A stretch of 64,000 nt of DNA from Pyramidobacter sp. YE332 (GTDB taxonomy: Bacteria > Synergistota > Synergistia > Synergistales > Dethiosulfovibrionaceae): positions 2,294,001-2,358,000 of the forward strand of contig NZ_CP133038.1 in NCBI RefSeq assembly GCF_033060595.1, written 5' to 3'. This document shows positions 1 through 64,000 of this stretch, one piece after another. Below the pieces are notes generated by a model. It was not told the origin of the DNA. It saw only the letters and a list, made by a program, of their open reading frames with translations, and made no database searches. Position numbers and translations under genes: made by a program. How positions within the stretch are numbered: the first letter of the stretch is position 1; each line of letters starts with the position of its first letter.

Positions 1-546
1 GTCGGTCTTACCTCGGTTCTGCCGCGACGCATAAAGCCAGGAATGAACGCGGGACTGCTGCTGCGCTTCTTTCTGGAAAAATGCCGTAACGTCGACGACG
101 TGCTTCAAAGCATTGCCAGGCTCCCCATCAGCTCTTCACAAACCTTCACCGCCGCCGATCCATCGGGCAGAATCGCTTTGATCGAATGCAGCTCCGAACA
201 CGTGAGCGTCAGTTCCACCCCTCTACCGCAGAACTTTCTCTGCGCCGTCAACAGTTTTCATATGAGACCAATGGACAGCCTCCAGAAAGCCGCGGCCGAA
301 GAGTGGTTCTCGGAACGCCGATATCGGACGATGAGAGATTCCCTCATCAAGGGGCGCGTCACCGACGCCTCTTCCGCCCAAAAACTGTTGAGCGGCGAAC
401 ACGGCTTTCTGAGTCAGTATCCCCCCAGTACAGGCAAAGATACCGTCTGGTCCGTCGTCTACGATCTCGCAAACAGAAAAATCTACCGCGCCGAAGGCAA
501 TCCGCAGCGTTGTCCTTTCCGTCACGATCAGCGATTCCCGCTTTAA
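1..546 (+). CDS. C45-family peptidase / acyltransferase, C-terminal part (partial)
   Basis: The frame is open from base 1, so the 5' end lies outside the window; about 181 residues remain and the stop TAA is at 544-546. The start of the visible part reads GLTSVLPRRIKPGMNAGLLL, a pattern I associate with the acyl-CoA:6-aminopenicillanate acyltransferase-like / C45 peptidase group of Ntn hydrolases. These self-process and act on linear amide or acyl-amino-acid substrates. The nucleophile Cys and the N-terminal half are missing, so neither activity nor substrate can be judged. The ATG at 43 is internal. It converges on the rRNA operon and shares the terminator at 566-605. Family call is from recognition only. 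Confidence 0.6.
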   Translation, partial: VGLTSVLPRRIKPGMNAGLLLRFFLEKCRNVDDVLQSIARLPISSSQTFTAADPSGRIALIECSSEHVSVSSTPLPQNFLCAVNSFHMRPMDSLQKAAAEEWFSERRYRTMRDSLIKGRVTDASSAQKLLSGEHGFLSQYPPSTGKDTVWSVVYDLANRKIYRAEGNPQRCPFRHDQRFPL

Positions 547-565
547 GAAAAAAGAGCCAAAAAAG

Positions 566-605
566 GCCGGCCCGCGGCGGGAAGGATTTTCCGCAGCGGG
601 CCGGC
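566..605. terminator. Bidirectional intrinsic terminator, C45 gene / rrn operon
   Basis: GCCGGCCCGC (566-575) pairs perfectly with GCGGGCCGGC (596-605). A T-rich run follows on the plus strand and an A-rich run precedes it (T-rich on the minus strand). It can stop the plus-strand gene ending at 546 and the minus-strand rRNA transcript after 5S. The 606-700 stretch is purine-rich and holds no gene. Confidence 0.75.
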
Positions 606-701
606 GATTTTTGAACGAAGATTTTTAAGCGAAGATTTTCGAGCGGAGAAAGGAAGAGAAAAAGAGAAGAAGGAAGAAGTAAGGAAGAAAAAACAGAGAC
701 A

Positions 702-817
702 CGGGCGACGACCTACTCTCCCGCGAAGCGAATCGCAGTACCATCGGCGCGTGAGGGCTTAACTGCCGGGTTCGGCATGGGACCGGGTGGACCCCCTCCG
801 CATTTATCACCAGTATC
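702..817 (-). rRNA. rrf: 5S ribosomal RNA
   Basis: The minus strand reads as a typical 5S molecule of about 116 nt, including the conserved CCCATGCCGAACCCGGCAGT-like core around 760-785 and a GGAGAGTAGGTCG 3' segment near 708-720. Flanking ACAGAGA/TCTCTGT sequences (about 694-700 and 815-821) can extend the terminal stem for maturation. It is the last gene of the rrn operon. Ends are good to a few bases. Confidence 0.93.
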
Positions 818-926
818 TCTGTTCAATTCGACTTCCGCAACTGCCATGGACGCGTCCACAGTCAGTGCGAAAGCGAAACCTTTTCGTTGTTCTTTTTTCG
901 TTTCTCTTTTTCGTTTCTCTTCTCTC

Positions 927-948
927 GAACAGCACGAAACTGAAACAG

Positions 949-957
<9 letters not shown>
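927..957. repeat. Distal arm of the 23S precursor processing stem
   Basis: TCGAACAGCACGAAACTGAA continuing to GGTTAAGG is complementary, with one mismatch, to the arm at 3911-3941 on the other side of 23S. Pairing in the transcript would loop out the 23S precursor for RNase III. Confidence 0.7.
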
Positions 958-3910
<2,953 letters not shown>

Positions 3911-3921
<11 letters not shown>

Positions 3922-3941
3922 GTTTCAGTTTCGTCCTGTTC
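3911..3941. repeat. Proximal arm of the 23S precursor processing stem
   Basis: Reverse complement of 927-957 with a single mismatch. It overlaps the first bases of mature 23S and extends into the spacer. Confidence 0.7.
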
Positions 3942-4224
3942 GATTGTCAAATGGCTGGGCGCGCGGGAGGGGGATCCGGTTTCCCGAGGATCTTTCTCCA
4001 ACGCTGGATGCCGCGCGCTCTTTCGGCGCTTGCTCTTTGGCGTTTTGCGTTTGGCGCTCGGCGCTTTCTTAATCCAGGCATAAAACGCCCGGTTGGGTTC
4101 CTTGACTCGAAGAGGGGGAGAGAAGCGGCGTGAAGCGGGGGAAGATGTTTTGGTATTTCTGTCGTGCAAACGTGCAGCTTGTTTCGTTCAGCTTGAGTTC
4201 TCGTTCGCTGATGGTGCTCCTTAG
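3922..4224. other. 16S-23S internal transcribed spacer without tRNA
   Basis: About 300 nt between the two large rRNAs. I looked for tRNA-Ile/Ala signatures (T-loop GGTTCRANNCC on either strand) and saw none. Two short palindrome-like GC-rich stretches occur but no gene. Confidence 0.75.
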
Positions 4225-5752
<1,528 letters not shown>

Positions 5753-5885
5753 CTTTATCCTTACCTGTTCCATCTTCTCGGATCCTTCTCGCTTGGCTTC
5801 TCTTCCTCGTCCTCTTCGGTTGTCAAGGAGCTGCACTGACGTTTGGCGATCCAATGTGAACCGCGTTTCGTTCAGTGCAAGGGAA

Positions 5886-5914
5886 ATGATACACCCTGGA
5901 GCATTTTTTGTCTA
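5886..5914 (-). promoter_or_regulatory. rrn operon promoter
   Basis: On the minus strand: -35 TAGACA (5909-5914), exactly 17 bp, -10 TATCAT (5886-5891), with an A/T-rich stretch upstream (5915-5935) that could act as an UP element. It lies about 130 nt before mature 16S. Confidence 0.75.
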
Positions 5915-6030
5915 TATCTTCTTTTAGTTGATGTTATTGGCTTATTTGTAATCTGTAAAGCTTCATATCGCAAACGGTCCCGGACGATCAAATCCCACAG
6001 ATCGCTGAAACGGCGCTCAATGCCTGCCGG

Positions 6031-6076
6031 CAACAGAAAAATCCCGAAAACCGGCGTTTTCGGGATTTTTCTGTTG
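6031..6076. terminator. Bidirectional intrinsic terminator after ymdB
   Basis: A perfect 20-bp inverted repeat: CAACAGAAAAATCCCGAAAA (6031-6050) against 6057-6076, with a CCGGCG loop. The A and T tracts inside the arms allow termination both ways. On the minus strand it ends the ymdB transcript. Confidence 0.85.
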
Positions 6077-6091
6077 CGCATTTTTTTCGGC

Positions 6092-6898
6092 TCAGTTTTT
6101 GCCGGTGAGTTCGTCCAATTCACCTGAGCGAATCGCCACGCGTTCGATGCCGCAGGCTCTGCCGTCCTCGTCGTCGATCTCAACGATCACGCCGTTCAGT
6201 CGCACGTCCTCCTGGGCAACTTCGAACTTAGCCGGCAAAGAGGTGAGAAATCGGGGCAAAACGCTTTCGTAGGTCATGCCGATGGAGCTGCGGAACGCGC
6301 CGGTCATGCCGACGTCGCTGATGTAGGCGGTGCCGCCGGGCAGGATTTCTTCGTCGGCCGTCTGGACGTGGGTATGGGTCCCGACCATGGCGGAAACCCT
6401 TCCGTCAAGGTACAGTCCCATGACGCGTTTTTCCGAGGTGGCTTCGGCGTGGAAATCGACGAAGACGGGAATGTCGCCGAGTTTCGGCAGTACCTCGTCC
6501 ATGGCGCGGAAGGGGCAGTCAGTGAGGGGCATGAAAACGCGTCCCTGGATGTTGACGACGCCCAGTCTTTTGCCGTTCCTGCCGGCAAGGATCGTCCAGC
6601 CGCGGCCGGGCACGCCCTGCGGGTAATTGAGGGGACGGAGGACGCGGCTCTCTTCATCCAGAAGAGGAAGAAACTCTTTTTTGTCCCAGATGTGGTTGCC
6701 CGAGGTGATGCCGTCTACGCCGGCGGCGAAAAATTCGTTCATGATCTTTTCGGTGAGGCCGCGGCCGGCGGCGCTGTTTTCGCCGTTGACGAGAACGAAA
6801 TCGAAGGGGCCTTTCAGGCGGCGCAGCTTGGGCAGCATGGCGAAAAAGGCGTTTCGCCCGGGGCTGCCGACGACGTCGCCGACGAAGAGTATCCTCAT
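6092..6898 (-). CDS. ymdB: YmdB-like metallophosphoesterase (TIGR00282 family)
   Basis: 268 aa, the family's usual length. It begins MRILFVGDVVGSPGR, with metal ligands in GDVVG (7-11), NGEN (39-42) and GNHIWD (67-72) and the histidine pairs FHAEATSEK and VGTHTHV further on. In Bacillus the homologue hydrolyses cyclic nucleotides (2',3'-cAMP class) and influences RNase Y-dependent RNA levels. It starts 9 nt after the stop of rny in the same direction, the usual rny-ymdB pairing, so co-transcription from the rny promoter is likely. Cytoplasmic. The coding frame is clean, and the transcript ends at 6031-6076. Confidence 0.92.
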   Translation of the reverse strand: MRILFVGDVVGSPGRNAFFAMLPKLRRLKGPFDFVLVNGENSAAGRGLTEKIMNEFFAAGVDGITSGNHIWDKKEFLPLLDEESRVLRPLNYPQGVPGRGWTILAGRNGKRLGVVNIQGRVFMPLTDCPFRAMDEVLPKLGDIPVFVDFHAEATSEKRVMGLYLDGRVSAMVGTHTHVQTADEEILPGGTAYISDVGMTGAFRSSIGMTYESVLPRFLTSLPAKFEVAQEDVRLNGVIVEIDDEDGRACGIERVAIRSGELDELTGKN

Positions 6899-6907
6899 GG
6901 GCGAAGC

Positions 6908-8446
6908 CTACTTGGCGAGGTCGGAGGCGCGGATCTCCTTGATGGCGGTGACTTTGATCTGGCCGGGATACTTCAGTTCTTCCTCGATCTTGCGGGCGAT
7001 GTCGTAAGCCAGTTTGGCCACGGACGCCTCGTCGGGGACGCTGGGCGCGACCAGCACGCGGACTTCGCGTCCGGCCTGGATGGCGAAGGCCTTGCTGACG
7101 CCCTTGAAGCCGTTGGCCACGGTCTCGAGTTTTTCCAGACGTTTGACGTAGGCGTCGATGCTCTCGCGACGGGCGCCGGGGCGCGCTGCGCTGATGGCGT
7201 CGGCGGTGGCGACGATGACGTCGTAAATGCTCTTGACTTCCATGTCTTCGTGGTGCGAGCCGATGGCGTTGATGACTTCGGGCGGCTCGCCGTAACGTTT
7301 GGCGAGGTCGGCGCCGATCAGGGCGTGCGGGCCCTCGATCTTGAAATCGACGGCCTTGCCGATGTCGTGAAGCAGGCCGGCGCGACGGGCCAGTTCTTCG
7401 TTGACGCCCAGCTCGGAGGCGATCATGCCGGAGATGTACGCCACTTCCATGCTGTGCTGCAGGGCGTTCTGGCCGTAGCTGTAGCGGTAGCGCAGCTGGC
7501 CGATGGTGCGGACCAGCTCGGAATTCATCTGCTTGATGCCGAGTTCCATCAGCGCCTGATCGCCGGCGTCGGCGATGGACTCCTCCACTTCGGCGGTCGC
7601 TTTGGCGACCAGCTCCTCGATGCGGGCAGGATGGATGCGGCCGTCCACAACCAGCTTTTCGAGCGACAGACGGGCGATCTCACGACGCACGGGGTCGAAA
7701 CAGCTCAGCGTCACCGCTTCCGGCGTGTCGTCCACGATCAGGTCGACGCCGGTGGCCGTCTCGAAGGCGCGGATGTTGCGGCCTTCGCGGCCGATAATGC
7801 GGCCCTTCATCTCGTCGTTCGGCAGCGACACGGTGCTGACGGCGACGTCCGAGGATTTCTCCACGGCGCAGCGCTGCACGGCGGTGACGATGATCTCGCG
7901 GGCTTTCTTGTTCGCGTCGCGCTGGGCCTGGGCTTCCATCTCCGCCAGCCGCAGGCCGATCGCGTGCTGAGCGCTGTCTTCTACCTCATGAAGCAGCTGG
8001 GCGCGGGCCTGGTCGCTGGTCATCCGGGCGATCTGTTCGAGGTCGGTGACGCGTCTCTTGCAGAGTTCGTCGGCTTCCTGGATCTTCTTTTCCAGATCGT
8101 CCTGACGGGTCTTCATCTCGTCCTCGCGGTGCTGGAGCTTTTCCAGCTTGCGGTCGAGTTTCTCTTCTTTCTGCTCCAGAAGGCGTTCGGTGCGCTGCAG
8201 CTCCACGCGCCGCTCCTTGGCGTCCCGCTCGGCTTCGAGGCGGACTTTGGAAGCTTCGTCACGCGCCTCCGACACCAGCAGCTTGCTGTCGCGCTCGGCG
8301 CTGGACCGCGCTTCCTTGACGATGTTCTCCGCCTGAGAGCGCGCTTCCGCCACCTTGCGCGCGGCCACGCCCTTGGCGATGAACATCCCCGCCCCCGTGC
8401 CCCCGATGATGCCGAGGAGCACTCCAAGTACCAGATAAATACTCAA
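6908..8446 (-). CDS. rny: Ribonuclease Y
   Basis: 512 aa, the typical RNase Y length. Layout: one N-terminal membrane helix (3-24), a long charged coiled coil (about 28-180), a KH domain with GRIIGREGRN (215-224) and an HD domain with HDIGKA (360-365). The enzyme is a membrane-anchored endoribonuclease that starts mRNA turnover. The start codon appears to be TTG (8444-8446): AAGGAG lies about 8 nt upstream at 8455-8461 and no better-placed ATG exists. It precedes ymdB by 9 nt. A candidate promoter is at 8595-8623, giving a leader of about 145 nt. Confidence 0.95.
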   Translation of the reverse strand: MSIYLVLGVLLGIIGGTGAGMFIAKGVAARKVAEARSQAENIVKEARSSAERDSKLLVSEARDEASKVRLEAERDAKERRVELQRTERLLEQKEEKLDRKLEKLQHREDEMKTRQDDLEKKIQEADELCKRRVTDLEQIARMTSDQARAQLLHEVEDSAQHAIGLRLAEMEAQAQRDANKKAREIIVTAVQRCAVEKSSDVAVSTVSLPNDEMKGRIIGREGRNIRAFETATGVDLIVDDTPEAVTLSCFDPVRREIARLSLEKLVVDGRIHPARIEELVAKATAEVEESIADAGDQALMELGIKQMNSELVRTIGQLRYRYSYGQNALQHSMEVAYISGMIASELGVNEELARRAGLLHDIGKAVDFKIEGPHALIGADLAKRYGEPPEVINAIGSHHEDMEVKSIYDVIVATADAISAARPGARRESIDAYVKRLEKLETVANGFKGVSKAFAIQAGREVRVLVAPSVPDEASVAKLAYDIARKIEEELKYPGQIKVTAIKEIRASDLAK

Positions 8447-8594
8447 AAGTTCTCACTCCTTATGAATTTGTCAATATAAAATCGCCCCGCCCATTTTCAG
8501 GCGGCAGCGGAAGCCGGCATCCCTTCGAAAAATAAATGAAAACATATGTTGAGGGGAACGCGGGCTTGACAAAAATCTGCCTGTAACGTTTTTT

Positions 8595-8623
8595 ATTTTA
8601 CAGTTATCTGCGAAACTTCACAA
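8595..8623 (-). promoter_or_regulatory. Candidate rny-ymdB promoter
   Basis: Minus strand: -35 TTGTGA (8618-8623), 17 bp, -10 TAAAAT (8595-8600). Four of six and five of six bases match consensus. The 8447-8594 leader has no gene. Confidence 0.45.
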
Positions 8624-8700
8624 GGGGAAAACGTAAAAATTTCCCCATAAAAAGGCCGGAAAAATCTTCGTGCGTTTTCGGACATCCATCGTTTACAACA

Positions 8701-8741
8701 GCGGAAGCCCATGAGAAAAAGAGTTCCTCATGAGCTTCCGC
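8701..8741 (-). terminator. Probable terminator after recX
   Basis: A 15-bp stem with one mismatch (GCGGAAGCCCATGAG at 8701-8715 against 8727-8741) and an 11-nt loop, 17 nt downstream of the recX stop. The following minus-strand sequence (TGTTGT) is only weakly T-rich, so efficiency is uncertain. Confidence 0.5.
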
Positions 8742-8757
8742 GTATCGCTCTGTACCG

Positions 8758-9273
8758 TTATTCTTCATCGCCGCCAGTCCCTTCGCCGAGACTGCGGAAA
8801 TTTTCAAGTTCTTCATGCAACTGCGAAAACGCCTCGCGGACCGCGGACGACGAAAAGCCGCGGCGGCGCAGACGAGCGTCGAGTTTTTGCGGCGTCATGC
8901 CGCGCTGATTTCCCCACTGGCGCGCCAGGCGCAGCGCCCGTTCGGCCTCGTCGATTCCGCTCTCCGCAAGGGCGTCGTCGATATCGGCATGGCTGACGCC
9001 GCGCGCTCTCAGTTCGTCGCGCAGGCGGCGCAGGCCGAAATCGCGCTTGGAATCGACGTAGAGCAGCGCGTAGGCGCGGTCGTCGATCATGCCGATCTCT
9101 TCGAAACGGTCCAGCAGCTCCGCCGCTTTCTCCTCGGGGCAGCGGCGCTCGCGCAGTTTCCGCGCCAGCTCTTTGCGCGTGCGCGGGGTCGAAACGAGGC
9201 GGATCAGCACGGACTCCCACTTCATGTCTTCGTCGGGCAGGGCGGAAAAAGGCAGGGAGCGCTCTTCTTTCAT
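8758..9273 (-). CDS. recX: Regulatory protein RecX
   Basis: 171 aa, almost entirely the RecX three-helix repeats: residues 17-60 (VLIRLVSTPRTRKELARKL), a central IDDRAYALLYVDSK segment and GVSHADIDDAL. RecX modulates RecA filament activity in recombination and the SOS response. The start ATG (9271-9273) overlaps the recG stop as TGATG, so translation is probably coupled. It is unusual in sitting behind recG rather than recA. A much longer reading frame extends upstream in this frame through recG, but it is a GC-rich shadow with no RecX homology. Confidence 0.85.
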   Translation of the reverse strand: MKEERSLPFSALPDEDMKWESVLIRLVSTPRTRKELARKLRERRCPEEKAAELLDRFEEIGMIDDRAYALLYVDSKRDFGLRRLRDELRARGVSHADIDDALAESGIDEAERALRLARQWGNQRGMTPQKLDARLRRRGFSSSAVREAFSQLHEELENFRSLGEGTGGDEE

Positions 9274-11357
9274 CAGGCGGTCCTCGCGATGTCGAGCATG
9301 CGCCCGTAGCGGCTCAGCACGGCCTGCATGAGCAGTGGGAAGCTCTCGTAGGGATCGCCCTGCGCGATCAGAGCGAAGGCTTCCTGGCGCGCGACTTCCA
9401 TGACGGCGCCGTCGCGGATCAGATCGGCGACGCGGAAATCCGTCAGGCCGTGCTGGCGCACGCCGCAGAACTCGCCCGGACCGCGCATCTGCATGTCCGC
9501 CTCGGCGATCGCGAAGCCGTCGCTGAGGGAGCAGAATTGATCGAGGCGGTGTTCCGCCTCGGGATTTTTCGGATCGGCGTAGAGGATGCACCAGGACTTG
9601 GCGGGGCCGCGGCCGACGCGGCCCCGCAGCTGATGGAGCTGCGAGAGGCCGAAGCGTTCGGCGTTTTCCACGACCATCACCGTCGCGTTGGGCACGTCGA
9701 CGCCGACTTCGATGACGGTCGTGGAGGCGAGCAGGTCGATGCGTCCCGCCGAGAATTCGGTCATGACGGCGTTTTTTTCCTTTTCGCTCATGCGCCCGTG
9801 GAGCATGGCCAAACGCCGCTTCGGGAATTCGCGCCGGAGCCGTTCGAAGCGCGACTCCAGCGGCGCGGCGTCGAAGTTCTCGCTTTCCTCGATGAGCGGG
9901 CAGACCCAATAGATCTGACGGCCGGCGGCCATTTCGCTTTCGAGGAAGCGCAGCATTCTCGGCAGGCGGTTGTCGCCGATCCACACGGATTTGACGGGCT
10001 GGCGGCCGTCCGGCAGCTGACGGATCGTGGACACGGCCAGGTCGCCGTAGACCGAAAGGGCCAGCGTGCGCGGGATCGGCGTGGCCGTCATCACCAGCGT
10101 ATGCGGCGCTTCGGCGCCGGCTTTGCTGTTCAGGGCCTTGCGCTGGAGCACGCCGAAGCGGTGCTGCTCGTCGATGACGATCAGGCCGAGCCGCTTGAAG
10201 CTGACGGCTTCTTGGATCAGCGCATGGGTGCCGACGACGACGCGCAGCGTGTCGTCGGACAAACGCTCGTGGATTTTTTTCTTTTCGGCGGGCGCGACGC
10301 CGCCGGTCAGCAGGCCGACTTCGACGCCCAGAGGTTCGAGCCACCGGCTCAGCGTCAGCGCGTGCTGCTGGGCGAGCACGGCCGTCGGCGCCATCATGGC
10401 GGCCTGCACGCCCGAGTCGAGCGCCTGCAGGATCGCCAGCACGGCGACGACGGTCTTTCCCGAACCGACGTCGCCCTGCAGCAGCCGGTTCATGGGCACG
10501 GAACGGCGCATGTCGTCGGCGATTTCCTGCGCGACGCGGCGCTGATCGCCGGTGAGTTCGAAAGGGAGCCCGGCGAGGAACTTCCGCGTCAGGTCCGCCT
10601 GCCCGGTCAGCGCGGGGGCTTTCCTTTCGAGGCAGCCGCGGCGGTGGCGCAGCGCCAGACCGACCTGGAGCAGAAAGAACTCCTCGAAGACGAGGCGCTG
10701 CCGCGCGGCGCGGAAAAGCGCCTCGTCGGTGGGCTGATGCATCTGGCGCACGGCGGAGGCGGCGTCGATAAAATGGAACTTCTCGACGATCGGCGGCGGC
10801 AGGATATCGGGGATCGTCGGGGCCAGGGTTTCGAGCACCGTGTCGATGACGCGGCGCAGCCATTTTTCGTTCAGCCCGGCCGTCGCGGAATAAACGGGCA
10901 CGATGCGCCCCACGCTGCGCGGATCGCTGCCGTCGAGGATCTCGAACTCGGGATTGAGCAGCTCCGGCACGGGACGGCGCGGCTCCAGCGAGCCGTAAAG
11001 CGCCAGTTCCATACCCTCCCGCAAGATTTTGCTCAGGTTCCAGCGGTTGAACCACAGGGCCCAGGCCACGTTTTTGCCGTCGCTGAGGCAGACGCGCGTG
11101 ATCTGCATGCGGCGGTTGCTTCGCGCCACGCGCTGTTCGATGGAAACAACTCGAGCCCGGAAGGCCTGAGGCGGCCCGCCGGGCGCAAGATCCTGGATCG
11201 TCACGATCTGCCGCCGGTCTTCGTAGCGGCGAGGGAAAAAATACACGAGATCTTCCGCCGTCGCGATGCCGAGACGCTGAAGCAGCAGCGCCTTTGCCTC
11301 GCCGATGCCGCGGATGGCCGTCACCGGGTCGTCCAGGCGGAGGAAGCCCCGGTTCAT
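9273..11357 (-). CDS. recG: ATP-dependent DNA helicase RecG
   Basis: 694 aa, normal RecG length. An N-terminal wedge/OB region (about 1-240) begins with a helix-hairpin-helix-like VTAIRGIGEAKALLLQRLGI. The helicase core has Walker A LLQGDVGSGKT (about 285-295), the DEQH box VIDEQHRFG and a C-terminal helicase lobe with TTVIEVGVDVPNA and QLRGRVGRG. It reverses stalled replication forks and processes branched DNA. Its ATG (11355-11357) overlaps the divIVA stop as ATGA, and its stop overlaps the recX ATG. Position in a sepF-divIVA cluster ties replication repair to division genes in one transcript. Confidence 0.96.
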   Translation of the reverse strand: MNRGFLRLDDPVTAIRGIGEAKALLLQRLGIATAEDLVYFFPRRYEDRRQIVTIQDLAPGGPPQAFRARVVSIEQRVARSNRRMQITRVCLSDGKNVAWALWFNRWNLSKILREGMELALYGSLEPRRPVPELLNPEFEILDGSDPRSVGRIVPVYSATAGLNEKWLRRVIDTVLETLAPTIPDILPPPIVEKFHFIDAASAVRQMHQPTDEALFRAARQRLVFEEFFLLQVGLALRHRRGCLERKAPALTGQADLTRKFLAGLPFELTGDQRRVAQEIADDMRRSVPMNRLLQGDVGSGKTVVAVLAILQALDSGVQAAMMAPTAVLAQQHALTLSRWLEPLGVEVGLLTGGVAPAEKKKIHERLSDDTLRVVVGTHALIQEAVSFKRLGLIVIDEQHRFGVLQRKALNSKAGAEAPHTLVMTATPIPRTLALSVYGDLAVSTIRQLPDGRQPVKSVWIGDNRLPRMLRFLESEMAAGRQIYWVCPLIEESENFDAAPLESRFERLRREFPKRRLAMLHGRMSEKEKNAVMTEFSAGRIDLLASTTVIEVGVDVPNATVMVVENAERFGLSQLHQLRGRVGRGPAKSWCILYADPKNPEAEHRLDQFCSLSDGFAIAEADMQMRGPGEFCGVRQHGLTDFRVADLIRDGAVMEVARQEAFALIAQGDPYESFPLLMQAVLSRYGRMLDIARTA

Positions 11358-11827
11358 TGACCTTGCTTCTCCTGCAGGCCGTCGAGCAGCATGTTGTACC
11401 GCAGCACCGCGGCCTTGGCGTCGGCGACGAAATGCTCTTTCGAGCGGCGCAGTTCCTCGATTTCGCCGAGAAGCTGCGTTTTCTGCGCGACGGCGTCGGC
11501 CAGGATGCCTTCGGCTCTCGCTTTCGCCTGCGCGAGCACGGCTTCGCTTTCCTTCTGGGACGAGGCGAGAAAGTCCTCGGAAGTTTTTTTCGCCATGGTC
11601 AGCGCGTTCTGCAGCGACACCTTGAGCTCGTCGTTCTCTCTGATGGTCGTCTCCAGCTCGCGGATGCGCATCTGGTCGGTGGCGTGGAGTTCGGAATATC
11701 TTTGCAGCGTGTCGGCGACGCGGTCGAGAAACTCGTCGACTTCGTCGGCCGCATAGCCGCGCAGGCCCCGCGAGAAAACGACGCCCTCCACGTCCACGAC
11801 CTTGAGCAAGTCCAGGTCGTTTGCCAT
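11354..11827 (-). CDS. divIVA: DivIVA domain protein
   Basis: 157 aa. The N-terminal segment LDLLKVVDVEGVVFSRGLRG with YAADEVDEFLD (about 5-37) is the DivIVA lipid-binding/coiled-coil start. The remainder (40-150) is predicted coiled coil rich in E, K, A and L. DivIVA proteins mark curved membrane and recruit division or polar factors. The motif normally reads 'F.r.rGY...eVd.Fld', matched here. Starts 3 nt after sepF and overlaps recG by 4 nt, so it is part of the ylm/sepF-type operon. Confidence 0.88.
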   Translation of the reverse strand: MANDLDLLKVVDVEGVVFSRGLRGYAADEVDEFLDRVADTLQRYSELHATDQMRIRELETTIRENDELKVSLQNALTMAKKTSEDFLASSQKESEAVLAQAKARAEGILADAVAQKTQLLGEIEELRRSKEHFVADAKAAVLRYNMLLDGLQEKQGQ

Positions 11828-11830
11828 CCC

Positions 11831-12445
11831 CTACTGCTCCCGGCCGTTTTCTTCAGGCAGCCATTCGATCACGGCGTTTTTGTTCAGCGAAAGCAACAGG
11901 CTCGTGCTCGTCACCGTGTAGAAGGCGCCGTCGTGCATGCGCACGAAATCCGCCATGCGGCGGGCCACGTCGGCGGCCGTTTTGCGGTCTTCCTTTTCGA
12001 AATCGAGCATCACCGTCTGTCCCTCTACGAGCGCGTCTTCGATGTCGTCGAGCATTCCGGCGACGCCTTTTTTGACCAGCACCAGCGGCTGCGCCGCCTC
12101 ATCCTGACGGCGCAGCGACTCGCCGAAGCGGCGCAGACGGCTGGAAAAAGAGCCGGAAGAGCCGGCCGCATGACGTCCGCCGTCGCTCTCGAGCTCCGCA
12201 GCTTCCTCAGGTCCGCCGTTTTCTTCGACGGCGTTCGCGGCGGCAAAAGCCCGTTCGTCTTCCACTACAGCGGGAGCCGCTTCGTTTTCCGCCGCAGGGA
12301 CTTCCGTTTCTTCCTCATCGTCGGGGACGACAAGGCGCTGGATCTTCTTCATATAGTCGGTACGACGCTTCTTGTTCCGGTGAGATTCCACCACGACGTC
12401 GCCGCTGTCGGCGAGACCGAGAAATGACAAAAGCTTGTTGGCCAT
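11831..12445 (-). CDS. sepF: Cell division protein SepF
   Basis: 204 aa. The N terminus MANKLLSFLGLADSGD resembles the amphipathic membrane helix of SepF. An acidic low-complexity linker follows (about 40-105). The C-terminal SepF fold (about 118-200) includes VEGQTVMLDFEKEDRKTAADVARRMADF (read here as separate short stretches) and ends VIEWLPEENGREQ. SepF tethers FtsZ to the membrane and organises the septum. GGAGGA lies just upstream of the ATG. The linker is longer than in Bacillus SepF (about 150 aa). Preceded by yggS (12 nt) and followed by divIVA (3 nt). Confidence 0.88.
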   Translation of the reverse strand: MANKLLSFLGLADSGDVVVESHRNKKRRTDYMKKIQRLVVPDDEEETEVPAAENEAAPAVVEDERAFAAANAVEENGGPEEAAELESDGGRHAAGSSGSFSSRLRRFGESLRRQDEAAQPLVLVKKGVAGMLDDIEDALVEGQTVMLDFEKEDRKTAADVARRMADFVRMHDGAFYTVTSTSLLLSLNKNAVIEWLPEENGREQ

Positions 12446-12457
12446 GGGGATTTCCTC

Positions 12458-13153
12458 CTAACGATGTCCAAAGATTGCGGTGCCCACGCGAACTTCGGTG
12501 CTGCCCTGTTCGATCGCCCACTCGAAATCGCCGCTCATGCCCATGGAAAGACGCGGCAGATCGCCCGCCGAAATGCGCAGGCGGTCGCGCAGTTCGCGCG
12601 TGGCGTCGAAAGCGCCGCGGACCGCTTTTTCGTCGCCGCCCAACGGGCCGATGGTCATCAGCCCCTGAAGCGCCAGATGCGGGCATTGTCCTCTGACAAA
12701 ATCCGCCAGCGCGGGAACTGCCGCCATCGGCGTTCCCGTTTTCGACGCTTCGCCGGAACTGTTGACCTCGATCAACACGTCCAGGCGCCGGTCCTTTTCG
12801 GCGCAGACGCGCTCGACCGCCGCGGCGATCTCCTCGCCGTCGATGCTTTCGATCACGTCGAAGAGCTCCACCGCCTTGCGCGCTTTGTTGCGCTGCAGAT
12901 GGCCGATCAGATGCCAGACGGCGCCGAGCTCCGCGGGAAAGTTTGGGATCTTGGCCTGTCCTTCCTGAACGCGATTTTCGCCAAAATGAGTCACCAGTCC
13001 GGTACGGGCCGCCGCGACCACGGTTTCCAGCGGCTTGGTCTTGCTCACCGCCAGCAGCGTCACATCCGACGCCCTGCGGCCGCTCCGCAGCGCCGCCGAT
13101 TCCATGCGGTCCAGAATCGACCGGATCGACGCGAACATTTCCGACTCTACCAT
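12458..13153 (-). CDS. yggS: Pyridoxal phosphate homeostasis protein (YggS/PROSC family)
   Basis: 231 aa, usual family length. The PLP-binding lysine is K38 in VTLLAVSKTKP; also HFGENRVQEG (about 66-75), WHLIGHLQRNK and the C-terminal LSMGMSGDFEWAIEQGST with a GTAIFG end typical of the family. It binds PLP without known catalysis and buffers cellular B6. Its ATG lies 7 nt inside the end of the HlyD-like gene, and sepF follows after 12 nt: the conserved ylmE-ylmF (sepF) arrangement. Confidence 0.92.
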   Translation of the reverse strand: MVESEMFASIRSILDRMESAALRSGRRASDVTLLAVSKTKPLETVVAAARTGLVTHFGENRVQEGQAKIPNFPAELGAVWHLIGHLQRNKARKAVELFDVIESIDGEEIAAAVERVCAEKDRRLDVLIEVNSSGEASKTGTPMAAVPALADFVRGQCPHLALQGLMTIGPLGGDEKAVRGAFDATRELRDRLRISAGDLPRLSMGMSGDFEWAIEQGSTEVRVGTAIFGHR

Positions 13154-14619
13154 AACCGCACCCTCTTTTCTTCGGCATTTGCCGCTTCAAGTATAACAGG
13201 ATTTCCGGCGGAAAGCCCCGAGGCGATGAAAAAACGGCCGTCCTCGATGGGCTTTCCGGTGACGCTGCGGAAGACGAGCCGGTCGCCGACCAGCTCGAAA
13301 ACGCCGTAGGTACCGTGGCGGATCGTCACCGCCGAGTCCGGCACCACCAGCCCCGCATCCTCGTCGGAACAGACGAGGAAGTCCACCTCGCGCGACAGCG
13401 CCATGTCCATGGGGAAATAGGGCATGTCGAGCGCCACTTTGGCGCGCTCGTCGCCGTACTTCACGTACACGCGCACGCGCGCCGTCCACTTCGGCCCCTT
13501 CGACTCGCGGCGGATGGAGATGGAACCGCGCTCCAGTCCGGCCCGCAGCCGGTCGGTCAGATCAAGGTAAAAGATCGCGCGCGGCTCCTGAGGCAGGTAG
13601 ATCAGTTTGCCCACCGCGCGGACGGCCGTGTCGAGCGGCTTCAGATCCTCGACCCAGCGCAGCTCCGGCGCTTTGGGGAGCAAGCCGGAACCGAGCCACA
13701 GCGTCGGATAATCCCAGTGGTCTTCCGCGCCGTCGATGGCCGGCAAAAAGTACCCCCGCGCCGGCGTGCGGATCGCGATCGTGCGTCCGCGCGTCAATAC
13801 GGTCGCCACCACTTCGTCGTCGGCCACGGCCGCTGCTTTGCCGCCGTAAGCCAGCTGCACCGTGCCGCCCGACGGAGCGGTGAGCACCTTCTCATGCCAG
13901 AGCAGCAGCGCGTGAACCGGCTGCTCTTCTTCGTAGAAATAGGGCTGAGGCGTGAACAGCGGCGGCATGGCCTCTTCCGCGCTCTGTCTGGCCCACAAAA
14001 AATAGAATCCGGCGGCCAGCGTGCAGATGCCGGTTGCCAGGACGACGCGCAGGAAACGCACGGGCCACGGCTCTTTCGCGTGGGGCTGATCCTCCGGCAT
14101 TCGCCGCGAAGGAGGAACGTTCCCGGCTGCAGCGAGTTTCTCCTCCGCGCGTTTCGTCCCGAGAGGAGAGAGAGGCTGCGGGACCGTTTTCCCTGCATCC
14201 GCCCTCGCAGAACGGGGCGGTTCCTCCGCGCGCCGCCCGGCAGGCCATGAAACTCCGCCGCGCTCCGGCGCTTCCGTCTCCGCCGGACGGGAAGGGCGAC
14301 GGCTGATCTGCCCGCTCGCCGCGCCGCTTTCATGCAGGTCCGGCAGCCTCACGGAACGCTGCGAACGCGGACGTATGGGCCATTTGAGCTTGCCGCGCCC
14401 GGACGGGGCCGAACCGTCAGAAACGTCCTGCGCCGGCGCCTCCGACGCCATGCTCTTTCCCGGCGCAGCGCCGCTCAGATCGGGCCTCCGCCGCGGACGC
14501 CGCGGCCATGTTACGGCGCCTCCCGTCGATGCGGGCGCGGCGGTCCCTTTCCCTTCCGCCGGCACGCGTTCCGTTTTTTCGCGTGTCTGTTTCGTTGATT
14601 TTACGTCATGTCGTCCCAT
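13147..14619 (-). CDS. HlyD-like single-pass membrane protein of the sepF cluster
   Basis: 490 aa from the ATG at 14617-14619, chosen because GGAGG lies 7 nt upstream; the frame is open further to 14748 but without a ribosome site. Residues about 1-185 are low-complexity, Arg/Pro/Ser-rich and cytoplasmic by inference. One membrane helix follows (VRFLRVVLATGICTLAAGFYF). The C-terminal ~270 residues contain HlyD/barrel-sandwich features: EKVLTAPSGGTVQLAYG, ARGYF and VVPDSAVTIRHGTYGVFELV. It resembles the HlyD-like proteins next to yggS-sepF in some Firmicutes. Its function is unknown to me; a cell-envelope or division-linked role is inference only. First gene of the operon. Confidence 0.6.
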   Translation of the reverse strand: MGRHDVKSTKQTREKTERVPAEGKGTAAPASTGGAVTWPRRPRRRPDLSGAAPGKSMASEAPAQDVSDGSAPSGRGKLKWPIRPRSQRSVRLPDLHESGAASGQISRRPSRPAETEAPERGGVSWPAGRRAEEPPRSARADAGKTVPQPLSPLGTKRAEEKLAAAGNVPPSRRMPEDQPHAKEPWPVRFLRVVLATGICTLAAGFYFLWARQSAEEAMPPLFTPQPYFYEEEQPVHALLLWHEKVLTAPSGGTVQLAYGGKAAAVADDEVVATVLTRGRTIAIRTPARGYFLPAIDGAEDHWDYPTLWLGSGLLPKAPELRWVEDLKPLDTAVRAVGKLIYLPQEPRAIFYLDLTDRLRAGLERGSISIRRESKGPKWTARVRVYVKYGDERAKVALDMPYFPMDMALSREVDFLVCSDEDAGLVVPDSAVTIRHGTYGVFELVGDRLVFRSVTGKPIEDGRFFIASGLSAGNPVILEAANAEEKRVRLW

Positions 14620-14776
14620 TGCCGCGCCTCCGCACTCAACTATCGCTCCGATCAGTTTTTTATTGTAGCGCAAAACGTCAAAAATTTGGAGATGGCAACG
14701 AGACGCCGCATCGTTTTGGCCGTGGAAAATTTCTTTTTTCGCGGACATCCCCGCTTCATGGCGGCCGTTCTTATGC

Positions 14777-14820
14777 TATAGTATGGAAAATTCTCGAGAA
14801 GAAAAGGGGACTTCGCCGTG
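14777..14820 (+). promoter_or_regulatory. Extended -10 promoter and RBS deciding a GTG start
   Basis: TGC-TATAGT (14774-14782) forms an extended -10 with a poor -35. AGGGGA at 14804-14809 sits 8 nt before the GTG at 14818, which is taken as the start of the ligase-like gene. Confidence 0.5.
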
Positions 14821-16632
14821 GAACTGCACGATGCTTCGCCGCCGCACGCCGTGCCGGAGACCGCGCCCGACGCCGGGGATTCTTTCCGCAGCGCGCTGTT
14901 CTTCCTGCTTTTTGCGGTCAGCCTGACGCTGCCGAACCTGGTGTATTCGGGCACTTCGTTCTTTCAGACGCTGCACCTGATGAAGTGGTGCTTCGCGCTG
15001 GTCCCCGTCGGTCTGCTGGCGCTCTGCGCGGGCGGCCCGGCGCTGCTCGACGGCAGGCGCGGGCCGCTGCGCCTCGACGTCATGGGGCTTTACTGGCTGC
15101 TCTTCATGGTTTTCGTGACGCTGCAGCCGCGCTGGGTACCGCTTCGCTCCGTGCCCGGCTGGCAGCGCGAGTGGTTCTTTTTCGCCGGCTGCGTCGTCTT
15201 CTATCTGGCGGCGTTCTCCTTTTTCAAGGAAGGCTGGCTGCGTCCGATCCTCTGGCTGGCGGCGCTGAACGCCACGATCAACGGGATTTTCGCCGAGCTG
15301 CAGGTACGCGGCCTCGTCGCGCCGCTCCGGGGCCTGAAGCTGGTCATGCAGACGCCGGGGCACTACATCGGCAACACGGGACAGCAGAACATGCTCGCGC
15401 TGTGGCTGGCGATGGCGCTGTTCTCGTCGTTGTTCCTCTTCGTCAGCTACGGCGGTCTTTTCGCCAAAAATCTCCGGAACAGGATCATGATCGCCGGCAA
15501 TCTGCTCTTCTACGTGGTCATGTCGTGGTGCCTGATCCGTTCCACAAGCCGCTCGGGGATCCTCGCGTTCTGGGTGGGGGCGCTGGCGATGGCGCTGCTG
15601 ATCTTCTTCACCTCGCGCGACCGCGGCCAGCTCAAACGCGTCGCCCTCGGCATCGCCCTGTTCTTCGCCGTGCTGGCCGTGTTCATCCTCGCCGACACGG
15701 GGCGGGGCTTCGACTTTTTGCTGAAGACGCGCGACATGATCAAAAATATCGCCGACGTCGCCGCCCGCCGGGAAATCTGGCAAACGTCGTGGCAGGTCGG
15801 CGCGTTTCGGCCGCTGACCGGCGTCGGCCTGGGGCAGTTCAAATGGTACTATCTTCAGGGGCAGCGCGCCGCCATGACGCTCGATCCCACCATGAAATGG
15901 CAGTTCACCTACTGGGCGCACAACGAAATCCTGCAGTGGTTCTGCGAGTTCGGCCTGTGGGGCGTTCTGTCGCTGCTGCTGGCCGCCCTGCTCTGGCTGG
16001 CGGCGTTGTGCCGCTGCGTGCGCCGCCGCCGCGGCCGCCGGCTGCCCATGGAGTTCCTCTGGGGAAGTTCGTTCCTGTTCCTGGTCTGGTTCGACGCGCT
16101 CTGGACGCGCCCGTTCCACCGCATCGAAAACTCGCTCTGGGTCGCTCTCGCTTTCGCGCTTTGCAGCCGCCACCTTTTCCGGGGCGAAGAGGGCGCGTTC
16201 GCGCCGAAGAAATTGCCTTCGCTGTTCTACCGCCTGACGGGCGCCTTCATGCTCGCCGCGGCCGTGGGCGGATTCTGGTTCGGCATCGACGGCATCCGCG
16301 CCGACTTGCTGCTGCGCCGCGCCGAGAGCTTCACCGACGACGTGGAGGAAAAAGTCCGGCTCATGAACATCGCCCGTCACAGTCCGATGGTGCGCGACCT
16401 GGCGGAGCACGAGCTGGCTATGTTGCGCCTCCGCCTGGGCGAAAAGCTCGGCGACCGCGGGATCATCGCCGACGGCCTCAATCAGCTGATCGCCTGCTTC
16501 GTTCAGCAGCCCACGGCGCAGGACTTCGCCACGCTGATGGACTACGCGCGTCGGTCCAATATCGTCCCGCTGCTTGAATTTCTCGAACCGTACGCCCCGC
16601 CGGCGCCGTCTGCGGGCGCAGCGGCAGGCTGA
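14818..16632 (+). CDS. O-antigen ligase / Wzy-type polymerase family membrane protein
   Basis: 604 aa with about twelve hydrophobic segments across residues 25-500. A Wzy_C-type region includes IRSTSRSGILAFWVGALAMA (about 239-258) and a large extracytoplasmic loop with TGVGLGQFKWYY and YWAHNEILQWFCEFGLWG. These features match O-antigen ligase-like proteins, which join glycan to lipid A core or polymerise it at the periplasmic face. The C-terminal ~100 residues look soluble and helical, possibly TPR-like. No glycosyltransferase neighbours are in view, so the substrate cannot be named. Ends at the bidirectional terminator 16664-16703. Confidence 0.75.
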   Translation: MELHDASPPHAVPETAPDAGDSFRSALFFLLFAVSLTLPNLVYSGTSFFQTLHLMKWCFALVPVGLLALCAGGPALLDGRRGPLRLDVMGLYWLLFMVFVTLQPRWVPLRSVPGWQREWFFFAGCVVFYLAAFSFFKEGWLRPILWLAALNATINGIFAELQVRGLVAPLRGLKLVMQTPGHYIGNTGQQNMLALWLAMALFSSLFLFVSYGGLFAKNLRNRIMIAGNLLFYVVMSWCLIRSTSRSGILAFWVGALAMALLIFFTSRDRGQLKRVALGIALFFAVLAVFILADTGRGFDFLLKTRDMIKNIADVAARREIWQTSWQVGAFRPLTGVGLGQFKWYYLQGQRAAMTLDPTMKWQFTYWAHNEILQWFCEFGLWGVLSLLLAALLWLAALCRCVRRRRGRRLPMEFLWGSSFLFLVWFDALWTRPFHRIENSLWVALAFALCSRHLFRGEEGAFAPKKLPSLFYRLTGAFMLAAAVGGFWFGIDGIRADLLLRRAESFTDDVEEKVRLMNIARHSPMVRDLAEHELAMLRLRLGEKLGDRGIIADGLNQLIACFVQQPTAQDFATLMDYARRSNIVPLLEFLEPYAPPAPSAGAAAG

Positions 16633-16663
16633 TTTTCTGCCGTCCACATGGATATATTTCGTA

Positions 16664-16703
16664 CAAAAAAATCCTGAGCCGGAAAATCGGCTCAGGATTT
16701 TTT
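16664..16703. terminator. Bidirectional terminator, O-antigen ligase / hydE
   Basis: AAAAAATCCTGAGCC (16666-16680) pairs with GGCTCAGGATTTTTT (16689-16703) around GGAAAATC. T-runs on both strands serve both converging genes; it overlaps the last codons of hydE. Confidence 0.85.
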
Positions 16704-17765
16704 GCAGCGCGGCGGGAAGCCATAGGCGTCGCCGCGGCCGACCGCCAGACGGCGGCCGATGTTTTTCATGCGCAGGGCGAGGACGCCTCGGCCTTCGGCG
16801 GCTTCTTCGCCGGTGCAGATCTTGCGGTCGTAGAGGGCGTAATCCCGGCGCACGGCCGGCGGCGAAAGGTTGGGCATGACGACGTTGGCTCCGGCCAAAA
16901 TCCCCAGCTCGCGCCCGTCCGCCGCGATCGTGCCCAGCGCCGTGGTGGCGGGAATCAGGGCTTTGGGAAAAAACAGGCGCAGCAGCGACAGGCACAGCAG
17001 CGTCAGTTCCAGCGTGCCCGCCGGCGCGTGACCGAAAGGCGTGTCGCGCTGGGGGATGAAGGGGCCGACGCCGATCATCTGCGGCTGCAGTTCCTTCATG
17101 AACTGAAAGTCGGCGGCGAGGTGCGCGGGCCTCTGCCCGGGCGAACCGACCATGAACCCGGCGCCGACCTGGTAGCCGAGGCGTTTCAGCGTCCACAGAC
17201 AGCGCCTGCGGTTTTCCGGGCGCTGCCGCAGCGGGTGGAGCATACGGTAATGTCCGTCGCAGGCCGTCTCGTGGCGCAGCAGATAGCGTTCGGCGCCGGC
17301 CTCGAAAAACATCCGATAGGCTTCGTCGCTGCACTCGCCCACCGAAAGCGTCACGGCGCAGTCGGGGAACTCGCGGCGGACGGAAGCCACGAGCGACGCG
17401 ATGCGCTCGGGCGGATACTGCGGATCCTCGCCGCCCTGCAGCACGAACGTGCGAAATCCCCAATCGTAGCCCTGCCGGCAGCAGCCGAGGATCTCCTCTT
17501 CGCCGAGGCGGTAGCGCCGCACGGCGCCGTTGCCGCGGCGGATGCCGCAATAATAGCAGTCGTTGCGGCACTCGTTGGTGAACTCGATCAGGCCGCGCAC
17601 GTACACCTCGTCGCCGTAATAGGCGCGGCACAGCGCCTGCGCCGCGCCTGCCAGCGTGCGGCGCAGCTCGGGCGAGTTGTTTTCGAGCAACGTCTGCAGA
17701 TCCCGTGGCGGCAGATCGTGTTCCGCGATCAGGTGCGCCGCGAGCGTTCGGATTTTGTCGTCCAT
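16692..17765 (-). CDS. hydE: [FeFe]-hydrogenase maturase HydE-like radical SAM protein
   Basis: 357 aa from the ATG at 17763-17765; the frame runs to 17849, but that would overlap the upstream gene and exceed the usual ~350 aa. The radical SAM cluster motif is C66-R-N-D-C70-Y-Y-C73 in FTNECRNDCYYCGIRRGN, typical of HydE. Further features are LQGGEDPQ, the GAERYLLRHET region and GAGFMVGSPGQ. HydE helps build the organic ligand set of the [FeFe]-hydrogenase H-cluster. HydF and HydG are not in the window. The Shine-Dalgarno is weak, so the start is uncertain. A closely related methylornithine synthase-type (PylB) protein is a less likely alternative. Confidence 0.8.
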   Translation of the reverse strand: MDDKIRTLAAHLIAEHDLPPRDLQTLLENNSPELRRTLAGAAQALCRAYYGDEVYVRGLIEFTNECRNDCYYCGIRRGNGAVRRYRLGEEEILGCCRQGYDWGFRTFVLQGGEDPQYPPERIASLVASVRREFPDCAVTLSVGECSDEAYRMFFEAGAERYLLRHETACDGHYRMLHPLRQRPENRRRCLWTLKRLGYQVGAGFMVGSPGQRPAHLAADFQFMKELQPQMIGVGPFIPQRDTPFGHAPAGTLELTLLCLSLLRLFFPKALIPATTALGTIAADGRELGILAGANVVMPNLSPPAVRRDYALYDRKICTGEEAAEGRGVLALRMKNIGRRLAVGRGDAYGFPPRCKKS

Positions 17766-17799
17766 GGCAGATTCTTTTCCGGCTCCCGACATCTGCCGG

Positions 17800-18126
17800 T
17801 CAAAGCTCCCGTCCGGCGCGCCGGGAGGAAACCGCCTCTTCTTCTCCAACCGCGCGAACGGGACGGTGTCGAACCGAATAGGGATTCTTGTTGGGGCGTT
17901 CCGGCTCGGGAGCGTCGATGGCCCGCTTCATGACGGCCATCGCCAGCGACGAAAGCGCCAGCGGGAAAATCCACAGCCCCAGCAGTCCCCAGAACCAGCG
18001 CAGCGAAATCCCCGCCCAGTGATGGAGCGCCAGCGCGATCCAGGCGGGCGCCGACCACTCGGCGCTGAGCGCCAGCGATACCAGCAGCCCTGACCAGAAA
18101 CCGTCCTGTTGCCGTTTTTTTGCCAC
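17800..18126 (-). CDS. Small membrane protein of unknown function
   Basis: 108 aa. Two hydrophobic segments (about 13-37 and 43-66) are joined by a short loop; the C terminus is basic and Pro-rich. The gene is 34 nt upstream of hydE in the same direction and probably co-transcribed. I do not recognise a family. GC content and codon use match its neighbours, and the two membrane helices argue that it is real. Confidence 0.6.
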   Translation of the reverse strand: MAKKRQQDGFWSGLLVSLALSAEWSAPAWIALALHHWAGISLRWFWGLLGLWIFPLALSSLAMAVMKRAIDAPEPERPNKNPYSVRHRPVRAVGEEEAVSSRRAGREL

Positions 18127-18372
18127 CGTCCCCCGCCCCTTTCCGGCGGACTCTCCCTCCGCCGGCGAACATTATAACAATCCGGCCGACGGCGGACAAG
18201 CATACGGCAACAGGAACGCCGGCGCCCATGCCTCGAAAATTCCCCCCAACGATTCGTTCGCCGGCCGTCCCCGGTCAGAAGGCGATCCTGATATTTATTG
18301 CATACAAAAAACGACAAATCATATTTTATGCTTAATTTTGAACAGGAAAAATATTTCATCTCCGATTCTCTA

Positions 18373-18420
18373 TAGTCAGAGTTAAAATTATTTTGTATAA
18401 TCCAATTATGCACTATTGGA
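18373..18420 (+). promoter_or_regulatory. Aminotransferase promoter with dyad overlapping the start region
   Basis: -35 TAGTCA (18373-18378), 17 bp, -10 TATAAT (18396-18401). TCCAAT-8-ATTGGA (18401-18420) is a palindrome just downstream of the -10, a plausible operator. The AT-rich 18290-18372 stretch upstream has no gene, nor does the leader 18421-18518. Confidence 0.6.
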
Positions 18421-18518
18421 GCTAAGGTCCCGAGAACTTTTCTCCGCCGGAGCGCAAATGAATCGGCTCTCGCGCCGCAGGCATGAGAGCGAAATTTTTG
18501 AGGAGGTGTTTTTTCATC

Positions 18519-19751
18519 ATGAGCAGCACTTGGAATGGCAATTTCAGCTACAAAGCAATGCACACGCGTCCTTCTCCCGTCCGCGAGATCCTCGCGGTCA
18601 TCAAAAAGCCCGGCATGATCTCCTTCGCCGGCGGCATGCCCGCGCCCGAGGTCTTTCCCGTCAACGAGTTCTACGAGAGCGCGCACCTGCTTAAGGACAA
18701 CGGCACCGAACTGCTCCAGTACGGCACCACCGACGGCAACCCGGCGCTGCGCGAGTTCCTGATCGACTTCATGGAGCCGCGCCTTGGGCGCAAGGTCGGC
18801 CTGGATCAGATTTTCGTGACCACCGGTTCGCAGCAGGCGCTCGACCTGTTCTCCTGGGCCATGCTCGATCCCGGCGACGTCATCATCACCGAAGATCCGT
18901 CCTATATGGCCGCCATCACCGTGTTCATGAATCACGGCGGCGTGTGCCGCGGCATTCCCTGCGACGCCGACGGCCTTCAGGTCGAAAAGGTGCCCGCTCT
19001 GATCGAGTCGCTGCGCGCCGAGGGCAAAAAGGTCAAGTTCCTCTACACCATCGTCAACTTTCAGAATCCCGGCGGCATGACCATGAGCGTCGAAAAACGC
19101 AAGAAGCTGGCGGCCATCGCCGAGGAATACGACATCGGCATTTTCGAGGACGATCCTTACGGCTACGTGCGCTACGAAGGCGAGCACCTGCCCTCCATCT
19201 TCTCGTTCGACACGGTCGGCAACGTGATCTATGCCGGTTCGTTCTCCAAAATCCTGGCGCCCGGCACGCGCACGGGCTGGGTCATCGGCGATCCCGCCAT
19301 CGTCCGCAAGATGTGCGTCTTCAAACAGAGCACCGATCTCTGCTCCAGCTCCGTCGATCAGGCCCTGATCGCCGAGTATTGCCAAAAAGGACACCTTGTC
19401 AGGCATCTGCCCAAAATCATCGACAACTACCGCAAGCGCCGCGATTCCATGGAAGAGAGCATGAAGCGCCATCTGGCGCCTCTCGGCGTCACGTGGGTCA
19501 AGCCTCAGGGCGGCTTCTTCTACTGGATCAACGTGCCCGGCGTCAACACCGACGAACTGATGAAGCGCGCGCTCGACAAGAAGGTCGCCTTCATCCAGGG
19601 TTCCGCCTTCGCCGTCGAGCCCGGCGCCTGCATCAACAACGCCCGTTTGAACTACACCTACTGCTCGCCCGAGGTCATCGAAGAGGGCATCGCTCGCATC
19701 GCCGCGGCCATCCAGGAGATGAAGGCCGAAGCCGAAGGGATCAAAGCGTAG
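18519..19751 (+). CDS. PLP-dependent class I/II aminotransferase (2-aminoadipate / MocR-like fold type I)
   Basis: 410 aa. ATG at 18519 follows AGGAGG (18501-18506). Features: FAGGMPAPEVFP (about 33-44), LQYGTTDGNPALREFL, TTGSQQALDL, the aspartate/tyrosine segment and the PLP lysine in GSFSKILAPGTRTGW (about residue 240). This pattern fits the LysN/2-aminoadipate transaminase and multi-substrate aromatic/branched aminotransferase group. The amino-acid substrate cannot be read from sequence. It stands alone between its own promoter and the terminator at 19782-19807; the DUF3798 gene downstream may be functionally linked. Confidence 0.85.
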   Translation: MSSTWNGNFSYKAMHTRPSPVREILAVIKKPGMISFAGGMPAPEVFPVNEFYESAHLLKDNGTELLQYGTTDGNPALREFLIDFMEPRLGRKVGLDQIFVTTGSQQALDLFSWAMLDPGDVIITEDPSYMAAITVFMNHGGVCRGIPCDADGLQVEKVPALIESLRAEGKKVKFLYTIVNFQNPGGMTMSVEKRKKLAAIAEEYDIGIFEDDPYGYVRYEGEHLPSIFSFDTVGNVIYAGSFSKILAPGTRTGWVIGDPAIVRKMCVFKQSTDLCSSSVDQALIAEYCQKGHLVRHLPKIIDNYRKRRDSMEESMKRHLAPLGVTWVKPQGGFFYWINVPGVNTDELMKRALDKKVAFIQGSAFAVEPGACINNARLNYTYCSPEVIEEGIARIAAAIQEMKAEAEGIKA

Positions 19752-19781
19752 TTCTTCGTAAATCATTCGTAAATCATATGG

Positions 19782-19807
19782 GGAGGGGAATTTCCCCTCC
19801 TTTTTTT
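19782..19807 (+). terminator. Intrinsic terminator after the aminotransferase
   Basis: GGAGGGG-AATTT-CCCCTCC (19782-19800) followed by T7. The 19808-20003 stretch downstream holds no gene that I can support. Confidence 0.85.
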
Positions 19808-20017
19808 GAAAAGAAGTTTGGAGTTTTTCGTAGGCTGCGCGCTCCGGTTCGCCTACCCCGAAAGCGAATGGAAAGCGTTCGATGCCATCATCGCGGATAC
19901 GGCCGCATCGTTCAAGATCCCGCCGGCGAACTGGAAGTTCCCGGCAGAGCCCCATTCCCCCGCCGTGCGACGGGGGAAGCTCCGAATAGAATATTCCCAC
20001 TCCAGGAGGGATACATC

Positions 20018-21223
20018 ATGCGCAAATCTCTGACGGCACTTTTGGCGGCGGCGTTCCTGTGCGCGGCCGGTACGGCTTTCGCGGCGGCGCCGTTCCACAT
20101 CGGCGTCTGCACCGAGACCGTCTCGCAGGCGGAGGACAACCTGCGCGGCGCCGAGGAACTGATCCGCCGTTACGGCGACGTGGCCGACGGCGGCTACATC
20201 AAGCACGTGACGATGCCGGACAACTTCATGGCCGAGATGGAGACTACCATCAGCCAGATCGCGGCCTTCGCCGACGATCCGCTGATGAAGGTGGTCGTGG
20301 TCATGACGGCCGTGCCCGGTACGACCGAGGCGTTCCGCCGCATCCGCGAGAAGCGTCCCGACATTTTGCTCTTCGCCGGCCAGCCGCAGGAGGATCCCGG
20401 CGTCATCGAGAGCATCGCCGATCTCGCCACCAACATCGACTCGATCACGCGCGGCTATCTGATCATCTACGGCGCCAAGAAGCTGGGCGCCACCGATTTC
20501 GTGCACATATCCTTCCCGCGCCACCTCAGCTCGGAACTCAAACTGCGCCGCTTCAACATCATGAAGGCGGCCTGCGAGGACATGGGCATCGCCTTTCATG
20601 CCGAGACGGCGCCCGATCCGATGAGCGACGTCGGCGTGGCCGGCGCGCAGCAGTTCATCCTCGAACACGTGCCCACGTGGCTTGACCGTTACGGCCAGAA
20701 GACGGCGTTCTTCTGCACCAACGACGCTCACACCGAGCCGCTGCTCAAGCAGATCGCCGCGCTCGGCGGCATTTTCGTCGAAGCCGACGTGCCTTCGCCG
20801 CTGATGGGCTATCCCGGCGCGCTGGGCCTGGATCTTTCCAGCGTGGCCGGAGATTTCCCCGCCATCCTCAAGCGCATCGAGGAGGAGGTCGTCAGGCGCG
20901 GCGGCGCGAAGCGCATGGGCACCTGGGCCTATTCCTCCGGCTTCACGGCCGTGGTCGGGCTCGCCGAGTACGGCAAAAAATGCGCGGAAGCCGGCGTCAG
21001 CGCCCAGAATTTCCGCCGCCAGTTCAAGGCCGACGACCTGTTCGCCGTTTACGCGGCCAACACGCCCGGCGCCAAGTGGAACGGATCTTACTACCGCGAC
21101 GCGCAGACGGGGCTGGAAAAGAAGAATCACCTGCTGGTCTATCAGGACACGTACGTGTTCGGCCAGGGCTACCTGGGCAACACCGAGCTGCCGATCCCCG
21201 AGAAATATCTCGCGATCAAATAA
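20018..21223 (+). CDS. DUF3798 family periplasmic binding-type protein
   Basis: 401 aa. AGGAGGG (20004-20010) precedes the ATG. A clear signal peptide runs MRKSLTALLAAAFLCAAGTA-FAA with cleavage near residue 24. The mature part reads like a type-1 periplasmic binding fold (FHIGVCTETVSQAEDNL; VVVVMTAVPGTTEAFRRI; TAFFCTNDAHTEPLLKQIA). DUF3798 proteins are, to my knowledge, frequent in Synergistota, and their ligand is unknown. No permease or ATPase genes are adjacent, so a transport role is only inferred. The proximity to an aminotransferase hints at amino-acid-related ligands, a weak argument. Confidence 0.8.
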   Translation: MRKSLTALLAAAFLCAAGTAFAAAPFHIGVCTETVSQAEDNLRGAEELIRRYGDVADGGYIKHVTMPDNFMAEMETTISQIAAFADDPLMKVVVVMTAVPGTTEAFRRIREKRPDILLFAGQPQEDPGVIESIADLATNIDSITRGYLIIYGAKKLGATDFVHISFPRHLSSELKLRRFNIMKAACEDMGIAFHAETAPDPMSDVGVAGAQQFILEHVPTWLDRYGQKTAFFCTNDAHTEPLLKQIAALGGIFVEADVPSPLMGYPGALGLDLSSVAGDFPAILKRIEEEVVRRGGAKRMGTWAYSSGFTAVVGLAEYGKKCAEAGVSAQNFRRQFKADDLFAVYAANTPGAKWNGSYYRDAQTGLEKKNHLLVYQDTYVFGQGYLGNTELPIPEKYLAIK

Positions 21224-21247
21224 GATCTCTTAAAAAGATCGCGCCGC

Positions 21248-21407
21248 AATACTGATTCTTTGCTAAAACGACGAATGTTCTCCAAGCCCCGGGGAAGATC
21301 TACAAAGCGAGTTGCGCAGGCCGCGCAGCGGTCGAGACAGTCCTGAGCGACTGGACTCCTTCGAAGAGCGAGGCAACTCGTTCGTCGTTTTCCACCAAGA
21401 GTCGGTA
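21248..21407 (+). repeat. MITE-like intergenic repeat, copy A
   Basis: About 160 bp. Termini are imperfect inverted repeats of about 27 bp (TACTGATTCTTTGC... at 21250; its complement ends near 21407), both reaching AAAACGACGAA. The core holds GCGCAGCGGTCGAGACAG, shared with copies B, E and F. Lies between the DUF3798 gene and brnQ. Confidence 0.75.
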
Positions 21408-21499
21408 GAGAAACTCGGACGTTTCCTCTCGAACTCCTTCCCCGTTCCCCCTCGCCCCAGGAGACTCGGAGATTGAAAGCCCCTAGGATGTGAGATCAT

Positions 21500-22830
21500 A
21501 TGAACTCGAAGAACAAGGAAATTATCGTGATGGGTTTCGGTTTGTTTGCCATGTTTCTCGGCGCGGGCAACATTATTTTTCCTCCCTATATCGGGATTGT
21601 CTCCGGCCAAAAGTGGCCCGCAGGCCTCTTAGGCTTCGCCGTCACGGGAATCGGAATGCCTTTGCTCGGGCTGCTTGCCACATTCAGAGCCGGGGGCAAT
21701 ATCGACAAATTTGCAGGGAAGGTCAGTCTGCCTTTTGCAAAAGCCTTCAATTTTGCCATCCTTCTGTGTATCGGGCCGCTGTTTGCCATTCCCCGGACGG
21801 CAGCGACGACCTTCGAGGTGGGAATCCTTCCCCTTTTGGGGGCCTTTGACCCGGGGAGTATTCTGGGCATTTCCTGGAGCGCGATCGCGGTTTCCTTCAT
21901 CTTCTTCGCCGTCACGCTCTATTTTTCTCTCAATCCTTCCCAGGTGCTTGACCAGATTGGGACATACTTCACCCCTTTTTTAATTCTGATGCTGGGCTTC
22001 ATCATCGTCAAGGGAATTCTCGTGCCTATCGGCAAACCGGCCGCTCCTGTGGTCGACAACGCCTTTGCTCTCGGTTTCACCGAGGGCTACCAGACCATGG
22101 ACGCTCTTGCCTCAATGGCCTTTGCGAGCATCATCATGGCTGACATCATGGGGCACGGTCACGGCAATACTAAGGAAGGACTATCAATGGCCGTCAAGGT
22201 CGCTCTCGTTTCCATGCTGGGCTTCCTCTTTGTCTACGGAGGGCTTGTCTACCTGGGAGCTTCGGGGGAGAGAGCTTCGCCAATACGAAGGACGGGCACA
22301 CCGCCATCACGGTCAGACTCGTGGACGCTATCGCCGGCGACACCGGCAGATACGCCTTGGCCAGCGCCATGACCTTCGCCTGTCTGACCACAGCGATCGG
22401 TCTCACCACGGCGGTGGCGGGATATTTCGAAAAGCTCCTGGACAAACGGCTCTCCTATAGGGGCTTGGTCTGGATCATCGTCACCGCCAGCGCCGTCCTT
22501 TCGGTGTACGGGGTGAGGCACATCATCTCTTTGTCCGTACCGGTCCTGTACGCTCTTTACCCTGTGGCCATCGTCCTGATCCTCCTGAACTTGTTTGATC
22601 GGGGAATCACCCCCGGGGTCTACCGAGGAGCCGTCGTCGGAGCTTTCCTCATAGGGATCCTCTATGGCTTACAGCATGTGAGCACAGTTGCTGACCAAGC
22701 CAAAAATATGCTGGCCGCCATCCCGCTTGGGCAGGAGGGCTTTGCCTGGATCTTTACGAGCGCCCTCGGCGGGATTGCCGGAGCAGCCTGGACAAGGAGA
22801 CGCCGCAAAAACGCAGCGCCCGAAAAATAA
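21500..22830 (+). pseudogene. brnQ: Branched-chain amino acid transporter BrnQ (LIVCS family), frameshifted
   Basis: The N-terminal part (from ATG 21500) reads FGLFAMFLGAGNIIFPPYIG, the classical BrnQ start, and continues as many membrane helices to VYLGASGE. The rest continues in another frame (SFANTKDGHTAITVRLVDAI onward) to 22830. The break lies in the GAGAGAG tract at 22268-22274: removing two bases (or adding one) restores one ~443-aa transporter. BrnQ is a Na+- or H+-driven Leu/Ile/Val symporter. Composition is less GC-rich than the neighbours and repeat copies A and B bracket it, suggesting acquisition. A sequencing error is equally possible. Confidence 0.85.
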
Positions 22831-22985
22831 TACTCGTTCTTTAGTAGAATGACTCGACTGTGAAAGCTCGGTGCCCCGAGAAGGTCCCGTCGCTCAGAAC
22901 TGTCTCGACCGCTGCGCGGTCTGCGCAACTCGCTTTGCGTATTTCCTTCGCGGCGCTCTTGCTGTTCGGTATTTCGGAATAGTAT
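22829..22985 (+). repeat. MITE-like intergenic repeat, copy B
   Basis: Starts within the brnQ stop codon (AATACTCGTTCTTTAGTAG) and ends GGAATAGTATC. The core GTCGCTCAGAACTGTCTCGA and GACCGCTGCGCGGTC is the reverse complement of copy A's core. Confidence 0.75.
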
Positions 22986-22996
22986 CAATCGCTCAA

Positions 22997-23028
22997 GACG
23001 GCGGCGTTCCTGCCTGGGACGCCGCCGT
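22997..23028 (+). terminator. Likely terminator after brnQ
   Basis: GACGGCGGCGTT pairs with the ACGCCGCCGTTT side around a CCTGCCTGGG loop. The T-run is short (TTT). Confidence 0.45.
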
Positions 23029-23097
23029 TTCCCGTCTCGTTTTCGCGCCTCGGACGCCGCCGGACGGAACGGCGCGCGGACGGCGTCAAGATCTCGC

Positions 23098-23125
23098 TTG
23101 AGCCTTCATGGATTTGTCGTATAAT
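23098..23125 (+). promoter_or_regulatory. yhdT-panF promoter
   Basis: -35 TTGAGC (23098-23103), 16 bp, -10 TATAAT (23120-23125). It is followed by a ~200-nt leader (23126-23328) with several GC-rich hairpins, such as GCCGCCGTCATGTGAACGGC near 23160, and no gene. Confidence 0.65.
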
Positions 23126-23328
23126 GGAGCCTGTCGGTCTCTTCGTTGTGCAAAGGACGCCGCCGTCATGTGAACGGCGGCCGGAAGTTCTCCGCGCGTT
23201 TCGCGGGCCGCCCGCGCGGGGACGGCGGCACTGAGCCTTGTGGGATCACAGCATATCGCCGGCGCGGGACCGGCGAAAGGCGCGACGTGCTTTCAGAGCG
23301 GCCGAAAAAACGGAGGAGGTTCTCGCCC

Positions 23329-23610
23329 ATGAAAAACATGGACCGCCGCTTTCGCCAGGCCAACTTCGAAGCTTTGTGCTCCATAGTCCTGGCGCTGTCG
23401 TTCTTCGTCTGGTGGTACGCTTTCGCCTACGGGCTGGGATCGGGAGATCCCGCGCGCTACCGCTTCGTGCTGGGGCTGCCGGAATGGTTTTTTTACAGTT
23501 CCGTCGCCGGCCCGGTGTTGTTCTGCTTTTTGGCGTGGCTGATGGTGAAGTTCCTGTTCAAAAACGCCTCGCTGGCCCCGCACGAAAAGGAGGAAGCTTC
23601 CCATGATTAA
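23329..23610 (+). CDS. yhdT: YhdT-like small membrane protein (DUF997)
   Basis: 93 aa with two hydrophobic helices (about 15-36 and 53-76): IVLALSFFVWWYAFAYGLG and the WFFYSSVAGPVLFCFLAWLMV segment. ATG 23329 lies after GGAGGAGG (23312-23319). DUF997/YhdT is regularly found just before panF and is thought to assist the symporter; the mechanism is unknown. Its last 8 nt overlap the panF start, so translation is coupled. Confidence 0.88.
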   Translation: MKNMDRRFRQANFEALCSIVLALSFFVWWYAFAYGLGSGDPARYRFVLGLPEWFFYSSVAGPVLFCFLAWLMVKFLFKNASLAPHEKEEASHD

Positions 23611-25066
23611 CTGGCCGCTGCTGACTCCCGTGCTGGCTTACCTGGCCGGCGTCTATCTGCTGGCGCTGTACAGCGGCGCGCATCTGGAGAAAAGCAAAAG
23701 TTTCCTCAGCGAATACTTCATCGGCAGCCGCAGCATGGGCGGCTTTGTTCTGGCGATGACGCTGGTCGCCACCTACACTTCGGCGTCGAGCTTCATCGGC
23801 GGCCCCGGCGTGGCCTACAAGACGGGGCTGGGCTGGGTGCTGCTGGCGGTGATCCAGGTGCCCACGGCCTGGCTGACGCTGGGGGTGCTGGGCAAAAAGT
23901 TCGCCATCGTCGCCCGCCGCATCGACGCGATCACGGTCAACGACTTTCTGCGCGAGCGCTACCGCAGCCCGCTGCTCGTCGTGGTCGCGTCCGTCAGTTT
24001 GATCCTGTTTTTCCTCGCGGCCATGACGGCGCAGTTCATCGGCGGCGCGCGGCTGTTCGAGACGATCACCGGACTGCCCTATCTGTGGGGACTGATGATC
24101 TTCGCCGGCACGGTCGTCCTCTACACCACCGTCGGCGGCTTCCGCGCCGTGGCGCTCACCGACGCGCTGCAGGGCGTGGTCATGATCCTCGGCACGATCG
24201 CCATGATCTGGGGCATTTCCGTTTCCGGAGGCGGCATGAAGGCCGTCATGGGCCGGATCGCCGCGGCCGATCCGGCGCTGCTCACGCCGTTCGGTCCCGA
24301 TCACTTCATCGCCAAGCCGTTCATCCTTTCCTTCTGGGTGCTGGTCTGCTTCGGCACGATCGGCCTGCCGCACACCGCCGTGCGCTGCATGGGCTACAAG
24401 GACTCGCGATCGATGCACGGGGCCATCGTCATCGGCACGTTCGTCGTCAGCTTCATCATGCTCGGCATGCACTTCTGCGGCGCGCTGGGCAGCGCCGTGC
24501 TGCCGGGGCTGCAGACGCCCGATTCGATCATGCCGCAGCTGGCCGTGAAAGTCCTGCCGCCGGTCGTGGCGGGCGTGTTCCTGGCGGGGCCGCTGGCGGG
24601 CGTGATGTCCACCATCGACTCGCAGCTGATCCAGATGTCTTCGACCATCGTCAAAGACCTTTACATCAACTACGTCGATCCGGCCGCCGCCGGCGACGAA
24701 CGGCGCGTCAAAAAGCTGAGCGTGTTCAGCACCGCCATCCTCGGCGCGGTCGTGTTCCTCGCCGCCGTGCGTCCCCCCAGCCTGATCGTGTGGCTGAATC
24801 TGTTCGCCTTCGGCGGCATGGAAGCGGCCTTCCTCTGGCCGCTCGTGCTCGGCCTCTACTGGCGCCGCGCCAACGCCGCCGGAGCGCTTGCCTCCGCCGT
24901 CTGCGGCGTCGGCTCCTACTTCGTCATGGGCGCGTGGCTGAAGAACTTCTACGGCATGAACGTGATCGTTCCCAGCCTGATCATCGGCCTTTCCGCCTTC
25001 GCCGCCGTCAGCCTGCTCACTCCCCCGCCGCCGGGCGACGTGATCGACACGTTCTGGGGAGAATAG
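23603..25066 (+). CDS. panF: Sodium/pantothenate symporter
   Basis: 487 aa, standard length for the sodium:solute symporter family, with about 13 hydrophobic helices. The N terminus shows SEYFIGSRSMGGFVLAMT followed by ATYTSASSFIGGPGVAYKTG, diagnostic of PanF-type SSS proteins; also YTTVGGFRAVALTDALQG. It imports pantothenate with Na+ for CoA synthesis. Coupled to yhdT (8-nt overlap). Followed by repeats C and D and the terminator 25265-25312. Confidence 0.93.
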   Translation: MINWPLLTPVLAYLAGVYLLALYSGAHLEKSKSFLSEYFIGSRSMGGFVLAMTLVATYTSASSFIGGPGVAYKTGLGWVLLAVIQVPTAWLTLGVLGKKFAIVARRIDAITVNDFLRERYRSPLLVVVASVSLILFFLAAMTAQFIGGARLFETITGLPYLWGLMIFAGTVVLYTTVGGFRAVALTDALQGVVMILGTIAMIWGISVSGGGMKAVMGRIAAADPALLTPFGPDHFIAKPFILSFWVLVCFGTIGLPHTAVRCMGYKDSRSMHGAIVIGTFVVSFIMLGMHFCGALGSAVLPGLQTPDSIMPQLAVKVLPPVVAGVFLAGPLAGVMSTIDSQLIQMSSTIVKDLYINYVDPAAAGDERRVKKLSVFSTAILGAVVFLAAVRPPSLIVWLNLFAFGGMEAAFLWPLVLGLYWRRANAAGALASAVCGVGSYFVMGAWLKNFYGMNVIVPSLIIGLSAFAAVSLLTPPPPGDVIDTFWGE

Positions 25067-25073
25067 CGCCGCT

Positions 25074-25235
25074 GCAAAGAGAATGCCGTTTCCCGATCGA
25101 AACGCAGGCCAGCGGGAGCGCTCCGGCAAAATTCGCAAAACGAATTGCGCAGCGGAGGGAAAGAGACAGTTCCGCGCGACCGGAATCCCTCGGCGCGCCG
25201 AACGTTCACAGCCAGGCCGTTCCAGCAAGAATCAG
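25074..25235 (-). repeat. MITE-like intergenic repeat, copy C (diverged)
   Basis: On the minus strand it runs CTGATTCTTGCTGGAACGGC..., then CGAGGGATTCCGGTC, GGAACTGTCTC and GCGCAATTCGTTTTGCGAAT, and ends CGGCATTCTCTTTGC. It aligns along its length with copies E and F but is more mutated. It sits directly behind panF. Confidence 0.5.
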
Positions 25236-25264
25236 CGCAACGCAGTCAGAATCGATCTTAAAAA

Positions 25265-25312
25265 AACGAGGCCGTCTCAAAAATCAATTGAGACGGCCTC
25301 GTTGCTGTTTTT
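25265..25312. terminator. Intrinsic terminator after panF
   Basis: AACGAGGCCGTCTCAA (25265-25280) pairs perfectly with TTGAGACGGCCTCGTT (25288-25303), then T6 at 25307-25312 on the plus strand. Can also act on the minus strand. Confidence 0.85.
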
Positions 25313-25338
25313 TGATGAATCTCGCACTATTTCTCGAT

Positions 25339-25437
25339 TAATACTATTTCTTGATCAAAAAACCGAACGCAAGGGCGCTTTGTGAATCTCCCCCGCAACA
25401 TCGAACTCTTGCCGTTAAAACGCCCTATCAAGAATCG
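25339..25437 (-). repeat. MITE-like intergenic repeat, copy D (short form)
   Basis: About 99 bp. Plus strand begins AATACTATTTCTTGATC and contains GCGCTTTGTGAATCTCCCCC, identical to copy F's core. It ends CCTATCAAGAATCGG, the inverted counterpart of the start. It abuts the stop codon of the OmpH-like gene. Confidence 0.65.
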
Positions 25438-25440
25438 GCG

Positions 25441-25974
25441 CTATTTCGTTTTCGGAAGCGCTCGCTTTGGTTTGCTCACCGTCACCGTGGGAAGGGCGGC
25501 GAACTTCGGCCTGCGCCTGTTCATCTCCTTCAGCACGGCGTCGGTGACGTCCAGCCTGGGCGCCGCGTCGAGCAGCAGCTGACGCGCCATCACCGCGTGG
25601 AACTTCGGATTCTTCTTCCGCCACGCTTCCACGGACGCCATAAGTTCCGACTGCAGCACCGACGTCACCGCCGCGCGTTCCACTTCCATCTGCCGTTCCA
25701 GCGCCGCCTGCCCCTGCGCGACCGCGTTCTGCGCCTCGGCCGTGTTCTCCTGGCCGCGGTACAGCGCCCGCAGGTCGTTATACCCTTTCTGGAGCACTTT
25801 CTGCACTTCCTCCAGATGGGCCTGCCCCAGCTTGCCGGGTTCGGACTGGACCAGGAGCTTTTCCGTGTCCACCACGGCGATCTCCGTGGCAAACGCCGCC
25901 GCGGACAGCGACGCGAACATCGCCAGGAAAACTATCGATTTCATCACACGCTTCATTTTCGTCACGCACTTCAC
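25441..25974 (-). CDS. OmpH/Skp-like periplasmic chaperone
   Basis: 177 aa from GTG at 25972-25974; GAGGAG lies about 10 nt upstream. A second possible start is ATG at 25956. A signal peptide (KSIVFLAMFASLSAAAFA, cleavage before TEIAVVDTEKLL) is followed by the Skp-like helical hairpin (about 45-120, rich in E, Q, A and L). Skp proteins hold unfolded outer-membrane proteins in the periplasm. It is downstream of a giant autotransporter on the same strand, separated by the terminator at 26061-26090, so it may have its own promoter; a role in adhesin delivery is plausible but inferred. Confidence 0.7.
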   Translation of the reverse strand: MKCVTKMKRVMKSIVFLAMFASLSAAAFATEIAVVDTEKLLVQSEPGKLGQAHLEEVQKVLQKGYNDLRALYRGQENTAEAQNAVAQGQAALERQMEVERAAVTSVLQSELMASVEAWRKKNPKFHAVMARQLLLDAAPRLDVTDAVLKEMNRRRPKFAALPTVTVSKPKRALPKTK

Positions 25975-26060
25975 TAAAAAAAAACTCCTCGAATGAATGG
26001 GAAGATAAATGGCAAATTGATAGAAAATAAATAGAAACAGATAAAAAACGAACAAGAAGA

Positions 26061-26090
26061 AAGGGCGGAGCGAATAAGACTCCGCCCTTT
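26061..26090 (-). terminator. Terminator after the first trimeric autotransporter
   Basis: AAGGGCGGAG (26061-26070) pairs with CTCCGCCCTT (26080-26089); on the minus strand it is followed by TTCTTCTTGTT. It separates the adhesin from the OmpH-like gene. Confidence 0.7.
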
Positions 26091-26106
26091 TCTCTCTGCA
26101 TTGCCG

Positions 26107-26151
26107 GTCCTTTCCTTTGCAGTCCTTTCCTTTGCAGTCCTTTCTCTTTAC
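26107..26151. repeat. Short tandem repeat, 15 nt x 3
   Basis: GTCCTTTCCTTTGCA at 26107-26121 and 26122-26136 is exact; a third copy (26137-26151) is degenerate. It lies in the 26091-26203 intergenic gap, which has no gene. Confidence 0.8.
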
Positions 26152-26203
26152 ATTGCATTGCCGATACGTGCCGATCCAAGGATCGGAACGTTAGGCTGAA
26201 ACG

Positions 26204-29200
26204 TTATCTCCGTTTCGACGCCCGCAGCAGACGCTTCAATTCTTCCATGTCGGCTTTCAGTTCGGCGATCTCCTGTGCCTGAGAAGCCATCTCGTGCGCC
26301 TGCGAGGTTACCTGCGCCTGCAGCTGCGCGTTCTCCTTCTGCATCACGTAGACGCTGCTCATCGGGCCTTTGCGGTAACGTTCGGGGATCTGTTCCTTGT
26401 CTGCCTTCCTGCCGATCCTCCACGTCAGCCCGGCGTTGGCCATCGACTCGCCGTGGTGGGTGACGGACACTCCGGCGTGGACCATGAAGTCTTCTTTCAC
26501 GTAGTGCGCCCAGCCGAGGGCCAGGGCGTATTCGCCTTTGTAGGCTCCGAATCCGGCCATGAGCTGGCTGGGTTCGAGCGGGTCGTACTGCATCGGTTTC
26601 AAGGCGCTCAGGGCGGAGCCGAGCGCGCCCGAGGTTTTGATGTCTCTGCGCAGGCGGTTGAGGTGGCTGTCGATGTCGCGGAGTTGGCCGAAGTTCCGGT
26701 ACAGGGTGCTGAACTCGCGGTCGACGGCGTCGAGGGCGTCGCTGACGCTGTGGTGGGTGGCGCCGCCGCCGATGGTCTTGAATTTGTACGCGGGGGCGGT
26801 GACGGAGCCGTCGGCTTTGGCTGTGGCGCCGCCGCCGAGGTGGGTGGCGAGGCTGCTTGCGGTTTTCCACAGCTGGGCGCCGTTGACGGCGTCGCTGCTG
26901 CCGGCGGTGAGGGGGCCGGCCTGGACGTGTTCGATTTTGTGGTGGGTTGCGTCGAAGCCTTGGGCGCTCACTTTGCCGGCGAAGACGGGGGCGTCGACGA
27001 CGCTCACGGTGACGTCTTTGCCGTTATGGGGCGGGTGACGGCGATGTTCTTGCCGTTTTTGAACTGGACGGTGTCGCCGTTGCCGATGGGGGTGGCGGTG
27101 TCGCCGTTGGTCTGGAGGTTCCAGGCGCCGCTGCCGCCGCTGCCGTTGGCGATGGCGTCGAGGATGTCCTGGTGCAGGCCGATGGTGACGACGCCGCCGG
27201 CGGGGTGGTGGTGACGTTGGTGACGATCTGGTTGGAGGCGCCGACGAACTGGATGTTGGGGGTCTGGTTCTGGGCGAGGGTGACGGTGTGGCTGTGGGGG
27301 TGCTCGCTCCGTCGCTGACGCTGAACTTTGCGGAGATGTTGGTGATGGGTGCGGTGGTGGTGTTGATCAGGGTCTGGAGTTTGGCGGGGTCGAGGCCGAC
27401 TCTGAGGGTGCGTCCGCTGACGGCGGTGGTGATGACGTCGCCTGTGGGGATGATGTCGAGGCGTTTGTGCGCGCTGTCGAGGAGGATGCCGGGGGCGGTC
27501 CCGGCGGGGTCGGCGCCGATGGTGTAGGTGGCGTTCTGTCCCGCGGCGAGGGTGGCGGCTTTCAGCTGGCCGTAGTTGACGGCGTCGCCGTTGGCTGTGG
27601 CGTTGGCGACGTTGGTGATTTTCTGTCCGCCGGCGTTCAGGCCGGCGGTGGTGATGTAGTCTTTGCCTCCGACGCTGACTTTGCCGTCGCTCAGGATGAC
27701 TTTATGGGTCGAGCCGACGGTCACTTCCGCGAATTCGGGTTTTTCGCTCATGACGAGGTCGAAGCCGTCGCCGGCGGCGTTCTTTTTCACGCCGAGGTTC
27801 TTGCCGGATACGCTGGCGCTCACGCTTGCCAGGCCGCCTTTGAGGTTCAGGGTCTGGCCGAGGGTGCGATTGACGGCGCCGTCGTTGCCGGCGAAGTTCA
27901 ATCCGCCGGACAGGGCGCCGGTGATGGTGGTGATGGCGCTGTTGTTGCTGATGTCGATGTTTTGACCGAGGTTGGGGTTGGCCTTCACGGTCACTTTCGC
28001 GCCGTCGCTCCCGTCGGCTGTCACGGTCACGTCGATCTTGTTCGCTTCGCCTGCGAACTTGATGTTCTTTTTGGACGCACCACCGAGGGTAATGTCCTGT
28101 TTCGTTCCGGCTTCGTTGCTGACGGTGAAGCCGCCGGCGAGGTTCTGCACGGTGGTATTGCTGGCGATCTGGTTGTTGATGGCGGTGTTCAGGTTGGCGG
28201 TGTTGACTTTGTACTTCACGCCAGCCGTGCCAACTTCGGATTCGATGATGTTGCCGTCGCCGGCGAACGTGATGATTTCCGTTCCCGTTTTGTCGGCGGT
28301 AATGGTTTTCGTTCCGGTCCCGGTGTCGGCGATCTTGAATTTCGCTTCGACGTTATTAATCACGGTGGAGCTGTTGTTGATGGTATTGCTCAGTGTCGAA
28401 CCGTCCAGGCCGATGGTGAGGCCGCCCGCGTCGACTTTCGTGGTGACGCCGCCGGCGCCTGTGACCACCAGCGGAGTGGCGCTGTTGATCAACTTGCTGC
28501 CCGGTACGGCTTCCGCGTCCTTGATCGTCCAGTTCGCCGTTCCGCCGATGGCGCCGGTCAGGGCCGCGGTGTCGAGGCTGTACTTCACGCCGTCGGTGGT
28601 CATGGCGGACTTGATGTAGGTGCCGTCGCCTTCGAATTTGACGGTCGGTTCGGTGTCCTTGGCCAGCGTTACGGTCTTCTTCGTTCCCGTTTCCGCAGTC
28701 ACGCCGAATTTGGCGCTGATGTTGGTGATCGGGGTCGTGGTCGCGTTGTTGATGTTGGTGATCACGCTGCCGGTGATGTTCTGGGCGAGTTTGGCCGTGT
28801 CGATGCCGTAGGTGACTTTGGTGCCGGTCAGGCCGACGGTCATGGTGTCGTCGGTCGTCGCGAACTCGATCGTCGGTTTGGCGCCGCCGAGGGCGACGTT
28901 CGACGTGGTGCTGCCGGCTTTCAGGTCGAAGCCGTCTTTCAACGCGTTGATGGCCGAATTGTTGGCGATGTTGAGGTTGGTTCCGAGGTTGGGGTCGGTC
29001 TTCACGGTGACGGTGGCGCCGTCGGAGGCGTTGGCTACTTCGACGAGGATTTTGTTGGCTTCGCCCTTGAACTGGATGTTCTTTTTGGACGCGCCGCCCA
29101 AAGTGATGTCCTGCTTCGTTCCGGCTTCGTTGCTGACGGTGAAGCCGCCGGCGAGGTTCTGCACGGTGGTGTTGTTGGTGATGGCGGTGTTCAGCGCCGT

Positions 29201-32018
29201 GGTGTTGAGGCTGTACTTCACGCCGTTCGCGGTCATCGCGGAGGTGATGTAGGCGCCGTCGCCTTCGAACTTGATGGTTTCCGTTCCGGTCTTGTCCGCG
29301 GTGATGGTTTTCGTTCCGGTCCCGGCGTCGGCGATCTTGAACTTTGCCTGTACGTTGGTGATCGGGGTGGAGCCGTTGTTGATGTTGGTGATCAGCTTGC
29401 TCTTGTCGATGCCGTAGGTGACTTTGGTGCCGGAGAGGCCGACGGTCATGGTGTCGTCGGTCGTCGCGAATTCGATCGTCGGTTTGGCGCCGCCGAGGGC
29501 GACGGGGCTGGTGACGGTTCCGGCTTTCAGGTCGAAGCCGCCTTTCAGTTTCGAGATGTCGCTGGTGTGCCCGGTCACCGTGCCGGTCAGATTGGCAATG
29601 TTGGTGACGTTCTGCTGAACGGTGAGATTGTTGGTGATGGTGCTGTTCAGCTTGGTCTCGTCCAGCGTGAAGTTCAGCCCGGCGGCGTTGACGATGGGTT
29701 TGATGTAGGCGTCGCCCTTGACGACCAGCGGCGTACTGGCGTCGATGACTTTGGAGCCGGGCGTCGGGGTCTGGCTGTCCTTGATGGTCCAGTTGGCCGT
29801 TCCGCCGATGGCGGCGTTCAACGCGGCGGTGTCGAGGCTGTACTTGACGCCGTCCGTAGTCATCGCGGATTTGATGTAGGTGCCGTCGCCGGCGAACTTG
29901 ACGGTCTGCGTGCCGGTCTTGTCCACGGTCACTTCCTGCGGACCGGTGCTGTCGCCGGCGATCTTGAACTTGGCCTGCACGTTGGTGATCGGGGTGGAGC
30001 CGTTGTTGATGTTGGTGATCACGCTGCCGGTGATGTTCTGCACGAGTTTGGTCTTGTCGATGCCGTAGGTGACTTTGGTGCCGGTCAGGCCGACGGTCAT
30101 GGTGTCGTCGGTCGTGGCGAATTCCACGGTCGGAACCGGAGTTCCGCCCAGCTGCACGTTGTTCGTCGTGCTGCCGGCTTTCAGGTCAAAACCGGCTTTC
30201 AGTGCGGTGATGTCGGTGCCGTGCTGAACGACCGTAGTGTTGCTGTTCACCTGATTGTTGATCTGGCTGTTCAGCGCTGTTGTGTCGAGGCCGACGGTCA
30301 GTTTCTTGGCGGCGGCGTCGTAGGCGGTCTGGACGTAGTTGACGCCCGCGAACTCCAGGGTGTCGCCGGCCACGATCGGGCCTACGCTGCTACCGGATTT
30401 GACGTTGAAACCGGCTTTCAGGGCGGTGATGTCGGTGGTGTGCCCGTTTACCGTGGTGTTCAGACTGGTGATGGCGCCGTTGTTGGCGATGTTGAGGTGA
30501 GTTCCGAGGTTGGGGTCGGTCTTCACGGTGACGGTGGCGCCGTCGGCGGCGCTCGCCACTTCGACGAGGATTTTGTTGGCTTCGCCTTTGAACTGGATGT
30601 TCTTCTTGGGCGCGCCGCCGAGGGTGATGGTCTGCTTCGTACCGGCGGCGTTGCTGACGGTGAAGCCGCCCTTGAGGGCGTTGATGGCGGTGGTGTGCCC
30701 GGTGATGGTGGTGTTGTTGGCGATCTGGTTGTCGATGGCGGTGTTCAGGTTGGCGGTGTTGACTTTGTACTTCACACCGCTCGTGCCGACTTCGGATTCG
30801 ATAATGTTGCCGTCGCCGGCGAACGTGATGATTTCCGTTCCGGTCTTGTCCGCGGTAATGGTTTTCGTTCCCGTCCCGGTGTCGGCGATCTTGAACTTGG
30901 CTTCGACGTTATTAAATCACGGTGGAGCTGTTGTTGATGGTGCTGCTCAGATTCGCGCCGTTCAGGCCGATGGTGAGACCGCCCGTGTCAACTTTGGTGG
31001 TCACGCCGTTTTCGCCTTTCACGACCAGCGGCGTGGCGGCGTTGATCTGTTTGCTGCCGGGCGTCGGGCTCTCGTTGTCTTTGACGGTCCAGTTGGCCGC
31101 TCCGCCGATGGCGTTGTTCAGCGCCGCGGTGTCGAGGCTGTACTTGACGCCGTTCGCGGTCATCGCGGAGGTGATGTAGGTGCCGTCGCCTTCGAACTTG
31201 ATGGTTTCCGTGCCGGTCTTGTCCGCGGTGATGGTTTTCGTTCCCGTCCCGGCGTCGGCGATCTTGAACTTGGCCTGCACGTTGGTGATCGGGGTGGAGC
31301 CGTTGTTGATCTGATTGATCACGCTGCCGATGATGTTCTGCACGAGTTTGGTCTTGTCGATGCCGTAGGTGACTTTGGTGCCGGTCAGGCCGGTGATCTG
31401 ACGGGTGACGCGCATACTGGCAGGGGTCGAAGAGCTGGTGTCGCCCACAGAAAGAGCCGCGCGCGTGGCTCTCCATTCTCGACCGTCTGAAGAGTTGCCC
31501 AGATATCCGAGCTGCCCCGCCTTTGTATCAGCTTTCGAGTAGCTGCCAAGGGCGACGCCGTCGGCAACAGTTACCTGACCGCCGATGGCAATGCCATGTG
31601 TGGCGGCTGTGGATGTCGTTCCCATCAGCGCCAGCGAGTCTTGCCCATCTGTTTCTGCATGAAAGCCCAGTGCAGTGGAACGCATACCTTTCGCTTTTGC
31701 GTTACTTCCGATCGCGAAAGATACACCACCCGTGGCTTTCGCATTACACCCTATCGCGTAACTTTCGTCGTCGGTCGCCCAAGCCTCGTACCCTATCGCC
31801 ACGGAATGATGGCCAAGCGCCTTGGCGGAAGTTCCTATCACAGACTCTGACACACTTCCCAACACGGCGCCCGAGCCAATCCTCAGATGATCCCCGGTAA
31901 CGTCGACACCAAGAGCGCTCCCCGCTCCCGTCGTTCCTCCCAGCGCCAGCGCCAGAAGCAGGGCCGCCGCCTTTCGTCCGAAAGGCGGCTTCCGCCGTCC
32001 CGTAACTTTCACTTTCAT
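26204..32018 (-). pseudogene. Trimeric autotransporter adhesin (YadA-like) 1, reading frame interrupted
   Basis: About 1,930 codons from ATG 32016-32018, preferred over the ATG at 32024 because GGGAGG then lies 8 nt upstream. Order: signal peptide (KAAALLLALALGGTTGAGSALG), YadA head repeats (SVAIGYEAWA, FAIGSNAKAKG, STALGFHA; 31.4-31.9 kb), a long stalk of repeated modules ([31 protein letters not shown]), and a YadA anchor ([17 protein letters not shown]... to [10 protein letters not shown]) followed by a ~50-aa coiled coil. These proteins form trimeric surface adhesins. The frame breaks at 30914-30916 (AAA where a paralogous module has AA) and is shifted between 27028 and 27300 by three apparent one-base losses in G-runs. 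It may be a real pseudogene, a switch, or sequencing error. Confidence 0.85.
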
Positions 32019-32125
32019 CTTCATGACCTCCCCGAAATATGCGCCGCGCCGTCCCGCTTTTTCGGCGCTCCGTCCGGCGCGACGCTTGTGGTAGCATACA
32101 ATAAGCTACTCTAAGAACGTTCACA

Positions 32126-32144
32126 ATCATATCGTACCCCCCCC
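32126..32144 (-). promoter_or_regulatory. G8 tract next to a candidate -10, upstream of adhesin 1
   Basis: On the minus strand a G8 run (32137-32144) lies 5 nt upstream of TATGAT (32126-32131), about 110 nt before the adhesin start. No good -35 lies 17 bp upstream; CTTTAC (32147-32152) and TTTACG (32146-32151) are 15 and 14 bp away. 32145-32291 holds only GC-rich hairpins. Confidence 0.4.
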
Positions 32145-32470
32145 GCGTAAAGATTACTTACTGTATGTATCAGCCTCCCGTCCGCAGCGGAGGGCGCCGC
32201 CGCGGTTCCCGCGGCGGTCGTCGGCTGCCGCGCCGGGGTCGGCGGATGCCGACGGAAACGGTCAAAATCAACAATTATTTTCAGAATTTATTTACCGAAA
32301 AACATCGTTAAAAACAGAAAACTTCATGAAAAACATCGGATCTCCGCCCGGCCCGCGCCGCGGATCTTCCCCGGGATCTGCCGCGCGATATTTCAGTGAG
32401 GAAACAAGAGGGACCGCCCCCGCCGCCGTCCGCAGGGCGCACGCGCCTTTTCGAAGGGCCGGCGGCAAAC

Positions 32471-32513
32471 GTCGCGCCTCTGGACCGATCGAACGGTCCG
32501 GGGGCGCGACGTT
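32471..32513. repeat. Hairpin repeat, copy 1
   Basis: GTCGCGCCTCTGGACCG and its near-complement CGGTCCGGGGGCGCGAC face each other. The hairpin plus about 40 adjoining bases (TTATGCGGTTTTAGGGCCGC, and GCCGGCGGCGATGGCGAAG beyond it) recurs at 34361-34450. Confidence 0.7.
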
Positions 32514-32519
32514 ATGCGG

Positions 32520-32762
32520 TTTTAGGGCCGCCAGCCGGCGGCGATGGCGAAGCGGACTTTCGCCGTCGCGGTACAACGGCAGCTTTTCGCGCCCGATATA
32601 CAGGACGCTCCCGGCAATCCCGCCGCCCTCGCTCCTTCCGGTGCGGGCGACGCAGCGCGCTTCATCGTCGTGCGCGTATTCGCCTGCCCCTTCGGTGACA
32701 AATGTTTCGCCGTCCGTCGTCGTGGCGACGCGCACCGCGACGTCTTTTTCCTTGTTACGGTT
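32520..32762 (-). pseudogene. Possible gene remnant
   Basis: A minus-strand frame open from about 32762, with GTG at 32735 as the only start, shows GC-rich third positions and a coding-like stretch (ATTTDGETFVTEGAGEYAHD; GIAGSVLYIGREKLPLYRDGE). No family recognised. Near 32560 it runs into sequence homologous to the 3' end and terminator of the Pro/Arg-rich gene at 34.4 kb, so it looks like a truncated or fused fragment. The rest of the 32145-32793 gap shows no gene. Confidence 0.3.
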
Positions 32763-32793
32763 TTACCATGGATCTCCCATTCCTTCCCGGCTG

Positions 32794-34068
32794 TCAGAAC
32801 AGTTCGACGCGATTCAGCAGAAAATCGCCAAGCGCGCAGTGGAAAATCCCGTTTTCGTCATAGTAGCTGTGCAACAAGTCCATGCGAATCACGATCTTTT
32901 TGAAAAAATCGTTCGTCAGCCACAGCGAAGCGAGCTCAGACGAAGTTTTGCTCTCCATGTCCATTCTCAGCGCCGACTGGATATAGATCCTTCTGTTCGT
33001 ATCGTTGACGACGAAATCGATCTCTTTCCGCACGTTGCCTCCGCCAGCGCGGTCGCTGACTACGCCGACATCGACGGAATAACCTCGGCGGACAAGCTCA
33101 TTGTAAATTACGTTCTCCATGATGTGTCCCGGGTCGAACTGCCGGTAATTCAGCCGCGCGTTGCGCAGGCCGAGGTCGGTATAGTAATATTTGTTGGGGT
33201 ACTTGAAATACGATTTGCCCTTCACGTCAAACCGCTTCGCCTCGCTGATCAGGAATGAATCGAGGGAATACTGGATATAATTCGACACAAGCGAAGGATT
33301 CACCTTTTCCCGTCTCATGCTCGTCAGAGCGTTTGCGACGGCCGTCGGATTCGTCAGCGAGCCGATCTGCGAGGCGAGATAATCAAGGATGCCGTTCATC
33401 AGGTCCTCCCGCTCAACGCCGTTGCGCTCAGCGATGTCTTTCAGATACAGCTCGTTATAAAGAGACATGAGATAATCTTTCTTGTCTTTCTCATCATCGA
33501 GAGAAAGCAGGCGCGGCATCCCGCCATAAAGCATGTACCGGTCAAGCGCCGCGCGCTCGTCGCCGCCGACATGCGAGTATAATTCCGCAAACGACAGCGG
33601 ATAAACGCGGATCTGCGTCGCCCGCCCACGAAATTCCGTCGCGACGTCGCTGGACAGCCCTCTGGAATTGCTCCCCGTCACGTACATGTCAAGATTTTTG
33701 TACGCTTTCAGCTCGTTCAGCATGTCGTAGACAGTCACAGAGATACCGCCACTTTCGCTGTCGAGCGCCGTCGAAGTCATCTGAACTTCGTCGAGCAAAA
33801 GATAAAACCGCTTTTTCGACTCTTTCTGGATCAGCGACTCGACAGACTCGCACAGGACGATCGGATTGCGGTATCGATAGAACCTTCGCTGATCGAGCGC
33901 GATCCTGACGATCTGTTCGTCCTTCACGCCCTGACTGAGCAGATAATCGTAAAACAGCTCGAACAGCAGCACCGATTTCCCGCAGCGGCGAAGTCCCGTG
34001 ATGATCTTGATCTCTCCGTTCCACATGGCGCGAACGATTTTGTTCAAATAAAAATCCCGTTTAATCAT
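32794..34068 (-). CDS. AAA-type ATPase with DUF4143 domain
   Basis: 424 aa from ATG 34066-34068; GAGGTGA lies 5 nt upstream, whereas an in-frame GTG at 34077 has no ribosome site. Walker A ITGLRRCGKS (about 23-32, K31) and Walker B RFYLLLDEVQM (about 89-99), then TGSNSRGLSSD. The C-terminal DUF4143 part includes LRNARLNYRQFDPGHIMENV and a nuclease-like RKEIDFVV. This family is widespread in anaerobes, often recently transferred; its biochemical role is not established. Third-position GC is lower than in its neighbours, consistent with transfer. Monocistronic. Confidence 0.85.
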   Translation of the reverse strand: MIKRDFYLNKIVRAMWNGEIKIITGLRRCGKSVLLFELFYDYLLSQGVKDEQIVRIALDQRRFYRYRNPIVLCESVESLIQKESKKRFYLLLDEVQMTSTALDSESGGISVTVYDMLNELKAYKNLDMYVTGSNSRGLSSDVATEFRGRATQIRVYPLSFAELYSHVGGDERAALDRYMLYGGMPRLLSLDDEKDKKDYLMSLYNELYLKDIAERNGVEREDLMNGILDYLASQIGSLTNPTAVANALTSMRREKVNPSLVSNYIQYSLDSFLISEAKRFDVKGKSYFKYPNKYYYTDLGLRNARLNYRQFDPGHIMENVIYNELVRRGYSVDVGVVSDRAGGGNVRKEIDFVVNDTNRRIYIQSALRMDMESKTSSELASLWLTNDFFKKIVIRMDLLHSYYDENGIFHCALGDFLLNRVELF

Positions 34069-34360
34069 ATATTTCACCTCAAAGTCATATCGTAACCGTT
34101 ATAACTACAATAATGATTATAGACTTCCATTCAGGAAAAAGCAATTCGTCCCTTCATCGTGCCGTTTCATCCTGACATGATTTTTGACAGGCATCGCATT
34201 CAGAATGAAATGAAAACCTCTCAGCGCCGAATATTCACTCAGGAAAAGGAGGGAACAGGCAACGGTAAATCCCCAACCACAGTCGCGCTCAGCGGTATGA
34301 ATAAAGCCGCCTTAACGAACATAATCCTTCTTTTAAAAAGAGCACAAGACAGACAACAAA

Positions 34361-34403
34361 CGTCACGCCCCCGGACCGATCGAAACGGTCCGGGGGCGTG
34401 ACG
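34361..34403. terminator. Perfect 18-bp hairpin (repeat copy 2), terminator of the Pro-rich gene
   Basis: CGTCACGCCCCCGGACCG (34361-34378), loop ATCGAAA, CGGTCCGGGGGCGTGACG (34386-34403). On the minus strand it is followed by TTTGTTGT. It starts 19 nt beyond the Pro-rich gene's stop and is homologous to 32471-32513. The remaining 34069-34360 gap contains no gene. Confidence 0.7.
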
Positions 34404-34422
34404 TTATACGGTTTTAGGACTG

Positions 34423-34923
34423 CTAGTCGCTGCCGGCGGCGATGGCGAAGAAGAACGGGAACAGGAAGAGAAAGTCGTCCCGGTCGCGGCGATGCCGCCA
34501 ATACCGCGGAGGCGGAGGCGGCGGACGGTGCCAGGCCGGCGGCGGGGGCGGCATCCTCCGTCCCCAGTAGGGCGGAGGCGGCGGCCCGGGGCGCCAATCG
34601 CGGCGCGGCGGGGGCGGTGGGGCTGGGCGGAAGCCGGGGTGAAAGGGCGGGGGCGGGGCAGGACGCCAGTCACGCCGCGGCGGAGGCGGGGGAGCAGGGC
34701 GAAAGCCTGGACCGCCCGGTCCGGGACGGAAAGGCGGAGGGGCGGGACGCCAATCGCGGCGAGGCGGGGGCGGCGCGTGATGGAAGCCCGGACCGCGCCC
34801 GAAAGACGGCGGCGGCCCGCCGTGGAATCCCGGCCCCGGCCGCGCGCAGGCCGCGCCCGCCAACGTCAGGACCGCCAGCGCCGACAGCGCCAGAAGAGCA
34901 TATTTTCTGCCGGTGAATTTCAT
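34423..34923 (-). CDS. Secreted Pro/Arg/His-rich repeat protein
   Basis: 166 aa from ATG 34921-34923, which follows AAAGGAGG. Signal peptide (KYALLALSALAVLTLAGAACA, cleavage before RPGPG). The mature part is made of PPPPRRDWRPAPPPF-type repeats: RRDWRP occurs three times, with Phe, His, Trp and Gly. It ends with a hydrophobic DDFLFLFPFFFAIAAG tail. No known fold is recognised; such proteins are usually extended and envelope-associated. It lies 85 nt downstream of the MacB-like permease, possibly a separate unit. The repeated codons make it a candidate for length variation. Confidence 0.7.
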   Translation of the reverse strand: MKFTGRKYALLALSALAVLTLAGAACARPGPGFHGGPPPSFGRGPGFHHAPPPPRRDWRPAPPPFRPGPGGPGFRPAPPPPPRRDWRPAPPPPFHPGFRPAPPPPPRRDWRPGPPPPPYWGRRMPPPPPAWHRPPPPPPRYWRHRRDRDDFLFLFPFFFAIAAGSD

Positions 34924-35008
34924 GTGAATACCTCCTTTAAAGGATTTACTCTGTGGAGCGTATATGAAAAAGCGGAGTTTACGCAAAAACGCCGCTGATC
35001 TTCGCGTC

Positions 35009-36232
35009 TCATTCGTATTTCAGCGCGTCGATGGGATCGAGCAGCGAGGCCTTGGCCGCGGGGTAATAGCCGAAGCCGATGCCGACCGCCGCGGAAAACA
35101 CGAAAGCCAGCGCGATGGAACCGAACGTGAACACCGGCGGCGCCTGCGTGACCGAGGCCAGAGCATACCCCGCGCCGACGCCCAGGCAGATGCCGAGGAT
35201 GCCGCCGATCACCGACAGCGTCACCGACTCGATCAAAAACTGCAGGCGGATGTTGACGCTCTTGGCGCCTACGGCCATGCGGATGCCGATCTCGCGCGTG
35301 CGTTCCGTGACCGAGACGAGCATGATGTTCATGATGCCGATGCCGCCGACGACGAGCGAGATGACGGCGATGGAAGCCAGCAGCATGGAGGTGACGCTGG
35401 TGGTCCTGCGGCGCGCTTCGAGCATCTGCGAAAGGCTGCGCACCGCGAAGTCGTCGGCCTGGCCGCCGCGGATCTTGTGGCGCTCGCGCATCAACATCGT
35501 GATCTCGCTGGTGATGTACGAAAGCGATTCCATGGACACGCCCTTGACCTGGATGGTGCCGACGCGACCGGGCGTGTTGTCCCACTTGACGAGGCGGCTC
35601 TGCGCCGTTTTCAGCGGCACGAGGATCAAGTCGTCCTGATCCATGAAGCCGCCGGTGGATTGTCCTTTCGCGGCGAACACGCCGACGACGGCAAAGGGCA
35701 CTTTGGCGATGCGGATCGACTTGCCGACCGGGTCTTCGTGGGGAAAAAGTTTCTGCGCCACGGTGCTGCCGATCACGGCCACCTTGTTGCCCTGGCGCTG
35801 GTCCGATTCGCTGATGTTGCGTCCCTGCGCGATCGCGTACCCCTGCACGTCGCCGTACGACGGGGTGCTGCCGTAGACTGCCGTGGACCAGTTCGTGTTG
35901 CCGTAGACGACCTGCGCGCTGGCGTTCACGACGGGCGCCACGGCCGCGACGCCGGAGACGTTGGCGGCGATCGCCTCGGCGTCGCCTTCGGTCAGGTACT
36001 TGGCGGTGTCGCCGGTGGATTGGGCGTTGCGCTCGCGCATGACGGTGACGGAGTTGGTGCCGAAGGAGGCGATCTCCTCGTCGATCACCTTGTTGGCTCC
36101 CGCGCCGACGGCGAAGGCGGCGATCACGGCACCGACGCCGATGATGATGCCCAGCGTCGTCAGGAACGAACGGGTCTTGTTGCGCCGCAGGGCGCGCAGC
36201 GCGGTACGAAAAATCTCCACGAGGGAAATCAT
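35009..36232 (-). CDS. MacB-type ABC transporter permease
   Basis: 407 aa. A first membrane helix at about 22-44 (FLTTLGIIIGVGAVIAAFAV), a large periplasmic MacB-type domain (about 50-270) with AVIGSTVAQKLFP, then three helices with the FtsX motif region (IAVISLVVGGIGIMNIMLVS; ERTREIGIRMAVGA). It lacks a fused ATPase, which is the preceding gene. With MacA and TolC it would form a tripartite pump that exports from the periplasm; substrates could be macrolides, peptides, lipoproteins or siderophores. AAGGAG precedes the start, 15 nt after the ATPase gene. Confidence 0.92.
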   Translation of the reverse strand: MISLVEIFRTALRALRRNKTRSFLTTLGIIIGVGAVIAAFAVGAGANKVIDEEIASFGTNSVTVMRERNAQSTGDTAKYLTEGDAEAIAANVSGVAAVAPVVNASAQVVYGNTNWSTAVYGSTPSYGDVQGYAIAQGRNISESDQRQGNKVAVIGSTVAQKLFPHEDPVGKSIRIAKVPFAVVGVFAAKGQSTGGFMDQDDLILVPLKTAQSRLVKWDNTPGRVGTIQVKGVSMESLSYITSEITMLMRERHKIRGGQADDFAVRSLSQMLEARRRTTSVTSMLLASIAVISLVVGGIGIMNIMLVSVTERTREIGIRMAVGAKSVNIRLQFLIESVTLSVIGGILGICLGVGAGYALASVTQAPPVFTFGSIALAFVFSAAVGIGFGYYPAAKASLLDPIDALKYE

Positions 36233-36247
36233 GAACGTTCACTCCTT

Positions 36248-36946
36248 TTAAGTGCGCCGATGTTCGTTAAGCCGGTCTTCGAGGATCACGCCGTCGCGGA
36301 AGAGCAGCTCGCGCCCGGCGAAGGCCGCCACGTCCGGTTCGTGGGTGACGAGGATGATGGTGATGCCTTCTTCGCGGTTGAGCCGCTGGAACAGGCGCAT
36401 GATCTCGTCGCTGGTCTTGGAGTCGAGGTTGCCCGTCGGTTCGTCGGCCATCAGGATCGGGGCGTGGTTGACGATGCCGCGGGCGATGGCGACGCGCTGC
36501 TGCTGGCCGCCGGAAAGCTGGCTCGGCTCGTGATACAGGCGCTCGCCCAGCCCCATGCGCGCCAGGGCTTCCACGGCGCGCTCGCGGCGCTCCCTGGCAT
36601 GGACGCCGGCGTAGAGCATGGGCAGCTCGACGTTTTCGACGGCGCTGGTGCGCTGCAGCAGGTTGAAGCCCTGGAACACGAAACCGATGGTGCTGTTGCG
36701 GATCGCCGCGAGCTCGTCGCGGTTCAGTTCCGAGACGTCGCGGCCGTCGAGGAAATATTGGCCGGACGTGGGCTTGTCGAGGCAGCCGAGGATGTTCATG
36801 GTCGTCGACTTGCCCGACCCCGACGGCCCCATCATGGCGACGAATTCGCCCTTTTCCACGACGAGATCGATGCCGTGGAGGATCTCCACCTGCCCGCCGC
36901 CGAGGCGGAAGCTTTTTTTGACGTTTCTCAGCTCGACGAGCGGCAT
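36248..36946 (-). CDS. MacB/LolD-type ABC transporter ATPase
   Basis: 232 aa. Walker A GPSGSGKST (40-48), signature LSGGQQQRVAIARG (about 142-155), Walker B ILMADEPTGNLDS and the H-loop VTHEP. Groups with MacB/LolD-type ATPases that power FtsX-like permeases by mechanotransmission. Starts 1 nt after the adaptor's stop and is followed by the permease gene. Confidence 0.94.
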   Translation of the reverse strand: MPLVELRNVKKSFRLGGGQVEILHGIDLVVEKGEFVAMMGPSGSGKSTTMNILGCLDKPTSGQYFLDGRDVSELNRDELAAIRNSTIGFVFQGFNLLQRTSAVENVELPMLYAGVHARERRERAVEALARMGLGERLYHEPSQLSGGQQQRVAIARGIVNHAPILMADEPTGNLDSKTSDEIMRLFQRLNREEGITIILVTHEPDVAAFAGRELLFRDGVILEDRLNEHRRT

Positions 36947-36947
36947 C

Positions 36948-38120
36948 TTATTTCTTCTTTTCCGCTTGCAGGTTGAAGCCGACCAGCACCCTCGCGCCTT
37001 CCTCGAGGCCGGAAAGGATCTCGGTGCGGTCGCCGTCGCTGATGCCCTTCTCCACTTCGATCTTGGCGGGCTTTTTGCCGAGCAGCACGTACACGCCGGG
37101 CGTCTCCGCCACGGCCACGGTGCCGCGGCGGGAGGGCGGCCCCATGGCGATTTCGGTGCTGACGACGGGGCGGAAGCGCAGCGCCGCGTTGGGCACGAGC
37201 AGGACGTCTTTCTTCTCGGTGACGACCAGCGAGACGTTGGCCGTCATGCCGGGCATCAGCTTTTCTTCGTCGTTGGCGACCTTGACGATCACCGTGTAGC
37301 TGACGACGTTTTCGCTGGTGCTGGGCGAGATGCGCACCTGCGTGACCTTGCCGGAGAACGTCGTGTCGGCGTAGGCGTCGACGGTGAATTCGGCGTCCTG
37401 CCCCACTTTGACGCTGCCGATGTCGGCTTCGTCGACGTTGACTTCGACCTGCATCTGCTTGAGGTCGCGGGCGATCTCGGCGATGCTGGGCGTCTGATAG
37501 CTGGCAGCCACGGTCTGTCCCTTTTCCACGTTCTTGGCCACGACGACGCCGTCGACGGGCGAATAGATCTTCGTGTAACCGAGGTTGATCTCGGCCTTGC
37601 GCAGCGTGGCCTCGTACTGGGCCACGCGCGCCTGCGCGGCCATCACGTCGGCGCTGGCCGTCGACTGGGAAGCCACGTCGGCGTCGAGCTCGCTGCGGGC
37701 GATCAGATCTTTTCTGATCAGCTCGCGAGTGCGCTTCAGGTCGCGGTCGGCCTTGAGCAGCGTGGCCTTCGCCTTGGCCAAGTCCGCCTTGGCGGAGAGG
37801 ACGTTGGCCCTGGCCATGTCGACTTCGGCCTGCTGGGTGCGGTCGTCCATCACGGCGATGAGCTGTCCCTGCGCGACCTTGTCGTTGTAGTCGACGTAGA
37901 TGTCGTTGATGGTGCCGCTGATCTGCGTGCCGACGTCAACGGTCTCCTCGGCGCTCAGGGTGCCGGTGGCCTGGATGACGCTGCGCAGCGAACCGCGGGC
38001 GGCGACGGCCGTGCGGTAGCTCACGTCGGCGCTGGCGGCGCGCCGTTCGCTGTACCAGTACACGCCGCCGCAGCTGAGCGCGACGACGGCAAGAAGCGTG
38101 ACGATCCTTTTCAGTTTCAT
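36948..38120 (-). CDS. MacA-type periplasmic adaptor (RND/HlyD family)
   Basis: 390 aa. N-terminal anchor KRIVTLLAVVALSCGGVYW (about 4-22), lipoyl/barrel-sandwich halves (VIQATGTLSAEETVDVGTQI and YTKIYSPVDGVVVAKNVEKG), an alpha-helical hairpin between them (about 95-170), and a C-terminal beta-barrel (VEVNVDEADIGSVKVGQDAE). It bridges the inner-membrane ABC pump to a TolC channel. ATG at 38118-38120 overlaps the TolC-like gene's stop as ATGA. Confidence 0.93.
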   Translation of the reverse strand: MKLKRIVTLLAVVALSCGGVYWYSERRAASADVSYRTAVAARGSLRSVIQATGTLSAEETVDVGTQISGTINDIYVDYNDKVAQGQLIAVMDDRTQQAEVDMARANVLSAKADLAKAKATLLKADRDLKRTRELIRKDLIARSELDADVASQSTASADVMAAQARVAQYEATLRKAEINLGYTKIYSPVDGVVVAKNVEKGQTVAASYQTPSIAEIARDLKQMQVEVNVDEADIGSVKVGQDAEFTVDAYADTTFSGKVTQVRISPSTSENVVSYTVIVKVANDEEKLMPGMTANVSLVVTEKKDVLLVPNAALRFRPVVSTEIAMGPPSRRGTVAVAETPGVYVLLGKKPAKIEVEKGISDGDRTEILSGLEEGARVLVGFNLQAEKKK

Positions 38121-39388
38121 GATCCGGAAACCTCCCCCATGGCTTTCTCGAGGCTGAGCCGCGCCTCCTTGTGATTGTAAAGGCTCGCGATCAGCGTCGT
38201 CTGCGATTGCGCGTAAGCGTCGACGGCGTCGGAAATCTCCAGGCTGTCGCCCACGCCAGCCCGGTAGCGGCTCAGCGCCAGATCGAGATTTTCGCGGGCC
38301 TGCCGCTCCGCCGCGCGGGCGGCGTCGATGGAAGCGGCGCTTTCCCGAAGGCTCTGCCAGGCCTGGCGCACGTCGAGCACGACGTCCTGCGCCAGCTTGT
38401 CGCGGTTGGCCCGCGCCACTTTCAGATCGGCTGTGGCGCCGGCCACGCGCGCTTTCGTCTCGCCGCCGTCGCCGATCGGGATCGACAGGCTGAGCCTGGC
38501 GTTCCACTGGTCGTCGTCGTAAAATCCCGAGCCGCCGAAGCTGTAGCCGGCGCTGGCGGTCAGATCGGGGGCATTGTTCAGCTTCGCCGCGGTCACGTCG
38601 GTCTTCGCCTTGTCCACCAGCAGATCCTGAGCGGCCAGGTCGGCGCGGTTCGCGGCCGCGCGCTTCAGCGCGTCGCCGAGGGCGATGTCCCATCGTTCGT
38701 ATTCCAGTTCGTCGGCGACGCCGTCGATTTCCAGTTCGGGCGTTCCCATCGCCGAGGCGAGCCGGGCCTTGTACTGCTCCGCCGCGGACTCGGCCTTGAT
38801 CAGCGAGAGTTTGGCGTTGGCCAGGTCGGTCTCGGCCTTGGTGACTTCGATTTTGGCCTTGGCGCCGGCCGAATAGTAGGATTTGGCCCAATCGAGGCGT
38901 TGCTGGTAATTTTTCACCTGTTCGTTTTGCACCGCCGTGTCGCGCACGGCCTTGTTCAGGCTGTAATAGGCGTCGCGCACGTCGGCGACCACGCTCTCGC
39001 GGGTGCGTTCCAGCGTTTCCCGCGCGGCTTTTTCGCCGAGCTTGGCGCTTTTCACGGACGCCTTCGTCTTGCCCCAGTCGTACACCGTCTGCGAGAGCGA
39101 AACGCCGGTGCTCCAGTCGCCGTCGCTGCCGCCGCTGTTCGCTCCCTTGGTGGAACCGTTGCGCGCGTAAGAACCCGTCGCGCTGGCTTTCAGCCGGCTG
39201 CCGGATGCGGAGAGCGAGGCGGCGGCATGGCGCGATTCCGCCGTTCCTTCGGCGGCCGTCAGGCTGGGATGGGAGGCCAGCGCCTTTTCGACGCACTGCG
39301 CCAGCGTCAGTTTTTCGCCGGCCATGGCGGGGACGCCGAGCAGAAGCAGGCAGCCGCCCAAAGCCAGAGCGCCGGTTTTTTTCCTCAT
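38117..39388 (-). CDS. TolC-family outer membrane efflux protein
   Basis: 423 aa from ATG 39386-39388, with AGGTGA about 6 nt upstream (the frame is open from GTG 39397). Signal peptide GALALGGCLLLLGVPAMA-GEK. Two TolC repeats with LTLAQCVEKALASHPSL, VSLSQTVYDWGKTKASV and, in the second half, DLTASAGYSFGG and LSLSIPIGDGGE. Forms the trimeric outer-membrane channel. First gene of the tolC-macA-ATPase-permease operon. Presence of TolC is direct evidence for a diderm envelope. Confidence 0.93.
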   Translation of the reverse strand: MRKKTGALALGGCLLLLGVPAMAGEKLTLAQCVEKALASHPSLTAAEGTAESRHAAASLSASGSRLKASATGSYARNGSTKGANSGGSDGDWSTGVSLSQTVYDWGKTKASVKSAKLGEKAARETLERTRESVVADVRDAYYSLNKAVRDTAVQNEQVKNYQQRLDWAKSYYSAGAKAKIEVTKAETDLANAKLSLIKAESAAEQYKARLASAMGTPELEIDGVADELEYERWDIALGDALKRAAANRADLAAQDLLVDKAKTDVTAAKLNNAPDLTASAGYSFGGSGFYDDDQWNARLSLSIPIGDGGETKARVAGATADLKVARANRDKLAQDVVLDVRQAWQSLRESAASIDAARAAERQARENLDLALSRYRAGVGDSLEISDAVDAYAQSQTTLIASLYNHKEARLSLEKAMGEVSGS

Positions 39389-39519
39389 GTGAGTCACCTC
39401 GTCGAATGATCTGTCCGTTCCGATTTCGTTGGCTTCAGTCTAGCGCCGCCCATTCCGTTTGGCATTGTCGAAAATACCAGTTCGCCCCCCGGTGAATTCC
39501 CTACTCCGCGCGGAAAGGC

Positions 39520-39525
39520 TATAAT
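39520..39525 (+). promoter_or_regulatory. Candidate -10 for the SNF2 helicase gene
   Basis: TATAAT at 39520-39525, about 30 nt before the GTG start; the -35 (TTCCCT at 39497-39502) is poor. AGGTGA at 39545-39550 serves as ribosome site for GTG 39557. The divergent tolC promoter was not identified in 39389-39519. Confidence 0.4.
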
Positions 39526-39556
39526 AACGACAGATGAAAAAGGCAGGTGACGCGCA

Positions 39557-42500
39557 GTGCAGCTTGATTTCGAACGGGAAAATTTGCTTTCTCTCTACCG
39601 CAAGACGGACGGCGACGAGAAGCACGCCTTGCGGATCCTGGCGGCGGCGGTCGGCCCCGTCGCGGCGGGCGCGTACGAGACGATGCTCCATTCCCGAAAA
39701 GCGGCCCGCATCTCGCCGACTCTTCCCGGTTTCGACGCGGCGGCGGCGCTGCAGCGCTGGAAACAGCTCGGGCTGGCCGGGCGCGAGCGGGGAGCCGAGG
39801 GCGAAGGCTGGTCCGTCGTTCTGCCCATCCGCGAGCTGGTCGCCCGCGAAACGGTGCGCGAAAACTCCTTCGCGCTGTATTGCGAAGCCGTGGAGAGCAA
39901 ACTGCATCTGCCCTCGCTGCGCGCCGAATTCGGCGGCGGCTATCGGGTGTTCAGAGAGCTCTGGCGCGCCGTGTACTTCCTGCGCAAATATTTTTATCTG
40001 GGCGACTCCGAAAGTTTCATCCAGCTGGGAGCGCTCGACTTCGCCGGCGGGGAAGCCACCGAAGAGCAATGCCTGAGCGTTTTTGCCGCCACGGTGCTGA
40101 ACAACCCCTTCGACCGCGAGATGTTTCGCGCCCTGCCGAAAGTCATGCGCCCCTTTTTCCTCGAAACGCTGCATCTGACGAGAATGAGCCCGGAACTGCG
40201 CGCCTTTGCGACCGACGCCGAAGAAGAACTCTGCCGGTCCGGCGACTTTCCGGAGCTGGCGGCCCTGCTGGCCGACCAGTACTGCCATGCCGGGCTCTTC
40301 GCGAAGGCGATGGAGCTGCTGCCCAAGCTCGACGACGCCGGTCGCGACCGCCTGCAGGCGGTCGACGCTCTGGTGCGCGGCGACCTCGAAGCGGCGCGCA
40401 AAAGCTACGCGCGCCTGGCGCGTCGTCCCAAACGCCGCGCCGGCAAGGCTCCGCCGCCCGTCAACCTTTGGGATCCGTTTTACATCCCGGTGCTGGCGGC
40501 GCTGCGCGAAACGCCCGACAAGATCGCCGCCGCCGCGCACAAGGAAAGCAACCGCACCGAATGGGCGCGCGGCGGGCGCCTTTACGACGCGCTCGGCGTC
40601 CTCGCCAAAGGAAGTTCCGCCAATCAGGCGGCGCTGTTCGCCGAAGACGATTTGGTCAAGACGCTCGACAGGGCCGTTCGCTCCATGCTGTGCGCCCCGC
40701 CCCGCCAGGACGAGAAAGCGCTCGACGAGCGGCTCACGAAGCTGATGGACTCCCTCGGGCTCGGCGCGGCCGACCTGTGCCATCTGCTGCTGGCGGCGCG
40801 CTGGATCGCGCCCCGGCTGGCCAGAACGTGGCGGGCGTTCTACCGCATCGCGGCGTTCCACCTGAACAGCCTCGGCATGTCGTTCGTCGCCAGCGAGCTG
40901 GAAGCCGCCGGCGAAGCGCTGGCAAGCCGACAGGACAACGGCTGGCACCCGCTTCGCGACCTGTTCAGCCCGCGTCCGCCGTGGGAGTACGCCCTCGACG
41001 CGCTGGAATCGCTCGCCGGCGACGCCGGCGGAGTCCGGAAGAAAGGCGAACGCCGCCTCCTCTGGCTCGTCGAGATCGCCAGACCGGCGTGGCTGGAGGA
41101 GGACGAACCGATCGTCGCCGTGCGCCCGCTCGAACAGACGCTGCAGGCCTCGGGGAAATGGAGCAAGGGGCGCGAGATCGCCCTTAGCTCCATCGCCAAC
41201 GGGCTGGAACGCATCCCCAACCTGAGCGAGCAGGAACGCCGCGTCGCCGACGCCGTGTACGATCGCGGCTCTTACGGCAAGTCGGAGCTGTGGCTGGACG
41301 GAATGCAGGCGCTGCACATCCTCGCCGGGCTGCCCAACCTCGTCCGCGCCGACGACTTTTCGCCGCTCGAAGTGGTCAAAATCGAGCCGCAGCTGGAAGT
41401 GACCGCCGTCCCGTCCGGCTGCCGCATCCTCATGACGCCCGCCAACCCGCGGGGACGCGAATACGCGCTCAGCGAAGAGTCGCCGTCGCGGCTGCGCGTC
41501 ACCCGTTTTTCGCCGGTGCATCTCAACATCCTCGCCATTCTCGGCGGCGAGGGCGCGCTCGTTCCCGAGGAAGCGCGCGCCCGCACGCTGAAGATCCTGT
41601 CCCGGCTGGCCGCGAACGTGACCGTGCAGTCCGAACTGGAGGGCGCGCCGCAGAGCGTCCCCGTCGAAGAAGCCAACGCGCGTCTGCACGTTCAGCTCTC
41701 GCCCTGCGGCGACGGCCTCAACGCGGAGATCGTGGTGCACCCGTTCGGCGGCGAGGGGCTTTCCTGCCGCCCCGGCGGCGGCGCGCCGACGCTGTTCGGC
41801 CTGAAAAAGGACGGCGCGGGGAACGAGCGGCGCGTGCAGGTCAAACGCGACCTCGCCGCCGAAGCGCGGAAGACGAAGGAACTTTTCGCCGCCTGCCCGG
41901 CGCTGGCCGAAAACGGCGATCCCGACGACGGGCGCGCGCAGCTCGCCGCTCCCGACGCGTGCCTCGAACTGCTTTTGCAGCTGCAAAAAATCCCCCACGT
42001 GACCGTCGAATGGCCGCGCGGCGGCGCCATGACCGTGCGCCGCGAGCTGGACGGAAGCGCCATGCTCGGCGCGATCCAAAGCGTCGGCACCGACTGGTTC
42101 GCGCTCTCCGGCACCGTCGCCGTCGACCGCGAACTGACGCTGTCACTGCGCCAGCTCATGGATCTGCTGCGGCAGCGCAAAGGCCGCTTCGTCCCCGTCG
42201 GCGCGGGGCAGTTCGCGGCGCTGACGCGGGAATTCCAGCGCCGCCTGGAAACGCTCGACGCCATGACCGACGCCAAGGGGCAGGAACTGCGCGTGCCGGC
42301 GCCGGCCGCCGCGGCCGTGGCGGAGCTGTTCGACGAAGGCGCTTTGGCCGCCGACAAAAAATGGCGCGAGCTGTGCGAGCGCTTCGACGAAGCGAGGGAT
42401 CTCGCGCCCGAAGCGCCGCGCGCGCTGCGCGCGCAGCTGCGCCCCTACCAGCTGGAAGGATTCCGCTGGCTGGCGCGCCTCGCTCACTGGGGCGCGGGCG

Positions 42501-43816
42501 CCTGTCTGGCCGACGACATGGGGCTGGGCAAAACCGTGCAGACGCTGGCGCTGCTGCTGTACCGCGCCGAGGGCGGACCGGCGCTCGTGGCCGCGCCCAC
42601 GTCGGTCTGCGGCAACTGGATCGAGGAGGCGGCGCGTTTCGCGCCGACGCTGAACGTCGTCGATTACCGCAGCGCCGGGCGCGAAAAGGCGCTCGCCACG
42701 CTCAAGCCCTTCGACGTCGTGCTGGCGTCTTACGGCCTGCTGCAGAGCGACGCGGAGTCGTTCGCGCAGAAACGGTGGCACACGGTCGTGCTCGACGAGG
42801 CGCAGGCGGTCAAGAACATGTCCACCAAGCGTTCCGCCGCCGTCATGGGGCTGCAGGGCGACTTCCGCATGATCATGACCGGCACGCCGGTCGAAAACCG
42901 CCTCAGCGAGCTGTGGAACCTGTTCCGCTTCCTCAACCCCGGCCTGCTCGGCTCGCTGGAGCGCTTCAACCGGCGTTTCGCTTCGCCCATCGCCGCGGGC
43001 GACGACGGCGCGCGGGCCCGTCTGCGCCGGGTGATCGCGCCGTTCCTGCTGCGCCGCGTCAAGGAGCAGGTGCTCGACGACCTGCCCGAGCGCACCGAAG
43101 TGACGCGCCGCATCGAACTGAGCCCGCAGGAATCGGCGTTCTACGAAGCGCTGCGCCAGTCCGCCGTCGAGGCCATCGACGCCGCCGGAAACTCTCCGGA
43201 GGCGGACAAGCGCTTCGCCATCTTCGCCCAGCTGATGAAGCTCCGCCGCTGCTGCTGCGCCGTCAAGCTCGTGTCGGAAAGCGTGGGCGCGGCGATCCCC
43301 TCTTCCAAGCTCGAAGCGCTGCTCGAACTTGTTGCCGAACTGCGCGAAAGCGGGCATCGCGCCCTGATCTTCAGTCAGTTCACCGACTATCTGCGCCTGA
43401 TCGAACAGGCGCTCGCGGAACGGGGCGTGCCCTGTCTCTATCTGGACGGCGCCACGCCGCCGGGCGGACGCGCCGAACTGGTGCGCGCGTTCCAGGCCGG
43501 ACGCGGCGACTGCTTTTTGATCAGCCTGCGCGCCGGCGGCACGGGGCTGAACCTGACCGGCGCCGATTTCGTCGTCCACATGGATCCGTGGTGGAACCCC
43601 GCCGTCGAGGACCAGGCCTCGGACCGCGCCTACCGCATCGGCCAGACGCGCCCGGTCGCCGTCTATCGCTTCGTGGCCGCCCGCACCGTGGAGGAGAAGA
43701 TCGTCGACCTGCACCGCCTCAAGCGTCGCCTCGCCGACAGCCTGCTCGAAGGCGCGGACACGCCGCGTTCGCTCGATCTCGAGGCGCTGGCGGCGCTGAT
43801 CCGCGACGAAGCGTGA
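39557..43816 (+). CDS. SNF2/RapA-type DEAD/DEAH ATPase
   Basis: 1,419 aa. The last ~470 residues form a SNF2 motor: motif I ADDMGLGKTVQTLAL (about 983-998), motif II VLDEAQAVKN (about 1078), VENRLSELWNLFRFLNPGLL, and the C-terminal lobe with LISLRAGGTGLNLTGADFVV and DPWWNPAVEDQASDRAYRIG. SNF2 proteins translocate on double-stranded DNA and remodel protein-DNA complexes. The N-terminal ~950 residues are unlike anything I recognise and are long for the family. Start is GTG with AGGTGA 7 nt upstream. No methyltransferase or nuclease genes are adjacent, so a defence role is not supported. Confidence 0.88.
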   Translation: MQLDFERENLLSLYRKTDGDEKHALRILAAAVGPVAAGAYETMLHSRKAARISPTLPGFDAAAALQRWKQLGLAGRERGAEGEGWSVVLPIRELVARETVRENSFALYCEAVESKLHLPSLRAEFGGGYRVFRELWRAVYFLRKYFYLGDSESFIQLGALDFAGGEATEEQCLSVFAATVLNNPFDREMFRALPKVMRPFFLETLHLTRMSPELRAFATDAEEELCRSGDFPELAALLADQYCHAGLFAKAMELLPKLDDAGRDRLQAVDALVRGDLEAARKSYARLARRPKRRAGKAPPPVNLWDPFYIPVLAALRETPDKIAAAAHKESNRTEWARGGRLYDALGVLAKGSSANQAALFAEDDLVKTLDRAVRSMLCAPPRQDEKALDERLTKLMDSLGLGAADLCHLLLAARWIAPRLARTWRAFYRIAAFHLNSLGMSFVASELEAAGEALASRQDNGWHPLRDLFSPRPPWEYALDALESLAGDAGGVRKKGERRLLWLVEIARPAWLEEDEPIVAVRPLEQTLQASGKWSKGREIALSSIANGLERIPNLSEQERRVADAVYDRGSYGKSELWLDGMQALHILAGLPNLVRADDFSPLEVVKIEPQLEVTAVPSGCRILMTPANPRGREYALSEESPSRLRVTRFSPVHLNILAILGGEGALVPEEARARTLKILSRLAANVTVQSELEGAPQSVPVEEANARLHVQLSPCGDGLNAEIVVHPFGGEGLSCRPGGGAPTLFGLKKDGAGNERRVQVKRDLAAEARKTKELFAACPALAENGDPDDGRAQLAAPDACLELLLQLQKIPHVTVEWPRGGAMTVRRELDGSAMLGAIQSVGTDWFALSGTVAVDRELTLSLRQLMDLLRQRKGRFVPVGAGQFAALTREFQRRLETLDAMTDAKGQELRVPAPAAAAVAELFDEGALAADKKWRELCERFDEARDLAPEAPRALRAQLRPYQLEGFRWLARLAHWGAGACLADDMGLGKTVQTLALLLYRAEGGPALVAAPTSVCGNWIEEAARFAPTLNVVDYRSAGREKALATLKPFDVVLASYGLLQSDAESFAQKRWHTVVLDEAQAVKNMSTKRSAAVMGLQGDFRMIMTGTPVENRLSELWNLFRFLNPGLLGSLERFNRRFASPIAAGDDGARARLRRVIAPFLLRRVKEQVLDDLPERTEVTRRIELSPQESAFYEALRQSAVEAIDAAGNSPEADKRFAIFAQLMKLRRCCCAVKLVSESVGAAIPSSKLEALLELVAELRESGHRALIFSQFTDYLRLIEQALAERGVPCLYLDGATPPGGRAELVRAFQAGRGDCFLISLRAGGTGLNLTGADFVVHMDPWWNPAVEDQASDRAYRIGQTRPVAVYRFVAARTVEEKIVDLHRLKRRLADSLLEGADTPRSLDLEALAALIRDEA

Positions 43817-43872
43817 GGAAGCGGCGCGTCCGCCGCGCCGGCAAAAATTTTCGATTGAAGGAGGCGTTACGC

Positions 43873-44412
43873 ATGAACAGCGAATGGAGGTCGCCCTCGG
43901 GCGTCCAGGTCCGCATGGTGACGGGAGGATGGCGCAGCGGCGCCAGCGCTTTCGCGCTGAAACTGGCGCAGGACTGGGAGCGAAAAACGATCGTCTCCGC
44001 CCAGACCTCCACCGAGGAAGACATGCTGGAGCACATCGCGCTCTATCAAAAAGGCCTCGACGACGGCTGCGAAACCATCGTCGAGGGCGTTCATCTCGAC
44101 CAGGCGCTCGACAAGGTCCGCGGCGGCGTGTGCATCGTCGACGACCTCGGCGCCTGGGTGAGCAACCTGACGAGCGGCAGTTTCCGCTTCACCGGCGAGA
44201 CCTGTCCCGAGATCGAAGCGTTCGTCAGAAAACTGCGCCGGCCGCCCTGCGAGGTGATCGTCGTCACCCGCGAGCTGGGCATGGGGCTGCCGTCCGACCG
44301 GATCGCCGAGCGGCGCTACCGCGACGTCGTCGGCCGCCTCAACCAGCGCATCGCCGCCTTGGCCGCCTCGGTCTACCTGTGCGTCAGCGGGCTGCCGCTC
44401 AAGCTCAAATAA
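43873..44412 (+). CDS. CobU-like protein lacking key catalytic residues
   Basis: 179 aa, standard CobU length. The fold matches adenosylcobinamide kinase/guanylyltransferase: GGWRSGASAFALKLAQDW (18-35), CIVDDLGAWVSNLTSG and VVTRELGMGLPSDRIAERRY with a final VSGLPLKL. But the P-loop lysine is Ala24 (GxRSGAS instead of GxRSGKS), and the histidine of the EMxxRIxxH motif, normally guanylylated, is Tyr58. So it may not catalyse either step of nucleotide-loop assembly. AAGGAGG precedes the ATG. Located between SNF2 and the glycosylase; no other cobalamin genes are in the window. Confidence 0.7.
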   Translation: MNSEWRSPSGVQVRMVTGGWRSGASAFALKLAQDWERKTIVSAQTSTEEDMLEHIALYQKGLDDGCETIVEGVHLDQALDKVRGGVCIVDDLGAWVSNLTSGSFRFTGETCPEIEAFVRKLRRPPCEVIVVTRELGMGLPSDRIAERRYRDVVGRLNQRIAALAASVYLCVSGLPLKLK

Positions 44413-44456
44413 TTCGTGTATAATACCCTCGAGAACTTTTCCGGGGAGGGATCCGC

Positions 44457-45062
44457 ATGTCCGCACTCAGCGCGCTTCATCAGCGCGTCTGCCAATGTCG
44501 CAGCTGTCCGCTGGGACAGGCCGACGGCGTCCGCGAGGACGGCTCCGCCTTTTATCACGTGCCCGGCGAAGGGCCCGAAAACGCCCGCCTCATGATCGTC
44601 GGCGAAGCGCCCGGCGCCGAAGAGGAGCGCACCGGCCGCCCCTTCGTCGGCCGTTCCGGCCGTCTGCTCACCGAAATCCTCGCCGCGGCGGGTTTGGAGC
44701 GCGAAGAGATCTTCATCACCAGCGTGTGCAAATGCCGGCCGCCGAAAAACCGCACCCCGTTGCGGACGGAGATCGCCGCCTGCCTGCCGTGGCTCACCGC
44801 CCAGTTCGAGGCGGTCCGTCCGCATCTGGTGCTTACCGTCGGCAACGTGCCTTCGCAGACCCTGCTCGGCGTCAGGACCGGCATCAACGAGCTGCGCGGC
44901 CGCTTTCATCAATTTGCGTGGAACGGCCGAACCATGACGCTGCGGCCGCTGTTCCACCCCGCCTACCTGCTGCGCAACCCGCGCCGCGTCGAGGGCTCGC
45001 CGTGGGACAAAATGCTCCGCGACCTGGTCGAAGCGCGCGACTTTCTCGCCGGGCGAGGTTGA
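44457..45062 (+). CDS. Family 4 uracil-DNA glycosylase
   Basis: 201 aa. The N-terminal CQCRSCPLG cysteine pair (about 12-20) with VCKCRPPKN (about 88-96) supplies iron-sulfur ligands. Motif A is VGEAPGAEEERTGRPFVG (about 45-62) and motif B is LFHPAYLLRNP (about 164-174). Excises uracil from DNA to prevent C-to-T mutation. The ATG follows GGGGAGGG. A possible -10 (TATAAT, 44419-44424) lies upstream. Ends at the strong terminator 45107-45152. Confidence 0.9.
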   Translation: MSALSALHQRVCQCRSCPLGQADGVREDGSAFYHVPGEGPENARLMIVGEAPGAEEERTGRPFVGRSGRLLTEILAAAGLEREEIFITSVCKCRPPKNRTPLRTEIAACLPWLTAQFEAVRPHLVLTVGNVPSQTLLGVRTGINELRGRFHQFAWNGRTMTLRPLFHPAYLLRNPRRVEGSPWDKMLRDLVEARDFLAGRG

Positions 45063-45106
45063 GCGCGCCGCCGGACGGGAGCCGCCGCAAAGACGCGAAA
45101 AAAATC

Positions 45107-45152
45107 AAAAAAGGTCTCGTCTGGAATGCGCATTCCAGACGAGACCTTTTTT
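45107..45152. terminator. Bidirectional terminator after the uracil-DNA glycosylase
   Basis: A perfect 22-bp inverted repeat around a CG centre: AAAAAAGGTCTCGTCTGGAA... (45107-45128) against 45131-45152, ending in T6. It stands just outside the composite element. Confidence 0.9.
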
Positions 45153-45158
45153 ATACTA

Positions 45159-46038
45159 GGGCTTGTTTAAAAAACATTTCAGCTTGTATTATTTCAATAA
45201 AATAACACTGGCAGCGACAAGAACAAAAGCGAAAAACGAAGCGTCAAGTTTGTCATAGCGGGTGAAAATTCTACGGAACCATTTGATTTTCTGAAAGAAA
45301 CATTCAACCAAGTGTCGTTCCTTGTAAACATGCTCATCTATAAACCACGGTTCGGGATTATCGCTCTTCGGCGGGATAGTGTAACTTCCCTCCCGAGAAG
45401 TAATGTACTCTCTGATGGCTTGCGAACCGTAAGCCTTATCGCCGATGACGTTGCTCCCTCTGATTTCCGCTTGCCCGAGCAAGGACACGGCATGGCGGGA
45501 ATCGTGGTCATTGCCGGGACTGAGCAGGAGCGCCAGCGGATTGCCTAAACCATCTACTATCGCATGAATTTTCGTATTCTTGCCGCCTCTGGACATGCCA
45601 ATCGCTTGAGCCCCTTTTTTCCCCCTTCCGGGGTTTTCCCTCTCCCGTTGGCACTTTGATGTACTTTGCAGGACGTGGAGTCGATAGAGAGATTTTCCAT
45701 GTCGGCATCAGCGCTTAGGGCGGCAAAGATCGCCTCGAATATTCCCCGCTGTTTCCACAGCCTGAAACGTGCGTAAACTGCCTGCCATTTGCCGTAACGC
45801 TCCGGAAGATCTCTCCATGGCGCTCCACTTCTGGCAAGCCACAGAATCCCATTGATGATCCTGCGGTTATCGTATTTTGCCGGGCGTCCACGTTGACCTG
45901 ATTTCGGGTGTTCGGGCGGCAGCATTCTCTTGATTCGATTCCACTCGCTGGAGGTCAGTTCATATCTTCTCTCTTCCATGAGAAAAGTTTAAGCGATTGG
46001 ATCGATTTAGGCAACTTTGACGTTTTTTAAACAAGCCC
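45159..46038 (-). mobile_element. IS5-family (IS427-like) element, copy 1
   Basis: 880 bp between identical 17-bp terminal inverted repeats GGGCTTGTTTAAAAAAC, flanked by TA on both sides, as expected for a YTAR-type target. Two overlapping frames encode the transposase. Its two encoded peptides are identical to those of copy 2 at 47224-48103, so duplication or acquisition was recent. Confidence 0.92.
45189..45979 (-). CDS. IS5-family transposase, two frames joined by -1 frameshift (copy 1)
   Basis: Frame 1 (45557-45979, 140 aa) carries the N-terminal part, WNRIKRMLPPEHPKSGQRGR and WLARSGAPWRDLPERYGKW. Frame 2 (45189-45596, 135 aa) carries the rest of the DDE domain: NTKIHAIVDGLGNPLALLLS, VIGDKAYGS and the Glu region VYKERHLVECFFQKIKWFRR. 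The frames overlap at the slippery sequence A-AAA-AAG, so a -1 ribosomal shift would give one ~260-aa transposase, as in other IS427-group elements. Confidence 0.88.
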
Positions 46039-46307
46039 TAATTCTTGTAAATGCTTCCACGTGGGCCGACATCGAGAATCAAGATTGTTAAAATGCCGTG
46101 TTCTATTTTGACAATGACTCTGTAATCCCCAACGCGATAACGATACAATCCGGCGAGATTCCCTTTCAGGTCCTTGCCGCTTTGCTGCACCTCTTCCTTA
46201 CAGGCCAACTCTTCTTCAATCCATTTTCTAATACGTTCGCGAATTGGCCTGTCAAGTCTTGCCATTGCTTTAATCGCCGCTTTAGCGTAGCTGATTTTAT
46301 ACAACAC
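46038..46307 (-). CDS. RelE/ParE-superfamily toxin
   Basis: 89 aa. MLYKISYAKAAIKAMARLDR, then LKGNLAGLYRYRVGDYRVIV and a final LILDVGPRGSIYKN match RelE-like mRNA interferases, which cleave ribosome-bound mRNA. It begins 5 nt after the antitoxin stop. The last codon is followed by TAG made of the target-site TA plus the first base of IS copy 1, so the IS landed exactly at the stop without lengthening the protein. AT-richer than the chromosome around it. Confidence 0.88.
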   Translation of the reverse strand: MLYKISYAKAAIKAMARLDRPIRERIRKWIEEELACKEEVQQSGKDLKGNLAGLYRYRVGDYRVIVKIEHGILTILILDVGPRGSIYKN

Positions 46308-46312
46308 TGGAA

Positions 46313-46576
46313 TTAGCGTTCCTTATCGCTTTGTTCCCAAACTGCACGCGCTTCTTCGGGTGTATAGACCGTTGGGTCTGCTTCGTATTCTGCAAGGGCT
46401 TTCATCGCGGCTTGGCGATCTTCTTCGTCTTCTATCCAATCTGCTATACGCGCCGCGATACATTCAGATATTGTCAGGTCTTTCGCGGCTGCATAGCCTT
46501 GAAGAAAGACGAGCGTTTGTGAAGGGATTGCGATTTCAATACTTGTTGTTTCCTGCGGCGTTGAAATATTAGGCAT
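46313..46576 (-). CDS. RelB/DUF6290-like antitoxin
   Basis: 87 aa. An N-terminal ribbon-helix-helix pattern (SIEIAIPSQTLVFLQGYAAA; DLTISECIAARIADWIEDEE) binds DNA and the C-terminal acidic tail (DPTVYTPEEARAVWEQSDKE) would wrap the toxin. Good ribosome site GAGGTGA before the ATG. Co-transcribed with the toxin and presumably autorepressing. Confidence 0.85.
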   Translation of the reverse strand: MPNISTPQETTSIEIAIPSQTLVFLQGYAAAKDLTISECIAARIADWIEDEEDRQAAMKALAEYEADPTVYTPEEARAVWEQSDKER

Positions 46577-46641
46577 GATATATCACCTCATTGTTTGAGT
46601 GTACGAGAATGCGATGTAGTATATTTCTCCACGACGAAGGT

Positions 46642-46803
46642 TCATTCTCCGCTTTCTCCAATCTGCTTACACATAAGCGCTACAAGTTCGTTCGCGTTCT
46701 CGTTTTCAGCACAGGCTTCAACAAGTACGGCGTTGTCATAACGACGCTTCCGCTGTGCTGCGCGAAACCGTAATGAGTGCAGCTCTTTTCTTTTGGTAAG
46801 CAT
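46642..46803 (-). CDS. Small basic protein upstream of the toxin-antitoxin pair
   Basis: 53 aa. ATG at 46801-46803, TGA at 46642-46644. MLTKRKELHSLRFRAAQRKR (a basic N terminus), then an acidic/helical second half (VLVEACAENENANELVALMC). A promoter lies 42 nt upstream (46845-46873), and the antitoxin starts 65 nt downstream in the same direction. No family recognised. It may be the remnant of a larger gene or a third member of the operon. Confidence 0.45.
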   Translation of the reverse strand: MLTKRKELHSLRFRAAQRKRRYDNAVLVEACAENENANELVALMCKQIGESGE

Positions 46804-46844
46804 ACGCTGTCATCTCTCTTATTTTGTCGGCTTTACCTAATGTT

Positions 46845-46873
46845 ATATTATCGTTCCTTTCCGAAAACTGCAA
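46845..46873 (-). promoter_or_regulatory. Promoter of the small protein / toxin-antitoxin operon
   Basis: Minus strand: -35 TTGCAG (46868-46873), 17 bp, -10 TAATAT (46845-46850). Strongest promoter-like site in the island. Upstream, 46874-47223 holds short hairpins (GGGGCGTGAACCGCGCCCC near 47101) and no gene I can support. Confidence 0.5.
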
Positions 46874-47223
46874 TAGGATATTACATCATATCTTTAATAA
46901 TGAGTGTAATTTCGTATCCGAACAGGTAAAACTTCTTGACTCTAAATGTTTTTACACGTATACGACTGTCCCTGTTAAGACAGTTAAATGTACAGGTATT
47001 ACCGCAATATGTCCATGATTCAAGGAATACGATGTCGAAGCAAGTCGTCCCTGCGCGGAGGGAAAACGGTCTGAGACGACTTCAGAATTACTGAAATTGG
47101 GGGGCGTGAACCGCGCCCCCTTACGAATGGAGAGAAGACGGCCTGCATAATTTGCAGAGCCTTTTCATCTTCAAGTTGGTCTTGCACGAGGGGAAGATGA
47201 GGACGTAGATAATACTCATACTA

Positions 47224-48103
47224 GGGCTTGTTTAAAAAACGTCAAAGTTGCCTAAATCGATCCAATCGCTTAAACTTTTCTCATGGAAGAGAGAAGATAT
47301 GAACTGACCTCCAGCGAGTGGAATCGAATCAAGAGAATGCTGCCGCCCGAACACCCGAAATCAGGTCAACGTGGACGCCCGGCAAAATACGATAACCGCA
47401 GGATCATCAATGGGATTCTGTGGCTTGCCAGAAGTGGAGCGCCATGGAGAGATCTTCCGGAGCGTTACGGCAAATGGCAGGCAGTTTACGCACGTTTCAG
47501 GCTGTGGAAACAGCGGGGAATATTCGAGGCGATCTTTGCCGCCCTAAGCGCTGATGCCGACATGGAAAATCTCTCTATCGACTCCACGTCCTGCAAAGTA
47601 CATCAAAGTGCCAACGGGAGAGGGAAAACCCCGGAAGGGGGAAAAAAGGGGCTCAAGCGATTGGCATGTCCAGAGGCGGCAAGAATACGAAAATTCATGC
47701 GATAGTAGATGGTTTAGGCAATCCGCTGGCGCTCCTGCTCAGTCCCGGCAATGACCACGATTCCCGCCATGCCGTGTCCTTGCTCGGGCAAGCGGAAATC
47801 AGAGGGAGCAACGTCATCGGCGATAAGGCTTACGGTTCGCAAGCCATCAGAGAGTACATTACTTCTCGGGAGGGAAGTTACACTATCCCGCCGAAGAGCG
47901 ATAATCCCGAACCGTGGTTTATAGATGAGCATGTTTACAAGGAACGACACTTGGTTGAATGTTTCTTTCAGAAAATCAAATGGTTCCGTAGAATTTTCAC
48001 CCGCTATGACAAACTTGACGCTTCGTTTTTCGCTTTTGTTCTTGTCGCTGCCAGTGTTATTTTATTGAAATAATACAAGCTGAAATGTTTTTTAAACAAG
48101 CCC
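47224..48103 (+). mobile_element. IS5-family (IS427-like) element, copy 2
   Basis: 880 bp, the inverted counterpart of copy 1 with the same GGGCTTGTTTAAAAAAC ends and flanking TA. Both copies lie in the same 13-bp context ATAC-TA-ATTCTTG on the plus strand, although the IS orientation differs, which indicates site preference. Confidence 0.92.
47283..48073 (+). CDS. IS5-family transposase, two frames joined by -1 frameshift (copy 2)
   Basis: Frame 1 is 47283-47705 and frame 2 is 47666-48073, with protein sequences identical to copy 1. The slippery heptamer A-AAA-AAG lies at 47642-47648 in frame 1 phase (GGA AAA AAG GGG); shifting back one base continues as GAQAIGMSRGGKNTKIHA. The DDE domain appears complete, so this copy may be active. 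Confidence 0.88.
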
Positions 48104-48252
48104 TAATTCTTGATAAAAAGCATTAACATAGTTTACTGGGCGCCGCGAGGGAGTTCAGTCGCTCAGAACTACCTCGACTGCTGCGCAGCTCGCTTTGTGA
48201 ATCTCCCTCGCAACCCCCTTGTGCTCGGCCTTTTAATGGAGAAAGAGTATTA
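48104..48252 (+). repeat. MITE-like intergenic repeat, copy E (interrupted by the composite element)
   Basis: Begins TAATTCTTGATAAAAAGC at the IS border and ends GGAGAAAGAGTATTAT. The core is CAGTCGCTCAGAACTACCTC...GCTTTGTGAATCTCCCTCGC. Its missing first bases (ATAC) are found on the other side of the composite element at 45153-45156. 48253-48342 beyond it has no gene. Confidence 0.75.
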
Positions 48253-48342
48253 TCTTGGAGTTCTGCCGCGGTGGGCGGGGCCTTCTTGCTTTTCTTCGCG
48301 CCGTGCCGCGGCTTTCCCCGCATCCTCCCGCGCCGTTGCCGT

Positions 48343-48372
48343 TTGACGGAGTTTCGTGTAGAATCATATTAT
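48343..48372 (+). promoter_or_regulatory. Promoter of the LysR regulator gene
   Basis: -35 TTGACG (48343-48348), 18 bp, -10 TATTAT (48367-48372), 28 nt before the ATG. AAGGAG at 48387-48392 is the ribosome site. Confidence 0.65.
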
Positions 48373-48400
48373 AGATTTCAGTTATAAAGGAGTGCTTTCT

Positions 48401-49273
48401 ATGGAACTCTTTCATTTGCGGTACTTTATGACTGTCGCTAAATACGAAAACTTCTCGAAGGCCGCCGAGGAACTGTACATCTCCCAGCCGTCGATCAGCA
48501 AGGCCGTGCTCTCGCTGGAGAAGGAGCTCGGCGTCTCGCTGTTCCTGCGCAAAGGCAAGCGCGTGCAGCTCAACGACACGGGGCTGGCGCTGAAGCGCAA
48601 GCTCGAGCCCGTGATGAGCATCCTCGACAATCTCTCCAAGGAGCTCAGGGTCGTAGCGGGACATTCGCGCTCGACCATCGTCTTCAACGTGCTGGCCGGC
48701 TCGTCGCTGCTGCCCGACATCCTCCTCAAGTTCAAGGCCATGCATCCCTTCATCGACTTCCAGATCATCCAGAACGCCCGCACCACCAAGTGCGACCTCT
48801 GCATGCGCACGGCGCTGCCCGACGCGGCGCCGGAGAACAGCCGTGTGGTCATGAACGAGGAGATCCTGCTGGCCGTCCCCATGCAGTCCCATCTGGCGCT
48901 GAAAGAGTCGGTGCGGCTCAAGGACCTGCGCAACGAGAACTTCATCATGCTCGGCAAGCGCAGCCCGATGCGCGAGATCGCCGACCGCTTTTTCGCGCTG
49001 TGCGGCTTCGTCCCGCACGTGGGATTCGAAAGCGACAATCCCGGCACGATCCGCGGCCTCGTCAGCGCCGGCCTGGGCATCTCGTTCTGGCCGGAAGCCA
49101 CGTGGGGGCATCTGGCCACCGACAAGGCGCGGCTGGTGCACATCTCCGACCCGCTGTGCAGCCGCAACATCTACATCACCTGCGACGAACGCGGCAAACT
49201 CAACGACCAGACGCGAATGTTCCTCGACTTCGTCGTCGACTATTTCCACGGTCTTCTGAAAAAAGCTCGTTAA
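48401..49273 (+). CDS. LysR-family transcriptional regulator
   Basis: 290 aa. N-terminal winged helix-turn-helix (MELFHLRYFMTVAKYENFSK; AEELYISQPSISKAVLSLEK, 1-60), then a periplasmic-binding-like effector domain (about 90-290) with GLVSAGLGISFWPEATWG. The ATG at 48401 fits AAGGAG 8 nt upstream; the GTG at 48392 is within that site. LysR proteins usually control a divergent neighbour, but upstream here is only repeat/IS DNA, so the target is unknown. Confidence 0.92.
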   Translation: MELFHLRYFMTVAKYENFSKAAEELYISQPSISKAVLSLEKELGVSLFLRKGKRVQLNDTGLALKRKLEPVMSILDNLSKELRVVAGHSRSTIVFNVLAGSSLLPDILLKFKAMHPFIDFQIIQNARTTKCDLCMRTALPDAAPENSRVVMNEEILLAVPMQSHLALKESVRLKDLRNENFIMLGKRSPMREIADRFFALCGFVPHVGFESDNPGTIRGLVSAGLGISFWPEATWGHLATDKARLVHISDPLCSRNIYITCDERGKLNDQTRMFLDFVVDYFHGLLKKAR

Positions 49274-49299
49274 AAAGCCGCGCCGCCTCCGCCGGGCAA

Positions 49300-49315
49300 T
49301 GTTCCACGTGGAACA
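49300..49315. promoter_or_regulatory. parS-like centromere site
   Basis: TGTTCCACGTGGAACA, a perfect 16-bp palindrome matching the bacterial parS consensus TGTTNCACGTGNAACA. ParB would bind it and load SMC. It is intergenic, 27 nt after the LysR gene. Confidence 0.85.
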
Positions 49316-49318
49316 ACG

Positions 49319-49368
49319 AAAGCGGGCGGAAGCCGATGATCCAAATCTCATCGGCTTCCGCCCGCTTT
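49319..49368. terminator. Bidirectional terminator between convergent genes
   Basis: AAAGCGGGCGGAAGCCGATG... (49319-49339) pairs perfectly over 21 bp with 49348-49368, with an 8-nt loop and A/T at the ends. Serves the LysR gene (+) and the 49396-50361 gene (-). Confidence 0.8.
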
Positions 49369-49395
49369 ACGTCGTTCAAGGGCAAAATGCCCGCA

Positions 49396-50361
49396 TCACA
49401 GCGTCAGGCAGACGGGGCGGCCGGCCTGGGGCAGCACGTCCCAGATCACTTCGCAGCGGTCGGGCGCAGCTTTCAGATCTTCGAGCGCGAGCGTCCAGAT
49501 CTCCATCGGGTTGACGGGGCGGATCAGATCGTCGCCCAGCGCTTTCAGCCGCGCCAACGAAGCGTCGGCCCCGGCGCGGGTGCGGCTGACGAAGATCAGC
49601 CAGTTGACGCTGTCCTGTTCGTGAACGTCGCAGTCGAGATAGCCGGGGATCGCCAGCCGCCTCAGCTCCCAGAGCAGGCGGTGGAAGCGCCCGAGCGCGT
49701 CGAGCTGTTCTTCCGCCGTCGCCGCGGCCGAGAAGTAAAAGCGGTCGGTATTGACGAGCCGGTGCTCGTCGCCTGGATGTCCTCTGAAGTCGCGGTAATT
49801 CTCGAAATCGTAGTTGACGATCAGCGCCAGATCGAGCCCCAGACGTTCGCCGGGCAGTTCCCGCCACGCCGCCCAGGCGGCCGGGTCGGGGATCTCCGCG
49901 CGGCGCCGGCGGTGCGGCACGGCAGGATGGGCTGCGAGCATGGCCTTGAAACGCGGTTCGTCGGGATAAGTCCAGCGCAGTTTTCCGCCCTCGATACGCC
50001 ACACTTCTTCGCGCCGCAGCGCCGGCCGCACGAGCCAATCGGGACGGACGACGTAGCGCTTCAGCCCCCAGCGCTGCACGTTCGCGCGCTCCAGTTCCAG
50101 CCACAGCGCCGTGGTCAGCAGGCAGCGTCCCGCGTTTTCCGGCTCGCCGCCGGGGCGCTCGTCGAGAAACATCTCCGCCGCGGCCCGGCGGAACGATTCC
50201 GCTCCCGCCGCCGTCAGCGCGTAGACTCCGCCATGCTCCTTCAGCAGCCCCCGCGCGGTCAGTTCGTCCAGCCCCGCCGCGTCCTCTCCGGCGCGTTCCA
50301 GCAGCTCGCGGTCCCAGCAGGGATGATCCTGGCTGAAACGGGTCAGCAGCGATTCGTACAT
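49396..50361 (-). CDS. Protein of unknown function with winged-helix-like N terminus
   Basis: 321 aa. Residues about 25-60 (LDELTARGLLKEHGGVYALT then AAGAESF) resemble a MarR/PadR-like winged helix. The rest is rich in W, R and Y with no family I recognise (LALIVNYDFENYRDFRGHPG; DVHEQDSVNWLIFVSRTRAG). GGGGAGAGG precedes the ATG. It starts 18 nt after the DMT transporter gene and is probably co-transcribed with it. A sensor/regulator for that exporter is conceivable but unproven. Confidence 0.6.
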   Translation of the reverse strand: MYESLLTRFSQDHPCWDRELLERAGEDAAGLDELTARGLLKEHGGVYALTAAGAESFRRAAAEMFLDERPGGEPENAGRCLLTTALWLELERANVQRWGLKRYVVRPDWLVRPALRREEVWRIEGGKLRWTYPDEPRFKAMLAAHPAVPHRRRRAEIPDPAAWAAWRELPGERLGLDLALIVNYDFENYRDFRGHPGDEHRLVNTDRFYFSAAATAEEQLDALGRFHRLLWELRRLAIPGYLDCDVHEQDSVNWLIFVSRTRAGADASLARLKALGDDLIRPVNPMEIWTLALEDLKAAPDRCEVIWDVLPQAGRPVCLTL

Positions 50362-50379
50362 TTCATCCTCTCCCCTTCG

Positions 50380-51261
50380 TCAACTTTTATGAAGAGCGTC
50401 CCAGCCCGTCAGCGCCATACAGGCAAATTCCAGCGCCATGCCGGCCGCCTGCACGGCCGTTGCCGTCTCGCCGAGAAAAAACAGTCCCAGCAGCCCCGCC
50501 GTAAGCGGCTCCACCAGTCCGATCGTGTAGGACTGTCCCACGGTGATGCGGGCCAACGCCAACGCAAAGAAGAAATACGGCACCGCCGTAGGGAAAAATC
50601 CCAGCGCCAGCGCGCTCGCCATACCGCGCCCCGTCGCCAGCCAGCTCATGTCGCGTCCCCACAGCAGCGGCAGCATCAGCACCGCGCCCCACAGCAGGGC
50701 CGCGCCGTTGCTCTCCAACGGGCCAAGCCCGCGCCGCGCCAGCAACTTCAAATTCAGCCCCAACAGCGCGTAACCCAGACCGCCGAGAAGCCCCCACAAC
50801 AATCCCGCCACCTGAAAAGAAGCGCCCGACGAACCGGGCGCAGCCGCCAGACAGCTGCCGGCAACGCCCAGCAGCGCCGCAAACCACCAGAGCCGCGACG
50901 GCGCCTCGCCGAGGAAACAGCCGAGAACGCCGGCCATCACCAGCGACGATCCGATCACCAGCATTGTGCCCAGAGCCACGCCGAGCACATCCATGGATAT
51001 GAAAAACCCCGTTTGGTTCATCGCCGTACAGATCCCGGCCAGAAACGCCGCGCGCGCCGTCGAAAAAACGCCGCGACGGCGAACGGCCAACGCCGCCGCA
51101 CAGAGCATGACGCCGCCGAAAAACAGCCGCGTCCACGCCAGCGCCAGCGGTTGATTGAGGGCCGCCGCCGGCGCGAAGCGCGAAATCGTGCCGCTGCCGC
51201 CCCAGAACAGCCCCGCCATGAGCATGGCGAAAACGCCCAGACTGCGTGACGCAGAACTCAA
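50380..51261 (-). CDS. EamA-type drug/metabolite (DMT) exporter 1
   Basis: 293 aa with ten hydrophobic helices in two EamA halves. First half FAMLMAGLFWGGSGTISRFA; second half VAGLLWGLLGGLGYALLGLN and GLVEPLTAGLLGLFFLGE. Likely exports metabolites or amino acids across the inner membrane. TTG at 51259-51261 is preferred as start because GGAGGA lies 9 nt upstream; the GTG at 51270 overlaps that site. An extended -10 (TGC-TATAAT) lies at 51300-51308. Confidence 0.88.
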   Translation of the reverse strand: MSSASRSLGVFAMLMAGLFWGGSGTISRFAPAAALNQPLALAWTRLFFGGVMLCAAALAVRRRGVFSTARAAFLAGICTAMNQTGFFISMDVLGVALGTMLVIGSSLVMAGVLGCFLGEAPSRLWWFAALLGVAGSCLAAAPGSSGASFQVAGLLWGLLGGLGYALLGLNLKLLARRGLGPLESNGAALLWGAVLMLPLLWGRDMSWLATGRGMASALALGFFPTAVPYFFFALALARITVGQSYTIGLVEPLTAGLLGLFFLGETATAVQAAGMALEFACMALTGWDALHKS

Positions 51262-51299
51262 TCTTCCCACTCCTCCCGCCGCTCCGCCGCTTTTCGTTC

Positions 51300-51308
51300 A
51301 TTATAGCA
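51300..51308 (-). promoter_or_regulatory. Extended -10 promoter of the DMT exporter operon
   Basis: Minus strand TGCTATAAT: TATAAT at 51300-51305 with the TGN extension at 51306-51308. No good -35. Confidence 0.5.
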
Positions 51309-51341
51309 GGGCCCCTCGCCCCGAACAGCGCCGCGACTTCA

Positions 51342-51390
51342 CGCACAGGAGGCACGGCGACCCGCTTCAGCGGTTGCCGTGCCTCCTGCG
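51342..51390 (-). terminator. Possible terminator after the second autotransporter
   Basis: A long GC-rich hairpin: CGCACAGGAGGCACGGC against GCCGTGCCTCCTGCG with an inner GCTTCAGC turn, 43 nt after the adhesin's stop. It has no clear T-run. Confidence 0.4.
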
Positions 51391-51432
51391 TTGCCGATCC
51401 CGTTTCTTCTCCGCCGCGGCGGCGGATTCCGT

Positions 51433-54400
51433 TTACTTGAGCTTGCCCGAAGCGCGTAGCAGGCGTTCCAGACGCTCCATGCGCTCCTTCATCTCCGCCT
51501 GTTCGCGGGCCTGCGAAGCTTTCAGTTCCGCAATCTCGTGCGCCTGCGAGGCCACCTGGGCCTGCAGCTCGGCGTTCTCCTTCTGCATCACGTAGACGCT
51601 GCTGATCGGGCCCTTGCGGTAGCGTTCGGGGATCTGATCCTTGTCTTCTTTCCTGCCGATCTTCCAGGTCAGTCCGGCGTTGGCCATCGAATCGCCGTGG
51701 TGGGTGACGGACACTCCGGCGTGGACCATGAAGTCTTCTTTCAGGTAGTGCGCAAAGCCGAGGGCCAGCGCGTACTCGCCTCTGTACGCTCCGAAGCCGG
51801 CCATGATCTGGCTGGGTTCGACGGGGTCGTACTGCATCGGTTTCAGGCCGGCGAGGGCGGAGCCGAGCGCTCCGGTGGTCTTGATTTCGCCTCTCAGTTC
51901 GCCCATCTGGTTGTAGACGTCGCCGAATCTGTTGTAGATGTTGTTGAACTGTGTGTCTACGGCGCTGAGGGCGTCGCCGACGTTGTGGTAGGTGCCGCCG
52001 CGGATGTTGTAGGTGGGAGCGGAGATCGAACCGTCGGAGTTGACCGTGGAGCCGCCGCCGAAGTGGTTGGATACGCTCGACGATACGCCCCACAGCTGGG
52101 AGCCGTTGACGGCGTCGGCGCTGGTCTGGCTGACTTCGCCCTTGGCGACGTTGGCGATCTTTTTGTTTCCGGCGTTGATGCCGGCCTTGGTGACCGAGGG
52201 GCCGTTTTCAATGACGAGGCCGTTGTCGGTGATCGAGGTGTCGCCGGCCGTAAAGGTGTTCGCCGTGACGCTGTTGAAGTTCACGTCGGCTTTCGTGGCG
52301 ATCGTGACGTTTTTGTCGTCGCGGGCGATGGTGATGTTGTCGCCGCTGGTGAACGTTACCGTGTCGTTGGGATTGACGGCGACTGCCGGCTGCGTGCCGG
52401 GCTTGGTATCGAGATTCCAGGAGCCGCCGCCGGCGCCGAGCAGGGCTTTGAGCTGGGCGACGTTGACGGCGTCGGTGTCGTTGACGCCGGCCGCGACGCC
52501 GGTGATCTGGCGGGTGACCGGCGTTCCTCCCGTGATTGTCACCGCGCCGACGGAAACGGCTGCGGCGGTGGATTTCCAGACGCCGGTCGTATCGTTGGCG
52601 TGGTCTGCCCCAGGGGTGGGATCGTAGCCGACGACGCCTTTGTCGACAGAGGCCACTGAGCCGCTGCCGAGGGCCACGCCGCCGTCGACGGTCGAATTGG
52701 CGTTGTAACCGAGAACCACGACATTCTTCTTGTCCGTCACTGATAAACCGGCCGCCCCCGTACCCGGTTTGTCAGCGGAGCCAAGAACGATACTGCCGCT
52801 CGCTCCGTTCAGCTGCCGGTAGTCGCCCAGCAGCAGAGCGCCGTCGGTGTCTGTTACCTCATTCCCCGAGCCGATGACGGTGACGTTATTGATATTCTTG
52901 CCGGTGTTTCCGAAACCGTCGATCATGTTCAGCTTGCTTTCCTTGCCGTCTTCGCCGGTCAGAGTATTCCCTATGCCGACCAGCTTAGAATGCGTCGCAT
53001 AATCGGCGACGTTGCCGCCGCCGATGGCAAGCACCGCGCCGCCGCTGGAGGAAACATATTCGCCCAGCTTCTTTGCCAGTGCTTCCGTATTCCCAGTTTG
53101 AGCTATTCCGGCGATTTCCATCAGATTGAAAGCGTTTCCATCTTTGTCTTTCAGGTCGCCGTAGGAATTTTTGATGATGTTCCCCGCGCCGAAAATGAGG
53201 GACGCATTCGCGCGGTCGGTAACATTGACGGTACCGACGATGCTGTTTGCCACGCCGTCATACTGCTCACCGCTTTTCGCGTTGATCGTGTTCATCGTGC
53301 CGAAAATGCTGGCAGTCGCTCCCTGCGGCTCATTGTTCACGTTGATGGAAGACCCCAGTCCGGCAACGATCGATGCGGTTCCTTTCGCTCCATCATTATT
53401 ATAATTCGGCGCAAAGCTCAACTGTCCATTTCGATCATTTACGCTGTAATAATGGGTCTTGGCCGCTTCTACGCTGGCTGCCTGCACCGCCTTCAGCTGC
53501 GCCACATTGACCGCATCAGTGTCATTCGTACCGGCAGCGAGATTGGTGATCTGGCGGGTGAGTCCAGTCGTCTTGTCGCCGATGGAAAGAGCGCCCAATT
53601 TGGATTGCCACGCCTTATCCGCGTTTGTGGATTTCCTCCCGGTAGACGGGTCATACCCGAATTCGCCGCTACTGGTATCCGCCACACTGAAAGCGCCAAG
53701 CGCCACGCCGCGGTTGACCCTGGCGTGAGAATCATAGCCCATGGCGATCGACGTCTCTTTTTCCGCACTGCTCTTCGAGCCGATTGCGATAGTCCAATCA
53801 GCTGCGGCCTGGCTCTCGTTACCGACGGCCAAAGCTTCTTCGCCCTTGACGGTCAGATCGTTCCCCAAGGCGATACCTCTCTGTCCGCCATCATCGTCCA
53901 TACCGATAATAGTATTTCCATGACCGACAGACGTTCCCAAACTATCGGATACGGAACTGGTGCCTACCACGACGCTCCCGCCGTTCACCGTGTTGGTCAG
54001 GCCGACGGCCACGTTCTGGTCGCTGCCGCTGGAGTTCTTGGTGTAGATCCACTTTGTCGGATCGGACGGATCTTTTTCCGCCGTATAGCCGACCAGGTTC
54101 CCCACACCGATGACCGTATTCTGTTCACCAAAGACTTTTGTCAGCTTATGGTCGTAATTATTATAATCCGTGCCGAATACGGCATTATGAGCGCCCTCCA
54201 CCTCTACGTTCTGACCGGCGACGATGCTGTTGTTTCTTCCGTTTTTATCCCCTGTCAGTTTGTTGTTATTTCCGAGAACGGTACTGTTTATCCCTTTCGA
54301 AGAAGAGGAAATACCGAGCACGATGCTGTCTTCCGCCTCGGCGCCGTCATTGTCATAGTTGCTGCCGGCTCCCGTTTTCGTGGAGTTGGCGCTGTAATAA

Positions 54401-55986
54401 TGCACTTTCGCGGCATCGGCGGCGGATTTCACTGCTTTCAGCTGGCGCAGGTTGACCGCGTCGGTTTCTTCCGTTGCGTCGCCGACGTTGATGATCTGCC
54501 GCAGTTTGTCCGCCGTGCCTACGGAAACGGCGCCGGCCGTTTTGCCGTTCAGTTCAAAATCACTGAATGCGCCCTTTGTGGAGGCGGTAAAAGCGCCCCT
54601 GTCCGCCAGCGATCCGCTGCCGAGGGCGACGCCGCCTTCTTTTTGCACGTCGGCGTTATGGCCGATCAGCACGGCATCGGCGACTTTCAGTTCTTTCTCG
54701 GCGTCGGCCGAGCCGAGAACGACGCTGTAGTTCGCGCCGGAGAGCTTGCGCCTGTCGCCCAAGAGAAGCGCCGTGTCCGTGTTTTCCACCGTGTTCTCGG
54801 AGCCGATGACGCTGACGTGATTTACGTTTCTGGCGGTATTTTTGTAGCCGTCGAGCAGGTTGTACTTGCTGGGAGAGCCGTCGGCCCCTTTCAGCGTGTT
54901 GTTGACGCCGATGATCTGCGAAACCTGCGTCCAGTCGGCGGTGTTGCCGCCGCCGATGGCGAGAGTTGCGCCGCCACTATTAGAATTTTTTACGGCGGTC
55001 ATCAAAGACTTCTGCAAAGCCTGTACGGAATTTCCGCTACTGGACGGAGCGGAAATAGAAGCAACGGAGTTTGTAATTTCATTGCCGGCGCCGAAAACCA
55101 GAGAACCGTTGGAGTTGAAAGTCCGATTTGCAACACCGACAATACTGTTCGCTATGCCGGAATCATCGGACGAAGCTGTTTTAGATTCAATAGAGTTTAA
55201 GGAGCCTGTAATAGTGGCACCGAAATTTTGGGACGCTTTAGAATTAAAATTTCCCCCATTATAAGCGCCGGTAATCGCCGAATAAGCACCGGTAACAACG
55301 CCAAAAGCCGCGTTATTGAAGCTGTTTGTCCCCAGTGTAGTCGCATTGACAATAACATTATTGGAACGCATATTTGCTTCAGAACCAGTATCCACATCGG
55401 TGTCATAAAGCTTTCCTTTAAAATTATGAGTACCAATCATCACACCGCCGGTACGGGCATATGTGTTTTGCCCGATCGCAATACCGGTAACAACTTTGCT
55501 CGGATCAGCAGGGATAAAAGGAGACTGCAGTCCCAAAAATCCACTTCCGGTAAATGAAGTCTGTCCAAAGTTAAAGTTTTTCTCCTGCACCCCTGCCATA
55601 TTTTCTGAAAACGCATTCTGCCCAATAGCAATTCCACCGCCCTGGCTGACATAGTTATTGGTTTTGGCACCACTTCCTACCACGATATCACCGGTTGCAG
55701 CGCTGGCTCCATTAGAATAGCTAATAGTCGCACCCTTCCCGATCGCCACATTTTCCGCTTTCGGCGCATTGCTGCCCGTGCCGTAAGCGACGCCGCTGCC
55801 AGCCCCGGTGGCGGTATCCGCCGCCATTCCCGGCACGGCCTTCATCAGCATCAATCCCAGCGCCACGGCGGCCAGCGCGCCGCCTTTCAGGACGGGCGAC
55901 GGGCGTTTTTCGGCGAGAGGCGTCCCTCTCCCCCCGCAAATGTCCGGCACCAGAGCGGAAGCGCAGACCTTGGTACGTTTTTCCAT
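51433..55986 (-). CDS. Trimeric autotransporter adhesin (YadA-like) 2, intact
   Basis: 1,517 aa from ATG 55984-55986, with GAGGAGG 9 nt upstream (an ATG at 55995 is too close). A long signal region has a hydrophobic core [20 protein letters not shown]. The head holds many SVAIG-type repeats ([30 protein letters not shown]). Two neck/connector units carry [12 protein letters not shown] and [12 protein letters not shown]. Then a short stalk, the YadA anchor ([20 protein letters not shown] to [10 protein letters not shown]) and a ~55-aa coiled-coil tail. A block of ~350 residues occurs twice ([20 protein letters not shown] and [20 protein letters not shown]). Surface adhesion in a trimer is the family role. 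Confidence 0.92.
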
Positions 55987-56025
55987 CAACAACATCCTCC
56001 TCGAGAGTTTATTTCGAAAACATCA

Positions 56026-56053
56026 CCCGGCGGGCTTGGAAAGCCCGCCGGGA
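56026..56053. other. Hairpin in the adhesin 2 leader
   Basis: CCCGGCGGGCTT (56026-56037) pairs with AAGCCCGCCGGG (56041-56052). T6 follows on the plus strand (56055-56061 region), so it could stop transcription entering from the IS side; on the adhesin mRNA it is a stable leader hairpin. Confidence 0.6.
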
Positions 56054-56091
56054 AATTTTTTGTCTCAAAGAATTTCAGACGAATATGGTTA

Positions 56092-56119
56092 ATTTTATCA
56101 CGGACTCTCCACGAATCAA
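56092..56119 (-). promoter_or_regulatory. Promoter of adhesin 2
   Basis: Minus strand: -35 TTGATT (56114-56119), 16 bp, -10 TAAAAT (56092-56097). About 105 nt before the start codon. The IS481-type element begins only 30 bp upstream of the -35. Confidence 0.5.
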
Positions 56120-56123
56120 CAGT

Positions 56124-56148
56124 TTTCTTAACGATCGCCGACATTTTT
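56124..56148. repeat. 25-bp direct repeat at the IS left border
   Basis: TTTCTTAACGATCGCCGACA then TTTTT, identical to 57287-57311. It touches the first base of the IS. Confidence 0.9.
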
Positions 56149-57286
56149 TGTAGTGTTACAAATGAAGTGAGACTCAGCAGATATACAAAAGCGGTTGGTT
56201 CCTTTAGAATGTAAGTCACCACAACCAAGCATACTAAGGAGGGCCCAACCGCCATGAATACTATAACACAACCCCGGCGATATCTTCCACACGAACTCCA
56301 CACTAAATATCATGCCTGTCAACTCTACCGCTCCACAAAAGATGTCAGCTTTGTCTGCAGGCGTTATCACATTTCCAGGGCTTCTCTGTTTCGGTGGATC
56401 AAGGTCTTCGACGGCTCTCAAGAATCTCTTCAAAACAAGTCCCACAGGCCGATCACGCCGCATCCCAAAGCTCATACGGAGGAGGAACTGACCTGGATCC
56501 GTAACCTTCACCGCAGGAATCCGAACATCTCGCTCTGCGAGCTCTATGGCAAGCTCCGAATGGAACACGGGTACGATCGCCATCCCGGTTCTCTGTACCG
56601 CGTATTTAAGCGTCTGGGGTATTCCAGCAGCGCTCCTTCGACTAAAAAGCCCTACAAACCCAAGCCGTACAATACGCCCACGCAGATCGGCATCAAGTGG
56701 CAGATGGACGTTAAATATGTTCCTGCTCCCTGCTATCACGGGCAAATACCTCAGAAGTTCTACCAGTACACCGTCATCGACGAGGCTTCCCGAGAGCGCT
56801 TCATTTATCCTTACATGGAACAGAGCAGCTACTCTAGCTGCGATTTCCTCAAGCGTGCTATTGCTTACTTCAAATACAGGCCTCAGGTCCTCCAGACAGA
56901 TAATGGAGCCGAGTTCTGTCACTTTAAGAAGACGGACCGTATTCATCCGCTGGACGTCCTCTGCAATGCGCTGGGCGTCGAACACAAGCGGATCCGCCCC
57001 CGTATCCCCAGGCATAACGGAAAGGTCGAGAGGAGCCACCGTAACGACCAGGAGCGTTTCTATAACTTCATGAGCTTTTACTCTTATCTTGACCTGCAGA
57101 CCCAGATGAAGCGCTACCTTCGCAGGTCTAACAGCATCCCGATGGCAGTGCTGGGGTGGCGGTCTCCTCTCCAGATGCGGCAGCATTTCAGCAAGTCCAC
57201 ACAGCCGTGAACGACTTACAAATAAGGACAACTTCTGAGCTTTTATTTTTGCGCTGATTCGGTCTCACATCATTGACTAATGTACA
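56149..57286 (+). mobile_element. IS481-family insertion sequence
   Basis: 1,138 bp with TGT...ACA ends. Terminal inverted repeats are imperfect: TGTAGTGTTACAAATGAAGT at the left against TGTACATTAGTCAATGATGT at the right, both followed by GAGAC. Flanked exactly by a 25-bp direct repeat, far longer than the usual IS481 target duplication. Confidence 0.85.
56254..57210 (+). CDS. IS481-family transposase
   Basis: 318 aa. N-terminal helix-turn-helix (VSFVCRRYHISRASLFRWIK, about 31-50), then the rve-type DDE domain: first Asp in WQMDVKYVPAPCYHG, second in LQTDNGAEF, Glu in HNGKVERSHRNDQERFYNF. The frame is intact and has its own AGGAGGG upstream, so the element may be mobile. Transcribed away from adhesin 2. 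Confidence 0.9.
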   Translation: MNTITQPRRYLPHELHTKYHACQLYRSTKDVSFVCRRYHISRASLFRWIKVFDGSQESLQNKSHRPITPHPKAHTEEELTWIRNLHRRNPNISLCELYGKLRMEHGYDRHPGSLYRVFKRLGYSSSAPSTKKPYKPKPYNTPTQIGIKWQMDVKYVPAPCYHGQIPQKFYQYTVIDEASRERFIYPYMEQSSYSSCDFLKRAIAYFKYRPQVLQTDNGAEFCHFKKTDRIHPLDVLCNALGVEHKRIRPRIPRHNGKVERSHRNDQERFYNFMSFYSYLDLQTQMKRYLRRSNSIPMAVLGWRSPLQMRQHFSKSTQP

Positions 57287-57311
57287 TTTCTTAACGATCG
57301 CCGACATTTTT
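57287..57311. repeat. 25-bp direct repeat at the IS right border
   Basis: Second copy of 56124-56148, starting at the base after the IS's terminal ACA. The following 57312-57403 has no gene. Confidence 0.9.
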
Positions 57312-57403
57312 TTGCTTTCGCTCTCCGCCGCGCGGCCGACGTCGGCCGGCGGCAAAAGCCCGGCTCTTTTCGTTTCCGCGCCAAAGGCGGCGCGGAAGAC
57401 CTT

Positions 57404-58315
57404 TCAGGACAAACTCTTTTTCACTCCGTCTCCGGCGCTTCGCGCCCGGCTCCTGCCCAGCACGAGGAGCGCGGACGACAGCAGGATCAGCGCCATGCCG
57501 GCGGCGAGGCGCGGCGTCATCGGTTCGCCGTAAACGGCCAGGCCGACGGCGATGCTGGTCAGCGGCTCGAAGGTGCTGAGCAGCGACGCTTTCACCTCGC
57601 CGCAGAGAAACAGCCCCTTCTGGAAAAAAGCCAGCGCCAGCACGGTCGCCAGCAGTCCCAGCCCGGCTTCGGCCGCCCAGGCGGCCGCGCTCTGGCTCCA
57701 GGCCAGGCCGCCCGTCAGGGCCGCGAACGCGCCGATCATGAGCGCCGAGAACAGGGAGATCCAGAACGTGATCACGAATATCTCGACCTCACGCAGATGG
57801 CTGCGTCCCAGCGCGATGATGTAGCCCGCGTAGAACAGGCCGGACGCGGCGGCGAGCGCCATGCCGAAGCCGTCGGCGTTCCGCCCGGGGCGATAGAGCA
57901 GAAAGATCCCCGCCGCGCACAGCGCCACGCAGATCACCTGGCGGAGCGTGAAACGAGCGCGGAAGAACAGGCCCATCAGGCACATCACCGCGACGGGATA
58001 GGTGAAGTGCAGCGTCGTCGCCAGACCGGAGCCGATAAAGCCGTAAGACAGGTAAAGCAGCACCGGCGTGAGGGCGTAAAAGACGGACAGAAAGGCGATC
58101 TCGCCCATCCGGCGGCGGCCGAGGCGCAGCGGCACGCCTTTGTATTTGAGGTACGCGAAAGCCATGGCGCTGCCCGTGAGGAATCGGCCGAACGCCGCCG
58201 TAGAAGCGTTGGCGCCGTCCGCGTAGGCGATCTTGGCAAGCAGCGGCATCAGGCCGAAGAGCACGGCCGAGGCGATCACGCACAACGCTCCGGCGCGTTC
58301 GCTGTTTTCTTTCAC
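57404..58315 (-). CDS. EamA-type drug/metabolite (DMT) exporter 2
   Basis: 303 aa from GTG at 58313-58315 (VKENSERAGALCVIASAVLF); the frame is open to 58414, but the extra part is Arg-rich and has no ribosome site. Ten hydrophobic helices in two EamA units: LCVIASAVLFGLMPLLAKIA and MALAAASGLFYAGYIIALGR, with STFEPLTSIAVGLAVYGEPM near the end. Substrate unknown. Distant from the exporter at 50.4 kb in sequence. Upstream is repeat copy F. Confidence 0.85.
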   Translation of the reverse strand: MKENSERAGALCVIASAVLFGLMPLLAKIAYADGANASTAAFGRFLTGSAMAFAYLKYKGVPLRLGRRRMGEIAFLSVFYALTPVLLYLSYGFIGSGLATTLHFTYPVAVMCLMGLFFRARFTLRQVICVALCAAGIFLLYRPGRNADGFGMALAAASGLFYAGYIIALGRSHLREVEIFVITFWISLFSALMIGAFAALTGGLAWSQSAAAWAAEAGLGLLATVLALAFFQKGLFLCGEVKASLLSTFEPLTSIAVGLAVYGEPMTPRLAAGMALILLSSALLVLGRSRARSAGDGVKKSLS

Positions 58316-58477
58316 TGGAATGTCACTTCCCCGTATCTTTTCGGCAGATCCCTGCCGGCGCGGCGTTCCCGCCCTCGATTCGCCTACTGTAACGCAGGGC
58401 AGGGACAAAATCAACCTTTTTCAAGTTTGCGCGCGGCGGGGCCTCGCCGTTTTCCGGCACGGCGACGTTCCGCGCTT

Positions 58478-58637
58478 ATACTGTTTCTCAATGAGAATGC
58501 CGAATACAGAGGCGCTGCGGGGGAGATTCACAAAGCAAGCTGCGCAGACCGCGCAGCGGTCGAGCCCCTTCTGAGCGACTGGACTCCCCCGCAGCACCCA
58601 GAAAACCGCGTTAATACTTTCTATCAAGGATTAGTAT
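58478..58637 (-). repeat. MITE-like intergenic repeat, copy F
   Basis: 160 bp. Minus strand begins AATACTAATCCTTGATAGAA and ends with the inverted motif TGAGAAACAGTAT. The core is AGTCGCTCAGAAGGGGCTCG and GACCGCTGCGCGGTCTGCGC. It best shows the undisturbed terminus that copy E lost to the composite element. The rest of 58316-58685 has no gene. Confidence 0.8.
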
Positions 58638-58685
58638 TTCTACGAAAAACAAGGGCATCGCTTCGGAAAAAGGTTCTGCAGAAAA

Positions 58686-58737
58686 CGCGCGGCAAAAACG
58701 CCGCCCGCTTCGAAGCGGACGGCGTTTTTGCCGCGCG
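58686..58737. terminator. Bidirectional terminator after pdxY
   Basis: CGCGCGGCAAAAACGCCG (58686-58703) pairs with CGGCGTTTTTGCCGCGCG (58720-58737), and the CCGCTTCGAAGCGG interior extends the stem. Confidence 0.75.
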
Positions 58738-58768
58738 GCCCATAAAACTTCGCCGGGGCGTTCCGGCG

Positions 58769-59599
58769 CTACTTGCACCGTTCGGTCAGCTCGTGCAGGA
58801 GCGGCTCGAACTTGACGCCGTACCAGTGCGAGGGGTCCTGCGAGGTGAAGCGAATGCAGTGCAGCGTGAAGTCGGCGGCGGCGACCGCCGCGTCGTAGGC
58901 GGATTTTCCGCCCGTCAGCATGCCGGCGAACACGGACGCGAAGACGTCGCCCGTACCGTGGCAGCCTTTCGGCATTTTTTCGTGACGGTAATAGCGTTTT
59001 TCCGTGCCGTCGTCCACCACGACGCCCGTCGTCGCGTCGTCGTAACTGACGCCCGTCAGCACCACGGTTTTGGCGCCGGCTTCGCGCAGCGCGGCGAGCA
59101 GAGCGTCGACGTAGCTTTCGTCGTACCGCTCGCGGTATTCCCTGCCGGTGAGCAGCGCCGCCTCGGTGACGTTGGGCAGGATCAGATCGGCGGCGAAGAC
59201 GAAGCGGCGCATCGCTTCCACGTAGGCCGCGTCGAAGCCGGGATAGAGCCGTCCGTTGTCGGCCATGGCCGGATCGGCGATGCGCAGTCCGCCGGGCTGA
59301 AGCAGCGCGCCGTAAATTTCCTTGAGGTATTCGGTCTGCGAGGCGCTGCCCAGATAGCCGCTGTACACCGCGTCGAAACGGATCTGTTCGCGTTTCCAGT
59401 GCTCGACGATGCGCGGCATCTCCGCCGTCAGGTCGTGGAACGTGTACCCCGTAAAACCGCCCGTGTGCGTGGAAAGCACGGCCGACGGCAGGATCGCCGT
59501 CTCCAGCCCGCAGGCGGACAAAATGGGCAGAGCCACCGTCAGCGAGCACTGCCCGACGCAGGAAATGTCCTGCACCGTCAGAATCCTTTTGTACGACAT
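58769..59599 (-). CDS. pdxY: Pyridoxal/pyridoxamine kinase (PdxY/PdxK type)
   Basis: 276 aa. Ribokinase-fold features: ILTVQDISCVGQCSLTVALP (6-25), LSTHTGGFTGYTFHDLT, YSGYLGS and the catalytic GCHGTGDVFAS (212-222, D218 as base). Phosphorylates pyridoxal or pyridoxamine in B6 salvage. A strong promoter lies at 59673-59701. Together with YggS it covers B6 salvage and buffering. PdxK and PdxY cannot be told apart safely by eye. Confidence 0.88.
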   Translation of the reverse strand: MSYKRILTVQDISCVGQCSLTVALPILSACGLETAILPSAVLSTHTGGFTGYTFHDLTAEMPRIVEHWKREQIRFDAVYSGYLGSASQTEYLKEIYGALLQPGGLRIADPAMADNGRLYPGFDAAYVEAMRRFVFAADLILPNVTEAALLTGREYRERYDESYVDALLAALREAGAKTVVLTGVSYDDATTGVVVDDGTEKRYYRHEKMPKGCHGTGDVFASVFAGMLTGGKSAYDAAVAAADFTLHCIRFTSQDPSHWYGVKFEPLLHELTERCK

Positions 59600-59672
59600 G
59601 TTCCGCTCTCCTTCTCCGTTTTTTTGTTTTTCCGCCGGGGAAGCGCAAAAACGATCTGCTTACGTGAATCAC

Positions 59673-59701
59673 ATTATAGAACATGCAAAATCGCCATGCA
59701 A
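59673..59701 (-). promoter_or_regulatory. pdxY promoter with direct repeats
   Basis: Minus strand: -35 TTGCAT (59696-59701), 17 bp, -10 TATAAT (59673-59678). TTGCATG occurs twice, 13 nt apart, around the -35, a possible regulator site. Confidence 0.7.
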
Positions 59702-59751
59702 TAACAAAATTGTATGTCGATCGCTTTTGTTTTCGCCGCGCGGCGTCAATA

Positions 59752-59801
59752 AAAAAGAGCGTCCCGAAAATCCTGCGCAGGATTTTCGGGACGCTCTTTT
59801 T
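59752..59801. terminator. Bidirectional terminator after metG
   Basis: A perfect 25-bp self-complementary arm pair, AAAAAGAGCGTCCCGAAAAT... centred on TGCGCA, ending in T5. 19 nt beyond the metG stop. Confidence 0.88.
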
Positions 59802-59819
59802 CATTGAGATCGATCAGAT

Positions 59820-61775
59820 TCAATGCACGCGGCTGCCCAGCGGGATGTCCTCCACGGGGGCGAGCAGCGAGAGTTTTTCCTCAGGCGTGTGGGGCGCGCC
59901 GGAACCGGCGGCGAGCAGCATGCCGTTGCTCATGACGCCGCACATCTTGGCGGGCTTGAGGTTGGCGACGACGACGATGCGGCGGCCTTCCAGCTCCTCG
60001 GGCGTGTAGAAATCCTTGATGCTGGATACGATCACGCGCTTCTCGTAGCCGAGGTCGAGATCGAGCTTGTAGAGCGAGCGCGACTTGGGGACGGGCTCGG
60101 CGCGGACGATCTGCGCGACGCGCAGCTCGATCTTGGCGAAGTCGTCGATGGAGATCTCCGGCTCGTGTTCGCCGGGGTCGGCGGCAAGGCCTTTTTTGGC
60201 GTTGGCGCGCGCTTCGGCCTGTTTCTTCCACTCGTCGAGGTCGATGCGGGGATAGAGCACGCCTTCGCCGCGGCGGACGGTCGGGCGTTCTTCGCCCATG
60301 CCGCCCCAGCGGTAGTCGCCGAAGCGCTGGTCTTTCACGTCGCCGTTCAGGCCGAGCTGCGCCCAGATCTTGACGGCGGTCTTGGGCATCACGGGGGCCA
60401 GCATCAGCGCGGCCAGCTTGAGCTCTTCGGCCAGCGTGGCCAGCACGGTGTCGAGGCGGGCGGCCAGCGACTCGTCCTTGCCGAGCTTCCACGGCATGGT
60501 TTCGTCGATGTATTTGTTGGCGCGGCCGATCATGCTCCACAGGGCCTTGAGAGCGTCGTCGAACTGATAGTTGTCCATGAAGGCGCGGTACTCGGCGAAG
60601 GCGTTCAAAGCCTGATCGCGCACTTCCGCGTCGAGCGGTTCGAGCGCCGCGGGCGCGGGCACTGTGCCGCCGCGGTACTTTTCGATCATGGTGACGGTGC
60701 GGCTGAGCAGGTTGCCGAGGTCGTTGGCCAGGTCGGAATTGACGCGCTGCACGAGAGCGAGTTCGGAGAAATCGCCGTCGAGGCCGAAGGTGACCTGGCG
60801 CAGCAGGAAGTAGCGGAACACGTCGGAGCCGTAGAGGGCGACCATCTCGTGCGGATCGACGACGTTGCCCTTGGACTTGGACATCTTCTCGCCGTCGCGG
60901 GTCCACCAGCCGTGCGAGTACACGCAGGCGGGCGGCGTCAGGCCGAGGGCGAGCAGCATGATGGGCCAGACGATGCAGTGGAAACGGATGATGTCCTTGC
61001 CGACGAGGTGGTTAACGACGGGCCAGAACTTTTTCATCTTCGCCTCGTCGCTGCCGTAGCCGCAGGCGGTCAGATAGTTGACGAGGGCGTCGAACCAGAC
61101 GTAAATAGTGTGCTTCTCGTCGCCGGGCACGGGGATGCCCCACGGCACGCTGGTGCGCGAGATGGACTGGTCTTTCATGCCCATGCGCAGGAAGCTGACC
61201 ACTTCGTTGTAGCGGACTTTCGGCTTGATGGCGTCGGGATGCTCCTCGTAGAACTTGAGCAGCCGGTCGGCGTAGGCCGAGGTGCGCAGGAAGTAGCTCT
61301 CCTCCTCCATCTCCTTGAGCGGGCGGTGGCAGTCGGGGCAGGTGTGGTTCTCGCCCTGACTGGCTTCGGGCACGTAGGTCTCGCAGGGCACGCAGTACCA
61401 GCCTTTGTACGTTCCCTTGTAGATGTCGCCCTGGTCGAGCAGTTTTTTGAAGATCTGCTGCACGACTTTGACGTGGCGCGCTTCGGTGGTGCGGATGAAG
61501 TCGTCGTTGCTGGCGTCGATGAGCGGCAGCAGGTCGCGGAAGTTCTGCGCCAGCTCGTCGGTGAGCTGCTGCGGCGTCATGCCCTTCTTGGCGGCGCTCT
61601 CGCTGACTTTCTGGCCGTGCTCGTCGGTGCCGGTCAGAAAGAACACGTCGCAGCCGTCCATGCGCTTGTAGCGCGCCATGACGTCGGCGGCGATGGTCGT
61701 GTAGGCGTGCCCGATGTGGGGCACGTCGTTGACGTAGTAGATCGGCGTGGTGATGTAGAAATTTTTCTCAGTCAT
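59820..61775 (-). CDS. metG: Methionyl-tRNA synthetase
   Basis: 651 aa, the dimeric form with a C-terminal tRNA-binding domain. HIGH motif at 20-23 (VPHIGHAY), zinc knuckle CVPCETYV...CPDCHRPL (about 130-155), KMSKSKGNVV at about 300, anticodon-binding helices, then the EMAP-like domain from about 545 (ISIDDFAKIELRVAQIVRAE). Charges tRNA-Met. GGAGGC precedes the ATG. It is separated from rsmI by the terminator 61842-61876, so it should have its own promoter in 61776-61841; none is obvious. Confidence 0.96.
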   Translation of the reverse strand: MTEKNFYITTPIYYVNDVPHIGHAYTTIAADVMARYKRMDGCDVFFLTGTDEHGQKVSESAAKKGMTPQQLTDELAQNFRDLLPLIDASNDDFIRTTEARHVKVVQQIFKKLLDQGDIYKGTYKGWYCVPCETYVPEASQGENHTCPDCHRPLKEMEEESYFLRTSAYADRLLKFYEEHPDAIKPKVRYNEVVSFLRMGMKDQSISRTSVPWGIPVPGDEKHTIYVWFDALVNYLTACGYGSDEAKMKKFWPVVNHLVGKDIIRFHCIVWPIMLLALGLTPPACVYSHGWWTRDGEKMSKSKGNVVDPHEMVALYGSDVFRYFLLRQVTFGLDGDFSELALVQRVNSDLANDLGNLLSRTVTMIEKYRGGTVPAPAALEPLDAEVRDQALNAFAEYRAFMDNYQFDDALKALWSMIGRANKYIDETMPWKLGKDESLAARLDTVLATLAEELKLAALMLAPVMPKTAVKIWAQLGLNGDVKDQRFGDYRWGGMGEERPTVRRGEGVLYPRIDLDEWKKQAEARANAKKGLAADPGEHEPEISIDDFAKIELRVAQIVRAEPVPKSRSLYKLDLDLGYEKRVIVSSIKDFYTPEELEGRRIVVVANLKPAKMCGVMSNGMLLAAGSGAPHTPEEKLSLLAPVEDIPLGSRVH

Positions 61776-61834
61776 TCGTAATGCCTCCAGTGCCTTTAAA
61801 AAATGCGGCCGCCGGGGCCGCTTCGTCCCGCGAT

Positions 61835-61869
61835 AAAAAAATCCCGCCGCGATTCCGTACGCGGCGGAA
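61835..61869 (-). terminator. Intrinsic terminator after rsmI
   Basis: On the minus strand TCCGCCGCG (about 61861-61869), then CGCGGCGGGA (about 61842-61852) followed by T7 (61835-61841). Isolates rsmI from metG. Confidence 0.75.
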
Positions 61870-61892
61870 TATTTTGTTATTGTAACAGATTT

Positions 61893-62711
61893 TCAGCTCT
61901 TCTGCTCGAGCAACCACGATTTGATTTTGTTCTTCGGCGCGCCGAAACGCTCCGCAAGCTCTGCGGCGATCCGCTTCACGGGAAGCCCTTCGGCGCGCAA
62001 CCGCAGCGCCTCCGGCTGCCAGTCGCCGTCGGACGGCGCTTCTTCCGCGGCGCGCCCCTCGACGACGAGGACCAGCTCGCCCTTCACGCCCTCGGCCACC
62101 GAAGCGAGGATCTCGGAGAGCGCGCCGCGGCGCGCTTCCTGATAGACTTTGCTGATTTCGCGCACCAGCGCGGCGCGGCGATCGCCGAGCACGGCGAGGA
62201 AGTCTTCGAGCTGTTTCGCGGCCTTGTGCGGTGAAAGGTAAAAGACCATCGTGTAGGGATGGCCTTGCAGTTTTTGCAGCGCGGCGACGCGCTCGCCCTT
62301 TTGATCGGAAAGGAAACCGACGAACGAGAACGGCTGCGGCGTCAGCCCCGACAGCAGCACGGCGGGCACGAACGCCGTGGCGCCGGGCAGAACGTCGACG
62401 GGCAGTCCGGCCTCGACGGCGGCTTTCAAAATAACGGAGCCGGGGTCGGACATGCCGGGCGTGCCGGCGTCGCTGATCACGGCGACTTTCTCGCCCTTGG
62501 CGAGGCGCGCCAGCAGCTCGTCCACGCGCGCCTGCTCGTTGAACTTCTGATAGCTCAGCAGCGGCCGCTTGACGCCGTAGCGGCTCAGCAGCAGGCCGCT
62601 GTGGCGCGTGTCCTCGCAGGCGATCAGGTCGGCGGATTTCAGTTCTTCCAGCGCGCGCAGCGTGATGTCGCCCATATTGCCGATGGGCGTGGGGATCAGG
62701 ATCAGCGGCAT
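61893..62711 (-). CDS. rsmI: 16S rRNA (cytidine-1402-2'-O)-methyltransferase
   Basis: 272 aa from ATG 62709-62711 (AAGGAC upstream); an in-frame extension to 62780 lacks homology. Family hallmarks: LILIPTPIGNMGDITLRALE, LIACEDTRHSGLLL, VISDAGTPGMSDPG and GELVLVVEG. Methylates C1402 in the decoding centre with SAM. Follows trmN6 after about 100 nt (62712-62811, no gene). The C-terminal ~45 residues look like a small helix-turn-helix extension seen in many homologues. Confidence 0.95.
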   Translation of the reverse strand: MPLILIPTPIGNMGDITLRALEELKSADLIACEDTRHSGLLLSRYGVKRPLLSYQKFNEQARVDELLARLAKGEKVAVISDAGTPGMSDPGSVILKAAVEAGLPVDVLPGATAFVPAVLLSGLTPQPFSFVGFLSDQKGERVAALQKLQGHPYTMVFYLSPHKAAKQLEDFLAVLGDRRAALVREISKVYQEARRGALSEILASVAEGVKGELVLVVEGRAAEEAPSDGDWQPEALRLRAEGLPVKRIAAELAERFGAPKNKIKSWLLEQKS

Positions 62712-62811
62712 CGTTCCAGCGTCCTTTCTTTCTCGTAAGACAAAAGCGACCACGGAAACACGGAGAAGCGGGGAAAACAAAAGACCGTACTTCCCCGCGG
62801 CGGGTTCCGTT

Positions 62812-63573
62812 TTACGGCAGCGGCGGTTCGGGGGCGTAAAAGCGCATCAGCTCGGGCGTGTACTCGCCCTTTTCGTCGTAAATGAACAGCGGCGGCGGCA
62901 CGGTCACGGCCGTTCCGCCGCTGCGCCGCGCTTCGACGAGGAACACGGAGGCGTTTTTGCCCGGCGCGGGGTGGACCATCAGCAGTTCGCGCGGTTCGAG
63001 GCTGCGCGCCCGCAGCAGCGCCAGCGTCTCGGCCAGGCGCAGCGCGCGCATGACCATGTACAGGCGGCCGCCGTTTTTCAGCAGGAAGCGCGCCGCGTCG
63101 CACACGTCGGCGAGCGAGCACATCTCGCCCTGGCGGGCCAGCCGGTTCGTCGCCGCCTCGGCGCGGCGGCCGAAGCCGGAATCTTCGTAGGGCGGATTGA
63201 CGACGACCGCGTCGAAGCTCTGGTGTCCGTAGAGGCGTCGGTGCTCGCGCAGGTCGCCCGTCTGAAAGAGCGCGTTGGCCGTCAGGCCGTTGCGCGCGGC
63301 GTTTTCCCGCGCCAGTTCGATCAGCCGCGGCTGAACGTCGAGCCCCTCGAAACGGCTTTGCGGGAAGCGTTTGGCCAGGATCAGCGAAACGCCGCCGTGG
63401 GCGCAGCCCAGTTCGAGCACGCGCTCTCCGGCGCGCGGCCGGGCGAAGCCGGCCAGCAGCACCGTGTCCATGTTGACGCGCGGCCCTACGTCGGGCTGGC
63501 GCAGGCGCAGAAATCCGTACAGGATCGCCTCGCCGTCCACCGGCGGGATATCTTTTCCGCGCTCTAGTTCCAT
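62812..63573 (-). CDS. TrmN6-like class I methyltransferase
   Basis: 253 aa. SAM motif VLELGCAHGGVSLILAKRFP (about 52-71), acidic loop GLDVQPRLIELA and the N6-adenine motif VVVNPPYEDSG (about 123-133). The NPPY motif and PVDGEAILYGFLRLRQP start resemble YfiC/TrmN6, which modifies A37 of tRNA1-Val. The exact target is not certain. Its start overlaps the end of smc by 10 nt, so it is translationally coupled. Confidence 0.82.
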   Translation of the reverse strand: MELERGKDIPPVDGEAILYGFLRLRQPDVGPRVNMDTVLLAGFARPRAGERVLELGCAHGGVSLILAKRFPQSRFEGLDVQPRLIELARENAARNGLTANALFQTGDLREHRRLYGHQSFDAVVVNPPYEDSGFGRRAEAATNRLARQGEMCSLADVCDAARFLLKNGGRLYMVMRALRLAETLALLRARSLEPRELLMVHPAPGKNASVFLVEARRSGGTAVTVPPPLFIYDEKGEYTPELMRFYAPEPPLP

Positions 63574-64000
63574 TGGTCGACCTTGACGGAAACGATCTGC
63601 GACAGCCCGGGTTCGGACATGGTGACGCCGTACATCACTTCGGCGTGTTCCATGGTCTGGCGGCGGTGGGTCATGGCGATGACCTGCAGGTTCTTCGAGT
63701 AATCGGCCACCATCTGCGCGAAGCGCGTCAGATTGGCCTCGTCGAGCGCCGCGTCAACTTCGTCGAGCACGGCCAGCGGCACCTTGGCCACTTCCATGGA
63801 GGCGAACAGCAGCGACAGCGCCGTCAGCGACTGTTCGCCGCCGGAAAGCTGAGCGAGGAACAGCGGCTTCTTTCCGGGAGGGCGGGCGACGATCTCCACG
63901 CCGGCTTCCCAGAGATCCATGTCCTCCTGCGCTTTCAGATGGGCTTCGCCGCCGCCGAAAAGGCGCTGGAACAGTTCGTCGAAGCGGCGATCGATCTTCA
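63564..64000 (-). CDS. smc: Chromosome partition protein SMC, C-terminal part (partial)
   Basis: The frame is open through the window edge; about 144 C-terminal residues are seen. FDELFQRLFGGGEAHL, then VEIVARPPGKKPLFLAQLSG and GGEQSLTALSLLFA (ABC signature), then VLDEVDAALDEANLTRF (Walker B/D-loop) and VIAMTHRR. SMC condenses and aligns chromosome arms after loading at ParB-parS; a parS-like site lies at 49300 in this window. Followed by trmN6 with overlap. Confidence 0.95.
   Translation of the reverse strand, partial: KIDRRFDELFQRLFGGGEAHLKAQEDMDLWEAGVEIVARPPGKKPLFLAQLSGGEQSLTALSLLFASMEVAKVPLAVLDEVDAALDEANLTRFAQMVADYSKNLQVIAMTHRRQTMEHAEVMYGVTMSEPGLSQIVSVKVDQWN

Follow-up and report, generated by a model that had tools for sequence, protein, structure and literature searches.

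Three one-base run shortenings in a YadA-type adhesin gene of Pyramidobacter sp. YE332 as probable consensus errors

Three G/C runs within a trimeric autotransporter adhesin gene of Pyramidobacter sp. YE332 are each one base shorter than in intact copies of the gene in the same genome, and between them an ordinary adhesin segment is read out of frame as an Arg/Pro/His-rich stretch. The three shortenings are most probably (roughly 0.8) residual consensus errors in a multi-copy adhesin repeat, a technical origin that the error profile of the assembly makes likely, although short of proven. The window referred to throughout is the whole 64,000-nucleotide stretch analysed, positions 2,294,001 to 2,358,000 of contig NZ_CP133038.1.

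The adhesin gene and its shifted segment

YadA_anchor (PF03895, E 5.8e-12, residues 1395-1452) and YadA_stalk (PF05662, E 3.6e-9) domains were detected with Pfam in the long open frame, and YadA head repeats (PF05658) in an ORF just upstream (Table 1), so that the two belong to one gene. Judged by its predicted domains, the gene would be an ordinary trimeric autotransporter adhesin of the YadA type. It extends further than the frame described in the original prediction, the head part forming a separate ORF. In the paralogue c1981 a single ORF encodes the head, stalk and anchor domains, and an intact paralogue has sequence matches to adhesins of known structure, among them BpaC and YadA-type chains (structure entry 1p9h is YadA itself). 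Like other members of the YadA family (type Vc), the window gene possesses a YadA head, stalk and anchor, and nothing notable sets it apart from them, the odd block being a frame artefact.

Table 1. Features of the adhesin locus in window coordinates
Feature	Coordinates	Strand	Observation
Run 1, G5	27296-27300	G on +; C run on coding - strand	All four paralogues have one base more
Run 2, G4	27202-27205	G on +; C run on coding - strand	All four paralogues have one base more
Run 3, G4	27028-27031	G on +; C run on coding - strand	One base shorter than in 3 of 4 paralogues; loss in common with L002
Out-of-frame stretch, Arg/Pro/His-rich	27028-27300	-	Ordinary adhesin segment in intact paralogues
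Adhesin 1 long open frame, encoding the stalk and the membrane anchor and containing the shifted stretch	26204-30775	-	ORF, translation, Pfam
700-bp block with five near-identical genomic copies	26801-27500	-	Paralogues 92-94% identical to the window copy
Adhesin N-terminal part (start resembling a signal peptide by eye, and YadA head repeats)	30912-32024	-	Ends in TAA TAA at the extra T

Translation of the long frame gives about 85 low-complexity Arg/Pro/His residues, including the letters RRHPPH, with adhesin-like sequence on either side. Three frame changes at runs 1 to 3 had been proposed from the letters alone, and a check of the runs together with a five-copy alignment confirmed all three positions. 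The losses total one codon and are hidden by the long frame, as had also been proposed, for that frame is open throughout. The + strand of the 700-bp block holds 20 runs of at least three G and zero of C, and the fact that all three losses fall in G runs is therefore without weight.

Comparison with paralogues and with strain C12-8

A search of the organism's own genome (2 contigs, 2.8 Mb) with the 700-bp block returned four further copies. In the five-copy alignment of the block, L003, L004 (c784) and L005 are full-length at all three runs, L002 (c284) is full-length at runs 1 and 2 and short only at run 3, and these run-length differences are the sole indels between the window copy and the near-identical copies. 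Two copies, c1268 and c1981, look intact and have none of the three losses. Three of the four paralogues read through the block in a single frame, L002 breaking at the third run, and the same three carry the peptides that restoring the runs had been predicted to yield, with few residues different. The window protein matches the intact 1,831-residue ORF of c1981 almost identically on both sides of the block and not within it, which bears out the interpretation of the Arg/Pro-rich stretch as a shifted reading. Relative to an intact copy, the lesion span contains six substitutions, three synonymous and three causing mild amino-acid changes, with no stop; one of the six also occurs in c1268. The original reading of three losses and a shifted adhesin segment is thus supported at the level of sequence.

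Pyramidobacter sp. C12-8 is a different strain of the same species (over 19,293 bp the two differ by 41 substitutions and 1 indel), and a match from it is 100% identical at the protein level across residues 6-264 of a C-terminal query. Its assembly is a short-read one in which contigs end at the repeat (C118 at window position 26985, C174 beginning at 32310), so that it offers nothing to set against the three sites and, ending exactly at the adhesin repeat, cannot settle the locus. Among the six genomes of a genus search, no further near-identical copy was found outside the organism's own genome except for short edges. A titles-level survey of the literature on Pyramidobacter genomes, nanopore sequencing and the adhesin returned nothing attributable to the present assembly.

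One-base run losses across the assembly

One-base losses in G/C runs are in excess elsewhere in the assembly. Two other regions were compared with C12-8 over 250,657 aligned columns, composed of 14 BLAST rows that exceeded both 96% identity and 1,500 columns (other rows were dropped); 1,359 substitutions and 55 indels separate the two assemblies there. Of the one-base indels that fall in G/C runs of at least four bases, the genome of the window is the shorter in 15 and C12-8 in 1, whereas one-base indels in A/T runs show no clear bias (12 versus 7). By hand arithmetic, the chance of at least 15 of 16 falling on one side under symmetry is 17/65,536, and a skew of this kind is an unlikely outcome of a two-way biological process, although part of the 15 differences may be real given that C12-8 is a different strain.

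Named metabolic genes are affected by the same type of loss. Branch_AA_trans, a branched-chain amino-acid transporter 5 kb from the adhesin block, has 443 amino acids in C12-8 and is here split into 290 and 169 amino acids by the loss of one G from a G run at window position 22264. The amino-acid permease frame is 462 in C12-8 versus 370 here, and that of ApbE is 397 versus 276. A longest-ORF test for frame breaks is noisy in GC-rich DNA, several sites being longer here than in C12-8, and named Pfam genes alone were therefore used.

At the background of 15 losses per 250,657 bp, approximately 0.016 one-base G/C-run losses are expected in 273 bp, and three were observed, indicating a local cluster and ruling out uniform background error as the sole cause. 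Another cluster, of three C losses within 400 bp, lies at 227,710-228,109, in a region that also carries a four-base indel between the strains.

Other repeats in the assembly give a mixed picture. Three near-identical segments of about 14 kb on contig 1, at about 1-15 kb (L107), 2,726-2,740 kb (L083) and 2,752-2,766 kb (L108), differ by 46 indel events, 44 of them one-base, versus 4 substitution columns, a ratio that is a mark of consensus error. One of these copies loses mostly C (16 C, 1 G) and another mostly G (11 G, 1 C); the two kinds of loss cluster at separate places along the segment, and in each of the three parts that were counted C runs are more numerous than G runs. All three copies lie towards the ends of the main contig, with a spacing of about 25.8 kb for the second and third, which could reflect a circularisation artefact of the assembly or a tandem repeat. 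Neither the rRNA operons nor the IS copies show a general increase of errors in repeats, though the 14-kb copies are rich in indels: in two blocks of the four rRNA operons (4,863 aligned columns) there are 2 one-base events and 5 substitution columns, and a single base is missing from 2 of the 23 near-full IS copies. These fairly clean repeats suggest that the repeat explanation of the cluster is only partial and that a local cause, such as poor coverage, is needed; ambiguity of the repeat or a local dip in coverage may account for the clustering.

Consensus error and its alternatives

Homopolymer-length errors are, according to PMC8812927, the commonest residual errors of long-read bacterial assemblies and often outlast polishing in repeats. 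The losses described here resemble such errors in being one-base run losses that break gene frames and in lying in a multi-copy repeat, but the runs are short (4-6) and a long-read method for the present genome is an assumption. As a consensus error, the cluster would have arisen if C runs were under-called in a repeat present five times in the genome and such short runs were then left uncorrected during polishing. The three shifts add up to minus one codon and the GC-rich alternative frames are free of stops between them, so that gene calling sees a single long ORF in which about 85 residues are spurious.

A lesion unlike the usual kind of error lies upstream, where an extra T at about 30914 (window 30900-30929) creates TAA TAA in the adhesin frame between head and stalk; among the motif-bearing places compared, it is confined to the window copy. 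The paralogue c784 carries an 880-bp IS with TA duplications at exactly the TA of the extra T (L080 6667), and the extra T could therefore be an excision footprint of that IS. The same IS occurs at another place in c284, the insertion points in the giant adhesins being L079 5878 and L080 6667. Two of the five adhesin copies, c284 and c784, are thus interrupted by the IS, which indicates that real inactivation occurs in the family; the genuinely broken copies may include that of the window. Two oppositely oriented copies of the IS, both with TA duplications, lie in the window itself (45159-46038 and 47224-48103), and the corresponding C12-8 contig is without both. The 23 near-full copies in this genome versus no near-full match in C12-8 point to a recent burst, to judge from copy number.

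The main rival is real pseudogene decay, in which an upstream inactivation (the stop at about 30912-30917) was followed by one-base slippage losses, a reading we regard as unlikely overall. It would suit the in-frame TAA TAA at the IS site of c784, the two further copies broken by the IS, the loss at run 3 that IS-broken c284 has in common with the window copy, and the absence of all three losses from the intact-looking c1268 and c1981. A decaying gene, however, would be expected to show more substitutions than the six found beside the three indels, none of them a stop, and outside this span the stretches of the gene that align with c784 (1,215, 630 and 513 bp) contain one gap in total, of three bases by their lengths. 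Furthermore, c784, although broken by the IS, has none of the losses in its 700-bp block, and the run losses in metabolic genes are of the same type. A bolder version, in which the cells truly carry the shifted stretch, the IS burst dismantling the adhesin family while three clustered slippages replace a stalk segment with a new Arg/Pro-rich linker, is considered highly improbable.

Runs of 4-6 bases are short for contingency loci. Phase or antigenic variation, with slipped-strand mispairing switching the adhesin, could draw on the presence of G/C runs in a surface adhesin and on the variation of their lengths among copies, but the locus has no long hypermutable on/off tract, only runs of 4-6 bases, and since the three changes cancel and the frame stays open, nothing is switched off. 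The other adhesin matches in the stretches sampled, near 230 kb, 269 kb and 2.50 Mb, lack a one-base G/C-run event in the comparison with C12-8, and this explanation has very little probability. Lower still is that of the Arg/Pro-rich block as a real protein segment under selection in the window copy, for which the open frame is the sole point in favour: copies that use another frame there share 96-97% identity with it at the DNA level, and the differences suit that other frame. Consensus error is accordingly preferred for the three shortenings.

That a frame is open does not prove the gene to be sound, as compensating run errors can hide within long GC-rich ORFs. Such errors can create false low-complexity domains, and comparison with paralogues from the same genome can reveal them.

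Follow-up and report, generated by a model that had tools for sequence, protein, structure and literature searches.

In Neisseria, the porA, fetA and opc genes carry homopolymers between their -10 and -35 elements, and altered binding of the sigma factor is given as the accepted mechanism (PMC2791445). Genes for trimeric autotransporter adhesins (TAA genes) are also phase-varied by upstream repeats. In Moraxella catarrhalis strain 195ME the length of a poly-G tract sets the mRNA of the TAA gene uspA1, with low levels at G8-G10 and high levels at G11-G12 (PMC7302503), and in N. meningitidis the nadA gene has TAAA repeats upstream of its promoter, with NadR/IHF mediating their effect (PMC2791445). 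A further Moraxella TAA gene, uspA2, is varied by an AGAT repeat. The uspA1 tract is cited among 5' UTR repeats in PMC2791445.

The tract described here, a run of eight G in a 64,000-nucleotide stretch of Pyramidobacter DNA (the window), resembles each of these systems in part. Like the tracts of meningococcal porA, opc and fetA, it is a homopolymer that separates the two core elements in the promoter of a gene for a surface protein, and like that of uspA1 it is of the G8-G12 type and stands upstream of a TAA gene. It shares with nadA and uspA2 the control of a TAA gene by an upstream repeat, although theirs are tetranucleotide repeats and the Pyramidobacter tract is a mononucleotide spacer of the core promoter. 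In uspA1, a single gene, the repeat is cited as lying in the 5' UTR, whereas the Pyramidobacter tract is by sequence between -35 and -10; being upstream of the -10, it falls outside the predicted transcript. Of the parallels with Neisseria and Moraxella drawn by the first-pass annotation, made from the sequence of the window alone, that with Moraxella is close in gene type but does not extend to the site of the uspA1 repeat, and for the proposed mechanism porA/opc of Neisseria come nearer. The Neisseria examples also differ in scale and lineage, each being one gene (for PorA, Opc or FetA) of a betaproteobacterium, whereas here the putative switch recurs at no fewer than nine TAA genes in a member of the Synergistota. 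The host belongs to the genus Pyramidobacter (Dethiosulfovibrionaceae, Synergistota), whose members inhabit the mouths and guts of humans and animals; to our knowledge, little has been learned about surface variation in this genus.

The G8 tract and the adhesin gene downstream

The promoter region lies on the minus strand, as do all window features given below, and reads 5'-CTTTACG C GGGGGGGG TACGA TATGAT TG-3'. The G8 homopolymer (32137..32144) is preceded by a -35-like TTTACG (32146..32151), which is TTTACA in three related promoters, or alternatively by a -35-like CTTTAC (32152-32147). Five bases, TACGA, separate it from a -10-like TATGAT (32126..32131), and an equivalent hexamer follows the tract by 4-6 bases in most paralogs. 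The homopolymer therefore sits, by sequence, between -35 and -10 elements as in porA/opc-type promoters. This is exactly the arrangement that the first-pass annotation had reported, with G8 5 nt upstream of TATGAT and a spacing of 14-15 bp: at G8 the spacer measures 14 bp from TTTACG and 15 bp from CTTTAC. It further suggested that two or three added G would bring the spacing to 17; counted from TTTACG, and given the five bases that part the tract from the -10, G11 would give 17 bp.

The two hexamers match the consensus at 4/6 and 5/6 positions, and a sigma-70 consensus scan requiring 16-18 bp spacing returned no promoter here at G8, as would follow from mis-spacing at this tract length. Upstream of the -35 lies an A/T-rich stretch, ATACATACAGTAAGTAAT (32153..32175), that in alignment is partly common to the paralogs (ACAATAAG-like) and is a possible UP element. 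No other G or C homopolymer of at least 7 occurs in the 64-kb window. Under a first-order Markov model of the window, ~1.8 G8/C8-or-longer runs are expected, so that a single run is on its own unsurprising.

The adhesin gene starts ~113 nt downstream of the tract, behind an RBS-like GGGGAGG (32027..32033). Its 5' part (30912..32024, 370 aa) comprises a signal peptide, with the hydrophobic N-terminus AAALLLALALGG recognized by eye, and a YadA head with head repeats (YadA_head match, E 2.3e-11), and ends at a frame break. The 3' part (26204..30775, 1523 aa), read in another frame, comprises a coiled YadA stalk (3.6e-9) and a C-terminal YadA membrane anchor (5.8e-12). Because the open frame of this second ORF extends back to ~30916, where the head ORF stops, the two ORFs are most simply one TAA gene; the break at 30912-30916, as read in this assembly, may be either natural or an assembly error. 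Of the large surface adhesin announced downstream of the tract, the surface-exposed nature stands, given the head, stalk and anchor domains of a YadA-like TAA, but the gene is split into two ORFs in different frames, stalk and anchor being parted from the head. The second TAA gene of the window (51433-55995) has a G6 run in its 5' coding part (55931..55936), at a place where the paralog at C1:1686829 has a G8/G11 coding switch; being short, this G6 is probably not variable at its present length.

Sister promoters sharing the cassette

To place the tract in its genomic context, we used the host genome (G000; 2.8 Mb in two contigs, with the window tract at ~2326k), Pyramidobacter sp. C12-8 (G003), a second strain classed as the same species, and two other Pyramidobacter species (G001 and G002); whole-genome counts for the host derive from pattern searches. 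The host carries 17 YadA anchors. A search for the TCTTTACRCGGGG box found nine sites in the host, six in C12-8 and one in G002, and all nine host copies (TCTTTACRC-Gn) lie directly upstream of TAA genes. The same box had no matches in eight other-genus genomes of the family, a reversed-box control had none across the Pyramidobacter genomes, and a GTDB-wide search with ATCTTTACGC-G8 matched only four sites in C12-8 and a single one in Trichococcus. Tract lengths at the nine host promoters are n = 5, 6, 8, 8, 8, 9, 10, 11 and 13, corresponding to G5 at 1986k, G6 at 278k, G8 at 779k, 1585k and 2326k (the window tract), G9 at 1116k, G10 at 228k, G11 at 485k and G13 at 1271k. Poly-G is also found at other TAA genes, as a G10/C10 run between the TAA at 2502k and its neighbour gene, a G7 upstream of that at 1369k, and a G8 within the first codons of that at 1679k.

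Runs of G>=8 are depleted in the host genome, with 12 observed against ~79 expected from first-order composition. Nine of these 12 stand at TAA 5' ends, which make up ~0.3% of the genome (binomial P ~5e-21), placing the position of the tracts far from chance. Genomes of other genera in the family have up to 55 such runs each, none with the box, so the abundance of poly-G alone is not the signal.

An alignment of 11 promoters from three genomes gives a near-invariant ATCTTTACRC with divergent flanks, and the conserved island reaches ~18 nt upstream of the tract. The -35-like and -10-like elements border the tract at every paralog, with some sister promoters having a poor -10 (TAGTGT, TAAGCT). 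To reach a 17-bp spacer, seven promoters would require 11 G and the remaining ones 10 or 12, apart from one diverged C12-8 copy that would require 13. Judged from the alignment, it is the length of the tract that varies, while the element pair and its offset are kept. A whole adhesin family with one common variable promoter repeat is otherwise reportedly found in Mycoplasma gallisepticum, where the pMGA/vlhA lipoprotein hemagglutinins are said to carry a promoter GAA repeat that, unlike the tract considered here, is a trinucleotide repeat and lies upstream of the core promoter.

Tract length between strains and species

Tract length, which the first-pass annotation proposed to count across isolates, was compared between the host and C12-8 over 1.3 kb at each of seven comparable TAA loci, and the promoter or upstream tracts differ at four of the seven. 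At 278k the host has G6 and C12-8 has G9, and the 1303 aligned columns show no mismatch; at 1585k the lengths are G8 and G9, with two mismatches; at 2497k they are G10 and G8, with similar flanks; and at 1271k they are G13 and G9, in a diverged copy of 88% identity. The tracts at 228k (G10), 1116k (G9) and 1986k (G5) are identical in both strains. Among control homopolymers of >=5 in ~63 kb of aligned sequence, 7 of ~236 differ, each by one base (Fisher P ~8e-5 against the TAA tracts), a comparison partly confounded by the inherent instability of long tracts, as most of the control runs are shorter.

One-base gaps in 80 kb of aligned sequence number 12 in the host, nearly all of them in homopolymers of 4-7, and six in C12-8, which suggests residual long-read errors in the host assembly. 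Because this assembly loses single bases in homopolymers, a one-base difference is weak evidence of tract variation, and the 3-G difference at 278k and the longer host tract at 2497k are the stronger evidence. Assembly losses were considered as the cause of all the differences and are ruled out in that role by the 3-G difference and by the loci at which the host tract is the longer, and they are kept as an explanation for the one-base cases. A MutS gene was found in both the host and C12-8, which gives no hint of a raised slippage rate, and any instability would then come from the tracts themselves. Outside the TAA genes, a poly-G in a penicillin-binding-protein-like ORF is G8 in the host (C1:1870341-1870348) and G9 in C12-8 (contig C106), with ORFs of 767 and 777 aa, and possibly represents a coding switch or an assembly error.

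For the window tract itself the comparison comes from another species, as contig C174 of C12-8 begins at window position 32310 and the tract is outside the assembled sequence of that strain. G002 matches window positions 25439-26995 at 81-83%, over the end of the anchor and the gene that follows the adhesin, and the sequence of its orthologous promoter, ahead of a YadA head/stalk protein, is TTTACA-C-G10-TATGG-TATGTT. With G8 in the host and G10 in G002 at the same locus, the tract has been kept across species at a different length.

A second kind of tract was found within the coding sequence of another TAA. In the host, the opening codons of a TAA ~2600 codons long contain a poly-G (C1:1686829-1686836), and the frame from the start codon runs through this tract. 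The host copy (G8) is out of frame and stops after 17 codons. In the C12-8 copy (contig C120), which has G11 and also differs at other positions nearby, the frame stays open into the adhesin. By these reading frames, the 1687k poly-G is a further putative phase switch of the host genome, acting on translation.

Proposed switching and alternative explanations

We propose, with a probability of roughly 0.8, that the G8 is the variable spacer of a YadA-type TAA promoter, one of at least nine sharing the cassette, and that its slippage alters transcription. Slipped-strand mispairing in replication would alter the number of G, and a changed number of G would change the distance between the -35 (TTTACR) and the -10 (TATGAT-like) and thereby adhesin transcription. 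Transcription is predicted to be high from tracts giving 16-18 bp and low or absent outside this range; at the window promoter, G10-G12 would be high and G8 (14 bp) weak or off. The idea of a promoter-spacer adhesin phase switch, raised for this one gene by the first-pass annotation, has gained support from the nine paralogous promoters, the inter-strain differences, the other species and the coding switch. As far as sequence comparison can carry it, phase variation is strongly supported for the TAA family, and we infer from the family that it would extend to the window gene.

That the arrangement is a chance one, an unrelated homopolymer amid promoter-like hexamers, would fit the number of G8/C8 runs expected in the window and the imperfect hexamers, yet its recurrence at nine TAA loci of the host and again in a second species refutes this reading, to which we assign next to no weight. 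More substance attaches to the view that the spacer is static, inherited with duplicated adhesins, and that its lengths have arisen through gradual divergence and errors of assembly, with no switching in populations. The promoters are indeed paralogous copies (identity between the 779k and 2326k regions is 95% across 301 bp), three tracts are the same in both strains, and the host assembly does lose homopolymer bases. However, one-base losses and slow divergence fail to account for the 3-G change at 278k and the longer host tract at 2497k, and G>=8 runs are depleted elsewhere in the genome yet kept at the TAAs, making a static spacer quite improbable.

The tract may alternatively be variable and affect expression by a route other than spacing, through DNA shape, the position of a regulator acting on the ACAATAAG...ATCTTTACRC box, or, should transcription start farther upstream, the 5' UTR. 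The conserved island of ~18 nt exceeds the need of a -35 hexamer, the T-tract of H. pylori sabA acts on RNA polymerase binding and not merely as a spacer (PMC4081817), and the cited 5' UTR placement of the uspA1 repeat offers a further precedent (PMC2791445). On the other hand, elements flank the tract at all paralogs and the number of G for 17 bp is near-constant, as a spacer model predicts, and we regard such a route as unlikely, if somewhat less so than a static spacer. The spacer switch accordingly remains our preferred explanation for the variable tracts.

With at least nine cassette promoters and at least one coding-switch TAA, a cell would randomly vary the adhesins that it displays, and adhesins switching independently would yield many display combinations per population. 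We lean, by a small degree, towards a combinatorial adhesin repertoire on a genome-wide scale, in which at least nine cassette TAAs and coding switches slip independently and heads and stalks recombine between loci. If true, Synergistota would gain their first described case of phase variation by slippage, and the known range of the porA/opc mechanism would widen to a distant phylum of diderms; a cassette on most of a 17-member family would explain heterogeneous populations for attachment or immune avoidance. The mechanism is a known one, of the porA/opc type, and its family-wide use in Synergistota appears to be unreported: the open-access literature yielded no paper tying Pyramidobacter or Synergistota to phase variation, one paper with 'Synergistetes' mentioning only DNA inversions, and the literature searched described no such cassette common to nine or more TAA genes in this phylum.

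Several further loci were noted in the course of this analysis. The sister adhesin with the G5 promoter (C1:1985937 in the host, contig C101 in C12-8) shares its head sequence with the 779k adhesin, and heads and promoters seem, from such sequence matches, to have been shuffled between loci by recombination. Three near-identical TAA loci of the host (C1:7617, 2732892 and 2758680) are without poly-G and were apparently copied together with the upstream gene. In G001 (C33:911-920), a G9 followed by TATGAC stands upstream of a 684-aa open frame and is possibly a further switch; this frame has no Pfam match and was hence left out of the counts. A tract of G9-G10 at an apparent tRNA gene (C1:1344766 in the host, and in G001 and G002) is unrelated to adhesins. 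At C1:485113-488753 in the host, a transposase-like ORF ~1 kb downstream interrupts the TAA that has the G11 tract in its promoter.
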